From Glycomyces arizonensis DSM 44726 (lineage in GTDB: Bacteria; Actinomycetota; Actinomycetes; Mycobacteriales; Micromonosporaceae): a stretch of 64,000 nucleotides of DNA. Location of the stretch: NCBI RefSeq assembly GCF_000482705.1, contig NZ_KI519475.1, positions 1 to 64,000 on the forward strand. Direction: 5' to 3'. The translations under genes were made by a program, and so were the position numbers. Of this stretch, positions 1-64,000 are shown one piece after another; positions within the stretch are counted from its first letter, which is position 1; the number at the start of each line of letters is the position of its first letter. The notes beneath the pieces were generated by a model. It saw only the letters and a program-made list of their open reading frames with translations. It was not told the DNA's origin and made no database searches.

Positions 1-475
1 GGTCCTGGCGGGCCGCGATCGAGTCCTGCCCGGGGTAGTTGGTGCCGTCGGCGAACCACAGCTTGAGCGAGTCCGACCCGGTCGCGTCCATGATGTCGAC
101 GCATTCGAGCAGGTGGTCGGTGGCCTTGCGCCTGATGCCGGGATCGGGATGGCAGACGCTGCCGAGCATGTAGTCGTCGTCTTGGAACGTGTTGGAGTTG
201 ATCGTCCCGATCCGCACGCCCAAATCGGCCGCATGAGCCGCCAGGCGCGCGTAGTCCTCGGTCTTGTCCCACGGGATGTGCAGCGCGACCGAGCCCGCCG
301 CGCCGGTGAACCGATGCACCTGCGCCGCATCGGCGAGCTTCTCGTACGGGTCGCGCGGCACGCCCTGCTGCGCGAACACCTTGAACCGCGTCCCCGAATT
401 CCCGAACGCCCACGACGGCAACTCGATGCTCTGACTCGCCAACACCCGCTTCGCATACGAGAGTGCCTCGCTCAT
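1..475 (-). CDS. rhaI: L-rhamnose isomerase (RhaI type), 3' end outside window
   Basis: Converts L-rhamnose to L-rhamnulose in the cytoplasm, the first step of rhamnose catabolism. Translating the minus strand from ATG at 475 gives MSEALSYAKRVLASQSIELP, followed by segments typical of the Streptomyces/Pseudomonas-type TIM-barrel rhamnose isomerase, such as SVALHIPWDK, INSNTFQDDDY and LKLWFADGTNYPGQD. The first 158 residues are present and the rest lies beyond base 1. GAAGGAG sits about 8 bases before the ATG, which decides the start. A promoter and LacI-type operator lie upstream at 617-676. The neighbouring rhamnogalacturonan lyases would supply its substrate. Identity is from recognised motifs. 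Confidence 0.85.
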   Translation of the reverse strand, partial: MSEALSYAKRVLASQSIELPSWAFGNSGTRFKVFAQQGVPRDPYEKLADAAQVHRFTGAAGSVALHIPWDKTEDYARLAAHAADLGVRIGTINSNTFQDDDYMLGSVCHPDPGIRRKATDHLLECVDIMDATGSDSLKLWFADGTNYPGQDSIAARQD

Positions 476-539
476 TGACCGGCTCCTTCGTCATGTGCCG
501 CCGCAAGTTGTTCTTCGGGGCCGGACGCCCCTCGGATGA

Positions 540-551
540 TGAAACGATTCA
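540..551. promoter_or_regulatory. possible second LacI-type operator in the rhaI leader
   Basis: TGAAACGATTCA has TGAA/TTCA arms around a CG-containing centre. It lies 65 bases upstream of the rhaI ATG, within the predicted leader. Apart from this site and the promoter, the 476-834 interval has no gene. Confidence 0.4.
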
Positions 552-616
552 TACCGTTCTGCCTGCAGGTCCGCAGTGAAACTTCGGGGAGGTCCGGACG
601 ACTTCGGTGACACGGC

Positions 617-676
617 GTTTAAATCGTTTTAACATTTGATTTCGCCACGATAGAACGGGCTTTCCAACACTGTCAA
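617..676 (-). promoter_or_regulatory. rhaI promoter with LacI-type operator just downstream of predicted start
   Basis: Reading the minus strand, TTGACA (671-676) and TATCGT (647-652) are separated by 18 bases, a good sigma-A promoter pointing at rhaI. The operator-like GTTAAAACGATTTAAAC (617-633) falls at about +7 to +23. The same core is found at 3480-3495 with the same position relative to its promoter. A central CG with AT-rich arms is typical of LacI-family operators. The regulator is not in the window. Confidence 0.7.
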
Positions 677-834
677 GCCCCGACCCGTAACGTTTCAATG
701 ACGGAGCCCCGCGGGCGAGCGGTCCCCTGAGCCCGCGCGCGGGGGCGCCCGCCCGCCGTGAACATTCGGCGGGCGGACGCCGCGTCGGCGGACCGGTGGG
801 CCGCCGCGCCTCTCACCGCGGCGGCCGCGACCGG

Positions 835-3126
835 TCAGTAGGTGATGTTCGGGGTCTCCGGCTCCTCCATGCCCGCGCCGAGGAAGTAGTCGACGTGGTG
901 GGACTGCATGTAGCCGTGCTCGGTCATGGCGTTCCGGTACGCCGGGTTGTGCGCCAGCGTGTACAGCCGGATGTCGGTCGGGACGTCGGTGGTGAAGATG
1001 ATCAGCTCGTTGTAGTCCGCGTTGGTGTACACGGCCTCCTCGCGCCAGTCGCCGAACAGGTCGCCGACGAGGGTCGGCCCGCCTTGGGCGGCCGTCACCG
1101 CGCCGTAATTCCAGGTGGACTCCAGCCTCGGCAGGCTGTTCGTGGGCGTGGGGTGCTCGGGGTCCCACTGCTCGATCTTGCCGGAGTTGAGCAGCTCCAT
1201 GGTGATGTCGCCGTCCCACCACAGGCCCAGCTGCGGCCACGGCCGCAGGGACGTGTCGGGCTCGGTCAGCTCGTTGGAGGCGGCGTTGTAGAGCCCCGAG
1301 AAGGACCAGACCTCCATGCCCGGGAAGCGCGGGTCGATGTCGCCGGCCATGCCGCGGCCGACGTCGGCGGGCTCGTCCGAGCTGCCGTAGTGCTTCCAGA
1401 GCATCTCGCCGGTCGACGCGTCGTAGTAGTACTCGAGCAGGCCGCTCGGGTTCCGCTGCTGCACGCCGTAGCCCTCCAGGCCCGGACGGCTCGGGTCCAT
1501 GTCGGCGATGTGGTAGCGGTCGCCGTGGACGATGCCCTCGTCTCCCAGCGAGTAGCGCAGCGTGCCGTCGCCGTTGAGCACGAAGCCGATCTCGACGACC
1601 TCGTCCTTGCCGTCGCCGTCGACGTCGATGATGCGGCTGTTGTGCCCGTCGGGGGCGTTCCGGCTCCCGCGCAGCCACTTCCACTGCATGTCGACGTTGT
1701 CGCCGTCGAAGCTCCAGGCGCTCATCATGAGGTTGAAACCGCCGTTGCCGATGCGGTTCTTCATGAAGGCGACCAGGCTGGGGTGGACGCCGTCGAGGTA
1801 GCCGACGCCGAAGCGGGCGGCCAGCGGGCCGTCGTCGATGTAGTCGTCGGGAACGGGCGCCGTGTCCAGCGCCGCGCCGGTCTGCCCGTCGAGGATGGCG
1901 ATGAACTGGTGGTCGTCGTCGGAGTACTCGAAGGTCTCGCCGTCGCCGAAGGTGACGCCGTCGGCGATCCGCAGCGCGACCTCGGCGCGGCCGTCGCCGT
2001 CCAGGTCCTGGACGGTCACGCCGTCGTTGTGGCCGACGTCGATGGTGGCCGAGCCGGGCTCGATGTTGTCCTGGTTGGTGCTGTTGTGCCCGAGGTCGGC
2101 CTCCCAGAGGAACTCGCCCTCGTTCGTGTAGGCCTCGATCGACTGCGGAGAGGTCTGCCGGTCGACCACGTAGTCGTAATCGCCGTCGCCGTCGAGGTCG
2201 CCGACCCAGGCGAACTTGACCGCCCCGCCGTCGCGCATCGGGATGCGGACCACCGGCTCCTCGGCGTGGTTCGCCGACAGCTCGAACGGCTCGCTCGGCT
2301 CCTGCTCCGCACCGTCGATCACGGCCGCGACCCGGTAGCGGTTGGACCGCGAGAGGTCGGCGTCGTCGTCGACGAAGTCGGTGCCGCCGGTCAAGGCGCC
2401 GCCGTTGAGCTTGGTCCAGGAGCCGCCGTCGGTGGAGCGGTAGACGTTGAAGCCGATGCCGTCGGGGTCGAGCCCGAGCAGGCGCCAGCTGACCAGGACG
2501 TCGGTGTCGCTGGACCGCACGGCGACGACGCCGCGGCCGAGGTCCTCCATCTGCCGCTCGCCGTCCGGCGGCTGCTGCGAGTCGTCGCCGCCGTCGACCT
2601 CGACGAGGCGCCACTGCTGGTTGTCCCCGCCGGTGTCGTCGTACTGCGAGACGCGGGCGCCGTCGGCGGTGGACCGCTCCCAGACGTCGAGGGCCTTGCC
2701 GCTGTTGCGGTTGATGAGCTTGACGTAGCCGCTGTCGGTGTCGACGACCTGGAACTGCTGGTTGGCGCCGCCGTTGTCGGTCCACTGCACGAGGTCGGCG
2801 CCGTTGTCGGTGGACGCCTCGTAGACGTCGATGACCTTGCCGCTGTGCCGGGCCTGGATGCGGTAGTAGCCGTCGCCGGAGTCGAGGAACCGGAACTGCT
2901 GGTTGGTGCTGTCGTTGTCGGTCCACTGCACGATGGCGGCGCCGTTGTCGGTGGACCCCTGGTCGACGTCGAGGACCTTGCCGCTGTGCCGGGAGACGAT
3001 CTGGTACCAGGCGCTCGTGTCGATGGCGGCCGCCTGCGCGGCCGAGGTGCTGACGGCGAAGGCCGCCGCGGCGGTTATGAGACCGATGACGGCCGCGACG
3101 ACCGGCAGTCTCGTAAACGTTTTCAC
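835..3126 (-). CDS. secreted rhamnogalacturonan lyase (PL11) with N-terminal ricin-type lectin domain
   Basis: A 763-residue exported enzyme expected to cleave the rhamnose-galacturonate backbone of rhamnogalacturonan I by beta-elimination. Residues 1-33 are a signal peptide ending in AQA. Residues about 35-180 hold three ricin-B/CBM13 repeats, visible as recurring HSGKVLDV and NQQF/NQQW motifs. From about residue 195 the sequence matches the PL11 fold: EDLGRGVVAVR, NVYRSTDGG, then repeated Asp-rich DLDGDGDYD/DVDGDGKDE calcium-binding-like turns of a beta-propeller. The start ATG precedes the basic n-region MKTFTRLP. It sits beside rhaI and a second lyase, and a LacI-type operator (3159-3172) lies 33 bases upstream. 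The domain family is confident; exact specificity is inferred. Confidence 0.88.
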   Translation of the reverse strand: MKTFTRLPVVAAVIGLITAAAAFAVSTSAAQAAAIDTSAWYQIVSRHSGKVLDVDQGSTDNGAAIVQWTDNDSTNQQFRFLDSGDGYYRIQARHSGKVIDVYEASTDNGADLVQWTDNGGANQQFQVVDTDSGYVKLINRNSGKALDVWERSTADGARVSQYDDTGGDNQQWRLVEVDGGDDSQQPPDGERQMEDLGRGVVAVRSSDTDVLVSWRLLGLDPDGIGFNVYRSTDGGSWTKLNGGALTGGTDFVDDDADLSRSNRYRVAAVIDGAEQEPSEPFELSANHAEEPVVRIPMRDGGAVKFAWVGDLDGDGDYDYVVDRQTSPQSIEAYTNEGEFLWEADLGHNSTNQDNIEPGSATIDVGHNDGVTVQDLDGDGRAEVALRIADGVTFGDGETFEYSDDDHQFIAILDGQTGAALDTAPVPDDYIDDGPLAARFGVGYLDGVHPSLVAFMKNRIGNGGFNLMMSAWSFDGDNVDMQWKWLRGSRNAPDGHNSRIIDVDGDGKDEVVEIGFVLNGDGTLRYSLGDEGIVHGDRYHIADMDPSRPGLEGYGVQQRNPSGLLEYYYDASTGEMLWKHYGSSDEPADVGRGMAGDIDPRFPGMEVWSFSGLYNAASNELTEPDTSLRPWPQLGLWWDGDITMELLNSGKIEQWDPEHPTPTNSLPRLESTWNYGAVTAAQGGPTLVGDLFGDWREEAVYTNADYNELIIFTTDVPTDIRLYTLAHNPAYRNAMTEHGYMQSHHVDYFLGAGMEEPETPNITY

Positions 3127-3158
3127 TGTTGCTCCAAAGATGCCTGCTGAAGATGTGG

Positions 3159-3172
3159 TTTGAAACGTTCAA
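3159..3172. promoter_or_regulatory. LacI-type operator upstream of the PL11 lyase
   Basis: TTTGAAACGTTCAA contains TTGAA and TTCAA arms around ACG. It lies between the AT-rich promoter region (about 3255-3290) and the lyase start at 3126. It differs from the 617 and 3480 operators, so it may bind a different LacI-type protein or the same one more weakly. Confidence 0.5.
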
Positions 3173-3437
3173 GCCCGTTTCCGTCCACCGCGCTTGCTCG
3201 CGGCGGGCACCGGGCCTGTCGGCGCCCTCGCGTTCGAACACGACAGGGCGCATCGTTCCACATATACAAACATAGATGAATGTAGATTGCAAGGGTGGAC
3301 TTCACCTGCGGATATGAGTCATATGCCGTTGTATTCGAGGTAGATGAAGGCGGTGCGCGCACCTCTGGGCCGGTGTGTCGGCGCATGCGGCCGTCCGTTC
3401 GTGAGCGGAGTGGGCGGGCTCGAATCTCCGCCATCTG

Positions 3438-3495
3438 TTGACTACCGATCGATGCGTGGCTATATTGAATCCTCGAGAAGTTAAAACGATTTAAC
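3438..3495 (+). promoter_or_regulatory. promoter plus LacI-type operator for the PL26-like lyase
   Basis: TTGACT (3438-3443) and TATATT (3461-3466) are exactly 17 bases apart. The operator GTTAAAACGATTTAAC (3480-3495) begins about 7 bases after the predicted transcription start, where a bound repressor would block initiation or early elongation. It shares 15 identical bases with the rhaI operator. Confidence 0.75.
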
Positions 3496-3524
3496 CGGCC
3501 TGAGCCGGAACCCCTGGAGGAATC

Positions 3525-6308
3525 ATGTCCGACCCTTCACCGGAACTCCAATCCCTTCCCTCCGTTGACGAACCGAAGGGCGGCTTCAGCCGCCGCAGCG
3601 TCCTCGCCACCGGCGCGGGCGTCGCCGCGGCCGCGGCCCTCATCGACGCCGCCCCCGCGCACGCCCAAGGCACCGGCGGCACCGGCGCCGCCCCCGAGTC
3701 GGTCGACCTCGTCTGGCTGGAGGGCGCCCCGCCCGAATCCCCCGGATCGACCTGGGGCGTCCCCTGGGGACAGGGCACGTTCCCCGGCGACCAGCAGTTC
3801 AAGATGGTCGACGACTCGGGAGCCACGGTCCCGCTCCAGACCTGGCCGCTCGCCTACTGGCCCGACGGCTCGCTGAAGTGGACCGGCCACGCCATCGGGC
3901 CGGCCGCGAAGGCCGAGACCCTCACCCTCTCGGCCGGAGAGCCCACCGCCCCGGCGTTCCCGGTCACCGTCTCCGAGGCCGGTCAGCACATCGACGTCGA
4001 CACCGGCGTCATCACCGCCCGCATCAACAAAAAGGGCACCGACCTCATCAAGCACATCAAGCGCGGGAACCGCACGATCGTCAAGCACGGGCACCTGGTC
4101 AACATCACCCAGGACGAGGCCCCCGACCCCGAGACCGGCTCGGTCAGCCGCGACCGCTACGAGAGCAAGATCGACGACGTCGCCGTCGAGCAGGACGGGC
4201 CCGTGCGCGCCGTGATCCGCGTCGAAGGCCACCACCGCAAGACCAAGGGCCGCGACAAGTCCTGGCTGCCGTTCACCGTCCGCCTGTACTTCTACTCCGG
4301 CGGCGAGTCCTTCCGCATGGTCCACACCTTCATCTACGACTCCGACGGCTCGAACGCGTTCATCGCCGGGCTCGGGGTGCGCTTCAAGGTGTGCCTGACC
4401 GACGAGCTGTACGACCGGCACGTCCGCTTCGTCGGCGACGGCCACGGCCAGCTCACCGAGGCCGTCAAGGGCATCACCGGCCTGCGGCGCGACCCCGGCC
4501 AGGCCGTGCGCGAGGCCCAGCTCGCCGGTCGGGCGCTACCGGACCCCGCCACCTGGGACCAGCGCGTCACCACCCGCCTGCACTGGATCCCCAACTGGGG
4601 CGACTACTCGCTCACCCACCTCAACTCGGAGGGCTTCGCGATCAAGAAGCGCACCAAGGAGGGCCACGCGTGGGTTCCGGTCGACCAGGGCCACCGCGCC
4701 TCCGGCTTCGGCTACGTCGGCGGCCCCTCGGGCGGCTTCGGCTTCGGCATGAAGGACTTCTGGCAGCGGCATCCCACCGGGCTCGACATCCGAGGCGCCC
4801 ACACCGACGAGGCAACGGTGACGGTGTGGATGTGGTCCCCTGAGGCCCAGCCGATGGACACCCGCTTCTACCACGACGGCATGGGCGAGGACACCTACGA
4901 GAAGCAGCTCGACGCCCTTGAGATCACCTATGAGGACTACGAGCCCGGCTTCGGCACCCCCAGCGGGATCGCCCGCACCACCGAGCTCCAGTTCTGGGTC
5001 ACCGACGCCACGCCCGACCGCGAGCGCCTGGGGTACATGGCCGACGTCGTCCGCGCCCAACCGCAGGTGATCGCGCCCGCCGCGCACATGAGCGCCGCCG
5101 GTGCCTTCGGGGGGCTCTTCGGACCCGTCGACCGCTCGACCCCGGTCAAGTCCGACGTCGAGGACATGATCGACTTCCTGTTCGAGCACTACCGCACCGA
5201 GCAGGAGCAGCGCCACTGGTACGGCTTCTGGGACTTCGGCGACGTCATGCACTCCAAGGACCGCGACCGCAGGATCTGGCGCTACGACGTCGGCGGCTAC
5301 GCCTGGGACAACTCCGAGATCTCCTCCGACCAGATGTTCTGGATGGCCTACCTCCACACCAACCGGGCCGACATGTTCCGCTTCGCCGAGGCCATGACCC
5401 GCAAGACCAGCGAGGTCAACTGCTACCAGATCGGCGAATGGGCGGGGCTGGGCACCCGCCACGGCGTCCAGCACTGGGGCGACTCGTCCAAGCAGGTCCG
5501 CGTCTCCAACGCGAACTACCGGCGCTACTTCTACTACCTCACCGCCGACGAGCGCACCGGCGACCTCCTCCACATGCTCTCGGGCAGCGAGGAGACCGCC
5601 CTCATCCTCGACACCGGGCGCAAGATCCGCGACCCCGAGGACCCGTGGGTGCCCGACCGCAACGCCATCGAGATCGGCTTCGGCACCAGCTGGGCCGCCC
5701 TGGTGGCCGCGTGGCTCACCGAATGGGAGCGCCGCGGCCCCGACTGGGAGTTCTGCCGCGACAAGGTCCTGGGCACCATGGAGACCATCGCCGCCCAGCC
5801 CAACGGCTTCGCCCAGGGCTCGGCGCTGTACGACATGGACACCGGCAGGTACGCCATCGCCGAGGAACCCGTCGTCGAGCGCTCGAACCTCGCCAACTCC
5901 TTCGGCCGGATCGAGATCTGCGCCGAGCTCATCCAGCAGATCGACATGCCCGCGTTCGAGGAGGACTGGCTCAAGTACTCCCGCTTCTACACCGCGGGCC
6001 GCGACGCGCAGGAAGAGGAGTACGGCGGCCGCTTCGGCGACCTGTTCCTGCCCTCCTACGCCCGCGCCAACGCCTTCGTCTACGCCCGCAGCGGCGACGA
6101 GGAGCAGGCCGAGCACGCCTGGTACATGTTCCGCGACTCCGGGGACTCCCCGAGCTACGCGCACGGGCCGCGGGAGACCGAGACCGTGGAGGAGACGCTG
6201 AACACCACCGAGTGGTGGCCGGACGGCGGCACGAACGACATATCCCAATACGGCCTGGCCGCGATCCAGATCCTGCACCTCGCCCGCGACTTCGCTCCTG
6301 AGGAATGA
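3525..6308 (+). CDS. Tat-exported exo-rhamnogalacturonan lyase family protein (PL26/PcRGLX-like)
   Basis: A 927-residue protein. Residues about 20-48 form a twin-arginine signal (FSRRSVLATG, then an alanine-rich segment ending AHAQ), so it is probably exported folded. The mature N-terminus (VDLVWLEGAPPESPGSTWGV, PLQTWPLAYWPDGSLKWTGH) matches the first domain of the PcRGLX/YetA-like family, whose fungal member is an exo-rhamnogalacturonan lyase of PL26. The following beta-sandwich and helical segments (residues about 500-900, many Trp/Tyr) fit an alpha/alpha-barrel catalytic domain. GGAGG lies 5 bases before the ATG. It shares an operator with rhaI, which supports a role in releasing unsaturated galacturonyl-rhamnose. 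Substrate is inferred from family and context. Confidence 0.82.
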   Translation: MSDPSPELQSLPSVDEPKGGFSRRSVLATGAGVAAAAALIDAAPAHAQGTGGTGAAPESVDLVWLEGAPPESPGSTWGVPWGQGTFPGDQQFKMVDDSGATVPLQTWPLAYWPDGSLKWTGHAIGPAAKAETLTLSAGEPTAPAFPVTVSEAGQHIDVDTGVITARINKKGTDLIKHIKRGNRTIVKHGHLVNITQDEAPDPETGSVSRDRYESKIDDVAVEQDGPVRAVIRVEGHHRKTKGRDKSWLPFTVRLYFYSGGESFRMVHTFIYDSDGSNAFIAGLGVRFKVCLTDELYDRHVRFVGDGHGQLTEAVKGITGLRRDPGQAVREAQLAGRALPDPATWDQRVTTRLHWIPNWGDYSLTHLNSEGFAIKKRTKEGHAWVPVDQGHRASGFGYVGGPSGGFGFGMKDFWQRHPTGLDIRGAHTDEATVTVWMWSPEAQPMDTRFYHDGMGEDTYEKQLDALEITYEDYEPGFGTPSGIARTTELQFWVTDATPDRERLGYMADVVRAQPQVIAPAAHMSAAGAFGGLFGPVDRSTPVKSDVEDMIDFLFEHYRTEQEQRHWYGFWDFGDVMHSKDRDRRIWRYDVGGYAWDNSEISSDQMFWMAYLHTNRADMFRFAEAMTRKTSEVNCYQIGEWAGLGTRHGVQHWGDSSKQVRVSNANYRRYFYYLTADERTGDLLHMLSGSEETALILDTGRKIRDPEDPWVPDRNAIEIGFGTSWAALVAAWLTEWERRGPDWEFCRDKVLGTMETIAAQPNGFAQGSALYDMDTGRYAIAEEPVVERSNLANSFGRIEICAELIQQIDMPAFEEDWLKYSRFYTAGRDAQEEEYGGRFGDLFLPSYARANAFVYARSGDEEQAEHAWYMFRDSGDSPSYAHGPRETETVEETLNTTEWWPDGGTNDISQYGLAAIQILHLARDFAPEE

Positions 6309-7530
6309 AATGAGCCGCCGGCCGGCGGGGCGGGAGCAGAGGGGCCCGTCCCGCCGGCCGGCGGCGCTTCGCCATGGATAAGAGGAGTTCCTCGTATATG
6401 GCGATGAGGCGGTCCAGGACCACGGCGGGGGAGAAGACCGACTCGTAGCGGGCTCTGGCGTTCGCCGCGTACGACGGGTCCTTCGCCACCGTCTCCAGGG
6501 CCCTCGCCAGGGCCTCCGGCGTCGGCTCCACCGACACCCCCGCCGGAGCGGCGGTGTCGGCGCCCGCGATGAACGGGGCGCCGCCCATGCGGGTGGCGAC
6601 GACCGCCCTGCCGCTCGCGAGCGCCTCGATCCCGCTGGTCGGCAGGATGTCCTGCCAGATCGAGGGGATCACCGCCGCCGCCGAATCGGCCAAGGCCGCC
6701 CGCATGCCCTCGGCGTCGAGCTGCCCCAGGTACTCCACGCCGTTCCTCCCGCCGGCCGCCTCCACGAGCGGGCGCAGCGGGCCGTCGCCCGCGATGCGGA
6801 GCCTCCCGTCCGGCAGATCGGCCCGCTCCCAGGCCTCCAGGAGCAGCTCCACGCCCTTCTCCGGCACCAGCCGCGCCCCGAACAGGAAGCCCTCGCCGAG
6901 CGGGACCTCGCCGGGGTCGGCGATCGCGTTCGGCTTCACCCGGATCCGCTCGTCGTCGATGCCCATGCCCCGCAGGAACTGCGCGATCGCGTCGGTCAGG
7001 GCCACATAGCGGTCCACCGTCCTCCACGTGCCCCGGTGGACGCCGAGCGCCACGGCCATGATCGCGCTCTGCGGGCGCGAGCCCCGGTAGCAGGCGTGCA
7101 GCACACCCGGCGCGTTCCAGCGCTTCCCGTGGCAGTCGCGGCAGTCGTGCCCGTCGCGGAAGTACAGCCCGTTGACGCAGTCGTGCCGGTAGTTGTGGAC
7201 CGTCTGCACCACCTTCACCCCCGCCCGGTGCGCCGTCGTCACCACGGACGGCGACAGCAGGGGATAGGGATTGTGGAGGTGCAGGATGTCCGGCCGCTCG
7301 CGCTCCAGCAGCGCGGCCAGTTCCCGCTGCGTGCCCGCCGCGTGCACCGGGGAGAGGGCGAGCGCCGCCTTCTCAAGCGGCGCAAGCTCACTGATCTCAT
7401 CGGACGAGCGCAGGAACGGCACCACGTCCACACCGGCGTCCCGCAGCGCCCCGATCTCGTAGTCCACGATCACGTTCTCGCCCGACGGCTGGGCCGATGA
7501 GTAGCGGTTGTGGGCGATGACGATTCTCAC
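5971..7530 (-). CDS. GT4-type glycosyltransferase with an abnormal C-terminal read-through
   Basis: A 519-residue frame starting at GTG 7530, with GGAGG a few bases upstream. The first ~385 residues are a GT-B glycosyltransferase: RIVIAHNRYSSAQPSGEN at the N-terminus, LHLHNPYPLLSP and VQTVHNYRHDCVNG in the acceptor domain, then FGARLVPEKGVELLLEAWE and IPSIWQDILPTSGIEALASG in the nucleotide-sugar domain. Family members usually end near the present YEELLL motif (about base 6380). Here the frame continues about 130 codons through a terminator-like hairpin and 338 bases antisense to the upstream lyase gene, and that tail is Arg/Pro-rich without recognisable domains. A small indel removing the native stop is the simplest explanation. 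It is divergent from the polysaccharide genes at 7703, so probably builds a surface glycan. Confidence 0.8.
   Translation of the reverse strand: MRIVIAHNRYSSAQPSGENVIVDYEIGALRDAGVDVVPFLRSSDEISELAPLEKAALALSPVHAAGTQRELAALLERERPDILHLHNPYPLLSPSVVTTAHRAGVKVVQTVHNYRHDCVNGLYFRDGHDCRDCHGKRWNAPGVLHACYRGSRPQSAIMAVALGVHRGTWRTVDRYVALTDAIAQFLRGMGIDDERIRVKPNAIADPGEVPLGEGFLFGARLVPEKGVELLLEAWERADLPDGRLRIAGDGPLRPLVEAAGGRNGVEYLGQLDAEGMRAALADSAAAVIPSIWQDILPTSGIEALASGRAVVATRMGGAPFIAGADTAAPAGVSVEPTPEALARALETVAKDPSYAANARARYESVFSPAVVLDRLIAIYEELLLSMAKRRRPAGRAPLLPPRRPAAHFIPQERSRGRGAGSGSRPGRIGICRSCRRPATTRWCSASPPRSRSPAARARSSGSPRSRGTCTRRARPAPRRRCGRRRRRWRGRRRAGTGRRSGRRTPLPARRGPRCRSGST
6314..6365. terminator. bidirectional hairpin between convergent genes
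   Basis: A 21-base stem with one G-T pair and a 10-base A/G-rich loop follows the lyase stop codon. It would end transcripts from both sides. The glycosyltransferase reading frame on the other strand nevertheless runs straight through it. Confidence 0.7.
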
Positions 7531-7702
7531 AGGTCCTCCGGGTGGCGCGCACGGCTTTCCGATCGGCCGAAGATACCTCAGCCTGCGAATAGGTGTAGGT
7601 TGTCGGTACCGTGTCGGCGGGCCCCCCGGTAGAGGTCGACGGCTTCGATCTCCCCCGCGGACACTCACCTCCACCGTAAGCTGACGACCGCAGGGATGTG
7701 CA

Positions 7703-9265
7703 GTGGCTACGAGCCTGGAACGCCCAGCAGAGCAATACCCAGCCGGGAAGTACGAACGGACGGGGACCTACGTGGGTGGTACGCAGAAGGACGGAGATCC
7801 ACAGCTCGTCACCAACGGCGTCACCCGGTCAGCGTGGCGCCGCCTCGTCCGCGCCTCCAACTGGCACCGCTCCTACCAGGCCGCGCTGGTGGGCGTCGAC
7901 CTGCTCGCCGCCCTCGCCGCCTCCGCCGTCGCCGTCAACCTCACCCCCCACTCCCACGCCGGGTTCCACACCAACGAGCAGGTGGCCTTCTACTACCTGA
8001 CCGTCTGGCTGCTGCTGCCCACGGCCTGGCTTTTGACGCTGTGGGGCACCGGCGCCTACGACCGCCGCTACCTCGGCCTGGGCAACGACGAGTTCAAGCG
8101 CGTCATCCGCGCCTCCCTGTTCATGCTCGCCCTCGTCTCCTTCCTCGCCCTCACCTTCAAGGCCGACGTCTCCCGCGCCACCGTCGCCGTCATCCTCGCC
8201 GCCGGGGCCATCCTCATCGCCGCCTGCCGCTACGGCGCCCGCCTCGGCCTGCACAAGATGCGCGAGGCCGGACGCGCCGTCCAGCGCGTCCTGCTCATCG
8301 GCTCCTACCCCGAGGCCCTGGAGGTCTACCGCACCGTCCGCCGCGCCCCCGCCGCCGGGCTCGTCCCCGTCGGCATCTATGTCACCGAGGGCGCCTCGTC
8401 GGTGCGCAACCTGGAGACGCCCGTCCCCGTCTTCGCCGGGACCGACGTCGTCACCTGCGCCGAGCAGCTCGAAGCCGACACGCTCGCCGTCTGCGGCACC
8501 GCCTCGGCCGAGGCCGGGGACCTGCGCCGCCTCGCCTGGCAGCTCGAGGGCACCGGCCGCGACCTCGTCGTCGCCCCCCAGCTGACCGACATCGCCGGGC
8601 CCCGCGTCCACATCCGCCCCGTCGAGGGCCTGCCGCTCCTCCACGTCGAGGAGCCCAAGATCTCCGGCGTCGGCTGGCTCATCAAGAACATCCTCGACAT
8701 CTCCTGGTCGGTGCTCGGGCTGATCATCCTGTCCCCGCTGTTCCTGGCCGTGGCCATCGCCATCAAGGTCGACAGCCCCGGCCCGGTCTTCTTCCGCCAG
8801 TCGCGCGTCGGCCGCGAGGGCGACACCTTCCGCTGCTGGAAGTTCCGCACGATGTACATCGACGCGGAGGACCGCCAGGCCGCGCTCATGATGCACAACG
8901 AGACCGACGGCCTGTTGTTCAAGATGAAGGACGACCCGCGCATCACCCGCGTCGGCCGGTTCCTGCGCCGCACCTCCATCGACGAGTTCGCCCAGCTCAT
9001 CAATGTCGTCCGCGGCGAGATGAGCCTCGTCGGCCCCCGCCCGCTGCCCGCCGAGAACGGCGACTTCCTCGGCGACGTCCGCCGCCGCCTGCTCGTGCGG
9101 CCCGGCATCACCGGCCTGTGGCAGGTCTCGGGCCGCTCCGACCTGTCCTGGGACGACGCGGTCCGCCTGGACCTGTACTACGTCGACAACTGGTCGCTGA
9201 CGACCGACTTGCAGATCCTCTTCCGCACCGTGGCGGTAGTGTTGCGCCGACGAGGGGCATACTGA
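7703..9265 (+). CDS. polyprenyl-phosphate sugar phosphotransferase (exopolysaccharide initiation)
   Basis: A 520-residue membrane enzyme expected to transfer a sugar-1-phosphate from a UDP-sugar to undecaprenyl phosphate, starting polysaccharide assembly. Four N-terminal membrane segments are visible between residues about 50 and 180. A nucleotide-binding-like domain follows to about 310. The bacterial sugar transferase domain then covers 320-520, with the entry helix NILDISWSVLGLIILSPLFL and motifs GPVFFRQSRVGREG, FRTM, DEFAQLINVVRGEMSLVGPRP and RPGITGLWQVSGR. Length fits the WbaP/CpsE class. The start is GTG 7703 after a weak AGGGA. The epimerase gene follows 51 bases later. Confidence 0.9.
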   Translation: MATSLERPAEQYPAGKYERTGTYVGGTQKDGDPQLVTNGVTRSAWRRLVRASNWHRSYQAALVGVDLLAALAASAVAVNLTPHSHAGFHTNEQVAFYYLTVWLLLPTAWLLTLWGTGAYDRRYLGLGNDEFKRVIRASLFMLALVSFLALTFKADVSRATVAVILAAGAILIAACRYGARLGLHKMREAGRAVQRVLLIGSYPEALEVYRTVRRAPAAGLVPVGIYVTEGASSVRNLETPVPVFAGTDVVTCAEQLEADTLAVCGTASAEAGDLRRLAWQLEGTGRDLVVAPQLTDIAGPRVHIRPVEGLPLLHVEEPKISGVGWLIKNILDISWSVLGLIILSPLFLAVAIAIKVDSPGPVFFRQSRVGREGDTFRCWKFRTMYIDAEDRQAALMMHNETDGLLFKMKDDPRITRVGRFLRRTSIDEFAQLINVVRGEMSLVGPRPLPAENGDFLGDVRRRLLVRPGITGLWQVSGRSDLSWDDAVRLDLYYVDNWSLTTDLQILFRTVAVVLRRRGAY

Positions 9266-9316
9266 CCGGTTACGAGCAGGTGAACACCGGGGGAACCCTG
9301 ATAATCTGGGGAATTG

Positions 9317-10288
9317 ATGACTTCTTACGGAACAGGCAGCCGAGTACTCGTGACGGGCGGCGCGGGCCTGGTGGGCTCGCACCTCGTCGACGCCTTCCTC
9401 ATGCGCGGCTGCGACGTGACCGCCGTCGACAACTTCTCGACCGGCTCCCGCGACAACCTCGCGGCCCACGAGCACCTGACCGTGGTCGAGGCCGACGTCA
9501 CCGAGGGCCTCGCGGTCGGCGACGAGCCCTTCGACGCCGTCCTGCACTTCGCGTGCCCGGCCAGCCCCGTCGACTTCGCGACGCTGCCGGTCGAGATCCT
9601 CCGCGTCGACTCCGTGGGCACCCTGCACGCGCTCGACCGGGCCCTCGCCGACGGCGCGCGATTCCTGCTCGCCTCCACCTCCGAGGTCTACGGGGACCCG
9701 CTGGTCCACCCGCAGCCCGAGTCCTACTGGGGCAACGTCAACCCCATCGGCGTGCGCTCCTGCTACGACGAGGCCAAGCGCTTCTCCGAGGCCGCCGTGG
9801 CCGCCTACCACCGCCACAAGGGCCTGGACGCGGCCATCGTGCGGATCTTCAACACCTACGGGCCCCGCATGCGCCCCGACGACGGGCGCTTCGTGCCGAC
9901 CTTCATCAACCAGGCACTCGCCGGGGAGCCCGTGACCGTCCACGGCGACGGCTCGCAGACGCGCTCCCTGTGCTACATCGACGACCTCGTCCGCGGCCTG
10001 GTCATGCTCCTGGAGTCCGGCGAGTACGGCCCGGTCAACCTGGGCACCGAGTACGAGCTGACGGTGCGCGAGACCGCCGAGCTCATCATCCGCCTCACCG
10101 GCTCGGCCTCGGTGATCGACTACACCGACCGCCCCTCGGACGACCCCGAGCGCCGCCGCCCCGACCTGAGCGCGGCTCGCGAGCTGCTCGGATACGAGCC
10201 GCAGGTGCACTACGAGCAGGGCCTGAAGACCACCATCGACTTCTTCGCCACCGCCTCGCGGGAGGCGGACGGCACGCCACGCGTGTAA
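9317..10288 (+). CDS. NAD-dependent sugar epimerase/decarboxylase, UDP-glucuronate decarboxylase-like
   Basis: A 323-residue short-chain dehydrogenase-type enzyme. TGGAGLVGSHLVD near the N-terminus is the NAD-binding GxxGxxG. The active-site pair is Tyr and Lys in SCYDEAKRF. The stretch STSEVYGDPLVHPQ with ESYWGNVNPIG matches UDP-glucuronate decarboxylases (UDP-xylose synthesis) better than dTDP-glucose dehydratases. I chose ATG 9317 over TTG 9314 because GGGG sits at a suitable distance. It lies between the sugar phosphotransferase and the LCP gene, so it probably supplies a nucleotide sugar for the same glycan. Specificity is inferred. Confidence 0.82.
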   Translation: MTSYGTGSRVLVTGGAGLVGSHLVDAFLMRGCDVTAVDNFSTGSRDNLAAHEHLTVVEADVTEGLAVGDEPFDAVLHFACPASPVDFATLPVEILRVDSVGTLHALDRALADGARFLLASTSEVYGDPLVHPQPESYWGNVNPIGVRSCYDEAKRFSEAAVAAYHRHKGLDAAIVRIFNTYGPRMRPDDGRFVPTFINQALAGEPVTVHGDGSQTRSLCYIDDLVRGLVMLLESGEYGPVNLGTEYELTVRETAELIIRLTGSASVIDYTDRPSDDPERRRPDLSAARELLGYEPQVHYEQGLKTTIDFFATASREADGTPRV

Positions 10289-10356
10289 CCACGGTGACAC
10301 CCCGTCGCGGCACGCGCGGTCAGCGCCGAGGGGCGGGCGTTGCGTAAGCTGGGCGC

Positions 10357-11460
10357 ATGACCTATTCCGGTTCAAACTACCGGGGCAGCGCCTCGGTTCC
10401 CGGCGGCGACGGCGGCGGGGCCCGCGTCGCCCCGGCGGCGGCCGGCGGGCCGACGCGGCGCGGCCTGATCGGCTCGGCAGTCGGACTCGTGGCCTCCCTC
10501 GCCGCGGCGGGCGGCGGCGCCGCCGTGTGGTCCACCGCCCACGGCGCCAACGACGACCTCGACCGGGCCTTCGACCTCGGCGACATCGAGGACCGCCCCG
10601 AGAAGACCACCGGCGCGATGAACGTCGTCGTCCTCGGCTCGGACGCCCGCAAGGAAGGCGACGACGCCCGCAGCGACACCTGCATCGTCATGCACGTCAA
10701 CGAGGCGGGCACCGAGGCGTACGGGGTCTCGATCCCGCGCGACATGTGGGTCCCCATCCCCGAGGAGCCGGACGCGAAGTACGCCGAGTACACCGGCACC
10801 GAGGCCAAGTTCAACGCCGCCTACTCCTGGGGCGGGGCCAACCTGACCGTCCGCACCATCGAGGAGCTCACCGGCGTGCGCATCGACCACGTCGTGGAGA
10901 TCGACTTCGACGGCCTGGTGGAGGTCGTCGACGCGCTCGGCGGCGTCGAGATGAACGTCCAGCACGCCGACGCCGACGCATACTACGACGAGAGCGGCGT
11001 GACCTCGATCCACCCGCCGTACCGCTACTTCGAGGCCGGGCCGAACCTGCTCAACGGCGAGGAGGCGCTCGACTACGTGCGCCAGCGCAAGCAGTACGCC
11101 CGCGGCGACTTCGACCGCATGCGGCACCAGCAGGAGCTCATCAAGGCCATCATGGACTCGGCGGTGACGGCCGACGTCGTCACCTCGCAGTCGAAGCTCA
11201 CCGCGTTCATCGAGTCGGTCTCGGACGCGGTCAAGGTCGACACCGAGTTCAACGCGGTCGAGACCGGCATCGAGTTCATGCACCTGCGCAGCGACGACAT
11301 CGTCTTCATGACCATGCCGACGGTCGGCGGCGGGCCGTCCGGCGTCGCCGTCGACGAGGAGCTCGCCCCCAGCCTGTGGGAGGCGCTGAAGGACGACACC
11401 GTGGGCGAGTGGGTCGAGGCGAACCCCGAGGCCGCCGGCCAGGCCGACACCGAGGAGTAA
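10357..11460 (+). CDS. LytR-CpsA-Psr (LCP) family cell-wall glycopolymer ligase
   Basis: A 367-residue membrane-anchored protein. A cytoplasmic Gly/Ala-rich segment precedes one membrane helix at residues about 28-50. The LCP domain follows: NVVVLGSDAR, arginine-containing DDARSDTCIVMHV, SIPRDMWVPIP, FNAAYSWGGANLTVRTIEELTG, then DYVRQRKQYARGDFDRMRHQQ with the conserved Arg residues that contact polyprenyl pyrophosphate. LCP proteins transfer lipid-linked polymers onto peptidoglycan or arabinogalactan outside the membrane. Here it probably attaches the glycan started by the upstream transferase. The C-terminus is acidic. Confidence 0.88.
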   Translation: MTYSGSNYRGSASVPGGDGGGARVAPAAAGGPTRRGLIGSAVGLVASLAAAGGGAAVWSTAHGANDDLDRAFDLGDIEDRPEKTTGAMNVVVLGSDARKEGDDARSDTCIVMHVNEAGTEAYGVSIPRDMWVPIPEEPDAKYAEYTGTEAKFNAAYSWGGANLTVRTIEELTGVRIDHVVEIDFDGLVEVVDALGGVEMNVQHADADAYYDESGVTSIHPPYRYFEAGPNLLNGEEALDYVRQRKQYARGDFDRMRHQQELIKAIMDSAVTADVVTSQSKLTAFIESVSDAVKVDTEFNAVETGIEFMHLRSDDIVFMTMPTVGGGPSGVAVDEELAPSLWEALKDDTVGEWVEANPEAAGQADTEE

Positions 11461-11464
11461 GCCC

Positions 11465-11619
11465 CGGCGGAGGGGTCCGCATTCGCGAGGACGGTCTACC
11501 GACGACCCCGCAGGCGTCATGCTCGCGGCGGAGGCGCCCGCATTCGTGCGGGACGGCCTCGCGTCGCCGCGGTGCGAGCGACGCCCGCACGGAAGCGCCC
11601 GCATGCGCACAGTACGGCC
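11465..11619. repeat. three imperfect ~33-base repeats at an exact 61-base period
   Basis: The anchor CCGCATTCG/CCGCATGCG starts at 11477, 11538 and 11599, so the period is 61 bases twice. Conserved flanks are CGGAGG or CGGAAG on the left and GACGG or TACGG on the right. The second copy contains the small hairpin CCCGCA-TTCG-TGCGGG. Sequence between copies is unrelated. No cas gene is in the window. The 11461-11886 interval holds this array and the AT-rich element and otherwise no supported gene. Confidence 0.6.
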
Positions 11620-11620
11620 G

Positions 11621-11660
11621 TTATATCCTATAATCCGGTTATAGGTTATAGGTTATAGGT
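11621..11660. repeat. AT-rich palindromic element, locus A
   Basis: TTATATCCTATAA (11621-11633) is followed by three exact tandem copies of the heptamer TTATAGG (11639-11659). The surrounding DNA is about 70 percent GC, so the composition change is sharp. The 13-base core recurs at 20832 and, as its reverse complement, at 20857. Confidence 0.85.
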
Positions 11661-11886
11661 AAGTGTTCCCATGTGCGCGAGACGGTCCTCTGCCGCCGCC
11701 CGGGAGGCGATGCCTCGGCCGAGGTGTCCACATCGGCACCAGTGCGACGCATGATGCCGATGTGATGTCTGATTTTGTTGCGCACCAACCGTTCCGTACT
11801 CCAGTGCGGGCCGGTCCCGCACTTTTCCTGCGACTTCATCGGTCGTACCATGATCTGAACGTTCCTTCGATGAAGAGGTTGTGCCG

Positions 11887-12729
11887 ATGAGTGACGAAGC
11901 ACCCACCATCTCCGGCGAAGACCCGCCGTACGTTCCCGATTTCGACATCAGCAAGCCCGCCATCGCCCGCGTCTACGACGCCTCCCTCGGCGGCAAGGAC
12001 AACTTCGCGGTCGACCGCGAAGGAGCGGCCCTCGTTGCGAAGTACGTGCCCGACATCCGCAAGGCCAGCCAGGACAACCGCCGCGGCCTCGCCAAGGGCG
12101 TGGAGTACGTGGCGCGCCAAGGCATCGACCAGTTCCTCGACATCGGCGCGGGCCTGCCCACGATGCAGAACACCCACCAGGTGGCCCAGGCGGTCAACCC
12201 GGACGCGAAGGTCTGCTACGTCGACAACGACCCGATCGTGCTCGCGCACGGCCGGGCCCTGCTGGCGGACGACAAGTCGACGACGATCGTCACCGCGGAC
12301 CTGCGCGACCCCGAGAGCATTCTGGACCACCCCGACGTGCGGAAGATGATCGACTTCGACCGCCCGATCGGCCTCATGGTCGTCGGCCTGATGATGCACT
12401 TCCACCGCGACGAGCACCCCGGCGAGTGGGTCAAGACGCTGATCGACGCCTGCCCGAGCGGGTCCTACCTGCACATCACCGACTTCGCCGACACCGGTTA
12501 CCCGGAGCAGGAGCGGATGGAGCGGTCCTGCATCCAGGCCCTCGGCAACGGATGGATCCGCACGCCCGAGGAGATCGAGGCGCACTTCCAGGGGCTGCCG
12601 CTGGTGGAGCCGGGCATCGAGTACCCCGCCCGCTGGTTCCCCGGCGAGCCCGACCGGGAGGTCCCGGCGGTCGAGGACCTCGAGGAGTGGCAGCGCATCA
12701 TCATGTGCGGCGTCGCCCGCAAGCCCTGA
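11887..12729 (+). CDS. SAM-dependent methyltransferase, DUF574/Methyltransf_19 family
   Basis: A 280-residue cytoplasmic protein of an actinobacterial family of unknown substrate. It begins with the family's SKPAIARVYDASLGGKDNFAVDRE segment (in two parts), then the SAM-binding loop FLDIGAGLPTMQN, the acidic strand VCYVDNDPIVLAHG, and a Rossmann C-terminal part (LMVVGLMMHFHRDE, GSYLHITDF). Length is normal. ATG 11887 is preferred over GTG 11881 because AAGAGG is then about 8 bases upstream. The gene stands alone with a strong terminator behind it. Biological role is not known. Confidence 0.85.
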   Translation: MSDEAPTISGEDPPYVPDFDISKPAIARVYDASLGGKDNFAVDREGAALVAKYVPDIRKASQDNRRGLAKGVEYVARQGIDQFLDIGAGLPTMQNTHQVAQAVNPDAKVCYVDNDPIVLAHGRALLADDKSTTIVTADLRDPESILDHPDVRKMIDFDRPIGLMVVGLMMHFHRDEHPGEWVKTLIDACPSGSYLHITDFADTGYPEQERMERSCIQALGNGWIRTPEEIEAHFQGLPLVEPGIEYPARWFPGEPDREVPAVEDLEEWQRIIMCGVARKP

Positions 12730-12735
12730 CGACCA

Positions 12736-12777
12736 GCACGGAAAAGGCGCGCGGCACGCCGCGCGCCTTTTCCGTGC
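12736..12777 (+). terminator. strong intrinsic terminator
   Basis: Perfect 20-base arms, left arm GCACGGAAAAGGCGCGCGGC, a 2-base loop as drawn, and a TTTT run in the descending arm. It follows the methyltransferase stop by 6 bases. Confidence 0.9.
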
Positions 12778-12841
12778 CAAGAAATATATGTCCTCGAAAG
12801 AGTGAAACTCGTCCGTCGCACAACGCGGTGCGTCGTCACGC

Positions 12842-13726
12842 TCAGTATTGGTCTTTGAGGATCTCGCGCAGGATGCCCGGCGTCTGCGCGGGCTGGGCGG
12901 CCTGCACGCACATGTGCTCCATGGCCGCCTGGTAGGCGTCGACCTCGTCGTCGCGGTCGAGGTACAGGCCGCTGGTGAGGTGCTCGATGTAGATGACGTC
13001 CTTGAGGTCCTCCGAGCCGAACCGCAGCCACGTGAACGGCGCGCCGGCGCCGGAGTGGGCGCCCGAGGAGAAGCGGACGATCTGGATGCGCACGTTCGGC
13101 ATCTCGCAGGCCTTGATGAGCGCCTGGATCTGCTGGCGCATGACCTCCCTGCCGCCGAACGGGCGGTGCAGCGCGGCCTCGTCGATCACCGTCCACAGCA
13201 TGGGCGGGTTGTCCTTCTTGGTGAGGATGTTCTGGCGCGACAGGCGCACGTTGACGCGGTCGTCGATCTCCTGGAGCGGCGTGTGCCCGAAGCCGAGCAT
13301 GAGCAGCGCCCGCGCGTACTCGCGCGTCTGGAGCAGGCCCGGGATGAGCTGCACCTCGTAGGTGCGGATCATCGACGCGGCGCCCTCCAGGTCCAGGTAG
13401 GCGCTGAACCAGTTCGGCAGGGCGTCGCCGTAGCGGTGCCACCAACCGGGCTGGTTGGCCTCCTTGACCAGGGCGAGCAGGCGGCTGAGCTCGTCCTCGT
13501 CGGTGATGCCGTACATCTCCAGCAGGTCCTCGACGTCGCGGACCTTGAAGCCGACGCGGCCGAGCTCCATGCGGCTGATCTTCGACTCCGAGGAGCGGAT
13601 CGCATAGCCCGCGTCCTCGCGCGTGATGTTCTTCGACTCGCGGAGGCGGCGGAGGTAGCCGCCCAGGATCATGCGCAGTGCGGTGGGGCCGCCGGTGCTC
13701 TTCCCGGTCGGGGTCGGCTCACTCAT
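12842..13726 (-). CDS. XRE-family helix-turn-helix regulator with DUF5753 (WhiJ-like)
   Basis: A 294-residue DNA-binding protein. Residues 20-75 form the HTH: LGGYLRRLRESKNITREDAG, then SESKISRMELGRVGF as recognition region. The remainder matches DUF5753: LVPGLLQT-like LIPGLLQTREYARALL, then LSRQNILTKKDNPPMLW and EAALHRPFGG. In Streptomyces such proteins pair with small DUF397 proteins, as in the whiJ locus, and repress developmental genes. A DUF397 gene lies upstream in the same direction at 13849-14094, 122 bases away. The operator is unknown. A toxin-antitoxin role has been proposed for some pairs but nothing here proves it. Confidence 0.9.
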   Translation of the reverse strand: MSEPTPTGKSTGGPTALRMILGGYLRRLRESKNITREDAGYAIRSSESKISRMELGRVGFKVRDVEDLLEMYGITDEDELSRLLALVKEANQPGWWHRYGDALPNWFSAYLDLEGAASMIRTYEVQLIPGLLQTREYARALLMLGFGHTPLQEIDDRVNVRLSRQNILTKKDNPPMLWTVIDEAALHRPFGGREVMRQQIQALIKACEMPNVRIQIVRFSSGAHSGAGAPFTWLRFGSEDLKDVIYIEHLTSGLYLDRDDEVDAYQAAMEHMCVQAAQPAQTPGILREILKDQY

Positions 13727-13848
13727 GTGCCTCTCACCTCCAGTCGATCGATGGAGAGGCGCCCAGGGACGAATAGCTCACCCTGACAGGGTAACCGGAG
13801 GGTCTCCCCGCCAGGGCGAGAGTGGAGCGAGGGTGATGCGCTCCGTTG

Positions 13849-14094
13849 TCAGGCGATCAGGTTGTCGAACTCGCCGTCCTTGGCGCCCTCGAGGAGCGCC
13901 TTGATCTCCGCGATCGTGTAGATGAGGGCCGGGCCCTCGGGGTCGCGGGAGTTGCGGACGGCGACGCCCTGTCCGTCGGGCAGCGCGGCGAACTCGACGC
14001 AGTTGCCTCCGTTGGGGCCGCTGCGACTGCTCTTCTGCCACGTGATCGACGAGGGAAGTTCCCCGGCGGGCATTCCGTTGCGTGCGTTGTCCAT
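13849..14094 (-). CDS. DUF397 small protein, partner of the XRE regulator
   Basis: An 81-residue protein with the family's core ITWQKSSRSGPNGGNCVEFA, then VAVRNSRDPEGPALIYTIAE and an acidic C-terminus. I start it at ATG 14094, where GAAGGA lies 6-7 bases upstream. A longer frame exists but lacks a ribosome site. DUF397 proteins are nearly always next to XRE-DUF5753 genes in actinomycetes and modulate them. The 14095-14599 region separates it from the divergent gene at 14600. Confidence 0.88.
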   Translation of the reverse strand: MDNARNGMPAGELPSSITWQKSSRSGPNGGNCVEFAALPDGQGVAVRNSRDPEGPALIYTIAEIKALLEGAKDGEFDNLIA

Positions 14095-14599
14095 CGAAAT
14101 TCCTTCCACCAATGGCCGGCGAACCGGCCGGTACTTCGATCTTTCGTGTGACCTGCGCACGGATCCGAAGCGAGTCTCGGCGGCGGCCGTTCTTCAGCGT
14201 GAAAGGCCGCGTATCGGGTGTTTCCGACGTTCCCTTTGCTGGTCCAGCCCAGTGTCGCACACTACGCACGGTAGCCTGCACGGTCCTCTTCGCAGGCATC
14301 TGCACGTGCATCCGCCCCGTGTGAATGCATGCTAGGATGAATGTGATACTGCACATAGACACTTCGGCTTGAGATGTGCGATCGTGATCGCAGACTCAAA
14401 ACCGCTAACCGGCGTTCGGCGCGATGCTCGGTGGGGACCCGTCCAAGGGGCCGTGTGATGCGACTCCTTGGACGGCAACCGCGTTCGTCGCACTGGGGCC
14501 CACATCTCACAACCGGATCTCGCTAAGTCGTTACAGAACCGCGCCGGGCCGCACCCCGGCGACAGGTCTCGATCGTCGCCCGGAGAGGGGTTGGGTGCC
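14095..14599. promoter_or_regulatory. 505-base divergent intergenic region with palindromes
   Basis: No supported gene. It has a perfect inverted repeat TGCGATCGTGATCGCA (14377-14392), a likely operator. It also has a hairpin made of GTCCAAGG and CCTTGGAC at about 14438-14472. The AT-rich stretch 14325-14362 (ATGCATGCTAGGATGAATGT) is the best promoter candidate. Confidence 0.45.
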
Positions 14600-14914
14600 A
14601 TGGTGGAACGTCTTCAGACCCAGACGTTGCTGCAGGCAGCCGCGGCAGGAAAGCTGCGGAGCTCTATGTGCCAGCAGGTCATGGCGATCGAGTACGACAG
14701 GAACGGCCAGGCGATATACCGGTGCGCCGGCGCGTGCGGCAAGCACTTCGCCGACGCGAGGCAGGTGCAGGCGGGACTGCTGTGGCACTACCGGGGCCGC
14801 AGCGTGGGCAAGCTCTACGGGCTGCCCGACGAAGAGATCGTGGACGAGATGTTCGCGGCGCTCCAGCTGGCCTGGGTGCGCGACGGCGACATCTACACCG
14901 CGCGCTTCCGCTAG
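14600..14914 (+). CDS. small hypothetical protein with Cys/His cluster
   Basis: A 104-residue protein I do not recognise. From ATG 14600, with GAGAGGGG about 10 bases upstream, it reads MVERLQTQTLLQAAAAGK. It then has Cys at MCQQV, and Cys/Cys/His in RCAGACGKHFADA, which could bind a metal. The C-terminal half (GKLYGLPDEEIVDEMFAALQ) looks helical. GC3 is high, supporting coding. It is divergent from the DUF397/XRE pair. Two hairpins follow. Confidence 0.6.
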   Translation: MVERLQTQTLLQAAAAGKLRSSMCQQVMAIEYDRNGQAIYRCAGACGKHFADARQVQAGLLWHYRGRSVGKLYGLPDEEIVDEMFAALQLAWVRDGDIYTARFR

Positions 14915-14964
14915 CGACGGAAGCGGGCGCGGACACAGAGACTTTGCTCTGTTTGGTGGGAAGA

Positions 14965-14994
14965 CTCGGGGAGGCCGGTGGGGGCCTCCCCGAG
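14965..14994 (+). terminator. hairpin downstream of the small Cys/His protein
   Basis: A 12-base perfect stem (CTCGGGGAGGCC) with a 6-base loop and no T-tract. It may be a weak terminator or RNA-stabilising structure. Confidence 0.5.
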
Positions 14995-15194
14995 CTCCAC
15001 AGGGGCAAGGTTCGGTATGGCCGTGATCGCCACGGGGACATGGCGGTCGGCGGAAGCGCGAACCGCTGAACGGCTCGCCGGCTTCGCCGAGGACGGCTTG
15101 ACCGGCCAGTTTACCAGCAATACCTCGAAGTCGAAACACTCCCGCCTGCCAGGAGATACATCCGAGCGTCGCAGGGGCTCAAGGACATTGAAGC

Positions 15195-15236
15195 AACGAG
15201 TGGAGGACCGGCCGTTTGGCCGGTCCTCCACTCGTT
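15195..15236. terminator. 19-base-pair hairpin terminator
   Basis: A perfect 19-base stem starting AACGAGTGGAGG with loop GTTT, followed by TGT. It lies 280 bases past the nearest upstream stop, so the 14915-15544 interval may hold an unseen transcript. I found no convincing gene there. Confidence 0.75.
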
Positions 15237-15544
15237 TGTCCGCTTGAACGAGGCATCGGGGCCTTGTCGCAGAGTGTGGGAATGAGTCGCGGGCCGCATT
15301 CCATCGCTCGGCGGTGTTACGAGAGGAATGGATCGGCCTTACGAGGACCGCCCGTGACCGATTCTGACCATCGCGGACGGTCGCGATGGGACCCATGCGC
15401 GTGTCGCTGGTTGACGGCGCGGGAAAGCTGTGCCAACTTCAATGAACGCGCTTCGAGCGCCACAACCGAATATGGCCGGTGGGTCGCCGCATTGTTTGGC
15501 GACAGGGGCGACCCACCTTCGCAAACCACGGAAGGAGACCCTCC

Positions 15545-16639
15545 TTGGTCTCTGCCAGACTACGCCAAAATCGCCCCGAGGCGAAAGAGCGAAATTCGCA
15601 GCAGTACCCACACCCGGAGAATCCGGGCCTGATCGAAGGCCCGGACGGCTGTTACGACTGGGCGGACCGCCGCCTGTTCCTGCCCTCTGGTGAACCCGAC
15701 CCGGCCACGCCCGGCGCCTACCGCTACCAGACGCGGCCGGACCTGTGCGACCTCCAAGCACCCGACTCCGATCCGGCCAGTCCGCGCTACGAGCCGCCGC
15801 ACCTGCGCCACCGACCGGGCGATACCTGGATCATCGACACCGACCGCCCGCACGATCCCGAAGACCCCGGCCCCTACGGCACATCGGGCTGGCGCCAGGA
15901 CCGCCGCACCGGTCGCCACCGCCGAGACGAGCTCCCCGACCCGATCCCGCCCTGGGAACAGGATTCACGGGACCCGCAAGACGACATCGACACCGAACCG
16001 CCGCGCCCGCGGGACCGTCGCGGTGGCGGGCATGGCGGTGGCCGCGGCTCAGGATTCACGCTCCCGAGGCCACGGCCGGGCTGCACCGACCGGACCGAAC
16101 GACACGGCGACGGCGGCGATGCCGAGGGCGGTACGGGCGGGTACCGGTTCAGCCGGCTCCGCGAGGACGCCTGGGACCGGTTCATGATCGACTCGGTCCC
16201 ACTCGCCGACGCCCACCGGCCCCAGACCCGGAACGCACTCGACCGCGAGGCCGGCCCGGTCTGGTCGCTGTGGATTCATCTGGCCCGGTGGTTCCTCGCG
16301 GTCTTCAGAGGCACCGCCGCCCAGCCCGCGCCTGTCGAGCCCGCACTCGAAGAGCCCCGGGGAACTCAGAAACCCCATGGCCTTCAGGAGACCGGCGGAT
16401 GCGCTTCACGCCCGGGAACCCATGAACGTGCTTCTCGGTCAGTGGCCCGCGGATGTGCTCGGCGGCCAGCCGCACCCGGCGACCGTCATGTCCTGATGGC
16501 CCGCGCCCCGGCCGGGGCGCAGCTCGCCCGCGCTGAGTCGCGCGCATCGGTCTCGGACTACGTCCGGGACTGGGAGTGGGGTTTCGATGCGTCCGGCCAG
16601 ACCACCGGTCGCCTTGCCGGGGGTGCGGCATGGGGGTAG
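15545..16639 (+). CDS. hypothetical Pro/Arg/Asp-rich protein; 3' frame uncertain
   Basis: I do not recognise it. TTG 15545 has GAAGGAG 7 bases upstream; GTG 15479 is a less likely start. The frame reads 364 residues: a tyrosine/tryptophan-containing N-terminus (GLIEGPDGCYDWADRR), a low-complexity disordered middle rich in Pro, Asp and Arg, then FSRLREDAWDRFMIDSVPLADA and a hydrophobic WSLWIHLARWFLAVF segment near residue 250 that may be a membrane helix. GC3 supports this frame to about 16350. From there to 16496 the +1 frame carries the coding signal, and after 16496 the original frame does again. So the last ~95 residues are doubtful. Confidence 0.5.
   Translation: MVSARLRQNRPEAKERNSQQYPHPENPGLIEGPDGCYDWADRRLFLPSGEPDPATPGAYRYQTRPDLCDLQAPDSDPASPRYEPPHLRHRPGDTWIIDTDRPHDPEDPGPYGTSGWRQDRRTGRHRRDELPDPIPPWEQDSRDPQDDIDTEPPRPRDRRGGGHGGGRGSGFTLPRPRPGCTDRTERHGDGGDAEGGTGGYRFSRLREDAWDRFMIDSVPLADAHRPQTRNALDREAGPVWSLWIHLARWFLAVFRGTAAQPAPVEPALEEPRGTQKPHGLQETGGCASRPGTHERASRSVARGCARRPAAPGDRHVLMARAPAGAQLARAESRASVSDYVRDWEWGFDASGQTTGRLAGGAAWG
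16377..16496 (+). CDS. 39-codon ORF in +1 frame (or frameshifted end of the upstream protein)
   Basis: ATG 16377 to TGA 16494-16496 reads MAFRRPADALHAREPMNVLL and onward to QPHPATVMS. Its third codon positions are GC-rich while the enclosing frame's are not. The stop overlaps ATG 16496 of the next reading (TGATG), suggesting translational coupling. It is either a separate small gene or the true C-terminus of the 15545 protein after a +1 shift. Confidence 0.35.
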   Translation: MAFRRPADALHAREPMNVLLGQWPADVLGGQPHPATVMS

Positions 16640-17013
16640 GGAGAACCGCGCCGCATCGGGTCCGCGCGGCCTATGCTCGCGCGCTGTCTTCGATCCCGCT
16701 GCCGGTCCGCGCGGTCTCGGTTCCGGCCGGGGAGGCCATGACCGTGCTGGGCGAAGCCGAGATCGGTGACGGGCTGATCTATTTCGGCACCATGACCAGT
16801 GCCCCGAAACTCTGGGTGGCCTTCGCCGACAACGGCAGTGACGACAGCGGGCGGATCTTCGGTTACCCGACGGGCCTGCTCGGCGGTGAGCCCGAGGTCC
16901 ACGTTCCCGATCAGGATTCGCTGCGCTGGACCATGCAAGGTGACATCGCCGAGACACTCAAACGCCACGGCCTGAATGTCTGGAACGATGCCAGACGCTG
17001 GTGCGAAGGGTGA
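16630..17013 (+). CDS. hypothetical protein in a coupled small-gene chain
   Basis: A 127-residue protein I do not recognise. ATG 16630 overlaps the preceding TAG (16637-16639), so it probably depends on coupling. The second half is well ordered: IGDGLIYFGTMTSAPKLWVA, then SDDSGRIFGYPTGLLGGEPE and a C-terminal helix DIAETLKRHGLNVWNDARRW. An internal ATG at 16738 with GGGGAGG very close is an alternative start giving 91 residues. Its stop overlaps the next start as GTGA. Confidence 0.55.
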   Translation: MGVGRTAPHRVRAAYARALSSIPLPVRAVSVPAGEAMTVLGEAEIGDGLIYFGTMTSAPKLWVAFADNGSDDSGRIFGYPTGLLGGEPEVHVPDQDSLRWTMQGDIAETLKRHGLNVWNDARRWCEG

Positions 17014-17468
17014 GGGCGGTGGACCAAGACGAGATCGCGGCGGCCTACCGCGCGCACGCCGAGGCCCGCCTGCGCGGCGACCGCGCCGAGGCCCGCCGCT
17101 TGTCCGACGAGCTCGGCTTCGAGACGCGCATGACGCACCTGATCTTCACCTTCTGCCTGTTCGCCCAGATCGTGCTCGACCACTTCGGCGATGATCTCGA
17201 CCGCGAACAGTTGGCGGCCTTCACCAAGCGGCTCTGGAAGAAGCATCGAGCAGACGCCCGATTCGAACCGCTGAAGGCCGAGGCACTGATCCGCGCCGTC
17301 TACGGCGAGGACTACCTACTGGATTTCCTCACCGGGCAGGAACAGGACTTCTACGCGCGAATACTGCTGTTCCGGCAGGTGGACAACACGCCCGAACTCA
17401 AAGACGGTCTTGACAAGGCCATCACCGAAGTCCAAAAGATCATCGCCGTCTGGCTCCTCGACCCGTAA
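17010..17468 (+). CDS. hypothetical helical protein, paralogue of the convergent gene
   Basis: A 152-residue, mostly helical protein of unknown function. I chose GTG 17010 because it overlaps the previous stop (GTGA); GTG 17001 and 17019 are in frame. Conserved-looking parts are LIFTFCLFAQIVLDHFGDDL, LKAEALIRAVYGEDYLLD and VDNTPELKDGLDKAITEV. These align with the convergent gene at 17535-17937 (FGERLDRDE, VEGLVRGAYGEDRFFDEI, VDQTPEIRDSLDGFLAD), so the two are paralogues from a local duplication. A terminator hairpin lies between them. Confidence 0.65.
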   Translation: MRAVDQDEIAAAYRAHAEARLRGDRAEARRLSDELGFETRMTHLIFTFCLFAQIVLDHFGDDLDREQLAAFTKRLWKKHRADARFEPLKAEALIRAVYGEDYLLDFLTGQEQDFYARILLFRQVDNTPELKDGLDKAITEVQKIIAVWLLDP

Positions 17469-17497
17469 GGCCCGCAGAGCAGAGCACAAGCAACGCA

Positions 17498-17526
17498 GAG
17501 CCGCCGAGCCTTCGGCCCGGCGGCTC
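17498..17526. terminator. shared terminator between convergent paralogues
   Basis: Stem GAGCCGCCG/CGGCGGCTC with an 11-base loop containing its own CC-TTCG-GG hairpin. Confidence 0.65.
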
Positions 17527-17534
17527 AGTCTCGT

Positions 17535-17937
17535 CTAAGAGTCCATCCAGGACCGTCCGAGGGTCTCGGCATCCGCGAGGAAGCCGTCGAGGCTGTCGCG
17601 GATCTCCGGAGTCTGGTCGACGATCTTGCGGGTGACCGCGCACATCGTGATCATCTGCTCCTTCGCCGGGATCTCATCGAAGAATCGATCCTCGCCGTAT
17701 GCGCCTCGAACCAGGCCTTCGACCGACAACGCCTTCAGTGGCGGATTCGCGGTACGGAAGTCGTGCATGGTCCCTGACACGAACTTCTGCGGCTCATCGC
17801 GGTCGAGCCGCTCGCCGAAATACTTGGTGGTCACACCGGCGAACAGCGCCCCGATGAACATGAATTGCGCTTCATGCTCATCGCTGCCGATCTGCCCTTG
17901 CAGCTCCTTGGTTCGACAACTCGTCGATACTGGCCAT
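17535..17937 (-). pseudogene. frameshifted paralogue of the 17010 gene
   Basis: From ATG 17937 the minus strand reads MASIDELSNQGAARADRQR and stops after 19 codons. The remaining body (DEHEAQFMFIGALFAGVTT, FGERLDRDEPQKF, VEGLVRGAYGEDRFFDEI) continues in another frame to 17535. The body aligns with the 17010 protein, but the join lacks about 15 residues, as expected from a deletion that shifted the frame. A shortened product from ATG at MFIGAL is possible. The 17938-18296 stretch upstream holds no supported gene. Confidence 0.6.
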
Positions 17938-18205
17938 GGCGGGTGGCGTTCCTGACCCAAGGGGACATTCCGGCCGCACGACTCCAAGCGGGCACGACCA
18001 ACAGTCACCTTACCGGCACTGCCCGAACCACGCAGGCCGCGAAAGCATCCGCCCGCGCCGCCGACGGTCCCAGCGCCCGTCCCACGTCCACAACGGCGCT
18101 GCAACGGCATCTAACGGCGCCTGGCAATACCTTCATCCCAATACCTTCACCCGCAGGGAGTCGTATTCTTCACCCTGAGAGCGCACCGATATTCCATAAA
18201 GGAAT

Positions 18206-18230
18206 AGAGCCGGGCGCATCGCCCGGCTCT
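18206..18230. terminator. hairpin downstream of the VOC pair
   Basis: Perfect 11-base stem AGAGCCGGGCG with loop CAT. It lies about 70 bases beyond the stop of the VOC gene on the minus strand. Confidence 0.6.
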
Positions 18231-18296
18231 GTGGCAGTCACGGGGCTGTCGCCCCCTGATCGGGATCCACGATCCTCGGATCTACGGCTCTCAGCC

Positions 18297-18905
18297 CTAT
18301 GCGGCCGCCCATTCGAAGCCGTCCGGGTCGGTGAACGTCCCGGCCTCGCCGCCGATCGCGATCCGGTGCGAACCGTCGCCGTCCTGTGCGACGCCCAGGT
18401 CCTTGGCGGCGGCGCGGCGGCCGTAGAGCGCGAGCTTGATGTGCTTCTCCGGGGCGGCGAACTCGACGTACTTGCGGCCGAAGCTCTTCGCCACCTCCAG
18501 GCCCTGCTCGGTGTAGAAGCGCTTGGTCTCGGCGACGTCCGCCACTCCCAGCAGGAGCACGACGTCGTCGATCTCGCGCGTGGCCGGACCGGTGTCCTTC
18601 TTGGAGGAGGTCGCGATCTTCCAGATCGCCCCGTCCGGGGCCTGCACGACGCCGCCGTAGCCCCAGAAGCTCTTCACAGCGGGCTTCAGCACCGTGGCGC
18701 CCGCCTCGACGGCCGCATTGAAGAAGGTGTCGACGGTGCTCGGCTGGGACACCACGAGCGACAGCCCGTATCCGCGGAAGCCGCTGGTCGGCTCCGCCGA
18801 CGCGCGGACGCCCACAGGGGAGCCGCCGTCGAACATGGCGTTGTAGAAGGCCTCGGCGGCAGCGGCGTCGGAGGCTTCGAGCGTGATGGTCTTGATGGGA
18901 GTCAT
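18297..18905 (-). CDS. VOC-superfamily (glyoxalase/bleomycin-resistance-like) protein, two-domain
   Basis: A 202-residue cytoplasmic protein with two beta-alpha-beta-beta-beta modules: ITLEASDAAAAEAFYNAMFD to the GFRGYGLSLVV strand, then EIDDVVLLLGVADVAETKRF and FTDPDGFEWAAA at the end. The C-terminal DPDGF is the usual metal-side motif. Substrate cannot be told. The second VOC gene ends upstream at 18941, leaving a 35-base gap, so they form a two-gene operon transcribed leftwards. Confidence 0.85.
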   Translation of the reverse strand: MTPIKTITLEASDAAAAEAFYNAMFDGGSPVGVRASAEPTSGFRGYGLSLVVSQPSTVDTFFNAAVEAGATVLKPAVKSFWGYGGVVQAPDGAIWKIATSSKKDTGPATREIDDVVLLLGVADVAETKRFYTEQGLEVAKSFGRKYVEFAAPEKHIKLALYGRRAAAKDLGVAQDGDGSHRIAIGGEAGTFTDPDGFEWAAA

Positions 18906-18940
18906 GTCAGGTTCCTTCGGTGAGTGTCGTGGTGAGTGGT

Positions 18941-19354
18941 TCAGCGGGATTCGTTGAGGCGGACCATGTTGCCCGCGGGGTCGCGGAAGGCGCAGTCGCG
19001 GATGCCGTACGGCTGCTCGGTCGGCGCCTGCGCGACTTCGGCGCCGCTGGCCTGCAACCGGGCGAAGGCGCCGTCGAGGTCGCCGGTGGCGAGGACGACG
19101 GTGGCGTAGGTGCCCTTGGCCATCATCTCGGCGATGGTGCGGCGCTCCTCGTCGGTGGTGCCGGGCTCGACCCCCGCGGGGTGGAGCACGATGGCGGTGT
19201 CGGGCTGCCCGGCGGGGCCGACCGTGAGCCAGCGCATCGCCCCGTGCCCGACGTCTCCCCGGACCTCGAAGCCGAGCGCGTCGCGGTAGAAGGCCAGGGA
19301 GGCCTCCGGATCGCTGTGCGGCAGGAAGCTCGAGTGAATCGTGATGTCGTCCAT
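18941..19354 (-). CDS. VOC-family protein, single-domain
   Basis: A 137-residue protein starting MDDITIHSSFLPHSDPEASL, with FYRDALGFEV, LQASGAEVAQAP and the terminal FRDPAGNMVRLNE that is characteristic of dioxygenase/glyoxalase-fold proteins. It is the promoter-proximal gene of the VOC pair. Function could be detoxification or antibiotic binding; the sequence does not decide. Confidence 0.87.
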   Translation of the reverse strand: MDDITIHSSFLPHSDPEASLAFYRDALGFEVRGDVGHGAMRWLTVGPAGQPDTAIVLHPAGVEPGTTDEERRTIAEMMAKGTYATVVLATGDLDGAFARLQASGAEVAQAPTEQPYGIRDCAFRDPAGNMVRLNESR

Positions 19355-19443
19355 GCAGACAACGCTAATTCCGCCGCGGGGTCCGGCGCTTCTCGAATCC
19401 TGATCGATCGGACCGCCGCGGGCGTCCTCGTCGCAGCGACGCA

Positions 19444-19476
19444 GGGCCGCGGCTCGCCGATCGCGAGCCGCGGCCC
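19444..19476 (-). terminator. hairpin after the chitinase gene
   Basis: A perfect 14-base stem GGGCCGCGGCTCGC with a 5-base loop, 17 bases past the chitinase stop. It has no T-tract. Confidence 0.6.
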
Positions 19477-19492
19477 CGGGGCCGATGGCGCT

Positions 19493-20599
19493 CTAGCAGT
19501 AGAGGTTGCCGCCTGTCGGCACTCCCAGCAGCGAGGCGAACTGCTGGTACTTGGTGACGCGGCTCTGCACCTGCGCGGGGTTGCCGCCGTCGCACTCGAC
19601 CGCGCCGTTGATGGAGCGGATCGACTCGCCGAAGCCCGCGCCGGTGGTCATGGCGGTGTGGCCGCTCATGGTGCCCGGTCCACTCTGGGTGTTCCAGTAC
19701 CACAGGGCGGTCTGCCAGGCCACCGTCGAGTTCTGCTCGACCAGCCACGGGTTGGTGAGCAGCGGCAGCCCGAGGGCGTTGCCCGCGGCGTTGTAGTTGA
19801 AGTTCCAGCTCAGCTGCATCGGGCCGCGGCCGTAATAGGCGGACTGCCCGGCCGGGCACCCGTACGGCTGGTTGGCGTCGCAGTAGTGGCTGTAATTGCC
19901 GGTGTTCTGCTCCACGATGTACACCAGTCCGCCGGTCTCGTGACCGATGTTCGCCAGGAAGGCGGCCGCCTCCTGCCTGCTGACGGTGTCGCCGCCGGTG
20001 TTGGCGAAGCCCGGGTAGGACGCGGTGGCCTCCACCAGGCCCTGGTAGGTGTAGAACGAGTTCCGGCCCGGGAACATCTGGTTGAACTGGGTCTCGGAGA
20101 CGACGAAGCCCGACGGGTCGGGCGGGTCGGGCGGGTCGGTCGTGCCGCCGTCGCAGCTGGTCGGGTCCCAGAACCAGGTGCTGATGGTCGGGTCGTAGCC
20201 GGGGTTGGCGTGCACGGCGACGTAGTAGTTGCCGTCGCTGTAGAGGACCACGTCGCCGACCTGGTAGTCGGCTCCGGCGCTCCAGACGGTGAACGAGCAG
20301 TCGCCGCCGCCCGTGTCGCCGCCCGATCCGCCGCAGGGCACCTGGTCGCGCCAGACGCCCCATTCGCCGGTGGTGCCGGGTGTCTCGCCCTGGGTCCACC
20401 ACTGGGCGGTCCAGTTGGAGCCGTTGTAGGAGACGACGGCCCCGCCGGTGTAGGCGGTGGCCGAGTTCCATGCGGGGCCGCAGGCGGCCTGGGCGCTGGC
20501 CTGGGAGGCCGGGATGGCGAACGCGAGCGTGGCGGTGACGAGGAAGGCGCCGATGATCGCCAGGGTTCTCTTGCGTTGTCGCTGAAGCACGGGCTTCAC
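19493..20599 (-). CDS. secreted GH19 chitinase with two carbohydrate-binding modules
   Basis: A 368-residue exported endochitinase. Residues 1-36 are a signal peptide (RKRTLAIIGAFLVTATLAFA, ending ASAQA). Two CBM5/12 modules follow, seen as WNSATAYTGGAVVSYNGSNW with WWTQGETPGTTGEW, and SAGADYQVGDVVLYSDGNYY. After a DPPDPPDP linker the GH19 domain runs from about 150 to 368: FLANIGHETGG supplies the catalytic acid Glu, and YYGRGPMQLSWNFNYNAAG is the family signature. Length is complete. It acts on fungal or arthropod chitin. The AT-rich upstream region (20600-20645) and the palindromes at 20773-20869 may control it. Confidence 0.93.
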   Translation of the reverse strand: MKPVLQRQRKRTLAIIGAFLVTATLAFAIPASQASAQAACGPAWNSATAYTGGAVVSYNGSNWTAQWWTQGETPGTTGEWGVWRDQVPCGGSGGDTGGGDCSFTVWSAGADYQVGDVVLYSDGNYYVAVHANPGYDPTISTWFWDPTSCDGGTTDPPDPPDPSGFVVSETQFNQMFPGRNSFYTYQGLVEATASYPGFANTGGDTVSRQEAAAFLANIGHETGGLVYIVEQNTGNYSHYCDANQPYGCPAGQSAYYGRGPMQLSWNFNYNAAGNALGLPLLTNPWLVEQNSTVAWQTALWYWNTQSGPGTMSGHTAMTTGAGFGESIRSINGAVECDGGNPAQVQSRVTKYQQFASLLGVPTGGNLYC

Positions 20600-20772
20600 C
20601 TCATAATCTTTAACAAAGCTTATTTATAGATAAATTTAATAACCTCGTTGCGTTTGCGCAAGATGCCCCACTGAAACGGATGCCCCTGGGGCGAATGAGG
20701 TGAACGTGGCCCGCCGAGGGCGGCTTGCGGGGAGGTGTCGCCGCGGTCGCGCGCCATCTCGGGTTGAGAATC

Positions 20773-20869
20773 ATATAGGATATATCCTATATTCCGACGC
20801 TGAGACTCATGTCTTATAACATGTATGGCGGTTATATCCTATAACCTTTGCTTGGGTTATAGGATATAA
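20773..20869. repeat. AT-rich palindromic element, locus B
   Basis: Three structures occur in 97 bases: the perfect 20-base palindrome ATATAGGATATATCCTATAT (20773-20792), TTATATCCTATAA (20832-20844), and its reverse complement TTATAGGATATAA (20857-20869). The latter two form a 15-base-pair hairpin with loop TTTGCTTG. It lies between the murB stop (20874, minus strand) and the chitinase promoter. There is no T-tract, so I do not call it a terminator. Confidence 0.85.
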
Positions 20870-20873
20870 GTCC

Positions 20874-21938
20874 CTAGTGGAATGTTGCTCCCACGAGGAC
20901 CGGTTCGGGGCGGAGGCGGATGCCGAACTTCGCCTCTACTTCGTCGGCGACCTCGCACGCCAGGGCGAGCAGTTCCGCCGTCGTCGCGCCGCCTCGGTTG
21001 GTCAGGGCGAGCGTGTGCTTCGTCGACAGGCCCACGTTGCCCCGGCGGTACCCCTTGTCGAACCCCGCCGCTCCGATGAGCCACGCCGCCGAGACCTTCA
21101 CGTCCTCACCCACCGGCCAATGCGGAGCGTCCTTGCCCGAAGCGGCGGTGAGCGCGCGGAAATCGCCCGCGCTGATCACCGGGTTCGTAAAGAACGAGCC
21201 CGCGCTCCACGTGTCGTGGTCGTCCTCGTCGAGCACCATGCCCTTGCCGCGCCGCAGCCCCAGCACGACCTCCCTGGCCTCGGCCAGCGGCACCCGATCG
21301 CCGACCTCCACGCCCAGGCGCTTCGCCGCCTCGGCGTACGCGATCGGCCGCGACAGCGAGCTTTGCTCCAGCCGGAAGTCGACGCTCATCACCACATAGC
21401 GGCTGGAGTGCTTGAAGACGCTGCGGCGGTAGGCGAAACCGCATTCGGCAGGGGACCAGTCGCGGACCTCGTCGGCCTCGCGGTCCCACACCCGCACCGA
21501 GGCGATCGTCTGCGCCACCTCCTGGCCGTAGGCGCCGACATTCTGTATCGGGGTCGCCCCCGCAGACCCCGGGATGCCGCTGAGGCACTCGACGCCCGAG
21601 CGGCCGTGCTCGACGGTCCAGGCCGCGAACTCGTCCCACACCTGCCCGGCCTGCACGCGCACCACGTCGTCGCCGACCGGCTCGATCCCGCCGCCGCGCA
21701 GCAGGACCACCGTCCCGTCGAAGCCGCCGTCGCCGATGACCACGTTGCTGCCCCCGGCCAGCACCAGCGTCGGCCCGCTCGCGGACCGCAGCGCCTCGAC
21801 GGCCTCCTCGGCGGTCTTCGCCTCCACGAGGCGCCGCGCCGGGCCGCCGAGCCGCAGCGTCGTGAACCGACCGAGCGTTTCGCCCGGATTCGGACCTGCC
21901 GAGGTATTCTCGCTTCCGTGTGGGCTGGCGTCTGTCAC
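20874..21938 (-). CDS. murB: UDP-N-acetylenolpyruvoylglucosamine reductase
   Basis: A 354-residue cytoplasmic flavoenzyme that reduces UDP-GlcNAc-enolpyruvate to UDP-MurNAc with NADPH in peptidoglycan synthesis. The FAD-binding stretch TLVLAGGSNVVIGDGGFDGT is at about 55-75. GIPGSAGATPIQNVGAYGQEV, YRRSVFKHSSRYVV with the conserved Tyr-Arg, and WSAGSFFTNPVIS with the catalytic Ser follow. The C-terminal LALTNRGGATTAELLALACEV is typical. Length fits a type I MurB. The start ATG is 48 bases from the divergent MDMPI-like gene. Confidence 0.93.
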   Translation of the reverse strand: MTDASPHGSENTSAGPNPGETLGRFTTLRLGGPARRLVEAKTAEEAVEALRSASGPTLVLAGGSNVVIGDGGFDGTVVLLRGGGIEPVGDDVVRVQAGQVWDEFAAWTVEHGRSGVECLSGIPGSAGATPIQNVGAYGQEVAQTIASVRVWDREADEVRDWSPAECGFAYRRSVFKHSSRYVVMSVDFRLEQSSLSRPIAYAEAAKRLGVEVGDRVPLAEAREVVLGLRRGKGMVLDEDDHDTWSAGSFFTNPVISAGDFRALTAASGKDAPHWPVGEDVKVSAAWLIGAAGFDKGYRRGNVGLSTKHTLALTNRGGATTAELLALACEVADEVEAKFGIRLRPEPVLVGATFH

Positions 21939-21986
21939 GCCGCAAAGCCTAAGCTGTTCAAGGGCTACAACGATCGGCGGTCACCA

Positions 21987-22730
21987 ATGTCGAAGCCACG
22001 AATCACGGACTACCTGACCGAGCTGAAGCAGGAGGCCGGCGTCCTGCGGGAGATCGTCGACCAAGGCGCGCTCGGCCGCGTCGTCCCCTCGCGTCCCGAC
22101 ACGACCGTGGCCGGGCTCCTGGCCGAACTCGTGCGCCTCTACCGCTGGACGGTCACCGCCCTGGCGGCAGGCGCCCCCGAAGCGGACGTGCCCGAGCCGC
22201 CGCCGGTGCACCTGAGCGAAGCCGAGACGCTCGGCGCGTTCGACTCCTCGCTCGGCCGCGCCGTCGACGCGCTCGAAGCGCACCCGGCCGCCGCGCCGGT
22301 GTGGACGTGGGCGCCGGTGGAGTGGAACGCCGAGTTCTGGCAGCGCCGCATCACCGTCGCCACGGGCCTGGCCCGCTGGGACGCCCAGATGGCCGTCGGC
22401 GCCACCGCGCCGGTCCCCACGCCGCTGGCCGCCGAGGCGATCGCCGAGGTGTTCGAGGCGTTCATCCCCGTCGGCATCCGGCGCGGCTCGCACCCCGACG
22501 CGGCCGGTCTCGTGCAGCTGTTCGCCCAGGACGCCGACGCGACGTGGTTCGTGCGCCTGAGAGAGGGCCGCGTGGCACTGCTCGACCACCCCGACGCCAG
22601 CGCCGGGCTCCAGGCCAGGGCCGCGGGCTCGGCCTCGGACATCGCGCTGGCGCTGTGGGGGCGGCTGCCGTTCGGGATCTGCGACGTCGCCGGCGACGAG
22701 GCCCTGCTGCAGGCGCTCCGCGTCCAGTAG
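21987..22730 (+). CDS. maleylpyruvate isomerase family mycothiol-dependent enzyme (DinB fold)
   Basis: A 247-residue protein with the two-part MDMPI layout: N-terminal DinB-like helices (LTELKQEAGVLREIVDQG, TVAGLLAELVRLYRWTVTAL, WQRRITVATGLARWDAQMAV with the conserved His replaced) and a C-terminal domain from about 165 (FVRLREGRVALLDH, ALWGRLPFGI). Family members use mycothiol. The position often filled by a metal-binding His (W-x-x-R-x-x-H) reads ITVATGLARW here, so activity may differ. ATG 21987 is divergent from murB. Substrate unknown. Confidence 0.78.
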   Translation: MSKPRITDYLTELKQEAGVLREIVDQGALGRVVPSRPDTTVAGLLAELVRLYRWTVTALAAGAPEADVPEPPPVHLSEAETLGAFDSSLGRAVDALEAHPAAAPVWTWAPVEWNAEFWQRRITVATGLARWDAQMAVGATAPVPTPLAAEAIAEVFEAFIPVGIRRGSHPDAAGLVQLFAQDADATWFVRLREGRVALLDHPDASAGLQARAAGSASDIALALWGRLPFGICDVAGDEALLQALRVQ

Positions 22731-22941
22731 CCGCCGTGACGCAGATAACGGTTCCATATATTTTCGCTTGAAATCGGACAAACGTACGCCGCCCACTTGG
22801 CAAAGGCATTCAGATCCCGCTAGGCTCAGCACACGCTCCGCGGCGGCCACGCCTGCGCAGCGCACATGCCGCAGCGCAGGGCCGCGCTCCAGCGAGGTCC
22901 TTCCTGCAGCCTGTACAAGCACGCCTTTTACAACGGATCGT

Positions 22942-22959
22942 CTGGCACGTGCCTGCCAG
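22942..22959 (+). promoter_or_regulatory. hairpin in the msiK leader
   Basis: CTGGCA-CGTGCC-TGCCAG forms a 6-base stem 15 bases before the msiK ATG, with AAAGGA just after it. A conserved RNA called the msiK motif is known in leaders of actinobacterial msiK genes; I cannot confirm that this is it. The 22731-22974 stretch has no gene. Confidence 0.35.
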
Positions 22960-22974
22960 TGAAAGGACCTCATC

Positions 22975-24066
<1,092 letters not shown>

Positions 24067-24076
24067 GGCCTTATTC

Positions 24077-24123
24077 CGGACCGCGCGGCGCCCACCCGGG
24101 CGGCGACCGCGCGGTCCGTTTTC
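24077..24123 (+). terminator. msiK terminator
   Basis: 12-base stem CGGACCGCGCGG/CCGCGCGGTCCG with an 18-base loop that has internal pairing, followed by TTTT. Confidence 0.9.
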
Positions 24124-24187
24124 GTGCGTCGGACGCGGGCGCTACCGTTGGGGTATGACCGCCATCACTTCGGCAAGGGAGCCGTAG

Positions 24188-25303
24188 GTGCGCGCCGAGA
24201 GGCCGCGCGTGGACGGCGCCGACGAGTTCACCGTCGGCACCGGCTTCCACCGTGCGCTCGACGACGGCCGCATCGAGTGCACCGTGTGCCCCAGGGCGTG
24301 CCGACTGCGCGAGGGCCAGCGCGGCCTGTGCTTCGTGCGGGCCAGAGCTGGCGACCAGATCGTCCTGACCTCCTACGGCCGCTCCTCGGGCTTCTGCGTC
24401 GACCCGATCGAGAAGAAGCCGCTGGGCCACTTCCTGCCCGGCACGCCGGTCCTGTCGTTCGGCACCGCCGGATGCAACCTCGGCTGCCGGTTCTGCCAGA
24501 ACTGGGACATCTCCAAGTCCCGCGAGATCGACACGCTCGCCTCCGCCGCCTCCCCCGAGGCGCTCGTGGTCGAGGCGAAGCGCCTGGGGTGCAAGTCGAT
24601 CGCGTTCACCTACAACGACCCGACGGTCTTCCTGGAATACGCCGCCGACTGCGCCGACGCCGCCAGGGAGGCCGGGCTCAAGGCCGTGGCGGTCTCGGCC
24701 GGGTACATCAACGCCGAGGCGCGCGACGAGCTGTACGCCCACATGGACGCCGCGAACATCGACCTGAAGGCGTTCACCGAGGAGTTCTACAAGAAGATCG
24801 CGTTCGCCTCACTGGGGACGGTCCTGGAGACGCTCGAATACCTCGTCCATGAGACCGAGGTGTGGACCGAGATCACGACGCTGCTCATCCCCGGCCACAA
24901 CGACTCCGACGCCGAGATCGCCGCCGAGTGCGCGTGGATCGCCGAGCACCTCGGGCCCGACGTCCCGCTGCACTTCACCGCGTTCCACCCCGACTTCAAG
25001 ATGCGCGACGTGCCGCCGACCCCGCCGTCCACGCTGCGCAGAGCCCGCCGGATCGCGATCGAGGCCGGCCTGCGGTACGTCTACGCGGGCAACGTCCACG
25101 ACACGGCGAACCAGACGACGTACTGCCCGGGCTGTGGTGAGGCTCTCGTGGTTCGCGATTGGTACCGCATTGACCGTTATGCGCTGTCGGATTCCGGACA
25201 ATGCTCGTTCTGTGGCGCGAACATTCCCGGAGTCTACGACGGCCAGGCCGGAGACTGGGGGCCGAAGCGGCAACCGATCCGGCTCGCCGGAACGTCCCAT
25301 TAG
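24188..25303 (+). CDS. amrS: AmmeMemoRadiSam system radical SAM enzyme
   Basis: A 371-residue radical SAM protein. The iron-sulfur ligands are in GCNLGCRFCQNWD (CxxxCxxC) near residue 97. The N-terminus has a Cys pair CTVCPRACRLREGQRG, and the C-terminus a zinc-ribbon-like set (YCPGCGEAL, QCSFCG). The core has IAFTYNDPTVFLEYA and NIDLKAFTEEFYKK, typical of AmrS/PflA-like enzymes. GTG 24188 follows AGGGAG. A ten-codon ORF (24155-24187) stops directly before the GTG and could couple translation. AmrB lies 49 bases downstream. The system's reaction is not established. Confidence 0.9.
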   Translation: MRAERPRVDGADEFTVGTGFHRALDDGRIECTVCPRACRLREGQRGLCFVRARAGDQIVLTSYGRSSGFCVDPIEKKPLGHFLPGTPVLSFGTAGCNLGCRFCQNWDISKSREIDTLASAASPEALVVEAKRLGCKSIAFTYNDPTVFLEYAADCADAAREAGLKAVAVSAGYINAEARDELYAHMDAANIDLKAFTEEFYKKIAFASLGTVLETLEYLVHETEVWTEITTLLIPGHNDSDAEIAAECAWIAEHLGPDVPLHFTAFHPDFKMRDVPPTPPSTLRRARRIAIEAGLRYVYAGNVHDTANQTTYCPGCGEALVVRDWYRIDRYALSDSGQCSFCGANIPGVYDGQAGDWGPKRQPIRLAGTSH

Positions 25304-25352
25304 CAGCACCGGCACCGCACTACCGGAACCATAACCCGAGAGACGCGAGAAC

Positions 25353-26159
25353 ATGACCTTGACGACCTCAGACACCGTCAGGCCGCCGGCCGTCGCCGGA
25401 CGGTTCTACTCCGCCGACCCCGACCGCCTCCGCGCCGAGACCGCCCGGCTCCTCGACGCCGTCAGCGTCCCGGACGACGAGCCGCTCGCGCCCGCCTACA
25501 TCGTCCCGCACGCCGGGCACCGGTTCTCCGGCGCCGTGGCCGCCGAGGTCTACGCGCGACTGGCCCGCCACCGCGACCGCGTCAGGCGCGTCGTCCTCGT
25601 CGGCCCCTCCCACCACCACCCGCTGCGCGGGCACGCCGCCGCCCCGTACACCGCCTGGGAGACCCCGCTCGGACTCATCGAGACCGCGCCCACCGGCGTG
25701 GTCGGCTCCTCGCTGCTCCCGCACGCCGAGGAGCACTCCCTCGAAGTGCAGCTGCCGTTCCTCCAGGTCGCCCTCGGCGACGGCTTCGCGGTCACGCCCG
25801 TGGCCGTCGGCATGAGCCAGACGCCCGACACCGCGCGCGTCATCGGCTCGCTCCTGGCCGAGGCCGGGGAGGGCACGGTCCTGCTGTGCTCGACCGACCT
25901 GTCGCACTACCACGACCTGGCCACCGCCAAGCGCATCGACGAGGGGACCGCCGAGGCCATCCGGGCCCTGCGGCCGCGGGAGATCTCCACGACCCACGCC
26001 TGCGGCGTGTTCGCCCTGCGCGGCACCGTCGCCTGGGCCGACGCCACCGGGCGGCGCCCGCGCCAGCTCGCGCTCGGCACCTCCGCCGACGTCGGCGGGC
26101 CGAGCGACCGCGTCGTCGGCTACCCGGCCTTCGCCGTCGAGCGGCCGCGCGGCCTGTGA
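25353..26159 (+). CDS. amrB: AmmeMemoRadiSam system protein B (MEMO family)
   Basis: A 268-residue protein of the MEMO/dioxygenase-like fold. Family motifs: PPAVAGRFYSADPDRL at the N-terminus, YIVPHAGHRFSGAVAAEVYA, VVLVGPSHHHPLRG, EEHSLEVQLPFLQ, CSTDLSHYHDLATAK and CGVFALRG. The metal-ligand His positions are present (PHAGH, EEHS). It is the partner of amrS just upstream. The third member, AMMECR1 (AmrA), is not found in this window. Confidence 0.92.
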   Translation: MTLTTSDTVRPPAVAGRFYSADPDRLRAETARLLDAVSVPDDEPLAPAYIVPHAGHRFSGAVAAEVYARLARHRDRVRRVVLVGPSHHHPLRGHAAAPYTAWETPLGLIETAPTGVVGSSLLPHAEEHSLEVQLPFLQVALGDGFAVTPVAVGMSQTPDTARVIGSLLAEAGEGTVLLCSTDLSHYHDLATAKRIDEGTAEAIRALRPREISTTHACGVFALRGTVAWADATGRRPRQLALGTSADVGGPSDRVVGYPAFAVERPRGL

Positions 26160-26221
26160 TGCGCCCCGGCGGGGCCAAAGTCGCATGCCGGGCCGCGGAA
26201 GCGGCGTTTAACCTGTAAGAC

Positions 26222-27727
26222 GTGACCGAGCACGAGCAGAACACCGACACCGGCGACGACCTTCCCGAGCAGATGAAGATCCGGCGCGAGAAGCGCGCCG
26301 CCCTGCTGGCGGAGGGCAAGCAGCCGTACCCGCTCGGCTACCCGCGCACCCACTCCCTCGCCGAGTTGCGCGAGCAGTTCGCGCACCTGGAGCCCGGCGA
26401 GTCCTCCGGCGTCACCGTCGCGGCCGCCGGCCGCGTCATCTTCGTCCGCACCGCCGGGAAGCTGTGCTTCGCGCGCCTGCGGGACGGCGACGGCACCGAG
26501 TTCCAGGCCATGCTCTCCCAGGGGAAGGTCGGCGCCGAGGCCCTCGACGAGTTCAAGCGGCTGGTCGACATCGGCGACCACCTCGGCGTCACCGGCGAGG
26601 TCGTCACCTCCAAGCGCGGCGAGCTGTCGGTCATGGCCGACTCCTTCGCGATCACCGCCAAGGCCCTCCGGCCGCTGCCGGTGGCGCACAAGCCGCTCGC
26701 CGAGGAGACCCGCGTCCGCCAGCGCTACGTCGACCTCATCGTACGCCCCGAGGCCCGCGCCATCGCCCGCCAGCGGGCCGCGGTCGTGCGCTCCATCCGC
26801 GCCCAGCTCGACGAGCGCGACTTCATCGAAGTCGAGACCCCGATGATGCAGGTGCAGGCGGGCGGCGCCACCGCGCGCCCGTTCGTCACGCATATGAATG
26901 CGTACGACATCGATCTGTACATGCGCATCGCGCCCGAGTTGTATTTGAAACGGTGCGTAGTCGGCGGCATCGACCGCGTATTCGAGATCAACCGGAACTT
27001 CCGCAACGAGGGCGCCGACTCCTCGCATTCGCCCGAGTTCGCGATGCTCGAGGCATATCAGGCCTACGGCGACTACCGCACGATCGGGGAACTCACCAAA
27101 TCGCTCATTCAAGGCGCCGCGCAGTCGGTGTTCGGCTCCCAGAACGTCGAACTCGCCGACGGCTCGGCCTACGACCTGGGCGGCGATTGGGCCGAGACGA
27201 CCCTCTTCGGTTCCCTTTCCGAAGCCCTCGGAGAGAACGTGACGGTTGCCACTCCGCTGGAGGCGCTGCGGGCCTACGCCGACAAAGTCGAGCTCGGAGT
27301 CGACCCGCTGTGGGGGCCGGGGAAACTCGCCGAGGAATTGTTCGAGCACCTCGTGGTGCCCGAGCTGCACGCGCCCACGTTCGTCTACGACTACCCCGAG
27401 GAGACCTCTCCGCTCACCCGCGGTCACCGTTCCATGCCCGGACTGACCGAGAAATGGGACCTGTATATCCGCGGCGTCGAGACCGCCACCGGCTATTCGG
27501 AGCTGGTCGACCCGGTCGTCCAGCGCGAGCGCCTGGAAGCCCAGGCCAGACTGGCCGCGAAAGGCGACGACGAGGCCATGCGCGTCGACGAGGACTTCCT
27601 GAGGGCGATGGAATACGGAATGCCGCCCACCGGCGGCATGGGCATGGGAATCGACCGGCTGCTTATGGCGCTCACCGGACTGGGTATCCGAGAGACCATC
27701 CTCTTCCCGCTGGTGAAACCCGAATAG
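26222..27727 (+). CDS. lysS: lysyl-tRNA synthetase, class II
   Basis: A 501-residue enzyme that charges tRNA-Lys. The N-terminal OB-fold anticodon-binding domain covers about 60-170 ([21 protein letters not shown]). Class II motifs follow: motif 1 around [20 protein letters not shown], motif 2 [20 protein letters not shown], and motif 3 [15 protein letters not shown]. Start is GTG 26222. There is no Shine-Dalgarno sequence before it, and AT-rich TTTAACCTGTAAG ends 3 bases upstream, so the mRNA may be leaderless. lsr2 and clpC follow, a conserved actinobacterial order. Confidence 0.93.
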
Positions 27728-27735
27728 AAAGAATT

Positions 27736-27772
27736 GGACCGCGCCGCCCAGTGGAGCGGCGCGGTCCCTTTC
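27736..27772 (+). terminator. lysS terminator
   Basis: 12-base perfect stem GGACCGCGCCGC, 8-base loop, then CTTT. Confidence 0.9.
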
Positions 27773-27928
27773 GTCTCGGAGCGGCCTCAATTCAGGCGTG
27801 AAGGCGAGGCGCCCTGATCTTTCTCCGAGACCCTCTTTCGCATCTCTAAGGGACTCGTATATGCTCTGGCATTGACAACGGTTTTTTGCCGGTAAGCGCC
27901 AGTCGCTGCTCATCGAGAGGAATTTGCC

Positions 27929-28279
27929 ATGGCGAAGAAGACACAGGTCATCCTGATCGACGATATCGACGGCGGCAAGGCTGAGGAGACCGTCAAATTC
28001 GCTATCGACGGGCAGGCCTACGAGATCGACCTCTCGGCCGCTCACGCCAATGAACTCCGCGAGTCCCTGGCCAAATTCCAGGAGGCCGGCACCCGGCTCG
28101 GCAGGTACACCGTCGGCGTCGTCCGCGGTCCGGCCCGCGGCACCTCCACCCGCCGCCTCGCCGTCGACCGCGAGCAGAACAAGGCCATCCGCGAGTGGGC
28201 CGAGCGCAGCGGCAAGAAGGTCTCGCCCCGCGGGCGCATTCCGCAGAGCATCGTCGAGGAATACAACGCCGCGCACTGA
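27929..28279 (+). CDS. lsr2: nucleoid-associated protein / xenogeneic silencer Lsr2
   Basis: A 116-residue DNA-bridging protein that binds AT-rich DNA and silences transferred genes in actinobacteria. The N-terminal dimerisation domain has QVILIDDIDGGKAEETVKFA and YEIDLSAAHANELRESL. The C-terminal domain has REWAERSGKKVSPRGRIPQS, containing the RGR AT-hook-like minor-groove motif. It lies 200 bases past lysS with its own signals: TTGACA at 27872-27877, and GAGAGGAA before the ATG. Its presence matters for the AT-rich islands in this window. Confidence 0.95.
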   Translation: MAKKTQVILIDDIDGGKAEETVKFAIDGQAYEIDLSAAHANELRESLAKFQEAGTRLGRYTVGVVRGPARGTSTRRLAVDREQNKAIREWAERSGKKVSPRGRIPQSIVEEYNAAH

Positions 28280-28294
28280 ACGCCGCATCGCCAG

Positions 28295-28328
28295 AACGCC
28301 CGCACCCGCCCATGGGACGCGGGCGTTT
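28295..28328 (+). terminator. lsr2 terminator
   Basis: Stem AACGCCCGC/GCGGGCGTT with a 15-base loop and TTT. The remaining 28329-28637 stretch before clpC has promoter-like DNA (TTGACG near 28565) and no gene. Confidence 0.85.
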
Positions 28329-28637
28329 CGCGCGTCCGGGCCCGGGGTAGGCCGAAACGGTGACCTTTTGCCGGGGTGTCACAGTCGCGGGGCACCATTG
28401 GATGAGTGGAACCGGCGGAACGGAGGCGGCATTGCGCTCACAGCGAACGTTTTCTCTTCGGGAATGCACTACCAGGCACGCTTGTTGTCACCCACGTGGC
28501 CACCCGTCGCCCGAAGACTCGGGAGATAAGGTGTACCGACAGGGTTTTGCAAGCCACGACCAGTATTGACGACAAGTAGCGGCGCCCGTCTCGGCGAGCG
28601 CGCGAGCCGTAACTTTGCAGTGCGAGGAGCGAAGCGC

Positions 28638-31250
<2,613 letters not shown>

Positions 31251-31264
31251 GCGACAACGCATGA

Positions 31265-31306
31265 CGGCGGGGCGGAACCGGGCTCGGTTCCGCCCCGCCG
31301 CATTTG
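31265..31306 (+). terminator. clpC terminator
   Basis: Perfect 16-base stem CGGCGGGGCGGAACCG with loop GGCT, followed by CATTTG. It ends 22 bases before the cutA start. Confidence 0.88.
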
Positions 31307-31321
31307 AGAGGAGGAGGCGCC

Positions 31322-31660
31322 GTGGACCAGGAAGAACCGATCTGCGAAGTCGTCGTGACCGGGCCGCGCACCAGCCAGATGCAGCGGATGGTGGAGACGC
31401 TCCTGGGCGAGCGCCTGGTCGCGTGCGGGCAGCGCACCGACTGGCTGCAGTCGACGTACCAGTGGGCGGGCGCGGTCGAGCACCAGCCCGAGGAGCGCGT
31501 CCGCTTCCACACCAGGGCCTCGCTGGTCCCGGCGATCGTCGCCCGCGTCGACGAACTGCACCCCTACGACGTGCCGTGCGTGATCGCGCTGCCGGTGGCG
31601 GCGGCGAACCCCGCCTACCACCGGTGGGTCCTCGCCGAGACCGCGCCAGGGCCTGTTTGA
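31322..31660 (+). CDS. cutA: CutA-family divalent cation tolerance protein
   Basis: A 112-residue, PII-like trimeric protein. ETLLGERLVACGQRTDWLQS and STYQWAGAVEHQPE match the CutA core; the end HPYDVPCVIALPVAAANPAYHRWV is the classic CutA motif. GTG 31322 follows GGAGGAGG. CutA was linked to copper tolerance in Escherichia coli, but its general role is unresolved. It is convergent with, and 3 bases from, the response regulator gene. Confidence 0.88.
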   Translation: MDQEEPICEVVVTGPRTSQMQRMVETLLGERLVACGQRTDWLQSTYQWAGAVEHQPEERVRFHTRASLVPAIVARVDELHPYDVPCVIALPVAAANPAYHRWVLAETAPGPV

Positions 31661-31663
31661 GAC

Positions 31664-32269
31664 CTAGAGCCAGCCGCGCTCGTCGGCGAGGCGGGCGGCC
31701 TCGGCCCGGTTGCGGGCCCCCAGCTTCCCGATCGCCGTCGAGAGGTGGTTGCGGACGGTGCCCTCGCTCAGGTGCAGGCCCGCGGCCATGTCGGCCACCG
31801 TGCCGCCCTTCAGCGCGAGCCGCAGCACCTCCCGCTCCCGCTGCGTCAGCGGCCCGGTCCCGGTCGTCAGCGACTCGGCCGCGAGCGCCGGGTCCACCAC
31901 CCGCAGCCCCGAATGGACCCGCCGGACGGCGTCGACGAGCTGCTCGGGCGGGGCGTCCTTGACGACGAAGCCGACCGCCCCGGCGGCCATCGCCCGCGCC
32001 AGGTAGCCGGGCCGCCCGAACGTCGTGCAGATGATGACCCGGCACCCGGGTCGAGCCGCCCGCAGCTCGGCGGCGACCTCCAGGCCGTCCTTGCCGGGCA
32101 TCTGGACGTCGAGCAGCGCCACGTCCGGCGCGGTCCGCGCGGCCGCCTCCAGGACCTCCTCGCCCGAGCCGACCTGGGCGACCACCTCGATGTCGCGCTC
32201 CAAGCCCAGCACCATCGCCAGGGCGCCGCGCACCATCGCCTGATCGTCCGCCACGAGCACCTTGATCAT
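31664..32269 (-). CDS. NarL/LuxR-type response regulator
   Basis: A 201-residue regulator. The receiver has acidic DDQ near position 8-10, phospho-acceptor Asp in PDVALLDVQMPGKDGLEVAA, and a Lys in FVVKDAPPEQL. The C-terminal LuxR HTH is LTQREREVLRLALKGGTVAD with LHLSEGTVRNHLSTAIGKLG. Its start overlaps the kinase stop (ATGA, 32266-32269). It is the last gene of a four-gene leftward operon and probably controls the exporter genes ahead of it. Confidence 0.93.
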   Translation of the reverse strand: MIKVLVADDQAMVRGALAMVLGLERDIEVVAQVGSGEEVLEAAARTAPDVALLDVQMPGKDGLEVAAELRAARPGCRVIICTTFGRPGYLARAMAAGAVGFVVKDAPPEQLVDAVRRVHSGLRVVDPALAAESLTTGTGPLTQREREVLRLALKGGTVADMAAGLHLSEGTVRNHLSTAIGKLGARNRAEAARLADERGWL

Positions 32270-33402
32270 GGAACCTCCACTCGCACCTTGAACCCGCCGT
32301 CGGGCACCGGCCCGGCCTCCAGCGTCCCGCCGGAGGGCGCCACCCGCTCGGCCAGGCCCTTGAGGCCGTTCCCCCGCGAGGCGGACGCCTTGGGCGTGCC
32401 GTCGTCTTCGATCTCGATCCAGTTCGATCCCATGCGGACCCGCAGCCGCTTCGCCCCGGAGTGGCGGATCGTGTTGGTGACCGCCTCGCGCACCGCGTAC
32501 CCGAACAGCTCGCGGCGGGCCGGGTCGACGTCGTCGACGGCCGCGGGCATGTCGGCGTCGATGTCGGCCGCCCGCAGCGCCGCCCGGGCGCCGACCAGCT
32601 CGGCGGCCAGCGTCACCTCCCGGTAGTCCGAGACGGTGGCGCGCACGTCGGCCAGGGCGCTGCGCGACAGAGCCTCGACGTCGCGGAGCTCTTCGACGGC
32701 CCGCGAGGGCTCCTGCCCGGTCTCCAAGAGGCGCCTGGCGGCCCCGGCCTTGACGGTGATCGTGGTGAGGCTGTGGCCGAGGATGTCGTGCAGGTCGCGC
32801 GCGAGCCGCTCGCGTTCGGCGCTGACGGCGAGATGCGCGATCGTCGTGTTCGCCTCCCGCAGCCGCCGCACCACCCGGATGAGCCGGACCATGAAGAACA
32901 GTGCGACGGAGATGCCGACCATCGACCACACGTCGGCGTAGCCGAACGCGTAGCCGGCCCCGGAGAACTCGAGTGCCACCAGCGCCACGACGGTGCCGCC
33001 GTCGAAGATGAACATCCACCCCAGCGGCAGACCCATCGCGATCGGGATCATGGCGTACAGCAGGCCGTAGACGCCGCCGGTCTCGACCACCGCGAACAGG
33101 ATCCACCCGATTCCCAGGATGAGCGCGCCGAAGGCGACCCGCCGCGGCATCCACCCTCCCGCGATCGCCCACGGGAAGACCAGGTAGCAGGCCGCGTACG
33201 CGCCGAGCACGAGCAGCGTCGTCCAGCGGGCGGACGCGGAGACGTCCGCGTCGAACGCATTGATGGTGATCGGGATCGTGAACGGCAGCAGGATCAAGCC
33301 CCCGATCAGGAGCCAGCGCCAGTTCGCCCGGCCCGCGAACGGGCTGGAGAAGTCGTCGCTCCACCAGCCCGTGCGGGTCCGGACCTCGGACTCAGCGGTC
33401 AC
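32266..33402 (-). CDS. DesK-like sensor histidine kinase
   Basis: A 378-residue membrane kinase with about six membrane segments in residues 30-175 and no large external domain. This suggests it senses the membrane itself. The HisKA_3 box is ERLARDLHDILGHSLTTITV with the phospho-His, and the ATPase domain has GYAVREAVTNTIRHSGAKRL and GNGLKGLAERVAPSGGTLEA. The permease stop is 11 bases upstream, and it shares 4 bases with the regulator gene. Such kinases next to ABC-2 exporters respond to membrane or antibiotic stress. Confidence 0.92.
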   Translation of the reverse strand: MTAESEVRTRTGWWSDDFSSPFAGRANWRWLLIGGLILLPFTIPITINAFDADVSASARWTTLLVLGAYAACYLVFPWAIAGGWMPRRVAFGALILGIGWILFAVVETGGVYGLLYAMIPIAMGLPLGWMFIFDGGTVVALVALEFSGAGYAFGYADVWSMVGISVALFFMVRLIRVVRRLREANTTIAHLAVSAERERLARDLHDILGHSLTTITVKAGAARRLLETGQEPSRAVEELRDVEALSRSALADVRATVSDYREVTLAAELVGARAALRAADIDADMPAAVDDVDPARRELFGYAVREAVTNTIRHSGAKRLRVRMGSNWIEIEDDGTPKASASRGNGLKGLAERVAPSGGTLEAGPVPDGGFKVRVEVP

Positions 33403-33413
33403 TCGTCACTCCA

Positions 33414-34148
33414 TCACGCTCTTGAGGAGTCCTTACGGTAGCGCCAGATCACGAGGACGCCGAGGCCGACCGTCCACGCCGCGAGGACCGCGAGCGTGAC
33501 CGGCAGGCTCTCGGTCAGGTCGCTGGTGACCGCGCCGCGCCCGAGCTGGGTGAGCCAGTAGCTCGGCAGCACCGGGGCGATCTCCCTCAGCCAGTCGGGC
33601 ATGCCGTCGATCGGGATCCACAGGCCGCCGAGGAAGCCCATGATCAGCGAGATCGACATGTTGACCGGCTGGAGGGTCTCGGGGCGGGAGAGCTGGCCGA
33701 CCAAGAGGCCCAGCAGGATGAACGGGATCGAGCCGAGCCAGATCCCGACGAGGATGCGCGTCCACGACCCGGCGTCCAGCTCGACGCCCTTGAAGGCCAG
33801 CGCGACCGCCGGGACCAGGAGGAGCGCCGGGAGCGCGAGCAGCAGCCCGGACAGGCCCTTCCCGGCGAGGTAGGCGCGGCCGCTGAGCGGGGTGAGCCGC
33901 AGCTGCCGCTGCCAGCCCGCGGCGCGCTCGACGGCGAGGCGAGCGCCGTTCGACATCGCCGCGAAGTAGACCCCGAAGGCCATCAGGTTGACCATGAGGA
34001 CCTGGACGATGACGTCGGTGTCCTTTCCGGTGGCGAACAGGCTGGCCTGGAGCAGGAACAGCAGCGCCGGGAAGGCGATCGAGAAGATCGCGAAGCGCGG
34101 GTTGCGGAACATGCGCACGATTTCGAGGCGCAGGTAGGTGGCGCTCAT
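33414..34148 (-). CDS. ABC-2 type transporter permease
   Basis: A 244-residue membrane protein with six predicted helices, beginning MSATYLRLEIVRMFRNPRFA. Segments include FAIFSIAFPALLFLLQASLF, GLSGLLLALPALLLVPAVAL and the C-terminal LAVLAAWTVGLGVLVIWRYR. GGLWIPIDGMPDWLREIAPV is the conserved ABC-2 permease loop. Its ATG overlaps the ATPase stop by four bases. It forms an exporter with the ATPase at 34145, resembling DrrAB or lipid/antibiotic exporters. Confidence 0.9.
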   Translation of the reverse strand: MSATYLRLEIVRMFRNPRFAIFSIAFPALLFLLQASLFATGKDTDVIVQVLMVNLMAFGVYFAAMSNGARLAVERAAGWQRQLRLTPLSGRAYLAGKGLSGLLLALPALLLVPAVALAFKGVELDAGSWTRILVGIWLGSIPFILLGLLVGQLSRPETLQPVNMSISLIMGFLGGLWIPIDGMPDWLREIAPVLPSYWLTQLGRGAVTSDLTESLPVTLAVLAAWTVGLGVLVIWRYRKDSSRA

Positions 34149-35062
34149 CGGGTGGTCTCCGGTTCGGCGGTGAGGGACAGGAAGGCGTCTTCGAGACCGG
34201 CGGAGGCGATCTCGATGTCGCGGGCGGCCGGGAAGCGCTCCAGCAGCGCCCGCAAGGTGGCGTCGGAGTCCGAGCTCGACAGGCGGACCCGCTGCTCGCG
34301 CAGCTCGCAGGCGGTGACGGCCGGAAGGGCGCCCAGCGCCTCCTCGCCCGCTCCGGGGACGACCGCGCGTATGGTGCGGCCGCTGGCCGCCGCGCGGACC
34401 TGCGCGACCGGGCCGTCTGCGACGATCTTCCCCGACCGCATGAGCACCACCCGGTCGGCGAACTCCTCGGCCTCTTCGAGGTAGTGGGTGGCGAACAGGA
34501 CGGTGCGCCCGTGCGCGGTGTCCTCGTAGATGGCCTTCCAGAAATCGCGGCGGGCGGCGGGGTCCATCGCGGCGGTGGGCTCGTCGAGGATGAGCAGCGA
34601 CGGGTCGCTGACGAGGGCGATCGCGAAGCGGACGCGCTGCTGCTGGCCGCCGGAGAGGCGGTTCGCGCGGCGCTTGGCGAGGTCCTCGACGCCGGTGCGG
34701 CGCATGACCTGCTCGACCGGCATGGGGGAGCGGTGGAGGGAGGCGACGAGGCCGATGGTCTCGGCGACGGTCAGGTCGTCCAGGAGCGTCCCGTTCTGGA
34801 GCATGGCGCCGATCGCGCCGTCCGCGACCGCCTCGGTCGGGGCCCGGCCGAAGACCGCGACCGACCCGGCATCGGGGCCGCTCAGGCCGAGGATCATGTC
34901 GATGGCGGTGGACTTGCCCGCGCCGTTCGGGCCCAGGAGGGCCACGACCTCGCCGACCCGGATGGACAGGTCGATCCCGTCGACGGCGGCCACCTCGCCG
35001 TAGTGCTTGCGCACGCCGCGCAGTTCGACGGCGGGGGCGCCGGATGTGGTTTCGTTGCTCAT
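34145..35062 (-). CDS. ABC exporter ATPase (DrrA-like)
   Basis: A 305-residue ATPase with Walker A LLGPNGAGKSTAIDMILGL, signature LSGGQQQRVRFAIALV, Walker B LLILDEPTAAMDP and switch His LFATHYLEEAEEFADR. The C-terminal ~80 residues are the DUF4162-type accessory domain of drug exporters. First gene of the operon ATPase-permease-kinase-regulator. Substrate is unknown. Confidence 0.92.
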   Translation of the reverse strand: MSNETTSGAPAVELRGVRKHYGEVAAVDGIDLSIRVGEVVALLGPNGAGKSTAIDMILGLSGPDAGSVAVFGRAPTEAVADGAIGAMLQNGTLLDDLTVAETIGLVASLHRSPMPVEQVMRRTGVEDLAKRRANRLSGGQQQRVRFAIALVSDPSLLILDEPTAAMDPAARRDFWKAIYEDTAHGRTVLFATHYLEEAEEFADRVVLMRSGKIVADGPVAQVRAAASGRTIRAVVPGAGEEALGALPAVTACELREQRVRLSSSDSDATLRALLERFPAARDIEIASAGLEDAFLSLTAEPETTR

Positions 35063-35242
35063 GCATCGAGCATCGCCGTGATCGGCCCGCCGCCCCTCGC
35101 TCGGCCGTCATGACCTTCCCCTGACATCTGTCACGGGCGGCGGGGCTTCGAGGCGGCGAGGATCCCGAAACGCAGTCGTTGAGACCTACGCGCATGCGAA
35201 TGCCACTCTGCGTCCGGTCCCTCTGGTTCGAGCCAAGCGAAC

Positions 35243-35467
35243 GTGCGTTGTCGAAAATCTGACAGGCCTTGCTTGAGAGCCGAACTGCGACTCCAATACG
35301 TTGAGTCAAGGCAGTGGAGGGTGACAAGAGGCAAGAAGTACTACAGAGCATTCTGCCCTTGCGGTGAGCATCGGAAAACGGTCAAACTTACTCCGTCTGA
35401 CCCCAAATACAAGCTCAACACGCAAAAATGGTTTGAACGACAACCCTGCTGGAAGGAGGCAATATGA
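35243..35467 (+). CDS. small low-GC protein, possible HicA-like toxin of a two-gene cassette
   Basis: A 74-residue basic protein from GTG 35243 (a shorter form from GTG 35321 is possible). The motif YRAFCPCGEHRKTVKLTPSD with ERQPCWKEA resembles the CxCG...H segment of HicA-like small RNA-binding toxins, but I am not certain. Codon use is about 50 percent GC, unlike the neighbours, suggesting recent transfer. GGAAGGAGG near its end serves the next gene, whose ATG overlaps this stop (ATGA). Confidence 0.5.
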   Translation: MRCRKSDRPCLRAELRLQYVESRQWRVTRGKKYYRAFCPCGEHRKTVKLTPSDPKYKLNTQKWFERQPCWKEAI

Positions 35468-35805
35468 CCCGTTTCTACATCACCCTTGAGGTTCTCGTCC
35501 GCGATCTCTCTCGCCGACAGATGGAGGACCTGTTTGAGCCCCTAGCCGACTCTGTGTACGACCTGTCCGACGTGATCGACGCCGACTTGGCCATGGACCT
35601 CGGGAAACGAGTGTTCGAGTTCACCATGGCCGTCGATGAAGACGGCCCTTCCAACGCTCTCCAGGTTGCTCTGAACGCAGCGAGGACCGCTCTTCACTGC
35701 ACCGGAGCGAGCACGGCCGGCTGGGAGGACCTGTTCGAGTTCGTTCGCCAGAACATCTGGCATGAACCACGAGATCGCGATGGACGTAGTCTCACAACCG
35801 CCTGA
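35464..35805 (+). CDS. hypothetical partner protein of the small cassette
   Basis: A 113-residue acidic protein I do not recognise: MTRFYITLEVLVRDLSRRQM, LEPLADSVYDL-like LFEPLADSVYDLSDVIDADL, then VFEFTMAVDEDGPSNALQVA and a C-terminal helix EDLFEFVRQNIW. The strand-helix-strand start (FYITLEVLV) and acidic character suit an antitoxin. It is coupled to the 35243 gene by a four-base overlap. Function is inferred only from arrangement. Confidence 0.55.
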   Translation: MTRFYITLEVLVRDLSRRQMEDLFEPLADSVYDLSDVIDADLAMDLGKRVFEFTMAVDEDGPSNALQVALNAARTALHCTGASTAGWEDLFEFVRQNIWHEPRDRDGRSLTTA

Positions 35806-36313
35806 CCTCGTATGAAGGTGGTCTGAGATCCCATCTGGTCCGTCAACCAAGTACTTACGGAAGCCTTCCACAACCCACCGGGCTGTCTGTGAGAACTTTC
35901 TGTACATCTTCAAGGCGGCCTTGCGGCCGCGTGCACCGTGGCCGGCCTGCGGTCCGGTCCTCGCTTCGCTGCGGGCGGTCCTCGGCAGGCCACGGGCACA
36001 GCTGGAGAAGGACGCCTTGAGGGATGAGGCGCGAAAGTTCCCGCCGGAACCCTTGGCCGGGGATCCCGTCGGGCGCGCGGCCTGGACTGTGAGCGGGCGA
36101 TCTCTGCGGGGCCGCCCAGTCGCCGGTCCAGATTATCGCGTGCCCGACTCCGGCCAATGAACCCGGCCTCCATCATGAATCCAATATGGAGTGCAACCTC
36201 AGCGCATCCCCAACAGGGGACAACAACGGTTTGAACCGGACACGCGCAGCAAAAAGCCGACCGGCTCATGAGAACCGATCGGCTGATGTTTCCGCAGGCA
36301 AACCTACGTTTGT
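35806..36313. other. 508-base gene-free interval beside tRNA-Ser
   Basis: No convincing coding frame. It has a weak hairpin (AGCCGA/TCGGCT, about 36254-36283) on the 3' side of tRNA-Ser, a plausible tRNA terminator. Composition is mixed, and CCAATATGGAGTGC near 36180 is AT-richer. The site next to a tRNA 3' end suggests an old integration, but I found no integrase and no duplicated tRNA end. Confidence 0.4.
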
Positions 36314-36403
36314 TGGCGGAGGATAGGGGATTCGAACCCCTGAGGGCTTTAACACCCAACCCGCTTTCCAAGCGAGCGCACTAGGCCACTATGCGAATCC
36401 TCC
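36314..36403 (-). tRNA. tRNA-Ser (anticodon GGA)
   Basis: On the minus strand the acceptor GGAGGAT pairs with ATCCTCC. The anticodon loop TTGGAAA gives GGA, a long variable arm (class II tRNA) follows, and the T-arm is GGGGTTCGAATCCCC. The 3' CCA is encoded. It is 90 bases including CCA. Confidence 0.95.
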
Positions 36404-36522
36404 GCCGGGAAGCTTACCCGACGCCGCGGTGGGGCGCCGAGAGGGTGAGCGGCGGTGATGCCGGCGACTCGCACCGCTCGCCCGCCTTGGGTTCACGGGT
36501 CCGGTGAGGTACGCTATTGCCC

Positions 36523-36607
36523 GTCCCTCATGCGGCGTCATCTTGTGAACCTCCCCAGGGCCGGAAGGCAGCAAGGATAAGCGGGCTCTGGCGGGTGCGT
36601 GAGGGAC
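36523..36607 (+). ncRNA. ffs: signal recognition particle RNA, small bacterial (4.5S) type
   Basis: Terminal pairing GTCCCTCA/TGAGGGAC encloses the conserved domain IV core CAGGGCCGGAAGGCAGCAAG, which binds Ffh. It directs membrane-protein translation. tRNA-Thr begins 3 bases after the terminal stem, so both may be processed from one transcript. Confidence 0.95.
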
Positions 36608-36610
36608 CCC

Positions 36611-36683
36611 GCCGCCTTAGCTCAGTCGGCAGAGCGTGTTACTCGTAATAACAAGGTCGTCGGTTCGATTCCGACAGGCGGCT
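36611..36683 (+). tRNA. tRNA-Thr (anticodon CGT)
   Basis: Acceptor GCCGCCT/AGGCGGC. Anticodon arm TGTTA-CTCGTAA-TAACA gives CGT. T-arm is GTCGGTTCGATTCCGAC. The CCA end is not encoded. 73 bases. Confidence 0.95.
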
Positions 36684-36687
36684 CAGC

Positions 36688-36714
36688 AAACGCCCTGGTC
36701 ACAGGGCGTTTTTT
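36688..36714 (+). terminator. terminator after ffs and tRNA-Thr
   Basis: Stem AACGCCCTG/CAGGGCGTT with loop GTCA and six Ts. The rest of 36715-37076 has no gene I can support; GAGGAAAGGA precedes the globin ATG. Confidence 0.92.
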
Positions 36715-37076
36715 CATGCCCGGAAGGCAGTGGTCACGTGCCCGGACCGGCTCCGCGGCGAACGTCCGGAACGCCGCCGCCGAGCCGATCCGCCGCGGCC
36801 ATGAGGTCGGTGCGTGCGCCGCTGAGCCGTCTTCGCGGGCGGGCGGCGACCGCCCCTCTCGTCCCTCTGCCTCGATCCTGTCGCATGAGGCGCTCATATC
36901 GCACCATCCCGTCCGACAACTCCTGAAAGCGAATAGAGGTCGCGGTGTCGCCGTTTCATCACCTTGTGCGATATCTGGGAGGAACGCGCAAAAACATGAG
37001 GAACACTATGGACTTGGGGTGGAGAGGTGGGTAACATTCGGCCTCGGGTGAGACTCCACATTGAGGAAAGGACAGC

Positions 37077-37454
37077 ATGAACACCGCAGATGCACCTTCC
37101 ATGTCCGCGTACGACCGAATCGGCGGGGCCCCCGCCGTCACCGAGGCCGTCGAACGCTTCTACCGGCGGCTCCTGGCCGACGACGAGCTGTCGGGGTTCT
37201 TCACCGGCACCGACCTGCCGCAGCTCAAGCGCCACCAGGTCGCCCTCATCTCCCAGGTCCTCGACGGACCCAAGGCCTACGGCGGCCGCGAGCTCGCCGA
37301 GGCCCACCGCGGCATGGACATCAGCCCCGGCCAGTACAAGGCCGTCGGCATGCACCTCACCGCGGTCCTCGAAGAGCTCGAGGTCCCGCGCGACATCATC
37401 GACTCCGTCGAGCAGGTCCTCACCGTAGTGGCCCCGGACATCATCGAAGCCTGA
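37077..37454 (+). CDS. glbN: group I truncated hemoglobin
   Basis: A 125-residue 2-on-2 globin, likely nitric-oxide or oxygen reactive. YDRIGGAPAVTEAVERFYRR carries the B10 Tyr in FYRR; GPKAYGGRELAEAHRGMDI holds the proximal F8 His (AEAHRGM). Length is typical of TrHbN. GAGGAAAGGA precedes the ATG. The flavohemoglobin starts 10 bases after its stop, so both are probably co-transcribed for NO detoxification. Confidence 0.9.
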   Translation: MNTADAPSMSAYDRIGGAPAVTEAVERFYRRLLADDELSGFFTGTDLPQLKRHQVALISQVLDGPKAYGGRELAEAHRGMDISPGQYKAVGMHLTAVLEELEVPRDIIDSVEQVLTVVAPDIIEA

Positions 37455-37464
37455 CCCCGAGCGC

Positions 37465-38577
37465 ATGATCAACGCCGACAGGCTGAAGAAGAGCTGGAGC
37501 CTGGTCGCCTCCCACGGCGAGCAGGTCCCCCTGTACTTCTACTCCACACTGTTCCTCACTCACCCCGAGGTGCGCGACATGTTCCCGATGAACATGGCCT
37601 CGCAGCGAGACAAGCTCGTGGCCGCTCTGGGAACCGTGATCAGCAACGTCGACACCATCGACCGGGTCGTGCCGCACCTCCAGCAGCTCGGCCGCGACCA
37701 CCGCAAGTTCGGTGCGCTGCGCGACCACTACCCGGCCGTGGGCCAGGCCCTGCTGGCCACCCTCGAGTACTTCAGCGGTCCGCACTGGACCCCCGCCATC
37801 GCCTCCGACTGGGCCGCGGCCTACGACGTGGTCGCCAAGACCATGGCCGACGCCGCCGACGAGGCCTCGCACCGCAACCCCGCCTGGTGGGACGCCGAGG
37901 TCGTCGCGCACGACCGGCGCGACCTCGACACCGCCGTGTTCACCATCGCCACCTCCCCCAGGCTCGACTACCTCCCCGGGCAGTCGATCACCCTCTGCAC
38001 GAACTGGCGCCCGCGCATGTGGCGCTACTACACGCCGGCGAACGCGCCCCGGCCCGACGGCACCATCGACCTCCACGTCCGCGCCGTGGACGGGGGCCAG
38101 GTGTCGACGGCGCTGGTCACGCTCATCCAGCCCGGCGACCGGCTCCGCGTGGGGCCGGCCGTCGGGACCGGCCTGGTCATGCACCGGGAAGCCGCCCCGC
38201 GCCCGATCGTCATGCTCGCCGGCGGCACCGGCCTGGCCCCCATGAAGGCCCTCGTCGAGCAGGTCGCCGCGTCGCCGCGCCCGGTCGCCCTCTACTGGGG
38301 CGCCCGCACCGCGACCGCCCTGTACGACCTGGACGAGATGCGGGCCCTGGCCTCCAAGCACGACTGGCTCGACTTCGTGCCGTGCGCCGACGAGGACCTC
38401 TTCGGCCACGGCGCCCGCTCCGGGACCCCGGCGGAGCTCTCCCTTGCCCACGGGCGCTGCACCGGCGCCGAAATCTACCTGTGCGGCCCGACGGGAATGG
38501 TGGAGGCGAGCCACAGGATGCTCGTCGACTCCGGTGTCCTGGCCGGCGCCATCCACTACGAGTCCTTGGGTGAGTGA
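37465..38577 (+). CDS. hmp: flavohemoglobin-like nitric oxide dioxygenase
   Basis: A 370-residue globin-reductase fusion that would oxidise NO to nitrate using O2 and NAD(P)H. The globin domain (1-135) has YFYSTLFLTHPEV with B10 Tyr and QLGRDHRKFGALRDHY with the proximal His. The FAD domain has LPGQSITLCTNWR and the flavin motif WRYYTPAN. The NAD domain has MLAGGTGLAPMKALVEQ and YLCGPTGMVEAS. The end HYESLGE replaces the HYEFFG of Escherichia coli Hmp. Arranged with glbN 10 bases upstream and the DivIVA-like gene 8 bases downstream. Symbol is by family, not proven orthology. Confidence 0.85.
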   Translation: MINADRLKKSWSLVASHGEQVPLYFYSTLFLTHPEVRDMFPMNMASQRDKLVAALGTVISNVDTIDRVVPHLQQLGRDHRKFGALRDHYPAVGQALLATLEYFSGPHWTPAIASDWAAAYDVVAKTMADAADEASHRNPAWWDAEVVAHDRRDLDTAVFTIATSPRLDYLPGQSITLCTNWRPRMWRYYTPANAPRPDGTIDLHVRAVDGGQVSTALVTLIQPGDRLRVGPAVGTGLVMHREAAPRPIVMLAGGTGLAPMKALVEQVAASPRPVALYWGARTATALYDLDEMRALASKHDWLDFVPCADEDLFGHGARSGTPAELSLAHGRCTGAEIYLCGPTGMVEASHRMLVDSGVLAGAIHYESLGE

Positions 38578-38585
38578 GAGGACGT

Positions 38586-39191
38586 ATGACGATGTACAGC
38601 TACCGCTCGTCCGGCGCGAAAGTGACCGCCGGGCAGATCAACAAGGCCAGGTTCTCGATGACGAGCCTGACGCGGCGCGGCTACCAGCCCGACGAGGTCC
38701 ACCGGTTCCTGGAGAAGATCGCCGACGAGCTGGCCAGCCGCGACCAGCGGGAGGCCGCGCTGCAGGCCGACGCCGACAAGCTCCGCGAGGCGCTGCGGTC
38801 GTGGCAGTCGCAGCAGAGCGACAAGCGGATCCAGCAGACGGTGCAGACGCCGACGTCGAACGCGGTCATGCTCGTCGCCCGGGCCCAGCAGCAGGCCGAG
38901 AGCTACGTCGACCAGGCGCAGAACTACTCCAGGCAGATCATCGGCCAGGCGCGCGAGCAGGCCGCCGAGCTCATGCGCCGCACCCAGCAGAAGGCCCAGG
39001 CCGAGGCCGAGCAGGCCGTCGCCGAGTACCGCGACCGCAACAGCGGCCGCGGCGACCGCGAGGCCGAGGAGCACATCAGGCAGCTGGTCAAGGCCCGCAG
39101 CTTCCTGGAGGCGGTCGAGGTCGCCGAGGAGCAGCTGCGGATGACGCGGCAGCGGCTCGAGGCCGAGGTCGCCAAGCTCATGCCGAGCTGA
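38586..39191 (+). CDS. DivIVA-domain coiled-coil protein
   Basis: A 201-residue protein starting at ATG 38586 after GAGAGGA. The N-terminal DivIVA signature is INKARFSMTSLTRRGYQPDEV followed by FLEKIADELASRD. The rest is a long coiled coil (residues 60-200) with Gln/Ala/Glu heptads such as QQQAESYVDQAQ and AEAEQAVAEYRDR. Shorter than the polar growth protein Wag31, so it may be a secondary polar or cytoskeletal scaffold. It is downstream of the globins. Its last 14 bases overlap the convergent kinase gene. Confidence 0.85.
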   Translation: MTMYSYRSSGAKVTAGQINKARFSMTSLTRRGYQPDEVHRFLEKIADELASRDQREAALQADADKLREALRSWQSQQSDKRIQQTVQTPTSNAVMLVARAQQQAESYVDQAQNYSRQIIGQAREQAAELMRRTQQKAQAEAEQAVAEYRDRNSGRGDREAEEHIRQLVKARSFLEAVEVAEEQLRMTRQRLEAEVAKLMPS

Positions 39192-40326
39192 GCGGCAGCG
39201 CGACGGTGACGGTCAGGCCGCCGCCCTCGCGCGGCACGGCGTCGGCTTCGCCGCCGTGCGCCCTGGCCACGGCCCGCACGATCGACAGGCCCAGGCCCGT
39301 CCCCGGCGTGGTCGCCAGGCGTTCGCCGCCGAGCCGCCGGAACGGCTCGAACAGGGCCGCCGTCTCATAGGCGGCCACCACCGGCCCGGTGTTGGACACC
39401 TCCAGCACCGACCGGTCGCCGCGCACGCCGGTCCAGACCTTCACCCAGCCGCCCTCGGCGTTGTAGCGCACCGCGTTCTCGACCAGGTTGTGCACCAGCC
39501 GCTCCAGCAGCACGGGGTCGCCCGTCGTCGGCGCCTCGCCCGCCTCGACGGTGAGCTCGCGGCCCGCGGCGTCGGTCTGGGCGGCGACGTGCTCGGCGAG
39601 GTCGGCCAGGTCGACGTAGGCGCGCTCGGTCAGTTCGCGGTCCGAGCGCATCAGCAGCAGGAGCCCGTCGATGAGCCGCTCGTGGCGGGCGTTGACCTCC
39701 AGCAGGGTCTCGCCGAGCTGGCGCACCTCCGGCGAGGCGTTCGGCCGGTGCAGCGCCACTTCGAGCAGGGCCCTGGTGAGCGTCAGCGGCGTGCGCAGCT
39801 CGTGGGAGGCGTTCGCGATGAACCGCCGCTGCCCGTCGAAGGAGTGGTCGAGGCGCTCCAGCATGACGTTGAACGTCTCGGCGAGCTCGCGGACCTCGTC
39901 CCTGGGGCCGTCCAGTCTGATGCGCTCGTGCAGACCGCGGTCGGCCGCCGGGGCCTCAGCGATCCGCCCGGCCGTGTCGGTGATCCGCTGGAGCGGGGCG
40001 AGCATCCGCCCGGCCAGGAGCCAGCCGATCGCGACGGCGAGGGCGCCGACGGCGGCCAGCGCGATCGCGCCCTGCGCCAGCAGCACCGACAGCGCCTCCT
40101 CCCAGACGTCGCTCACGACGGTCTCGACGTGCGAGACCGTCGGCTCCTCCTCCGACGTCGGGGTCCCCTCACTGACGAAGGACTTCCCGAAGACCTGGTC
40201 GTTCTCGGGGAGCTGCTCGGCGACCAGCCAGTACGTCAAGCCCAGCAGCACCAGGCCGGCGAGGAGGAACAGCCCGCCGTAGACGAGCGTCAGGCGCGCG
40301 CGGAGGGTGAAGCGGGACCGTGTCAT
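39178..40326 (-). CDS. OmpR-system sensor histidine kinase
   Basis: A 382-residue kinase. Two membrane helices (residues about 12-35 and 90-112) flank a ~55-residue extracytoplasmic loop rich in Glu. HAMP follows, then the H-box FIANASHELRTPLTLTRALL, N-box LVHNLVENAVRYN and G-boxes GTGLGLSIVRAVARAHGG. Its ATG overlaps the regulator stop. It is divergent from the lipoprotein and MacB-like export operon at 41107, which it likely controls. Confidence 0.92.
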   Translation of the reverse strand: MTRSRFTLRARLTLVYGGLFLLAGLVLLGLTYWLVAEQLPENDQVFGKSFVSEGTPTSEEEPTVSHVETVVSDVWEEALSVLLAQGAIALAAVGALAVAIGWLLAGRMLAPLQRITDTAGRIAEAPAADRGLHERIRLDGPRDEVRELAETFNVMLERLDHSFDGQRRFIANASHELRTPLTLTRALLEVALHRPNASPEVRQLGETLLEVNARHERLIDGLLLLMRSDRELTERAYVDLADLAEHVAAQTDAAGRELTVEAGEAPTTGDPVLLERLVHNLVENAVRYNAEGGWVKVWTGVRGDRSVLEVSNTGPVVAAYETAALFEPFRRLGGERLATTPGTGLGLSIVRAVARAHGGEADAVPREGGGLTVTVALPLSSA

Positions 40327-40979
40327 CGGATGCGGTACCCCACTCCCGGCTCGGTCATGACCACCGGCGGCTCGCCGAGTTTGCGGCGCAGCTTGAGGAC
40401 CGCCATCCGCACCGCGTGCGTGAACGGGTCGACGTGCTCGTCCCAGGCTTTTTCGAGCAGCTGCTCGGCCGAGACCGGCGCGCCGTCGGCGCGCATGAGC
40501 TCGGCGAGGACGGCGAACTCCTTGCGCGACAGCGGCACGTACCGGCCGTCGCGGAACACCTGGTGGTGGTGCGCGTCCAGCCGGATCCCCGCGCGTTCGA
40601 GGATCGGCGGCGCGGCCGGGCGCGAGCGGCGGCCGAGCGCGGCGACGCGCGCGGCGAGCTCGCGGAACGCGAACGGCTTCGGCAGGTAGTCGTCGGCGCC
40701 GAGCGCGAGCCCGGCGACCCGGTCGTCGATCTCGGCCGCCGCGGTCAGCATGAGCACGCGCGTCTCGCCCGCTTCGGCGCCGATCGCCCGGCACACCTGG
40801 TCGCCGTGCACCACCGGCAGGTCCCGGTCGAGCACGACCACGTCGTAGTCGTTGACGCCGACGCGCTCCAAGGCCTCGCCGCCGTCCAGGGCCACGTCGA
40901 CGGCGTGCGACTCGCCGCGCAGCCACTCGGCCACCGCCTCGGCCAGCAGCGGCTCGTCCTCCACAACCAGGATTCGCAT
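40323..40979 (-). CDS. OmpR/PhoB-family response regulator
   Basis: A 218-residue regulator beginning MRILVVEDEPLLAEAVAEWL. The phospho-acceptor Asp is in DYDVVVLDRDLPVVHGDQVC, and DDYLPKPFAFRELAARV holds the conserved Lys. The C-terminal winged helix has LSRKEFAVLAELMRA and VRMAVLKLRRKLGEPPVVM ending GVGYRIR. Transcribed first in the pair, away from the operon at 41107; the 127-base gap between them must hold both promoters. Confidence 0.93.
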   Translation of the reverse strand: MRILVVEDEPLLAEAVAEWLRGESHAVDVALDGGEALERVGVNDYDVVVLDRDLPVVHGDQVCRAIGAEAGETRVLMLTAAAEIDDRVAGLALGADDYLPKPFAFRELAARVAALGRRSRPAAPPILERAGIRLDAHHHQVFRDGRYVPLSRKEFAVLAELMRADGAPVSAEQLLEKAWDEHVDPFTHAVRMAVLKLRRKLGEPPVVMTEPGVGYRIR

Positions 40980-41106
40980 GAGCCCATCCTGGCCGACGCG
41001 GTGTTTCCTCCGCGTCACCGCCTTCGCTTACGCCCCCGAAACGTCCCTTTCGCTGTACTGATGCCGCGGTCGGGACCGTCCCGGCCGCTGACGAACGGAG
41101 AACGAG

Positions 41107-41667
41107 ATGCGCGTCAAGACAGCGCTCGCGCTCGGCCCGATCCTGCTGCTGTTCGCCGCCGGGTGCGGCGACGGGGACGACGGCGACGGGGTGGCCTCGG
41201 CCGACGGCGCGACCGCCTCGGCGAGCGCCGACGGGGGCGAAGCGGGGCCGGAGGACGCCTTCGATCAGGCACTCGCCTATTCGGAGTGCATGCGGGAGAA
41301 CGGCGTCGAGGACTTCCCCGACCCCGAGCAGCAGGAGGGGGGCGGGATGTCGCTGTCCCTGCCCAAGGGCATAGACCCCGATGACGAGGTCTTCAAGGCG
41401 GCCGAGGAGGCCTGCGAGGAGTACATGCCCGGGCCCGGCGAAGGCGAGGGAATCGACCCCGATATCTACGAGGCGCTGGTCGAATACGCGGAGTGCATGC
41501 GGGAGAACGGCGTCGAGGACTTCCCGGACCCCGAGCCGGGCGGCGGCATCAGGTTCAGCGAGGAGCTCGGACAGGACGGCGACTTCGCGGCCGCCGAGGA
41601 GGCCTGCAAGGACCTCCGGCCCGAAGGCCCCGAGGAGCAGAGCCTGAGCGACAAGGAAGACGCATGA
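41107..41667 (+). CDS. lipoprotein with an internally duplicated domain
   Basis: A 186-residue secreted lipoprotein with signal MRVKTALALGPILLLFAAGC, in which LFAAGC is the lipobox. After an acidic linker, the same unit occurs twice: AYSECMRENGVEDFPDP (about 57-73) and EYAECMRENGVEDFPDP (about 122-138). Each is followed by a Gly-rich part, an acidic stretch and EEACxE/D. Cys residues could pair. Function unknown. It is the first gene of the export operon; the next start overlaps its stop. Confidence 0.82.
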   Translation: MRVKTALALGPILLLFAAGCGDGDDGDGVASADGATASASADGGEAGPEDAFDQALAYSECMRENGVEDFPDPEQQEGGGMSLSLPKGIDPDDEVFKAAEEACEEYMPGPGEGEGIDPDIYEALVEYAECMRENGVEDFPDPEPGGGIRFSEELGQDGDFAAAEEACKDLRPEGPEEQSLSDKEDA

Positions 41668-42755
41668 GCGGCAGGCGCAGGAGGGGCCGCACCGGGAAGG
41701 TCGTGGCCGCCGCCGTGGCGGTCCTCGCCGCCGCCGCGGCGGGGGCCGCCGCGCTCGGATTCGACCTGACCTCCCTGGGGCGGCCGGCGGAGGCCGAGCC
41801 CACCGAGGCCGCCCCGGCGACCGCCGAGGTCGTCAGGCGGACCCTCACCGAGACCGTCACCGCCTCCGGCGACCTCGACTACGGCGAGGCGGTCGCCCTC
41901 GGCTGCCTGCTGAACGGCACGATCACCGGCCTGCCCGCCGTCGGCGACGCGATCGAGCGCGGCCAGGAGCTCTACGCGGTCGACGACAAGCCCGTGGTCC
42001 TGCTGTACGGCTCGCTCCCGGCCTACCGGTCCCTCTTCCCCGGCGTCGAGGGCGCCGACGTCGAGCAGTTCGAGGAGAACCTCGCCGAGCTCGGCTACGG
42101 CGGCTTCACCGCCGACGACGAGTACACCTACAAGACCGCCGACGCGGTCGAGGAGTGGCAGTCCGACCTCGGTCTGGAGGAGACCGGCACCGTCGACCTG
42201 GGCCGGGTCGCCTACGCCCCGGCGAAGATCCGCATCGACGCGGTCGAGGCGGCGCTCGGCGACCAGGCCGGGCCCGGCTCGCCCGTCCTGGACTACACCG
42301 GGCTCGACAAGGTCGTCACCGTCGAGGTCGAACTCGCCGACCAGGAGCTCGTCGTCGTCGGCGAGCCGGTCGGGATCACCCTCCCGGACGGCACCGAGGC
42401 CACCGGGACCGTCACCGGCTCCGCGACCGTCGTCGTCGAGAGCGAGGGCTCGGACCCGGACGCCGCGGGCGAGACCGTCCTCGAGGTCACCGTCGCCGCC
42501 GACGACGCGACGGTCTTCGACGGCCTCGACCAGGCCGCGGTCGACGTCGGCTTCGCCGGGGACAGCGTCGAGGACGTCCTCGCCGTCCCGGTCGAGGCCC
42601 TCCTCGGCCTCGCCGAGGGCGGCTACGGCCTCGAACTCGCGACGGGCGGCGCCACCGAGATCATCGCCGTCGAGACCGGCCTGTTCGCCGACGGCTACGT
42701 GGAGGTCAGCGGCGAGGGCCTTGAGGAGGGCGCCTCGGTGGTGGTGCCGTCATGA
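41664..42755 (+). CDS. periplasmic adaptor (HlyD/efflux RND-like) with peptidoglycan-binding fold
   Basis: A 363-residue protein from ATG 41664 (four-base overlap). One N-terminal membrane anchor (residues 12-35) precedes [20 protein letters not shown], the start of the adaptor's biotinyl-lipoyl-like region. A peptidoglycan-binding-like helical segment ([40 protein letters not shown]) sits in the middle. C-terminal beta-barrel repeats ([28 protein letters not shown]) complete it. Such proteins join MacB-type exporters in Gram-positive bacteria. Confidence 0.85.
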
Positions 42756-43465
42756 GCCCGGCCGCCATGAGCCCCGCCGTCACGGACGCCGCCGCCGGGG
42801 CCGGGCCGCGCCCGGTGGTCGAGCTCGACGCGGTCTCGCGGACCTACCCGGGCGGGGTGCGGGCGCTCCGCGAGGTCAGCCTGGGCATCGACGCCGGTGA
42901 GCTGGTCGCGATCGTCGGACCCTCCGGTTCGGGCAAGTCCACGATGCTCAACCTGATCGGGACGCTCGACCGACCCACCGGCGGGAGCGTCCGCATCGAC
43001 GGCTTCGACGTCGCGCGGCTGCGCGACCGGCAGCTGTCGGCTCTGCGGGCCTCCCGCATCGGGTTCGTGTTCCAGCAGTTCCACCTCGCCGCGGGCCAGC
43101 GGGTCCTCGACAACGTCGCCGACGGCCTGCTCTACTCCGGCGCCCGCGCCTCCGAGCGGCGGGCCGGGGCCGCCGAGGCCCTGGCCCGGGTGGGCCTGGA
43201 CCACCGCCTCGACCATCTGCCGAACGAGCTGTCCGGCGGCGAGCGGCAGCGCGTCGCCATCGCGCGGGCCGTGGTCGGCGATCCGGCGCTGCTGCTGGCC
43301 GACGAGCCGACCGGGAACCTCGACTCGGCCTCCGGGGCCGGGGTGATGGACCTGCTGCGCGAGCTGCACCGCTCCGGCACGACGGTCGTGGTCATCACCC
43401 ACGACCGCGAGATCGCCGCGTCCCTGCCCCGGCAGGTCGCGATGCGCGACGGGCGGGTGGTCTGA
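42752..43465 (+). CDS. MacB-type ABC transporter ATPase
   Basis: A 237-residue ATPase: Walker [22 protein letters not shown]-loop [20 protein letters not shown], signature [15 protein letters not shown], Walker [14 protein letters not shown] and switch His VITHDREIA. Its start overlaps the adaptor stop (ATGA) and the permease begins at the next base after its stop. It powers the tripartite-like export system. Confidence 0.93.
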
Positions 43466-44671
43466 ATGGCCGCCCCGCTCCGCCCGGCGCGGATGCGCCT
43501 CGGCGACGTCGTCCGCGTCGGCGCCACCGGCCTGCGCACCCGGCCGCTGCGGGTGTGGCTGTCGGCCCTGGGGATCGCGATCGGCATCGCCGCGATGGTC
43601 AGCGTCGTCGGGATCTCCTCGTCCAGCCGCGCCGAACTCGACCGGCAGTTGGAGGCGCTCGGGACGAACCTGCTCACCGTCTCGCCCGGCACCTCCATGC
43701 TCAGCGGCGAGGAGGGGGTCCTGCCGTACGAGTCGGTCGCGATGATCGCCCGCATAGCGCCGGTCTACGAGGTGGCGGCGACCGGGAACGTGGCCGGTGC
43801 GAACGTCTACCGCACCGACCGCATCCCCGAGGGGCGGACCGGCGGGATGGCCGTGCGCGCGGCCGGGATCGGCCTGCTCGACACCGTCGGCGCCGACCTG
43901 GCCGACGGGGTCTGGCTGAACGAGGCCACCGCGCGGTACCCGGCGGCGGTGCTCGGCGCGAGCGCCGCCGAGCAGCTGGGCGTCACCGGCACCGGCGACG
44001 GCGTCGAGATCTACCTGGGCGGGCAGTGGTTCACCGTCGTCGGCGTCCTCGAACCGGTGGCGCTGGCCCCCGAACTGGACCTGTCGGTCCTGGTCGGCTG
44101 GGAGGCCGCATCGGCCCGCCTCGGGTTCGACGGGCACCCGACGACGGTCTACACCCGCTCGGAGGACGCCTACGTCGAGCAGGTCGCCGCGGTGCTGGCG
44201 GCGACCGCGAACCCCGCCTCGCCCGACGAGGTCTCGGTCTCGCGGCCCTCGGACGCGCTGGAGGCGCGCCAGGCCGTGGACAGCGCCTTCACCGGGATGC
44301 TGCTCGGGCTCGGTGCGGTGGCGCTGCTCGTCGGCGGCGTCGGCGTGGCGAACACGATGGTGATCTCGGTGCTGGAGCGACGCGGCGAGATCGGCCTGCG
44401 CCGCTCGCTCGGGGCGACCCGCGGCCAGATCCGGCTCCAGTTCCTCGCCGAGTCGCTGCTGCTGTCGGCGCTCGGCGGGATCGGCGGCATCCTCATCGGC
44501 ACCGCCGTGACCGCCGTCTACGCCTCCTCGCGCGCATGGCCGGCCGTGGTGCCCGCGTGGGCCTCCGGCGGCGGGCTCGCCGCGACGCTCCTCATCGGCG
44601 CGGTCGCCGGGCTCTACCCGGCGATCCGGGCCTCGCGGCTCGCGCCGACCGAGGCGCTGTCCTCGCAGTGA
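43466..44671 (+). CDS. MacB/FtsX-type ABC permease
   Basis: A 401-residue permease with one N-terminal helix (VWLSALGIAIGIAAMVSVVG), a large extracytoplasmic MacB periplasmic-core domain (about 50-260), and three C-terminal helices (GMLLGLGAVALLVGGVGVAN, LLLSALGGIGGILIGTAVTA, LLIGAVAGLYPAIRASRL). ERRGEIGLRRSLGATRGQIR is the conserved coupling loop. With the adaptor and ATPase it likely exports a peptide or antibiotic under control of the divergent two-component system. Confidence 0.92.
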   Translation: MAAPLRPARMRLGDVVRVGATGLRTRPLRVWLSALGIAIGIAAMVSVVGISSSSRAELDRQLEALGTNLLTVSPGTSMLSGEEGVLPYESVAMIARIAPVYEVAATGNVAGANVYRTDRIPEGRTGGMAVRAAGIGLLDTVGADLADGVWLNEATARYPAAVLGASAAEQLGVTGTGDGVEIYLGGQWFTVVGVLEPVALAPELDLSVLVGWEAASARLGFDGHPTTVYTRSEDAYVEQVAAVLAATANPASPDEVSVSRPSDALEARQAVDSAFTGMLLGLGAVALLVGGVGVANTMVISVLERRGEIGLRRSLGATRGQIRLQFLAESLLLSALGGIGGILIGTAVTAVYASSRAWPAVVPAWASGGGLAATLLIGAVAGLYPAIRASRLAPTEALSSQ

Positions 44672-44677
44672 CGGACG

Positions 44678-44708
44678 GGCGCCCGCCCTCACCGCGAGGG
44701 CGGGCGCC
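44678..44708. terminator. terminator between convergent permease and esterase genes
   Basis: A 13-base stem around GCGCCCGCCCTC/GAGGGCGGGCGC with a 5-base loop, serving both strands. Confidence 0.85.
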
Positions 44709-44719
44709 TGCCTGTCGTC

Positions 44720-46213
44720 CTAGAGATATTGGTCGATGATCGGGGTCAGCAGGTTCGCGATCTTCCGGTGGCCCGCGTCGGTCGGGTGGACGTTGTCCCA
44801 CGTGTCGGTGGCCGGGTCGACCCAGCCGCTGGTGTCGACGAAGTGGACCTTGCCGTCACCGGCGGCGATGCGGACCTGCACCGCGTTCCGCGTCTCGGTC
44901 ACGTACCGGTTCCGGAAGACGCCCATCGCGAAGATCTCGGCGTCCGGGTAGGCCTGGCGGACCCGCTCCAGCATGACGATGTAGTTCTCGTAGAACTCGG
45001 TCGTCGAGACGCCGTGCCCGATGTCGTTGGTGCCCAGATTGATCACCACGGCCGTGGCCTGGTACGTCGAGAAGTCCCAGTCGTCGTGGCCCACCCACGC
45101 CGAGGAGCGGCGGAACCAGTCCATCATGCCGTAGCAGCCGTCCGCGGTGCTGACCAGGCACGCGCCGCCCTGGGCGACCTGCGTGTGCCCGGCGCCGAGC
45201 GCCTCGCCGACCAGGTACGGGTAGGTCGTGAAGGGCCGGTCGCCGTTCGGCTGGCCGACGGTGATCGAGTCGCCGATGAACTCGATGAAGTCGTCCGGTC
45301 TGGCGATCGAGGCCGTCGATCCGCCCGAGGCGAGATTGAACCCGCCGAAGGCCGGGTCGCCGGTGTAGGACCCGGCCCGTTCGCGGAACCCGATGCGGAC
45401 GGTGTGCGTGCCGCCGTCGAGGCCCGAGGCGATGGTGACGTCGCCGGAGGCGTTCCGCCGCCACTGCTCGGGTGCGCCGTCGACCGAGTACCAGACGTCG
45501 ATCGTGTTGCGAAGGTGGACGCCGATCGAGGAGCCGGTGAAGGCCGCCTCGACGTAGCCGCCCGCCCAGCCCATCGTGCGCCAGGAGCCGTCTGCGGCCC
45601 AGCGGCCGTAGTACTGGAGGTTCGGGTCCGAGACCGAGCCGTCGCCGGTCTGGCCGCCGCCGTCGTCGCCGGAGACCTCGATGAGGTTCCAGCGCTGCGC
45701 GGCCGAGCCGGTGCGGTCGTACTGGGAGACGCGGCTGCCGGGTTCGGTGGCCCACTCCCAGTTGTCGAGGGCCTTGCCGGAGTTCCGGTTCACGAGCTCG
45801 ACGGTGCCGTCGGACTGCTCGTTGACCTGCCACTGCTGGTTGGTGCCGCCGTTGTCGGCCCATTGGACGATGTCGGCGCCGTTCTCGGTGCTCTTGGCGT
45901 AGACGTCGAGCACTAGACCGCTGTGCCGGGCTTGAATGCGGTAGTACCCGTTGCCGGAGTCGAGGAAGCGCCACTGCTGGTTGGCCGCGTCGGTGCGGGT
46001 CCACAGGAGGGCGGCGTCGCCGTTCGCGGTGCCCGCGCCCTCGACGTCGAGGGCGAGGCCGGAGTGCTCGTTGACGATGGCGTACCAGGCGCCGGTGTCG
46101 ACCGCGGCCTGCGCGGGAGCGCCGAAGGCGGTGAGGCCCGCGGCGGTGACGAGGGCGCCGAGGGCCGCGGTGATCCACCGCGAGAGGCGCCGCCTTGGAG
46201 ATGGGATGTTCAA
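44720..46213 (-). CDS. secreted SGNH/GDSL (CE2-like) esterase with ricin-type lectin domain
   Basis: A 497-residue exported protein. Residues 1-37 are a signal peptide (basic RRRLSRW, end AQA). Residues 38-180 are three CBM13 repeats closely similar to those of the PL11 lyase at 835 (GYYRIQARHSGLVLDVY, NRNSGKALDNW). A beta-sandwich (about 195-305) and the SGNH domain follow: FIGDSITVGQ with the Ser, INLGTNDIGHG for the Gly/Asn blocks, and DNVHPTDAGH with catalytic Asp/His. This order is typical of CE2 acetyl-polysaccharide esterases. Probably deacetylates plant or microbial glycans. Confidence 0.88.
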   Translation of the reverse strand: MNIPSPRRRLSRWITAALGALVTAAGLTAFGAPAQAAVDTGAWYAIVNEHSGLALDVEGAGTANGDAALLWTRTDAANQQWRFLDSGNGYYRIQARHSGLVLDVYAKSTENGADIVQWADNGGTNQQWQVNEQSDGTVELVNRNSGKALDNWEWATEPGSRVSQYDRTGSAAQRWNLIEVSGDDGGGQTGDGSVSDPNLQYYGRWAADGSWRTMGWAGGYVEAAFTGSSIGVHLRNTIDVWYSVDGAPEQWRRNASGDVTIASGLDGGTHTVRIGFRERAGSYTGDPAFGGFNLASGGSTASIARPDDFIEFIGDSITVGQPNGDRPFTTYPYLVGEALGAGHTQVAQGGACLVSTADGCYGMMDWFRRSSAWVGHDDWDFSTYQATAVVINLGTNDIGHGVSTTEFYENYIVMLERVRQAYPDAEIFAMGVFRNRYVTETRNAVQVRIAAGDGKVHFVDTSGWVDPATDTWDNVHPTDAGHRKIANLLTPIIDQYL

Positions 46214-46477
46214 GGGTGTCTCCTTTTATTTGAATATTTGGATATGAGGGTGAATAGATGATAGCGCTAGCCTGTGATCGAAACCACCCCTGAAGGCGCA
46301 CCGCCTCCGCCGTCCGTGTGCCACCGGCGGCATCCGCGCCGGTCGGAGCCCGCCCTGTCGGACCCACGCCGTATCGTGGCTGCAAGGCGGCGCGGAGCCG
46401 AGGCACGGCTCGCGCGCCCGCCCGGGGCTTGCGAGCCCGTGCATCGGCATCACCGTGAGGGAGAGCTGGAGGAAGAC

Positions 46478-48322
46478 GTGGCACTCGCGCTGTACCGCAA
46501 ATACCGGCCGCAGACCTTCGCCGAAGTCGTCGGCCAGGAGCACGTCACCGAGCCGCTCATCAACGCGATCCGCGGCGGGCGCCTCAACCACGCCTATCTC
46601 TTCTCGGGGCCGCGCGGCTGCGGCAAGACCTCCTCGGCGCGCATCCTCGCCCGGTCGCTCAACTGCGCCGCCGGGCCCACGCCGGAGCCGTGCGGGGAGT
46701 GCAACTCGTGCCGCGCCCTGGCCGCGGGCGGGCACGGCTCGGTCGACGTCATCGAGATCGACGCGGCCTCCCACGGCGGCGTCGACGACGCCCGCGAGCT
46801 GCGCGAACGCGCGGTGTTCGCGCCCGTGGAGTCGCGCTACAAGATCTACATCATCGACGAGGCCCACATGGTCACGGCGCAGGGCTTCAACGCCCTGCTC
46901 AAGCTCGTCGAGGAACCGCCGTCCTACGTCCTGTTCATCTTCGCCACCACCGAACCGGACAAGGTGCTGCCGACTATCCGCTCGCGCACCCACCACTACC
47001 CGTTCCGGCTCATCCCGCCGCCGTCGATGCGCGAATTGTGCAAGAAGCTGTGCGAGGAGGAGGGCGCGAAGGTCGACGAGGACGTCTACCCGCTCGTCGT
47101 GCGCTCCGGAGGCGGCTCGGCGCGGGACACGCTCAGCGTGCTCGACCAGCTCATCGCGGGCGCCGGGGACGAGGGCGTCACCTACGAGCGGGCCGCGGCG
47201 CTGCTCGGCGTCACCGACGGCGGGCTGCTCGACGAGATGTGCGAGGCGTTCGCCGCCGCCGACGGCGCGGCCGTCATGGAGGTCGTCGAGCGTGTCGTCG
47301 AAGGCGGCCACGACCCGCGCCGCTTCGCCGGTGACCTGCTCGAACGGCTGCGGGACCTCATCGTCATGCAGCACGTGTCCGATGCGACCTCCAGCGGGCT
47401 CATCGACGCCCCGGCCGACCAGCTCTCCCGCATGACCAGCCAGGCCACCCGCATCGGCACCGGGTCGCTGACGCGGATGGCGGAGGTCGTCGCCGACGGC
47501 CTGGCCGGGATGCGCGGGGCCACCGCGCCGCGGCTGCTGCTCGAACTCGCCTGCGTGCGGGCGATCCTGCCGGGCTCGGACGAGTCGATGGCCGGGCTCC
47601 TGCAGCGCCTGGAGACCCTCGAACTGAACGGCGTGAGCACGCTCGCGGCCGCTCCCGCGCCGCGCCCGATCGAGCGTCCGGCCGAGCGGCCCGCCGCCGA
47701 GCCGGTCGAGCGCCCCGAGGAGCGTCCCGCGCCCCCGGCGCCGGAACCGGCGGCCGCGCCGGTCGCGGCCCCCGAGCCCGAAACTGAACCCGAGGTCCCA
47801 GCGCCGGTCGCACCGCCCGCGGCCGCGCCGGAATCCGAACCCGAGCCCGCGGGCGGTGTCACCGCCGCCTCGATCCGGCGCCAGTGGGACCGGATCATGA
47901 TGGCGATGAAGGACCGCAAGAAGACCACCGCCGCGATCCTGTCGGAGGCCACCGTCGCCGACGCCTCCGACGGCGAGGTGGTGCTGGTGTTCAAGCACGC
48001 CTTCCACGCCGGGGCGCTGCAGAAGGAGCCCGCCTACGGCACCGTCGCCGAAGTGTTCGGCGAGGTCCTCGGCGGATCGTGGAAGGTCCGCTGCGAGGTG
48101 GGTGAGGCGGCCCGGATTCCGAAGTCGCCCCCAAAAGCGCAGGCGGCCCAGCCTCCCCCTAGGCAGCGGCCGCAGCAGACGTTCGAGGAGCCCCCGCCGG
48201 AGGACTACGACGAGCCCTCGGCCGACGACCCCGTCGCGCCCGGCTCGTTCGGCACCAGCGAGGAGCAGGCGGTCAAGCTGCTCTCCCAGGCGTTCGGGGC
48301 GAAGCAGATCCAGCGGCACTAG
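46478..48322 (+). CDS. dnaX: DNA polymerase III subunit gamma/tau
   Basis: A 614-residue clamp-loader subunit. GTG 46478 follows GGAGGAAGAC, and the frame's upstream extension is not homologous. [19 protein letters not shown] and [20 protein letters not shown] (Walker A), a zinc-binding Cys set ([10 protein letters not shown]), and [20 protein letters not shown] (Walker B) are at 1-130. Residues about 395-475 are a Pro/Glu/Ala-rich linker, and the C-terminal tau-like domain starts near [17 protein letters not shown]. No obvious slippery A-rich frameshift site. Followed by ybaB and recR as in other actinobacteria. Confidence 0.95.
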
Positions 48323-48431
48323 GGCGTGCGGCGCGGATCGGACCGGGCGTCATCCCGCCCGCCTTGCTCTGTCGCGCGCCCCCTATAGGCTTGACCCACC
48401 ACCACGACCACCACAGACGTTCAAGGAAGTG

Positions 48432-48779
48432 ATGCACATGTTCCCCGGTGGCGGAGACATGCAGAAACTGCTTCAGCAGGCGCAGCAGATGCAGGCTGAG
48501 TACATGCAGGCCCAAGAGGAGCTCGCCTCCTCCGAGGTCACCGCCTCGGCGGGCGGCGGCCTGGTGAGCGCGACCGTGACCGGCGACGGCGAGCTCAAGG
48601 GCGTCAAGATCGACCCGAAGGCCGTCGACCCCGAGGACGTCGAGACCCTCGAGGACCTCGTGCTGGCGGCCGTGCAGGCGGCCACCGAGGACGCCAAGCG
48701 CCTGGCCGCCCAGAAGATGGGCCCGCTCGGCGACGCCCTCGGCGGGCTCGGCGGCGGCATGGGCCTCCCGGGCATGTGA
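48432..48779 (+). CDS. YbaB/EbfC-family nucleoid-associated protein
   Basis: A 115-residue DNA-binding protein. [20 protein letters not shown] forms the N-terminal helix. The family motif [20 protein letters not shown] and [20 protein letters not shown] follow, with a Gly/Met-rich tail. ATG 48432 or 48438 may be used; AAGGAAG is at 48423-48429. It lies between dnaX and recR, as usual. Confidence 0.92.
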
Positions 48780-48795
48780 CCGGAGCCGATCAAGC

Positions 48796-48865
48796 TTATA
48801 TCCTATACAACATGTCTTATATGTTATAGATTATAAGATATAAGATATAAGATATAGGGTATAGG
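48796..48865. repeat. AT-rich heptamer/palindrome element, locus C
   Basis: TTATATCCTATAC (48796-48808) is followed by TTATATGTTATAG, then an AT-rich track of 7-base period (ATAAGAT three times, ATAGGGT, ATAGG; 48833-48865). It lies 36 bases upstream of recR, in its leader or promoter. It shares the TATATCCTATA core with loci A and B and the seven-base periodicity with A. Confidence 0.85.
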
Positions 48866-48900
48866 CCAAGTTTTTCGCGGGTGAAAGAAGAAGGAGAACC

Positions 48901-49497
48901 GTGTACGACGGCGCATTGGGCGACCTCATCGAGGAGCTGGGCCAGTTGCCGGGCATCGGCCCGAAGAGCGCCCAGCGCCTCGCCTTCCACCTGCTCGCGG
49001 CCGAGAAGACCGAGGTCGAGCGGCTCGTCTCGGCGCTGCACCGCGTCAAGGAGCAGGTGCGGTTCTGCGACGTGTGCGGCAACGTCTCCGAGTCCGAGCG
49101 GTGCGGCATCTGCCGCGACCAGCGCCGGAGCGAGGAGCAGATCTGCGTGGTCGAGGAGCCGAAGGACGTCCTCGCCGTCGAGCGGACCGGCGAGTTCCGG
49201 GGCCGGTACCACGTCCTCGGCGGCGCGATCAATCCGCTCGAAGGGATCGGCCCCGACGACCTGCGCATCCGCTCGCTCATGACGCGGCTCCAGAGCGGGG
49301 AGACCAAGGAGATCATCCTCGCCACCGACCCCAACACCGAAGGCGAGGCCACCGCCACCTACCTGGCGATGCTGGTCAAGCCGATGGGGTTCAAGGTGAC
49401 AAGGCTGGCGAGCGGCCTGCCGGTCGGCGGCGACCTCGAGTACGCCGACGAGGTCACCCTCGGCAGGGCGTTCTCGGGACGCCGCGATGTCGACTAG
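48901..49497 (+). CDS. recR: recombination mediator protein RecR
   Basis: A 198-residue DNA repair protein that acts with RecF and RecO in gap repair. The N-terminal helix-hairpin-helix is [20 protein letters not shown]. The zinc finger is [20 protein letters not shown]. The Toprim domain has [16 protein letters not shown] and [20 protein letters not shown] 48901 follows AAGGAGAACC. The AT-rich locus C sits just upstream. Confidence 0.95.
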
Positions 49498-49877
49498 GAG
49501 CGACGCACTTCGAGGGTCGGCCCGGTGTACTTCGCCATGGTCCGGCTCAGCGGCGGTGCGGCCGCGGCGTCGATCCTCTCAATCGGGCGCGTTCGGGACG
49601 CCTTGAAAACCGTTGGCACGGCGGTGTCTCCGTGCGTCCCTTGGGGATGCACAGCCGCCTCGCCGGTCGCGGTGCACGTCCCCGCGGCCGCGCCGTGAAG
49701 GCTTCTTCGGATGTGTTGCGCCCCAACGCATTCCTAGGAAATTGAGGGTTGCGCATAATTGGTAACAATAGTTGCCGATATGGTCACGGTTGCATAACGC
49801 TCAATAGTGGTCCAACTCACCTTGTCCTACGCTGTGGAGTACCTCCGAATACTCAACGAACGACGGGTGAATACCTT
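49498..49877. other. 380-base intergenic region with a possible decayed tRNA-Ser
   Basis: No coding frame supported. Positions 49602-49661 resemble the anticodon-loop-to-3' part of a tRNA-Ser(UGA): TTGAAAACCGTTG, a long variable arm GCACGG...CCGTGC, and a T-stem GTGCGT...ATGCAC. The loop and D-arm are wrong, so it is not functional. The 3' part (49750-49860), AT-richer with GGTAACAATAGTTGCC, probably holds the promoter of the peptide importer. Confidence 0.35.
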
Positions 49878-51626
49878 ATGCGCACGTCTCGACCATCGAT
49901 AGCCAGACGCGCCCTCGGCGCCGCGGCAAGCGCACTCATCGCGCTCGGCCTGTTCACCGCCTGCGGCGCGGGCGGCGATGACGAAGCCGAGGGGGATGTC
50001 AACACCGCCGAGAACTTCGACTTCCAATGCCCCGAACGCGAGGACGCCGAACGCGCCCCCGACGAGGAGGCGAACGAGAACACCCCCTTCGTATTCGGCA
50101 GCCCGGGCAACCCCTCCTCCATGGACCCCGTCTTCGCCTCCGACGGCGAGACCTTCCGCGTCACCCGCCAGGTCTTCGACACCCTCCTCAAGCACGACTG
50201 CACCGAGATCGTCCCCGGCCTGGCCGAGAGCTACGAGCAGAACGAGACCGGCACCGAGTGGACCTTCCACCTGCGTGAGGGCGTGACCTTCCACGACGGC
50301 ACGCCGCTCGACGGCGCCGCAGTCTGCGCCAACTTCGACCGCTGGTACAACTTCACCGGCGGCTACCAGTCGCCGAACTACACGTACTACTACTCGAGCT
50401 TCTTCGGCGGCTTCAAAGAGAACGACCCCGACATGGGCATCGAGGCCGAGTCCAACTACGCCGGCTGCGAGGCCGACGGACTGACCGCCACCGTCAAGAT
50501 CCACGAGTACACCGCCAACTTCCCCGGCGCGTTCTCGATGGCCACCACGGCGATCGTCAGCCCCGCCTCGCTCGCGCAGATCACCGACGACCAGGTCAAG
50601 ACCGCCGACGACCCGCTTCCCGAGTACACCCAGACCGCCGGCGTCCTCGCCGGGACCGGGCCGTACAAGTTCGTCGATTGGGACCACAGCGCGCAGTCGC
50701 TGACCCTTGAGCGCTTCGACGACTACTGGGGCGAGCCCGCCAAGGTCAAGACCCTCATCTTCCGCACCATCTCCGACGAGACCGCCCGCCGCCAGGCCCT
50801 CGAAGCGGGCGACATCCAGGGCTACGACCTCGTCGCGCCCGCCGACGTCGTGCCGCTGCAAGAGGCCGGGTTCCAGGTGCCGACCCGAGGCGTGTTCAAC
50901 ATCCTCTACATGACCTACAACCAGCTCGACGAGCGGCTCGCCGACCACACCGTCAGAGAGGCGCTCTCCTACGCGGTCAACCGGCAGCGCCTGGTCAACT
51001 CGGTCCTCCCGCCGGGCGGCACCGTCGCCACCCAGTTCATGCCGCCGAGCCTCGACGGCTGGTCCGAGGACGTCGTCAAGTACGAGTACGACCCCGACAA
51101 GGCCGAAGAGCTCCTCGCCGAAGCGGGGCAGGAGGACATGACCATCAAGTTCTGCTACCCGACCGACGTCTCCCGGCCCTACATGCCGGCGCCGAAGGAC
51201 ATCTTCGACATCATCGCCGCCGACCTGGAGGCCGTGGGCGTCACCGTCGAGGCCACGCCGATCACCTGGGTCGAGTACATCCCGGCCACCCGCAGCGGCG
51301 ACTGCCCGCTGTACCTGCTCGGCTGGACCGGCGACTTCAACGAGGCGTACAACTTCCTCGGCACGTGGTTCTCCACCGAGACCACCGAGTGGGGCTTCGA
51401 CAACCAGGCGATCTTCGACGGTCTCGCCGAGGCCGCCGCGGAGCCGGACCCCGCGGTCCGCGCCGAGCACTGGACCGAGCTCAACGAGATGATCATGGAG
51501 GAGCTGCCGGGTCTGCCGATCTCGCACTCGCCGCCGTCGATCGCGTTCGCCCCGGAGATCTACCCGATGGACGTCTCCCCGCTCACGCAGGAAGACTTCT
51601 CCGACCTGTACTTCGCCGCGGAATAA
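49878..51626 (+). CDS. oligopeptide ABC transporter substrate-binding lipoprotein
   Basis: A 582-residue SBP_bac_5 (OppA/DppA-like) protein starting at ATG 49878. The signal is RRALGAAASALIALGLFTAC with lipobox LFTAC. SGTEWTFHLREGVTFHDGTP-like TEWTFHLREGVTFHDGTPLD is the family signature. TGPYKFVDWDHSAQSLTLER and VREALSYAVNRQRLVNSVLP follow. It captures peptides or similar solutes outside the membrane and delivers them to the permeases encoded next. First gene of the five-gene importer. No strong Shine-Dalgarno is seen. Confidence 0.92.
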   Translation: MRTSRPSIARRALGAAASALIALGLFTACGAGGDDEAEGDVNTAENFDFQCPEREDAERAPDEEANENTPFVFGSPGNPSSMDPVFASDGETFRVTRQVFDTLLKHDCTEIVPGLAESYEQNETGTEWTFHLREGVTFHDGTPLDGAAVCANFDRWYNFTGGYQSPNYTYYYSSFFGGFKENDPDMGIEAESNYAGCEADGLTATVKIHEYTANFPGAFSMATTAIVSPASLAQITDDQVKTADDPLPEYTQTAGVLAGTGPYKFVDWDHSAQSLTLERFDDYWGEPAKVKTLIFRTISDETARRQALEAGDIQGYDLVAPADVVPLQEAGFQVPTRGVFNILYMTYNQLDERLADHTVREALSYAVNRQRLVNSVLPPGGTVATQFMPPSLDGWSEDVVKYEYDPDKAEELLAEAGQEDMTIKFCYPTDVSRPYMPAPKDIFDIIAADLEAVGVTVEATPITWVEYIPATRSGDCPLYLLGWTGDFNEAYNFLGTWFSTETTEWGFDNQAIFDGLAEAAAEPDPAVRAEHWTELNEMIMEELPGLPISHSPPSIAFAPEIYPMDVSPLTQEDFSDLYFAAE

Positions 51627-51643
51627 CAAGTAGATAGCTCAAT

Positions 51644-52651
51644 ATGCTGCGTTACACGGTCAAACGCCTCCTGCAGCTGGCGGTGGCGTTGCTGGGACTC
51701 ACATTGCTGCTGTTCGCGTGGTTCAAGGCCCTCCCGGGCGGACCCGAGAACCGCATGCTTCCCGACAACGCCACCGACCAGCAGCGGGAGGCGCTGCGGC
51801 AGGCGCTCGGACTGGACGAGCCGATCTGGAGCCAGTACGGCGAGTTCCTCTCCCGCCTCGTCCACCTCGACTTCGGCTCCTCGCTGTCGAGCGGGCGGCC
51901 CGTCGCCACCGAACTGGCCGACCGGCTGCCCGCCACCATCGAACTGTCGCTGGCGGCCATGGTGATCGCCATCGGCATCGGCATCCCCCTCGGATACCTC
52001 GCCGCGCGCAAACGCGGCTCCTGGCTCGACTTCGGGGCCGTCTCCGGCTCGCTGGTCGGCATCTGCATCCCGGTGTTCTTCCTGGCCGCGATGCTGAAGG
52101 TCGTCTTCGCCCAAGAGCTGGCCTGGCTGCCGACCGCGTTCCGGCTCTCGCCGGGCCTGGACTACACCGAGGTCACCGGCCTGCGGGTCCTCGACGGGAT
52201 CATCACCGGCGAGCTCGACGTCGCCTGGGACGCCTTCCTGCACCTGGTGCTCCCGGCCATCGCCCTCGCGTCGATCCCGCTCGCGGTCATCACCCGCATC
52301 ACCCGGGCCAGCGTGCTCGAAGTGGTCGGCGAGGACTACGTGCGCACCGCCGACGCCAAGGGCCTCAAGCCGCAGACCATCCGCGGGCGCCACGTCATGA
52401 AGAACGCGATGCTGCCGGTGGTCACCGTCATCGGCCTGCTGCTCGGCAGCCTGTTCTCCGGCGCGGTGCTCACCGAGTCGGTCTTCGCCTTCGGCGGCGT
52501 CGGCTCGTTCATCTACCAGGCCACCACCGAGCGCGACTACCCGGCGCTGATGGGCTTCATCCTCATCATCGCCGTGTTCTACGTGGTCTTGAACCTGATC
52601 GTGGACCTGTCCTACGGCTTCCTCGACCCGAGAGTGAGGGTGCGGTCATGA
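51644..52651 (+). CDS. oligopeptide ABC transporter permease (DppB-like)
   Basis: A 335-residue membrane protein with about six helices: LLQLAVALLGLTLLLFAWFK at the N-terminus, the conserved PGGPENRM loop, and the EAA coupling loop around VGEDYVRTADAKGLKPQTIR. The C-terminal FSGAVLTESVFAFGGVGSFI is typical. Starts 17 bases after the binding-protein stop; overlaps the next permease by four bases. Confidence 0.93.
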   Translation: MLRYTVKRLLQLAVALLGLTLLLFAWFKALPGGPENRMLPDNATDQQREALRQALGLDEPIWSQYGEFLSRLVHLDFGSSLSSGRPVATELADRLPATIELSLAAMVIAIGIGIPLGYLAARKRGSWLDFGAVSGSLVGICIPVFFLAAMLKVVFAQELAWLPTAFRLSPGLDYTEVTGLRVLDGIITGELDVAWDAFLHLVLPAIALASIPLAVITRITRASVLEVVGEDYVRTADAKGLKPQTIRGRHVMKNAMLPVVTVIGLLLGSLFSGAVLTESVFAFGGVGSFIYQATTERDYPALMGFILIIAVFYVVLNLIVDLSYGFLDPRVRVRS

Positions 52652-53609
52652 CACTCGCCAAGATCGAGCGCCTCGACCGGCTCATCGAGGCCGGCGCCCA
52701 GGCCCGGCAGGCCGAGGCCGGTTCGCTGTGGCGCCAGTCGCTGCGGCGCATGCGGCGCTCCCCGATGGCCGTCACCGGCGCGTCCATCGTCGCCCTGTTC
52801 ATGCTGGTGGCGATCTTCGGACCCTGGATCGCCCCCTACGACCCCACCGCGCAGAGCTGGGGCGACGAGGTCTTCCTCAACCGGAGCATCTTCCCCGGCC
52901 CCCGGCCGGAGAACTGGTTCGGGCTCGACCACCTCGGGCGGGACATGTTCTCCCGCATGATCGTCGGCGCGAGGCAGACCATGCTCGTCGGCGTCGTCGC
53001 CACGCTCATCGGCTTCGCCGCCGGGGCCGTGGTCGGCGGCGTCGCCGCCGCCTCGGGGACCTTCGGCGGCCGGTGGGGCCAGCGGATCGAGGCGGTCATC
53101 ATGCGCACCGTCGACGTCGCGCTGGCGATCCCGATGCTGCTGCTCGCGCTCAGCGTCGCCGCCCTGCTGGGGCCGAGCCTGTCGACGGTCATGATCGCCG
53201 TCGGCGTCGCGCAGATCCCGATCTTCGCCAGGCTCCTGCGCGGCTCGATGCTCGCGCAGGCCCACTCGGACTACGTGCTCGCCGCGATCTCCCTCGGCGT
53301 CCCCAAGAGCCGCATCGTGCTCTCGCACATCTTCCCCAACTCGCTGGGGCCGGTGATCGTGCAGGCCACGCTCGTGCTCGCCACCGCGATCATCGAGGCG
53401 GCGGCGCTGTCGTACCTGGGCCTGGGCAACCCCGACCCCGGCACGCCCGAATGGGGGACCATGCTCGCCGACGCGCAGCGGTTCCTCTCGGGCGCACCGC
53501 AACTGGCGATCTACCCGGCCGTGGGCATCATCGTCACCGCGCTCGGCTTCACCCTCCTGGGCGAGGCCATGCGCGAATCGCTCGACCCGAGGCTGAGGAG
53601 GCAGTCGTA

Positions 53610-53610
<1 letters not shown>
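52648..53610 (+). CDS. oligopeptide ABC transporter permease (DppC-like)
   Basis: A 320-residue permease: RRMRRSPMAVTGASIVALFM and PYDPTAQ at the start, the family motif FGLDHLGRDMFSRMIVGARQ, and AQAHSDYVLAAISLGVPKSR as the EAA-like loop, ending in ALGFTLLGEAMRESLDPRLR. It pairs with the DppB-like permease. Its stop overlaps the ATPase GTG by one base. Confidence 0.93.
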
Positions 53611-54563
<953 letters not shown>

Positions 54564-54660
54564 CTTTCTCCTCTCCCGGATGGGAGGGGGTTCCAGCCGT
54601 CACCGGCTGGGTTTCCTGTTTCGTCGACAGTCGCACTCACCCTAGGAGGGATCGTGTCTG
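54564..54660 (-). ncRNA. candidate omega RNA scaffold at the tnpB 3' end
   Basis: Read on the minus strand, the tnpB stop is followed by paired segments CAGCCGGTGACGGCTG and CTCCCATCCGGGAG and then GAGGAGAAAGTC at the element edge. TnpB guide RNAs overlap the 3' end of tnpB and continue past the right end, where the flanking DNA becomes the guide. Here that guide would be the end of the dppD-like gene. Placement is inferred from family behaviour. Confidence 0.4.
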
Positions 54661-55799
54661 ACACCGTCTCCGCAGGCGTTTCGACTCTCCACCAGCCCGG
54701 CGGCGAGGATGTTCTTCGCGGCGTTCACATCACGGTCTTCGGTGTGCCCGCACTCGGTGTCAGGGCAGATGAAGGTCCGCTGTGTCAGCGGCATCGACTC
54801 GATCAGGGTTCCGCAGGCCGAGCAGGTCTTACTGGTCGGCAGGAACCGGTCGACCACTATCAGGTCGCGGCCGTACCAGTCGGCCTTGTACTCCAGTATG
54901 CTCCGGAAGCTCGACCAGGAGGCGTCGGCGATCGCTCGGGCGAGCATGTGGCCTGCCAGCATGCCCCGCACGTTCAGGTTCTCGACTGCGATCGTTTGGT
55001 TTTCGCGAACCAGTCGGGTCGTGAGCTTGTGCAGGTGATCGGCACGCCGGTCGGCCACACGCGCGTGCGCGCGAGCGAGCTTGATCTGGGCTTTGCGGTA
55101 GTTGGCAGAGCCTTTGCGTTTCCGGGACAGGTCTTTCTGTCGTTTGCGGATACGGTCCCGGTCGGCGCGCTCGTGGCGGGGGTTGGTGATCTTCTCCCCG
55201 GTCGAGAGCGTCAGCAGGCTGGTGATCCCGGCGTCGATGCCGACCGCTCCTTCCCGCTCAGGGAGCGTGGGGATGTCTTCCTCGATCAGCAGGGAGACGA
55301 ACCAGCGTCCGGCCGCGTCACGGGAAACGGTCACCGTCGAGGGGACGGCGTCGACCGGCAGCCGACGGGACCAGCGGATCTTGAGTGGTTCGGTCTGCTT
55401 CGCGAGGGTGAGCTGCCCGCGCGACCAGGTGAACGCCGAGCGGGTGTACTCGGCCGACCCGGACAGAACCCGCTTCTTCTTGAACCGCGGGTAGTCGGTC
55501 TGGCCCTTGAAGAAGGTCGAGTAGCCCTTCTGAAGGTGCCGCAGTGCCTGCTGGAGCGGCACGCTGGAGACTTCGTTCAGGAACGCGAGGTCCTTACGCC
55601 GTTTCCAGACCGTCAGCATTTTCGAGGTCTGGTTGTAGGTCACCGACTCGCGGCGGCGGAAGTATGCCTTGTGTCGGTAGTCCAGGGCCTTGTTGTAGAC
55701 CAGGCGCGCGCACCCGAACGTGCGGGCCAGCTGTTCGGCCTGCTCGCTGGTCGGGTAGCACCGGAACCGGTAGGCCCGGTGGCGCGCCTGGACACTCAT
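54642..55799 (-). CDS. tnpB: TnpB RNA-guided endonuclease
   Basis: A 385-residue TnpB. The N-terminal HTH/wedge region is RFRCYPTSEQAEQLARTFGC with ARLVYNKALDYRH. The RuvC catalytic residues are Asp in VGIDAGITSLLTL, Glu in IAVENLNVRGML, and Asp in HTEDRDVNAAKNIL. The zinc ribbon (SKTCSACG, ICPDTECGH) sits between the last two. All key residues are intact, so nuclease activity is plausible. TnpB proteins use an RNA from the element's right end to cut and maintain their donor site. AAGGTGAG precedes the ATG at 55799. Confidence 0.93.
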   Translation of the reverse strand: MSVQARHRAYRFRCYPTSEQAEQLARTFGCARLVYNKALDYRHKAYFRRRESVTYNQTSKMLTVWKRRKDLAFLNEVSSVPLQQALRHLQKGYSTFFKGQTDYPRFKKKRVLSGSAEYTRSAFTWSRGQLTLAKQTEPLKIRWSRRLPVDAVPSTVTVSRDAAGRWFVSLLIEEDIPTLPEREGAVGIDAGITSLLTLSTGEKITNPRHERADRDRIRKRQKDLSRKRKGSANYRKAQIKLARAHARVADRRADHLHKLTTRLVRENQTIAVENLNVRGMLAGHMLARAIADASWSSFRSILEYKADWYGRDLIVVDRFLPTSKTCSACGTLIESMPLTQRTFICPDTECGHTEDRDVNAAKNILAAGLVESRNACGDGVRHDPS

Positions 55800-55945
55800 A
55801 TCTCACCTTATAGTGATGATTTTCGTAAGCAGGATTCCAGGGTGGTCAGACGGCGAAGGCGACACCTGCGCCGGTCTCTGACCTGCTCGGCAGGAGTCCG
55901 TTTCCTCCCCGGCTCGAAGGCCGGGGTATCCACGGAGGAAAACCG

Positions 55946-56959
55946 ATGAGCGTCGACACCACCGCTGAGACCGCTGCCGAGACCGAGACGGCGCTCTTGA
56001 CCGTCGACGACGTCAAGGTCCACTTCCCGATCCGCCGCGGCGTCGTCGTCGAGCGGACCGTCGGCCACGTCAGGGCCGTCGACGGGGTGAGCCTGCGCAT
56101 CGGCGCCGGACGGACCTACGGCCTGGTCGGCGAGTCGGGCTGCGGCAAGACCACGCTCGGGCGGGCCGTGCTGCGCATCGAGGAGCCGACAGCCGGGACC
56201 GTGACCCTCGGGGACACCGAGGTGACCGGGCTGCGCTCGGACCGCCTGCGGCGCTTCCGCTCGAAGATGCAGATGGTCTTCCAGGACCCGCTCGGCTCGC
56301 TCAACCCCAGGCACAACGTCGAGATGCTCCTGGCCGAGCCGCTGAAGGTCCACGGCGTCGGCAGCAGGGCCGAGCGGCGCAGCCTCGCCAGGGAGACCCT
56401 TGAGGCCGTGGGGCTGCCGGTGTCGGTGCTGGAGCGCTACCCGCACGAGTTCTCCGGCGGGCAGCGCCAGCGGCTCGGGATCGCCCGCGCGCTGATGCTG
56501 CGGCCGGACCTGATCGTGTGCGACGAGCCGGTGAGCGCCCTGGACGTGTCGATCCAGGCGCAGGTGATGAACCTGCTCGACGAGCTCCAGGACGAGTTCG
56601 GCCTGACGTACCTGGTGATCGCGCACGACCTGGCCGTCGTCCGGCACCTGTCGGACCAGGTCGGCGTCATGTACCTCGGCAAGCTCGTCGAGGAGGCCGA
56701 CTCGGAGACGATCTACGAGAACCCGCGGCACCCGTACACGAAGGCCCTGCTGTCGGCGGTGCCGCACCCGGATCCGGAGGTCGAGGCGGACCGGGAGCGG
56801 ATCATCCTGAGAGGCGACCTGCCGTCCCCGGCGAACCCGCCCTCGGGCTGCCGCTTCCGCACCAGGTGCCCGTGGGCGCAGGACATCTGCGCCGAAGAGG
56901 AACCGGTCTGGCGCGAGGCCGCGAGCGGCCACAAGGTGGCGTGCCACTTCGATCTGTAA
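55946..56959 (+). CDS. oligopeptide ABC transporter ATPase (DppF-like)
   Basis: A 337-residue ATPase: Walker A GESGCGKTTLGRAVLRIEEP, VFQDPLGSLNPRHNVEMLLA, signature FSGGQRQRLGIARALMLRPD, Walker B LIVCDEPVSALDVSIQAQVM, switch His VIAHDLAVVRHL, and the C-terminal HPYTKALLSAVPHPDPE with a Cys-rich CRFRTRCPWAQDICAEEE. It is the second ATPase of the importer and completes the set SBP-permease-permease-ATPase-ATPase. GGAGGA precedes the ATG. Confidence 0.93.
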   Translation: MSVDTTAETAAETETALLTVDDVKVHFPIRRGVVVERTVGHVRAVDGVSLRIGAGRTYGLVGESGCGKTTLGRAVLRIEEPTAGTVTLGDTEVTGLRSDRLRRFRSKMQMVFQDPLGSLNPRHNVEMLLAEPLKVHGVGSRAERRSLARETLEAVGLPVSVLERYPHEFSGGQRQRLGIARALMLRPDLIVCDEPVSALDVSIQAQVMNLLDELQDEFGLTYLVIAHDLAVVRHLSDQVGVMYLGKLVEEADSETIYENPRHPYTKALLSAVPHPDPEVEADRERIILRGDLPSPANPPSGCRFRTRCPWAQDICAEEEPVWREAASGHKVACHFDL

Positions 56960-56981
56960 GAGTGTGCAGAACGAGCACACC

Positions 56982-57016
56982 ACGGGCTCCGACCGCCGAG
57001 CGGCCGGAGCCCGTTT
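56982..57016 (+). terminator. terminator of the peptide-importer operon
   Basis: Stem ACGGGCTCCG/CGGAGCCCGT with a 13-base loop and TTT. The rest of 57017-57271 has no supported gene. Confidence 0.85.
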
Positions 57017-57271
57017 CGCTGTGAGCCCGCCTCGGCTTCGCGGGCGTCGAATCCTTCACTCCGCCAGTCCCAGTCGCGGCTCGCGACACTCCATATTGAA
57101 ATTCGAGTCGAGACGGGAGTGCCGCTCACTTCCTCGCCCGCGCCTGTCGGATTTTCGACAACCGGTAGCGGCGAAACCGATGACGGCGTCCTCATGGTCA
57201 TGATCCACTGTGTCGGGGCCAGGACGGTCCACTTGCGGCAGCGCCTCCGTTCGTCATCAGGAGGAATTGCC

Positions 57272-57358
57272 GTGAACGGGTTCGATCCGAACTCGAACCC
57301 GGCCGCCGCGCGGCCTCGACGCGAGAGGAGAACAAGTGACGGGAGTGCGAATGCGTAG
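57272..57358 (+). CDS. 28-codon leader ORF upstream of the GDSL hydrolase
   Basis: GTG 57272 has a very strong site, CAGGAGGAATT, 5 bases upstream. It encodes VNGFDPNSNPAAARPRRERR and ends at TAG 57356-57358, overlapping the hydrolase start at 57336 by 23 bases. The overlap suggests a coupling or attenuating upstream ORF. It could also be a chance ORF. Confidence 0.35.
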   Translation: MNGFDPNSNPAAARPRRERRTSDGSANA

Positions 57359-58532
57359 ATTGCCGACGCTGGCATGGGCGACGGGTGCGGTCGCCGCGTT
57401 GCTGGGCGCGCTGCTCGCCGCCCCATCGGCGGCCCTCGGCGAGGAGGCCGCCCCGGCACGTGCCAAGGAACCGGCCGTCATCTCCCTCGGCGACAGCTTC
57501 ATCTCGGGGGAGGCCGGCCGCTGGCAGGGCAACGGCAATACGCTGTGGGGCAGCCGGTACGGCACCGACCTTGCCGCATACAACTGCGACTCGTGGGAGA
57601 TCTCATGCTCCTACGATCCGGCCAGGGTCTACGGATCGTCGTACGCCAACGAATGCAACCGTTCCGTCGGCGCCGAGATCCACCACCTGAGCGCCGTCCG
57701 CGTCGGCGGCCGGACCTACGACATCGATGAGGACGACCGCATCAACATCGCCTGCTCGGGAGCGACGACCGACGACATCCTCAATACTTCGTTCAAAGGG
57801 GAGCGGCCGCAGATCGAGCAGCTCGCGGACCACGCCGCCGCCAAGGACATCAAGCTCATCGTGCTGTCCATCGGCGGCAACGACATCGGCTTCGGCAAAG
57901 TCATCGCGAACTGCGTCGAGGGATTCAGCCTCCCGTCGTACGCCGGATGGCACTGCAACAAGAGCCTGGGGCCGGTGATGCCGGGCCGGATCGACGCCAT
58001 GAGGACCAAGGTGGAAGAGGTCCTCCACGCCATCCGCGGCACCATGAGCGATGCGGGGTATCGGGACGCGGACTATCGCCTGGTCCTCCAGACCTATCCC
58101 TCGCCGATCCCGAGGGGAGCGGACAACCGGTACCCGGAGACCTCCTACGCCCGGCTCAACGCCGGCGGATGCCCCTTCTACAACGACGACTCGGACTGGG
58201 CCCGCGACACGCTCGTGCCCGCGATCGCCGAGTCGCACGAGCGGGCGGCGGCGAACGTCGGCGGCGTGGGCCTCCTCGACCTCCAAGACGCCCTCGACGG
58301 CCATGAGGTCTGCGCCAAGGGCGTCCAGCAGTCGGTCAGCGGCAACACGCTCGCGAACCCGCTGCCCAAGGCCGAGAGCGAATGGGCGCGGTTCATCGTG
58401 TCGGGCTTCACCCAGGGGGAGCGGCAGGAGTCCATGCACCCGAACTTCTACGGCCAGCAGGAGATGGGCGGGTGCCTGAACGACATGGCCGGGACCGCCG
58501 CGGACACCTTCGCCTGCAACAGTCCGGTGTGA
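57336..58532 (+). CDS. secreted SGNH/GDSL hydrolase
   Basis: A 398-residue exported esterase or lipase. The signal peptide covers residues 1-36 (WATGAVAALLGALLAAPSAA). ISLGDSFISGEAGRW has the catalytic Ser, followed by IACSGATTDDILN, IVLSIGGNDIGFG (block III Asn), and MHPNFYGQQEMG with the catalytic His. Many Cys residues (about ten) could form disulfides, as in Streptomyces extracellular GDSL lipases. GTG 57336 has GAGAGGAG about 7 bases upstream. Substrate is not clear. Confidence 0.88.
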   Translation: MTGVRMRRLPTLAWATGAVAALLGALLAAPSAALGEEAAPARAKEPAVISLGDSFISGEAGRWQGNGNTLWGSRYGTDLAAYNCDSWEISCSYDPARVYGSSYANECNRSVGAEIHHLSAVRVGGRTYDIDEDDRINIACSGATTDDILNTSFKGERPQIEQLADHAAAKDIKLIVLSIGGNDIGFGKVIANCVEGFSLPSYAGWHCNKSLGPVMPGRIDAMRTKVEEVLHAIRGTMSDAGYRDADYRLVLQTYPSPIPRGADNRYPETSYARLNAGGCPFYNDDSDWARDTLVPAIAESHERAAANVGGVGLLDLQDALDGHEVCAKGVQQSVSGNTLANPLPKAESEWARFIVSGFTQGERQESMHPNFYGQQEMGGCLNDMAGTAADTFACNSPV

Positions 58533-58564
58533 ACCTTCGGCGAGAGGGTCGGCTTCAGGAACGC

Positions 58565-58598
58565 CGGAGGCCGGGCGGCGACCGCCGCCCGGCCTCCG
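58565..58598. terminator. terminator between GDSL hydrolase and sucD
   Basis: Perfect 15-base stem CGGAGGCCGGGCGGC with loop GACC, placed between convergent genes. Confidence 0.88.
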
Positions 58599-58614
58599 TT
58601 CGCGTCGGTGAGGG

Positions 58615-59502
58615 CTACAGGCCCTTGACGATCTCGCGCATGAGGTTCGCGGTCTCGCTCGGCGTCTTGCCGACCTTGACGCCCGCGGCCTCAAGGGCGT
58701 CCTTCTTGGCGTCGGCGGTCCCGGCCGAACCGGAGATGATGGCGCCCGCGTGGCCCATCGTCTTGCCGGGAGGCGCGGTGAAACCGGCGATGTAGGCCAC
58801 GACCGGCTTGGTCACGTGGGCCTTGATGAAGTCCGCGGCGCGCTCCTCGGCGTCGCCGCCGATCTCGCCGATCATGACGATCGCCTTGGTCTCGGGGTCC
58901 TCTTCGAACGCCTTGAGGCAGTCGATGTGGGTCGTCCCGATGACCGGGTCGCCGCCGATGCCGACCGAGGTCGAGAAGCCGACGTCGCGCAGCTCGTACA
59001 TGAGCTGGTAGGTCAGCGTGCCCGACTTGGAGACCAGGCCGATGGGCCCCGAGCCGGTGATGTCGGCCGGGGTGATGCCCGCGTTCGACTTGTCGGGGCT
59101 GGCGATGCCCGGGCAGTTGGGGCCCACGATGCGGGTCTGGTTGCCCTTGGACTCGGCGTGGTTCCAGAACGCAACCGAGTCGTGCACCGGGATGCCCTCG
59201 GTGATGACCACGACCAGGCCGATCGCGGCGTCGATCGCCTCGATGACGGCGGACTTGGCGAACGCCGGGGGCACGAACACCACGGAGGTGTCGGCGCCGG
59301 TCTCGGCCATGGCCTCCTGCACGGAGGCGAACACCGGCAGGCTCTGCCCGTCGAAGTCGACCTTCTGGCCGGCCTTGCGCGGGTTGACGCCGCCCACGAC
59401 GTTGGTGCCGGCCTTGAGCATGCGGCGGGTGTGCTTCATGCCCTCGGAGCCGGTGATGCCCTGGACGATGACCTTGCTGTTCTCGGTGAGGAAGATCGCC
59501 AT
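58615..59502 (-). CDS. sucD: succinyl-CoA synthetase subunit alpha
   Basis: A 295-residue citric-acid-cycle subunit. [20 protein letters not shown] is the CoA-binding N-terminus. [20 protein letters not shown] and [19 protein letters not shown] are conserved. The phospho-His loop is [18 protein letters not shown]. It follows sucC with a 3-base gap. With SucC it converts succinyl-CoA to succinate with nucleotide triphosphate formation. Confidence 0.95.
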
Positions 59503-59505
59503 GGC

Positions 59506-60684
<1,179 letters not shown>

Positions 60685-60998
60685 TGTAGAGTCCGCTCCA
60701 GTAGCTAGTCTTCTTTGACCGGGTTGCCTGGCCCGACCCGCTCCCCTCGGGTGGTCCCCGCGGCCGCGAAGCGGCGGCCGGGGTCCGCGGGCCGGAAAAT
60801 CTGCTCAGGTGCCCGTTAGCGCAGCGTAACGCGCGGACGGCCGCCGCGGCCGCCTGACGGTGCACCGATGTGACGAGATCGAAGATCTCACGGTGCGTAT
60901 GCGCCGCCGTGAGACCACGGAAAACGCCGTGCCGGACGGCGGTGGAGGAGTTTGGGAGGCGCAGGCCACGGCGGAGCGATTCCGCACACCGACGCACC

Positions 60999-61230
60999 TT
61001 ATAGCTTATAACCTCCGCAGTGCCGGAGTGTCCGTGCGTGTGGTGCCTCGGGCTGTTTTATAGCCTATAACTTCTACCGCGGAGAAGCGCGTTCGCGCGG
61101 ACCGTTCTGGCAAAGGTTATAGCCTATAATTTTCATTGCGCGACAATCGGGCGCAGAGCATCTCATGGCTATTTTATAGCCTATAATCTCGCTTGTGAAG
61201 GCGCGCAGTGCGCAGGTTATACCTATAACC
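60999..61230. repeat. five AT-rich palindromes at regular spacing, locus D
   Basis: TTATAGCTTATAA (60999), TTATAGCCTATAA (61058, 61117, 61174) and a one-base-shorter TTATACCTATAA (61217). Start-to-start spacing is 59, 59, 57 and 43. The 12 bases right of each core are also alike, roughly YYTCYGCTGTGG, so the true repeat is about 25 bases in one orientation. Locus B's copy at 20832 has a similar right flank (CCTTTGCTTGG). The intervening DNA is GC-rich and unrelated. The whole gene-free interval is 60685-61572. Confidence 0.88.
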
Positions 61231-61281
61231 TCTGCTGTGGCGGCATGGCCTTGCGCGTTCGTGTTCCCGGCGCAAATGAGC

Positions 61282-61404
61282 GGGGACCGGACGCACCCCT
61301 CAGGCGTCCGGTCCCCTTTTCGTCGGGAATCAAGCCCACCCCTCAAAGGCTTGATCCCCTTTAGGCACGATGCCCTATCGCCACCCCTCAATCGACAGGG
61401 CATC
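61282..61404 (+). ncRNA. three-hairpin structured RNA with conserved C-rich loops
   Basis: Hairpin 1 (61282-61316): 13-base stem GGGGACCGGACGC, loop ACCCCTCAG, then TTTT. Hairpin 2 (61325-61359): stem with ATCAAGCC/GGCTTGAT, loop CACCCCTCAAA, then TTT. Hairpin 3 (61369-61404): stem GATGCCCT/AGGGCATC, loop CCACCCCTCAAT. The stems share no sequence but the loops share ACCCCTCA. This indicates selection for structure and loop. C-rich loops recall the actinobacterial 6C RNA, which I cannot confirm here. Strand is chosen from the T-runs. Confidence 0.6.
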
Positions 61405-61572
61405 GGCAGTTTGTGGCATAGCTCTATGAGCCGTGCTATACCGAATGCGATGGCTCTCGCCTCGCTCTCCGATGCGTCTCGCGCCGTTTTGCACTGCGTC
61501 CGACACTATTAAGAACGAGGCGGGTCGCGGGCCGGTTACGGGGCTGGCAAAAGATTTTTTCCAAACGGCGTA

Positions 61573-62037
61573 TCAGCTGGTGGAGGCCGTGTGTTCCCTT
61601 GCGGCGTCACCCGTTTCGGTGCCGCCGACGTGCTCGGCGACCCATTCGGCGATCACCTGAGTCGAGGCCCCGGGGCCGAAAGTCGCGGCCACCCCGGCTT
61701 CGCGCAGCGCCTTCGCGTCCTCGTCGGGAATGATGCCGCCGCCGAATACGACGATGTCGCGCGCATCGGCCTCGTCGAGTAGTCGCAGCACTCGCGGGAA
61801 CAGCGTCATATGCGCGCCCGAGAGAATGCTCAATCCGATCGCGTCGGCGTCTTCGGCCAGCGCCGTCGCCACGACCTGCTCGGGGGAATTGTGCAGACCG
61901 GTGTAGATCACTTCCATGCCCGCGTCGCGCAGCGCGCGGGCCACGACCTTCGCGCCGCGGTCGTGCCCGTCGAGCCCGACCTTCGCCACGACCACCCGGA
62001 CGGGCGCGCCGTTGTGGGGCGCGCGCGATGCAGACAT
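61573..62037 (-). CDS. cobalamin-binding domain protein (methylmalonyl-CoA mutase C-terminal type)
   Basis: A 154-residue stand-alone B12-binding domain. [20 protein letters not shown] contains the DxHxxG cobalamin ligand motif (DGHDRG). [38 protein letters not shown] and [20 protein letters not shown] complete the Rossmann-like fold. ATG 62035-62037 follows GAGGAGG. Such small subunits pair with separate mutase large subunits (isobutyryl-, ethylmalonyl- or methylmalonyl-CoA mutases), none of which is in the window. Confidence 0.9.
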
Positions 62038-62185
62038 AGTGACCTCCTCGTCTGCGGCCGCGGCACCAGTGCCGGTTCGCGGCCCCGCGAGTGCCGCGGG
62101 GCCGGTTCGCGGCGCCACGGTGTCGCCGTGGCTGCCGCGGCCGTCATACGAGTGAGCTTAGTCGCGACCGGGCGGAGCGCAAAGG

Positions 62186-63184
62186 CTACCGGCCGTATGG
62201 CGGCTGCCCGGGTTGCTGGCCCGGCTGCTGACCGGGGTGCTGCCCCTGCTGGTATCCGGGCGGGGGCGGCGGGTACGCGCCGGGCTGCTGCTGGCCGGGG
62301 TGCGGCGGGTAGACGCCCGGGGCGCCCTGCGCAGGAGCGCCCTTGATGTACGCCTTCACCTGCTCGTCCTTGATGTAGATGAAGGACGCGTAGCCGTAGA
62401 TGCCCGCGGTGACGAGGTTGAGCAGCAGCGGCAGGACGGCGAGGGCTCCGGTGATCGACATCGTGGAGAGGCCGCCGAGCACGCCGAGCAGCGAGAGCCC
62501 GGCGAAGACCATCATGAGGATGACGCCGGTCATGCGCAGGCCGCCCGAGCGGATCTGCCCGCGCGGCAGGGCGTAGCCGTACCAGCCGAACGCGAGGGCG
62601 AGCAGGATGCCGAGGGTCGCCGAGAAGAGCGCGAACCCGCCGAGGATGGCGAGGGACGCGATGCTGCCGATGAGGCCGATTCCGGCGCCGATCAGCGCCA
62701 CGAGGCCGATGCGCTTGACGCCGTCGGGGGCCGTGCCCGGAGCGGCCTGCGGCTGGCCGTACGGCTGGCCGCCCTGCTGCGGCGGGTACTGGGCCTGCGG
62801 CGGCTGCTGGCCGTAAGGCTGCTGCTGCCCGTACGGCTGCTGTCCGGGCATCGGGGGCGGCGTCGGCTGCCCGAGCGGGTTCGACTGGCCGGGCACCGGC
62901 GCGGACGGCTGGAAGCCGGTCTGCGATCCGCCGGACTGCGGCATGACCGAGGTCTCCTCGAAGGGCGCGGGCGGGTTGGCCGGGCCGGTCGGGTTGCCGA
63001 GCGGCGAGGGAGGCGGCGGCGGGGGAGCGGCGGACGCGCCGCCGGCCTTGCGCAGCTTCATCGTCGAGTCGAGGTTCTCGACGCTCTCGGCCTCGGGGGG
63101 CTCTGCCTTGGACTGGGACCCCGGCTTGAGCTTGAAGGTGCCGCCGTCCTCGTCCTCTTGCTGCTGGTTCTCGGGGTGAGCCAT
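62186..63184 (-). CDS. membrane protein with disordered Pro/Gln-rich ends
   Basis: A 332-residue protein. Residues 1-150 are low-complexity (PPPPPPSP, repeated PYGQQ), then about five membrane segments between 155 and 275 (LVALIGAGIGLIGSIASLAI, GILLALAFGWYGYAL, GVILMMVFAGLSLLGVLGGL, ALAVLPLLLNLVTAGIYGYA). A second PG/Q-rich tail carries HPGQQPGQQPGQ. Function unknown; similar proteins are common in actinobacteria and are often annotated only as DUF4190-like or hypothetical. It lies upstream of the B12-binding gene, same strand. Confidence 0.75.
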   Translation of the reverse strand: MAHPENQQQEDEDGGTFKLKPGSQSKAEPPEAESVENLDSTMKLRKAGGASAAPPPPPPSPLGNPTGPANPPAPFEETSVMPQSGGSQTGFQPSAPVPGQSNPLGQPTPPPMPGQQPYGQQQPYGQQPPQAQYPPQQGGQPYGQPQAAPGTAPDGVKRIGLVALIGAGIGLIGSIASLAILGGFALFSATLGILLALAFGWYGYALPRGQIRSGGLRMTGVILMMVFAGLSLLGVLGGLSTMSITGALAVLPLLLNLVTAGIYGYASFIYIKDEQVKAYIKGAPAQGAPGVYPPHPGQQQPGAYPPPPPGYQQGQHPGQQPGQQPGQPPYGR

Positions 63185-63269
63185 GAGATCTACGCTCCAA
63201 GCCGGATCAGGTCGTGACTTCTGCCAGTCTCACGATACCGACTTCGTCAAACGTCCAGAAGACGCGCCG

Positions 63270-63656
63270 TCACGCGAGGTGCTTCCTGAGGACCGCGTTG
63301 TGGGTGGGGCGGGCGGCCTCCCAGCGCTCGCGCCCGGCGTCGGTGAGCGCGAGGAAGTTGGCGCGGCGGTCGAAATCGCAGGCGGCGCGGGTCACGAGCC
63401 CGGCCTTCTCCAACCGCGTGACGGTGCGCGAGAGGGCGCTCTGGCTCAGGTACATCTCCGCCTCCAGATCCTTCATCTTGACCTTGCCGTCGTTGGACCG
63501 GCACTGGCCGCTGAGGATCTGGAGCACCTCGAACTCGCTGAGTCCCAACCGGTGCAGGGACTGCAGCTCGTTCTCCAGCTCGCATGACGTGTCGTGATAC
63601 ACACGCAGTGTCTCAGACCACTGCCCGCAGACGTCTTGATCCGATTCAGGCTCCAT
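63270..63656 (-). CDS. MarR-family transcriptional regulator
   Basis: A 128-residue winged-helix regulator: LHRLGLSEFEVLQILSGQ, the recognition helix DLEAEMYLSQSALSRTVTRL, and the wing RRANFLALTDAGRERWEAA. The DxR of the wing (DFDRRANF) is present. It is divergent from an MFS exporter gene at 63743, with two palindromes between them, the standard layout of a drug-sensing repressor controlling its own gene and a pump. Confidence 0.92.
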   Translation of the reverse strand: MEPESDQDVCGQWSETLRVYHDTSCELENELQSLHRLGLSEFEVLQILSGQCRSNDGKVKMKDLEAEMYLSQSALSRTVTRLEKAGLVTRAACDFDRRANFLALTDAGRERWEAARPTHNAVLRKHLA

Positions 63657-63671
63657 GACCAGCAGATTACC

Positions 63672-63735
63672 ATGTCAAGACATTTTATGTCCATGCAATT
63701 GATGTGTTGACATCCAATGCACGTACATGTAACTT
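63672..63735 (+). promoter_or_regulatory. MarR operators and MFS-gene promoter
   Basis: ATGTCAAGACAT (63672-63683) and GATGTGTTGACATC (63701-63714) are inverted repeats sharing ATGTC/GACAT halves. TTGACA (63707-63712) and TAACTT (63730-63735) are 17 bases apart and form a promoter for the MFS gene. The second operator covers the -35 box. The predicted transcription start nearly coincides with GTG 63743, suggesting a leaderless mRNA. Confidence 0.75.
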
Positions 63736-63742
63736 GATCGCC

Positions 63743-64000
63743 GTGACACTCACGGAAACCGAACCCGCGCAGCTCCCCGACCTCCGAACCCCCGCACATG
63801 CCCCGAGCCGTTGGGGCCCAAAGCTCTGGGCGATCCTCTTCGTCGCCGGAGTGGCGATGTTCCTCGACGCCCTCGACGTCTCCATGGTCGGCGTGGCACT
63901 GCCCTCCATCGGCGCCGAGCTCGGCCTCGACACCGCGAGCCTCCAGTGGATCGTCAACGGCTACATCCTCGGCTACGGCGGCCTCCTGCTCCTCGGAGGC
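63743..64000 (+). CDS. MFS drug exporter (DHA2/EmrB-like), 3' end outside window
   Basis: The first 86 residues from GTG 63743. After a ~28-residue cytoplasmic start, the first membrane helix is WAILFVAGVAMFLDALDVSM, where the Asp residues are the D1-like motif of 14-helix drug exporters. VGVALPSIGAELGLDTASLQ and IVNGYILGYGGLLLLGG follow, matching the loop and second helix of EmrB/QacA proteins. No Shine-Dalgarno is seen. Probably repressed by the divergent MarR protein. Confidence 0.85.
   Translation, partial: MTLTETEPAQLPDLRTPAHAPSRWGPKLWAILFVAGVAMFLDALDVSMVGVALPSIGAELGLDTASLQWIVNGYILGYGGLLLLGG

Follow-up and report, generated by a model that had tools for sequence, protein, structure and literature searches.

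A predicted multi-hairpin RNA with a sigma-BldN-type promoter and loops complementary to the bldN leader in Glycomyces and its relatives

The sRNAs RybB and MicA of E. coli are driven by sigma-E and act mainly against envelope mRNAs, and DsrA activates rpoS by freeing a hidden ribosome-binding site. TwoAYGGAY and CsrB/RsmZ have a multi-hairpin structure with a shared purine-rich loop motif, and protein sponges typically carry the same loop several times over. The 6C RNA reportedly binds mRNAs through C-rich loops, going by the title of a 2019 paper by Mai et al. The name and taxa of the TwoAYGGAY motif are tabulated in the consulted part of PMC2864571. As for sigma factors, BldN is described in an excerpt of PMC4255298 as a developmental sigma factor of morphologically complex actinomycetes, and a portion of PMC2375139 gives CGTAACN16CGTTGA as the sequence that it recognises.

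Here we describe a hairpin array in a window of 64,000 nucleotides, the whole stretch of Glycomyces arizonensis DNA that was analysed. Comparison with related loci reveals on which strand the predicted RNA is read, how it is structured, that its promoter is conserved, and that its loops are complementary to a conserved site in the bldN leader. Based on this comparison, a trans-acting sRNA made by sigma-BldN probably pairs with the ribosome-binding region of bldN and so feeds back on BldN synthesis. In the open literature searched, a body that excludes most subscription papers, no such RNA or circuit is described. The RNA would be a family absent from Rfam, and all 37 host-family genomes sampled carry the element. 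If the proposal is true, it would provide a feedback circuit open to direct testing in bacteria that include many antibiotic producers, with the unusual design of an sRNA loop that resembles a Shine-Dalgarno (SD) sequence.

Strand, structure and promoter of the hairpin array

On the plus strand the array consists of three inverted repeats, at the positions of hairpins 1, 2 and 3 in Table 1, each arranged around the octamer ACCCCTCA. The octamer has three copies in the window, every one inside the array; at least three copies were also obtained in 23 of 100 shuffles, and the copy number by itself is not rare. That three octamers are each looped by an unrelated stem is not chance, which the initial annotation had already called unlikely. 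That annotation placed three hairpins with one conserved loop on the plus strand and gave them stems of 13, about 11 and 11 bp. The hairpins are real and conserved and their stems are indeed unrelated, but the strand was wrong: a plus-strand reading leaves A-C mismatches in the second and third stems, whereas the minus-strand stems are complete, with 13, 12 and 13 bp including G-U pairs. The folding energy of minus-strand 61275-61505 is -118 kcal/mol (z -7.26), which none of 200 shuffles equalled.

The strand assignment was derived from two alignments, A1 (15 of the 23 three-hairpin loci) and A2 (14 two-hairpin loci), in which the non-Watson-Crick stem cells on the minus strand comprise 63 G-U, 0 A-C and 3 others; the same 63 G-U cells become A-C mismatches if read on the plus strand. 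Since the strand-telling cells stand at 63 G-U against 0 A-C, the RNA strand is the minus strand, and the aligned loci point to a conserved multi-hairpin RNA read from it. Its loops are therefore the G-rich UGAGGGGU and not ACCCCUCA. These loops are SD-like and would pair with C-rich sites, unlike the anti-SD loops of 6C. The earlier suggestion of a CCUC loop acting as an anti-SD was right to link the loop with ribosome-binding sites and mistaken about the strand.

A third alignment, A3, consists of 31 sequences: L023, L025 and 29 taken from the 36 distinct elements that occur in the 112 loci of the matches listed; seven three-hairpin Glycomyces rows are left out of it. Standard pairs make up 99.8%, 99.5% and 99.4% of the stem cells in A1, A2 and A3, respectively, and ten pairs in each alignment show two-sided changes. 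The observed pairing, the number of two-sided pairs and the covariation score were reached by 0 of 500 shuffles; the pairing, whose loss in homologues had been named at the outset as a sign against the array, is retained. In hairpin 1, two-sided changes fall on 10/13 and 9/13 pairs in two-hairpin loci and on 4/13 in three-hairpin loci. A peptide encoded on the RNA strand was thought unlikely because linker lengths, as seen in the alignments, differ among genera.

Table 1. Coordinates of the predicted sRNA gene, its elements and its neighbours in the window
Feature	Position	Strand	Remarks
-35 element CGTAAC of the putative sRNA promoter	61535..61540	-	conserved in 30/30 loci and in 111/112 further loci (matches listed)
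-10 element CGTTCT	61512..61517	-	17 nt from the -35 element; CGTTGA in 98/111 further loci (matches listed)
Predicted sRNA, ~225 nt	61282..61506	-	supported by the fold of 61275-61505 minus
Hairpin 3, first in the RNA	61368..61405	-	13 bp, 12-nt loop AUUGAGGGGUGG
Hairpin 2	61325..61359	-	12 bp, loop UUUGAGGGGUG; two-sided changes in 6/12 pairs
Hairpin 1, last in the RNA	61282..61316	-	13 bp, 9-nt loop CUGAGGGGU
sucC (presumed), neighbour	59506..60684	-	same strand as the sRNA in this window, the other strand in most relatives
Cobalamin-binding (B12-domain) protein gene (presumed), other neighbour	61573..62031	-	

The start of the sRNA, near 61504-61506, was deduced from the -10 element, and its 3' end was taken as the end of hairpin 1, an uncertain placement. 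Hairpin 1 is GC-rich and lacks a T-tract. Across the 112 loci in the matches listed, the T content of the 14 nt beyond the array is 3.8 both on the RNA side and on the opposite side, so there is no T enrichment past the array. The T-runs after the hairpins from which multiple termination products had been suggested are TTTT and TTT on the plus strand only, and such products find no support. A terminator scan found no signature at the array; its sole match, 60941-60925 minus, is some 340 nt 3' of it, and 0.9 matches are expected by chance. A sigma-70-like match (61199-61171 minus) was also seen downstream of the RNA.

All of 30 loci have GTAAC-N15-18-CGTT 5' of the array on the RNA strand. Scanning the genome collection with the hairpin pattern gave at least 119 further loci. 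Hairpin 3 is found in 112 of these, and the seven loci with neither hairpin 3 nor the promoter were set aside as chance. Among the matches listed, 111 of the 112 carry CGTWAC-N16/17-CGTT upstream on the RNA strand (106 with an N16 spacer, 98 with CGTTGA and 108 with CGTAAC), and the remaining locus, L101, reads CGTCAC-N16-CGTTGA by eye. Away from the sRNA, the background of CGTWAC-N15-17-CGTT in the same loci is 17 sites in 1.56 Mb, counting both strands (matches listed). In the window a single such site exists on either strand, 61512-61540 minus; with CGTAAC-N17-CGTTCT it is a variant of the sigma-BldN motif, and CGTAAC-N17-CGTTGT, next to the host bldN, is another. The 5' region of the RNA past the -10 element (TGTCGGAGCGC) is conserved too.

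The host BldN orthologue has 6dxo_A as its best PDB match (E 3.6e-64). Using the conserved part of BldN as the query in 24 genomes, we found bldN orthologues in 15 of the 16 family genomes tested, the exception (G026) being 69% complete, and in all four tested genomes of f13, a group outside the family that carries a one-hairpin form. In 19 of 21 bldN loci, a promoter site of this type follows the conserved bldN domain at a distance of 22-484 nt. According to the consulted part of PMC4255298, a BldN-dependent rsbN promoter is located just downstream of bldN in S. venezuelae, and the gene next to bldN in our loci would be rsbN. Together with motif conservation, this suggests that the sRNA is transcribed from a sigma-BldN promoter. 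The genes 3' of perfect CGTAAC-N15-17-CGTTGA matches in five genomes revealed no clear regulon.

Distribution and surroundings of the RNA

Every one of the 37 genomes sampled from the host's family matched the element at E 1.1e-7 or better; 24 genomes of other families yielded 16 weak matches (E 0.0017 or worse), and eight had none. Among the matches listed, it also occurs in Micromonospora, Actinoplanes, Dactylosporangium and Catellatospora, which would be members of the host's family. All 22 Glycomyces genomes and genus g13 (L024) have three hairpins, hairpin 2 being present in these two groups, while two hairpins occur in the other 14 family genera read; hairpin 3 is common to both forms. 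A search of the order matched 61 of 298 genomes, 54 from the host's family, four from f13 and three from f15, and none of the 20 genomes listed among the 237 non-matching ones is a family member. In the four f13 genomes (L081, L082, L084, L085) a one-hairpin homologue has the same promoter type, read by eye as CGTTAC (three) or CGTCAC (one), a 16-nt spacer and then CGTT, and sucC lies nearby on the opposite strand. The f15 matches L086 and L087 proved not homologous when read and L083 was ambiguous, and second weak matches within G000, G013 and G253 (L088-L090) were judged unrelated. At the level of the class, 7 of 394 genomes matched at E <= 0.01, three of them from the host's family; the other four were unconvincing on reading. 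In one of these four, L258, a single hairpin bears a similar GAGGGG loop, and the 160 nt that were read contain no such promoter. Genomes G040 and G050 have bldN-like genes, and the order search did not find the RNA in either.

The neighbours of the array in the window are genes that we take, from their sequence features, to be sucC and a cobalamin-binding (B12-domain) protein gene. An AT-rich palindrome, TTATAGCCTATAA, forms arrays at 60999-61231, 11621-11658, 20832-20869 and 48796-48843, and the copies beside the sRNA are about 58 bp apart. Allowing at most one mismatch, it has 81 forward and 79 reverse matches in the host genome, whereas a search of three other Glycomyces genomes gave none and G024 gave one; it is possibly a species-specific dispersed repeat or operator. 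The window also contains an msiK RNA (RF01747) at 22916-22974 on the plus strand (57 bits).

The bldN leader site and the proposed circuit

Asking whether the RNA can act on its own sigma factor, we counted six motif strings in 21 bldN loci. ACCCCTC has 16 copies in 14 of these loci, against two of its reversal CTCCCCA, and ACCCCT has 22 against 10 of TCCCCA; CCCCTC shows no excess over its reversal (26 vs 28). Fifteen of the 16 ACCCCTC copies are upstream of the bldN domain, and 14 lie just 5' of a strong ribosome-binding site in the arrangement ACCCCTC(A/T/G)-N3/4-GAGGAGG-N5/6-GTG, the last spacer being 8 in one case. In the family as a whole, (A/T)CCCCTC(A/T/G), mostly ACCCCUCA, is located 3-4 nt upstream of GAGGAGG in 35 of 35 readable bldN leaders, a set that excludes G006, where the contig begins inside bldN, and G026, where no bldN was found. 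The host copy is at G000:C5:141941-141948. The longest Watson-Crick run between a leader and the sRNA loop of the same genome is at least 8 nt in 33/35 and at least 7 nt in 35/35; for the G032 leader, ACCCCTCG, the CGAGGGGU loop matches best. ACCCCTC-N1-6-GAGG-N5-11-RTG does not occur in 2.86 Mb, counting both strands, of other loci that had been obtained without a target pattern.

The GTG that follows the site is in frame with BldN in 21/21 readable Glycomyces leaders and also in G033, G034, G025 and G028. In ten other genera (L291, L293-L298, L300-L302) it opens an ORF of 24-56 codons upstream of bldN; in nine genera the stop of this ORF and the likely bldN start overlap, and in one the ORF ends 4 nt ahead of that start. 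With GTG either in frame with bldN or opening a coupled leader ORF, the ribosome-binding site beside the motif would control bldN either way. Six genomes outside the family, including four of f13 with the one-hairpin RNA, lack the site, and no CCCCTC is found within 1500 nt upstream of the bldN domain in 4/4 f13 genomes; the bldN target is therefore not universal, and the target of the f13 RNA must differ. A wider target pattern, CACCCCTC..GGAG..ATG, gave 35 matches against 28 for the reversed octamer in ten genomes, no clear excess, and among 29 translated products of the 35 matches no two were alike at E 1e-3 and no orthologues were shared. This pattern is blind to bldN because it requires ATG and the bldN start is GTG.

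By sequence, then, a conserved exposed loop seed is complementary to a conserved site in the bldN mRNA. Because loop and site both vary little, there is almost no compensatory evidence between them, and conservation of the CCUC could serve only its pairing with the SD in cis. Single-sequence folds of the leaders, for which a 5' end was assumed, usually pair the CCUC of the site with the GAGG of the SD. If the site is kept open, mean SD openness goes up from 0.16 to 0.45, with a rise above 0.1 in 27 of 35 leaders; in the other eight, the SD gains no more than 0.1. When a longer stretch including promoter sequence is folded (34 distinct leaders), the rise is smaller, from 0.16 to 0.37. In an alignment of leaders from 12 genera, an extra 5'-terminal hairpin shows a few two-sided changes, and the CCUC-GAGG pairing was not seen in the consensus fold of these 12 leaders.

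We infer transcription, pairing in the cell and the sign of regulation from these observations. The minus strand of 61282-61506 would be transcribed from the sigma-BldN promoter as a trans-acting small RNA, each of whose two or three hairpins would expose the same loop, UGAGGGGU. These loops may pair with ACCCCUCA, 3-4 nt 5' of GAGGAGG in the bldN mRNA leader. The site would serve bldN directly in Glycomyces, and in Micromonospora-type genera it would start a short leader ORF with a stop that overlaps the likely start of bldN or lies next to it. In this way the sRNA would feed back on the synthesis of the sigma factor that makes it. Because CCUC masks GAGG in the predicted folds, and a loop binding CCCCUC would free the SD, activation by opening of the site is slightly favoured over repression. 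A positive loop between RNA and sigma factor, in which SD-like loops capture the masking ACCCCUCA, free the bldN ribosome-binding site and amplify BldN, is a tentative proposal, and the number of loops (two or three) may then act as a gain setting.

Alternative readings and comparison with known systems

Orientation bears on whether the array is a gene of its own. Among the 106 loci reaching sucC in the matches listed, RNA and sucC share a strand in 12, each of which has three hairpins, and lie on opposite strands in 94; L023-L025 have the RNA on the sucC strand, and the promoter moves along with the array. Since orientation to sucC differs between lineages and the promoter moves with the array, the pattern argues for an autonomous sRNA gene and fits an independent RNA gene, not a sucC leader. 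A cis-regulatory leader of sucC is very improbable: although RNA and sucC share one strand in Glycomyces and lie 170-1479 nt apart in those 106 loci, sucC is on the other strand in 94 of them, the sRNA has a promoter of its own, and about 600 nt separate array and sucC in the window. The sucC RNA (RF01759) has no match in the window or in 60690-61600. Equally hard to credit is a plus-strand sRNA of the 6C kind with C-rich loops. The plus strand does offer ACCCCTCA loops, but the G-U against A-C count places the RNA on the minus strand, as does the conserved promoter, and RF01066 is absent both at the gathering cut-off in the window and at E up to 10 in 60690-61600. Membership of 6C was rejected, and in 10 of the 11 tested non-Glycomyces-type genera with the array RNA, 6C scores above cut-off as a gene of its own. 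No Rfam family matches the array, in keeping with the new class that the initial annotation had held possible.

It is unlikely, though less so, that the loops of a sigma-BldN-driven sRNA bind a protein, the anti-SD of the 16S rRNA or 6C by its C-rich loops, with the bldN-leader match secondary. Repeated identical loops fit a protein sponge, and GGGG is able to pair with 6C C-tracts; besides the 10/11 genera, 6C is above cut-off in 3/3 tested f13 genomes, and loop duplexes with four 6C loop pieces reach -8.2 to -18.3 kcal/mol, values that carry no shuffle control. Pairing with the 16S anti-SD was nevertheless rejected, as 13-20% of shuffled loops do as well. 6C was not found in 22/22 Glycomyces genomes (G000-G021), for which reason a 6C sponge is unlikely there, and a laxer-filter retest of five Glycomyces gave none above cut-off and one weak match (E 0.087). 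CACCCC occurs in 5 of the 14 6C matches listed, one of the 14 having no readable sequence; on both grounds a 6C sponge was rejected as the main role. Closer to our proposal, the same sRNA and target could act as negative feedback, pairing beside the SD blocking the 30S subunit and shutting off bldN translation. This is rather doubtful, and a little more so than the positive loop. Placed about 17-24 nt 5' of the start codon, the site falls within the usual 30S footprint, and complementarity of at least 7 nt in 35/35 leaders fits blocking as well, but the site pairs with the SD in cis and holding it open lifts mean SD openness, which fits activation better.

Feedback of the sRNA on bldN, our preferred reading, can be set beside several described systems. 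Like 6C (RF01066), the array RNA is a candidate actinobacterial sRNA whose hairpins, two in 6C, repeat one kind of base in their loops; it differs in that its loops are G-rich, the opposite polarity, and in its locus, and it has no Rfam match. As with RybB and MicA of the E. coli sigma-E system, an alternative sigma factor would make an sRNA that closes a loop, but those sRNAs target mainly envelope mRNAs, whereas the predicted target here is the sigma factor's own mRNA. With TwoAYGGAY and CsrB/RsmZ the RNA shares several hairpins with one purine-rich loop motif, although its UGAGGGGU loop is without AYGGAY or GGA, a comparison made by motif only. DsrA on rpoS offers the parallel in mechanism, namely pairing with the strand that masks the Shine-Dalgarno sequence, as proposed here. 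The array RNA differs in that its loop is itself SD-like, and the likeness is one of mechanism, with no homology claimed.
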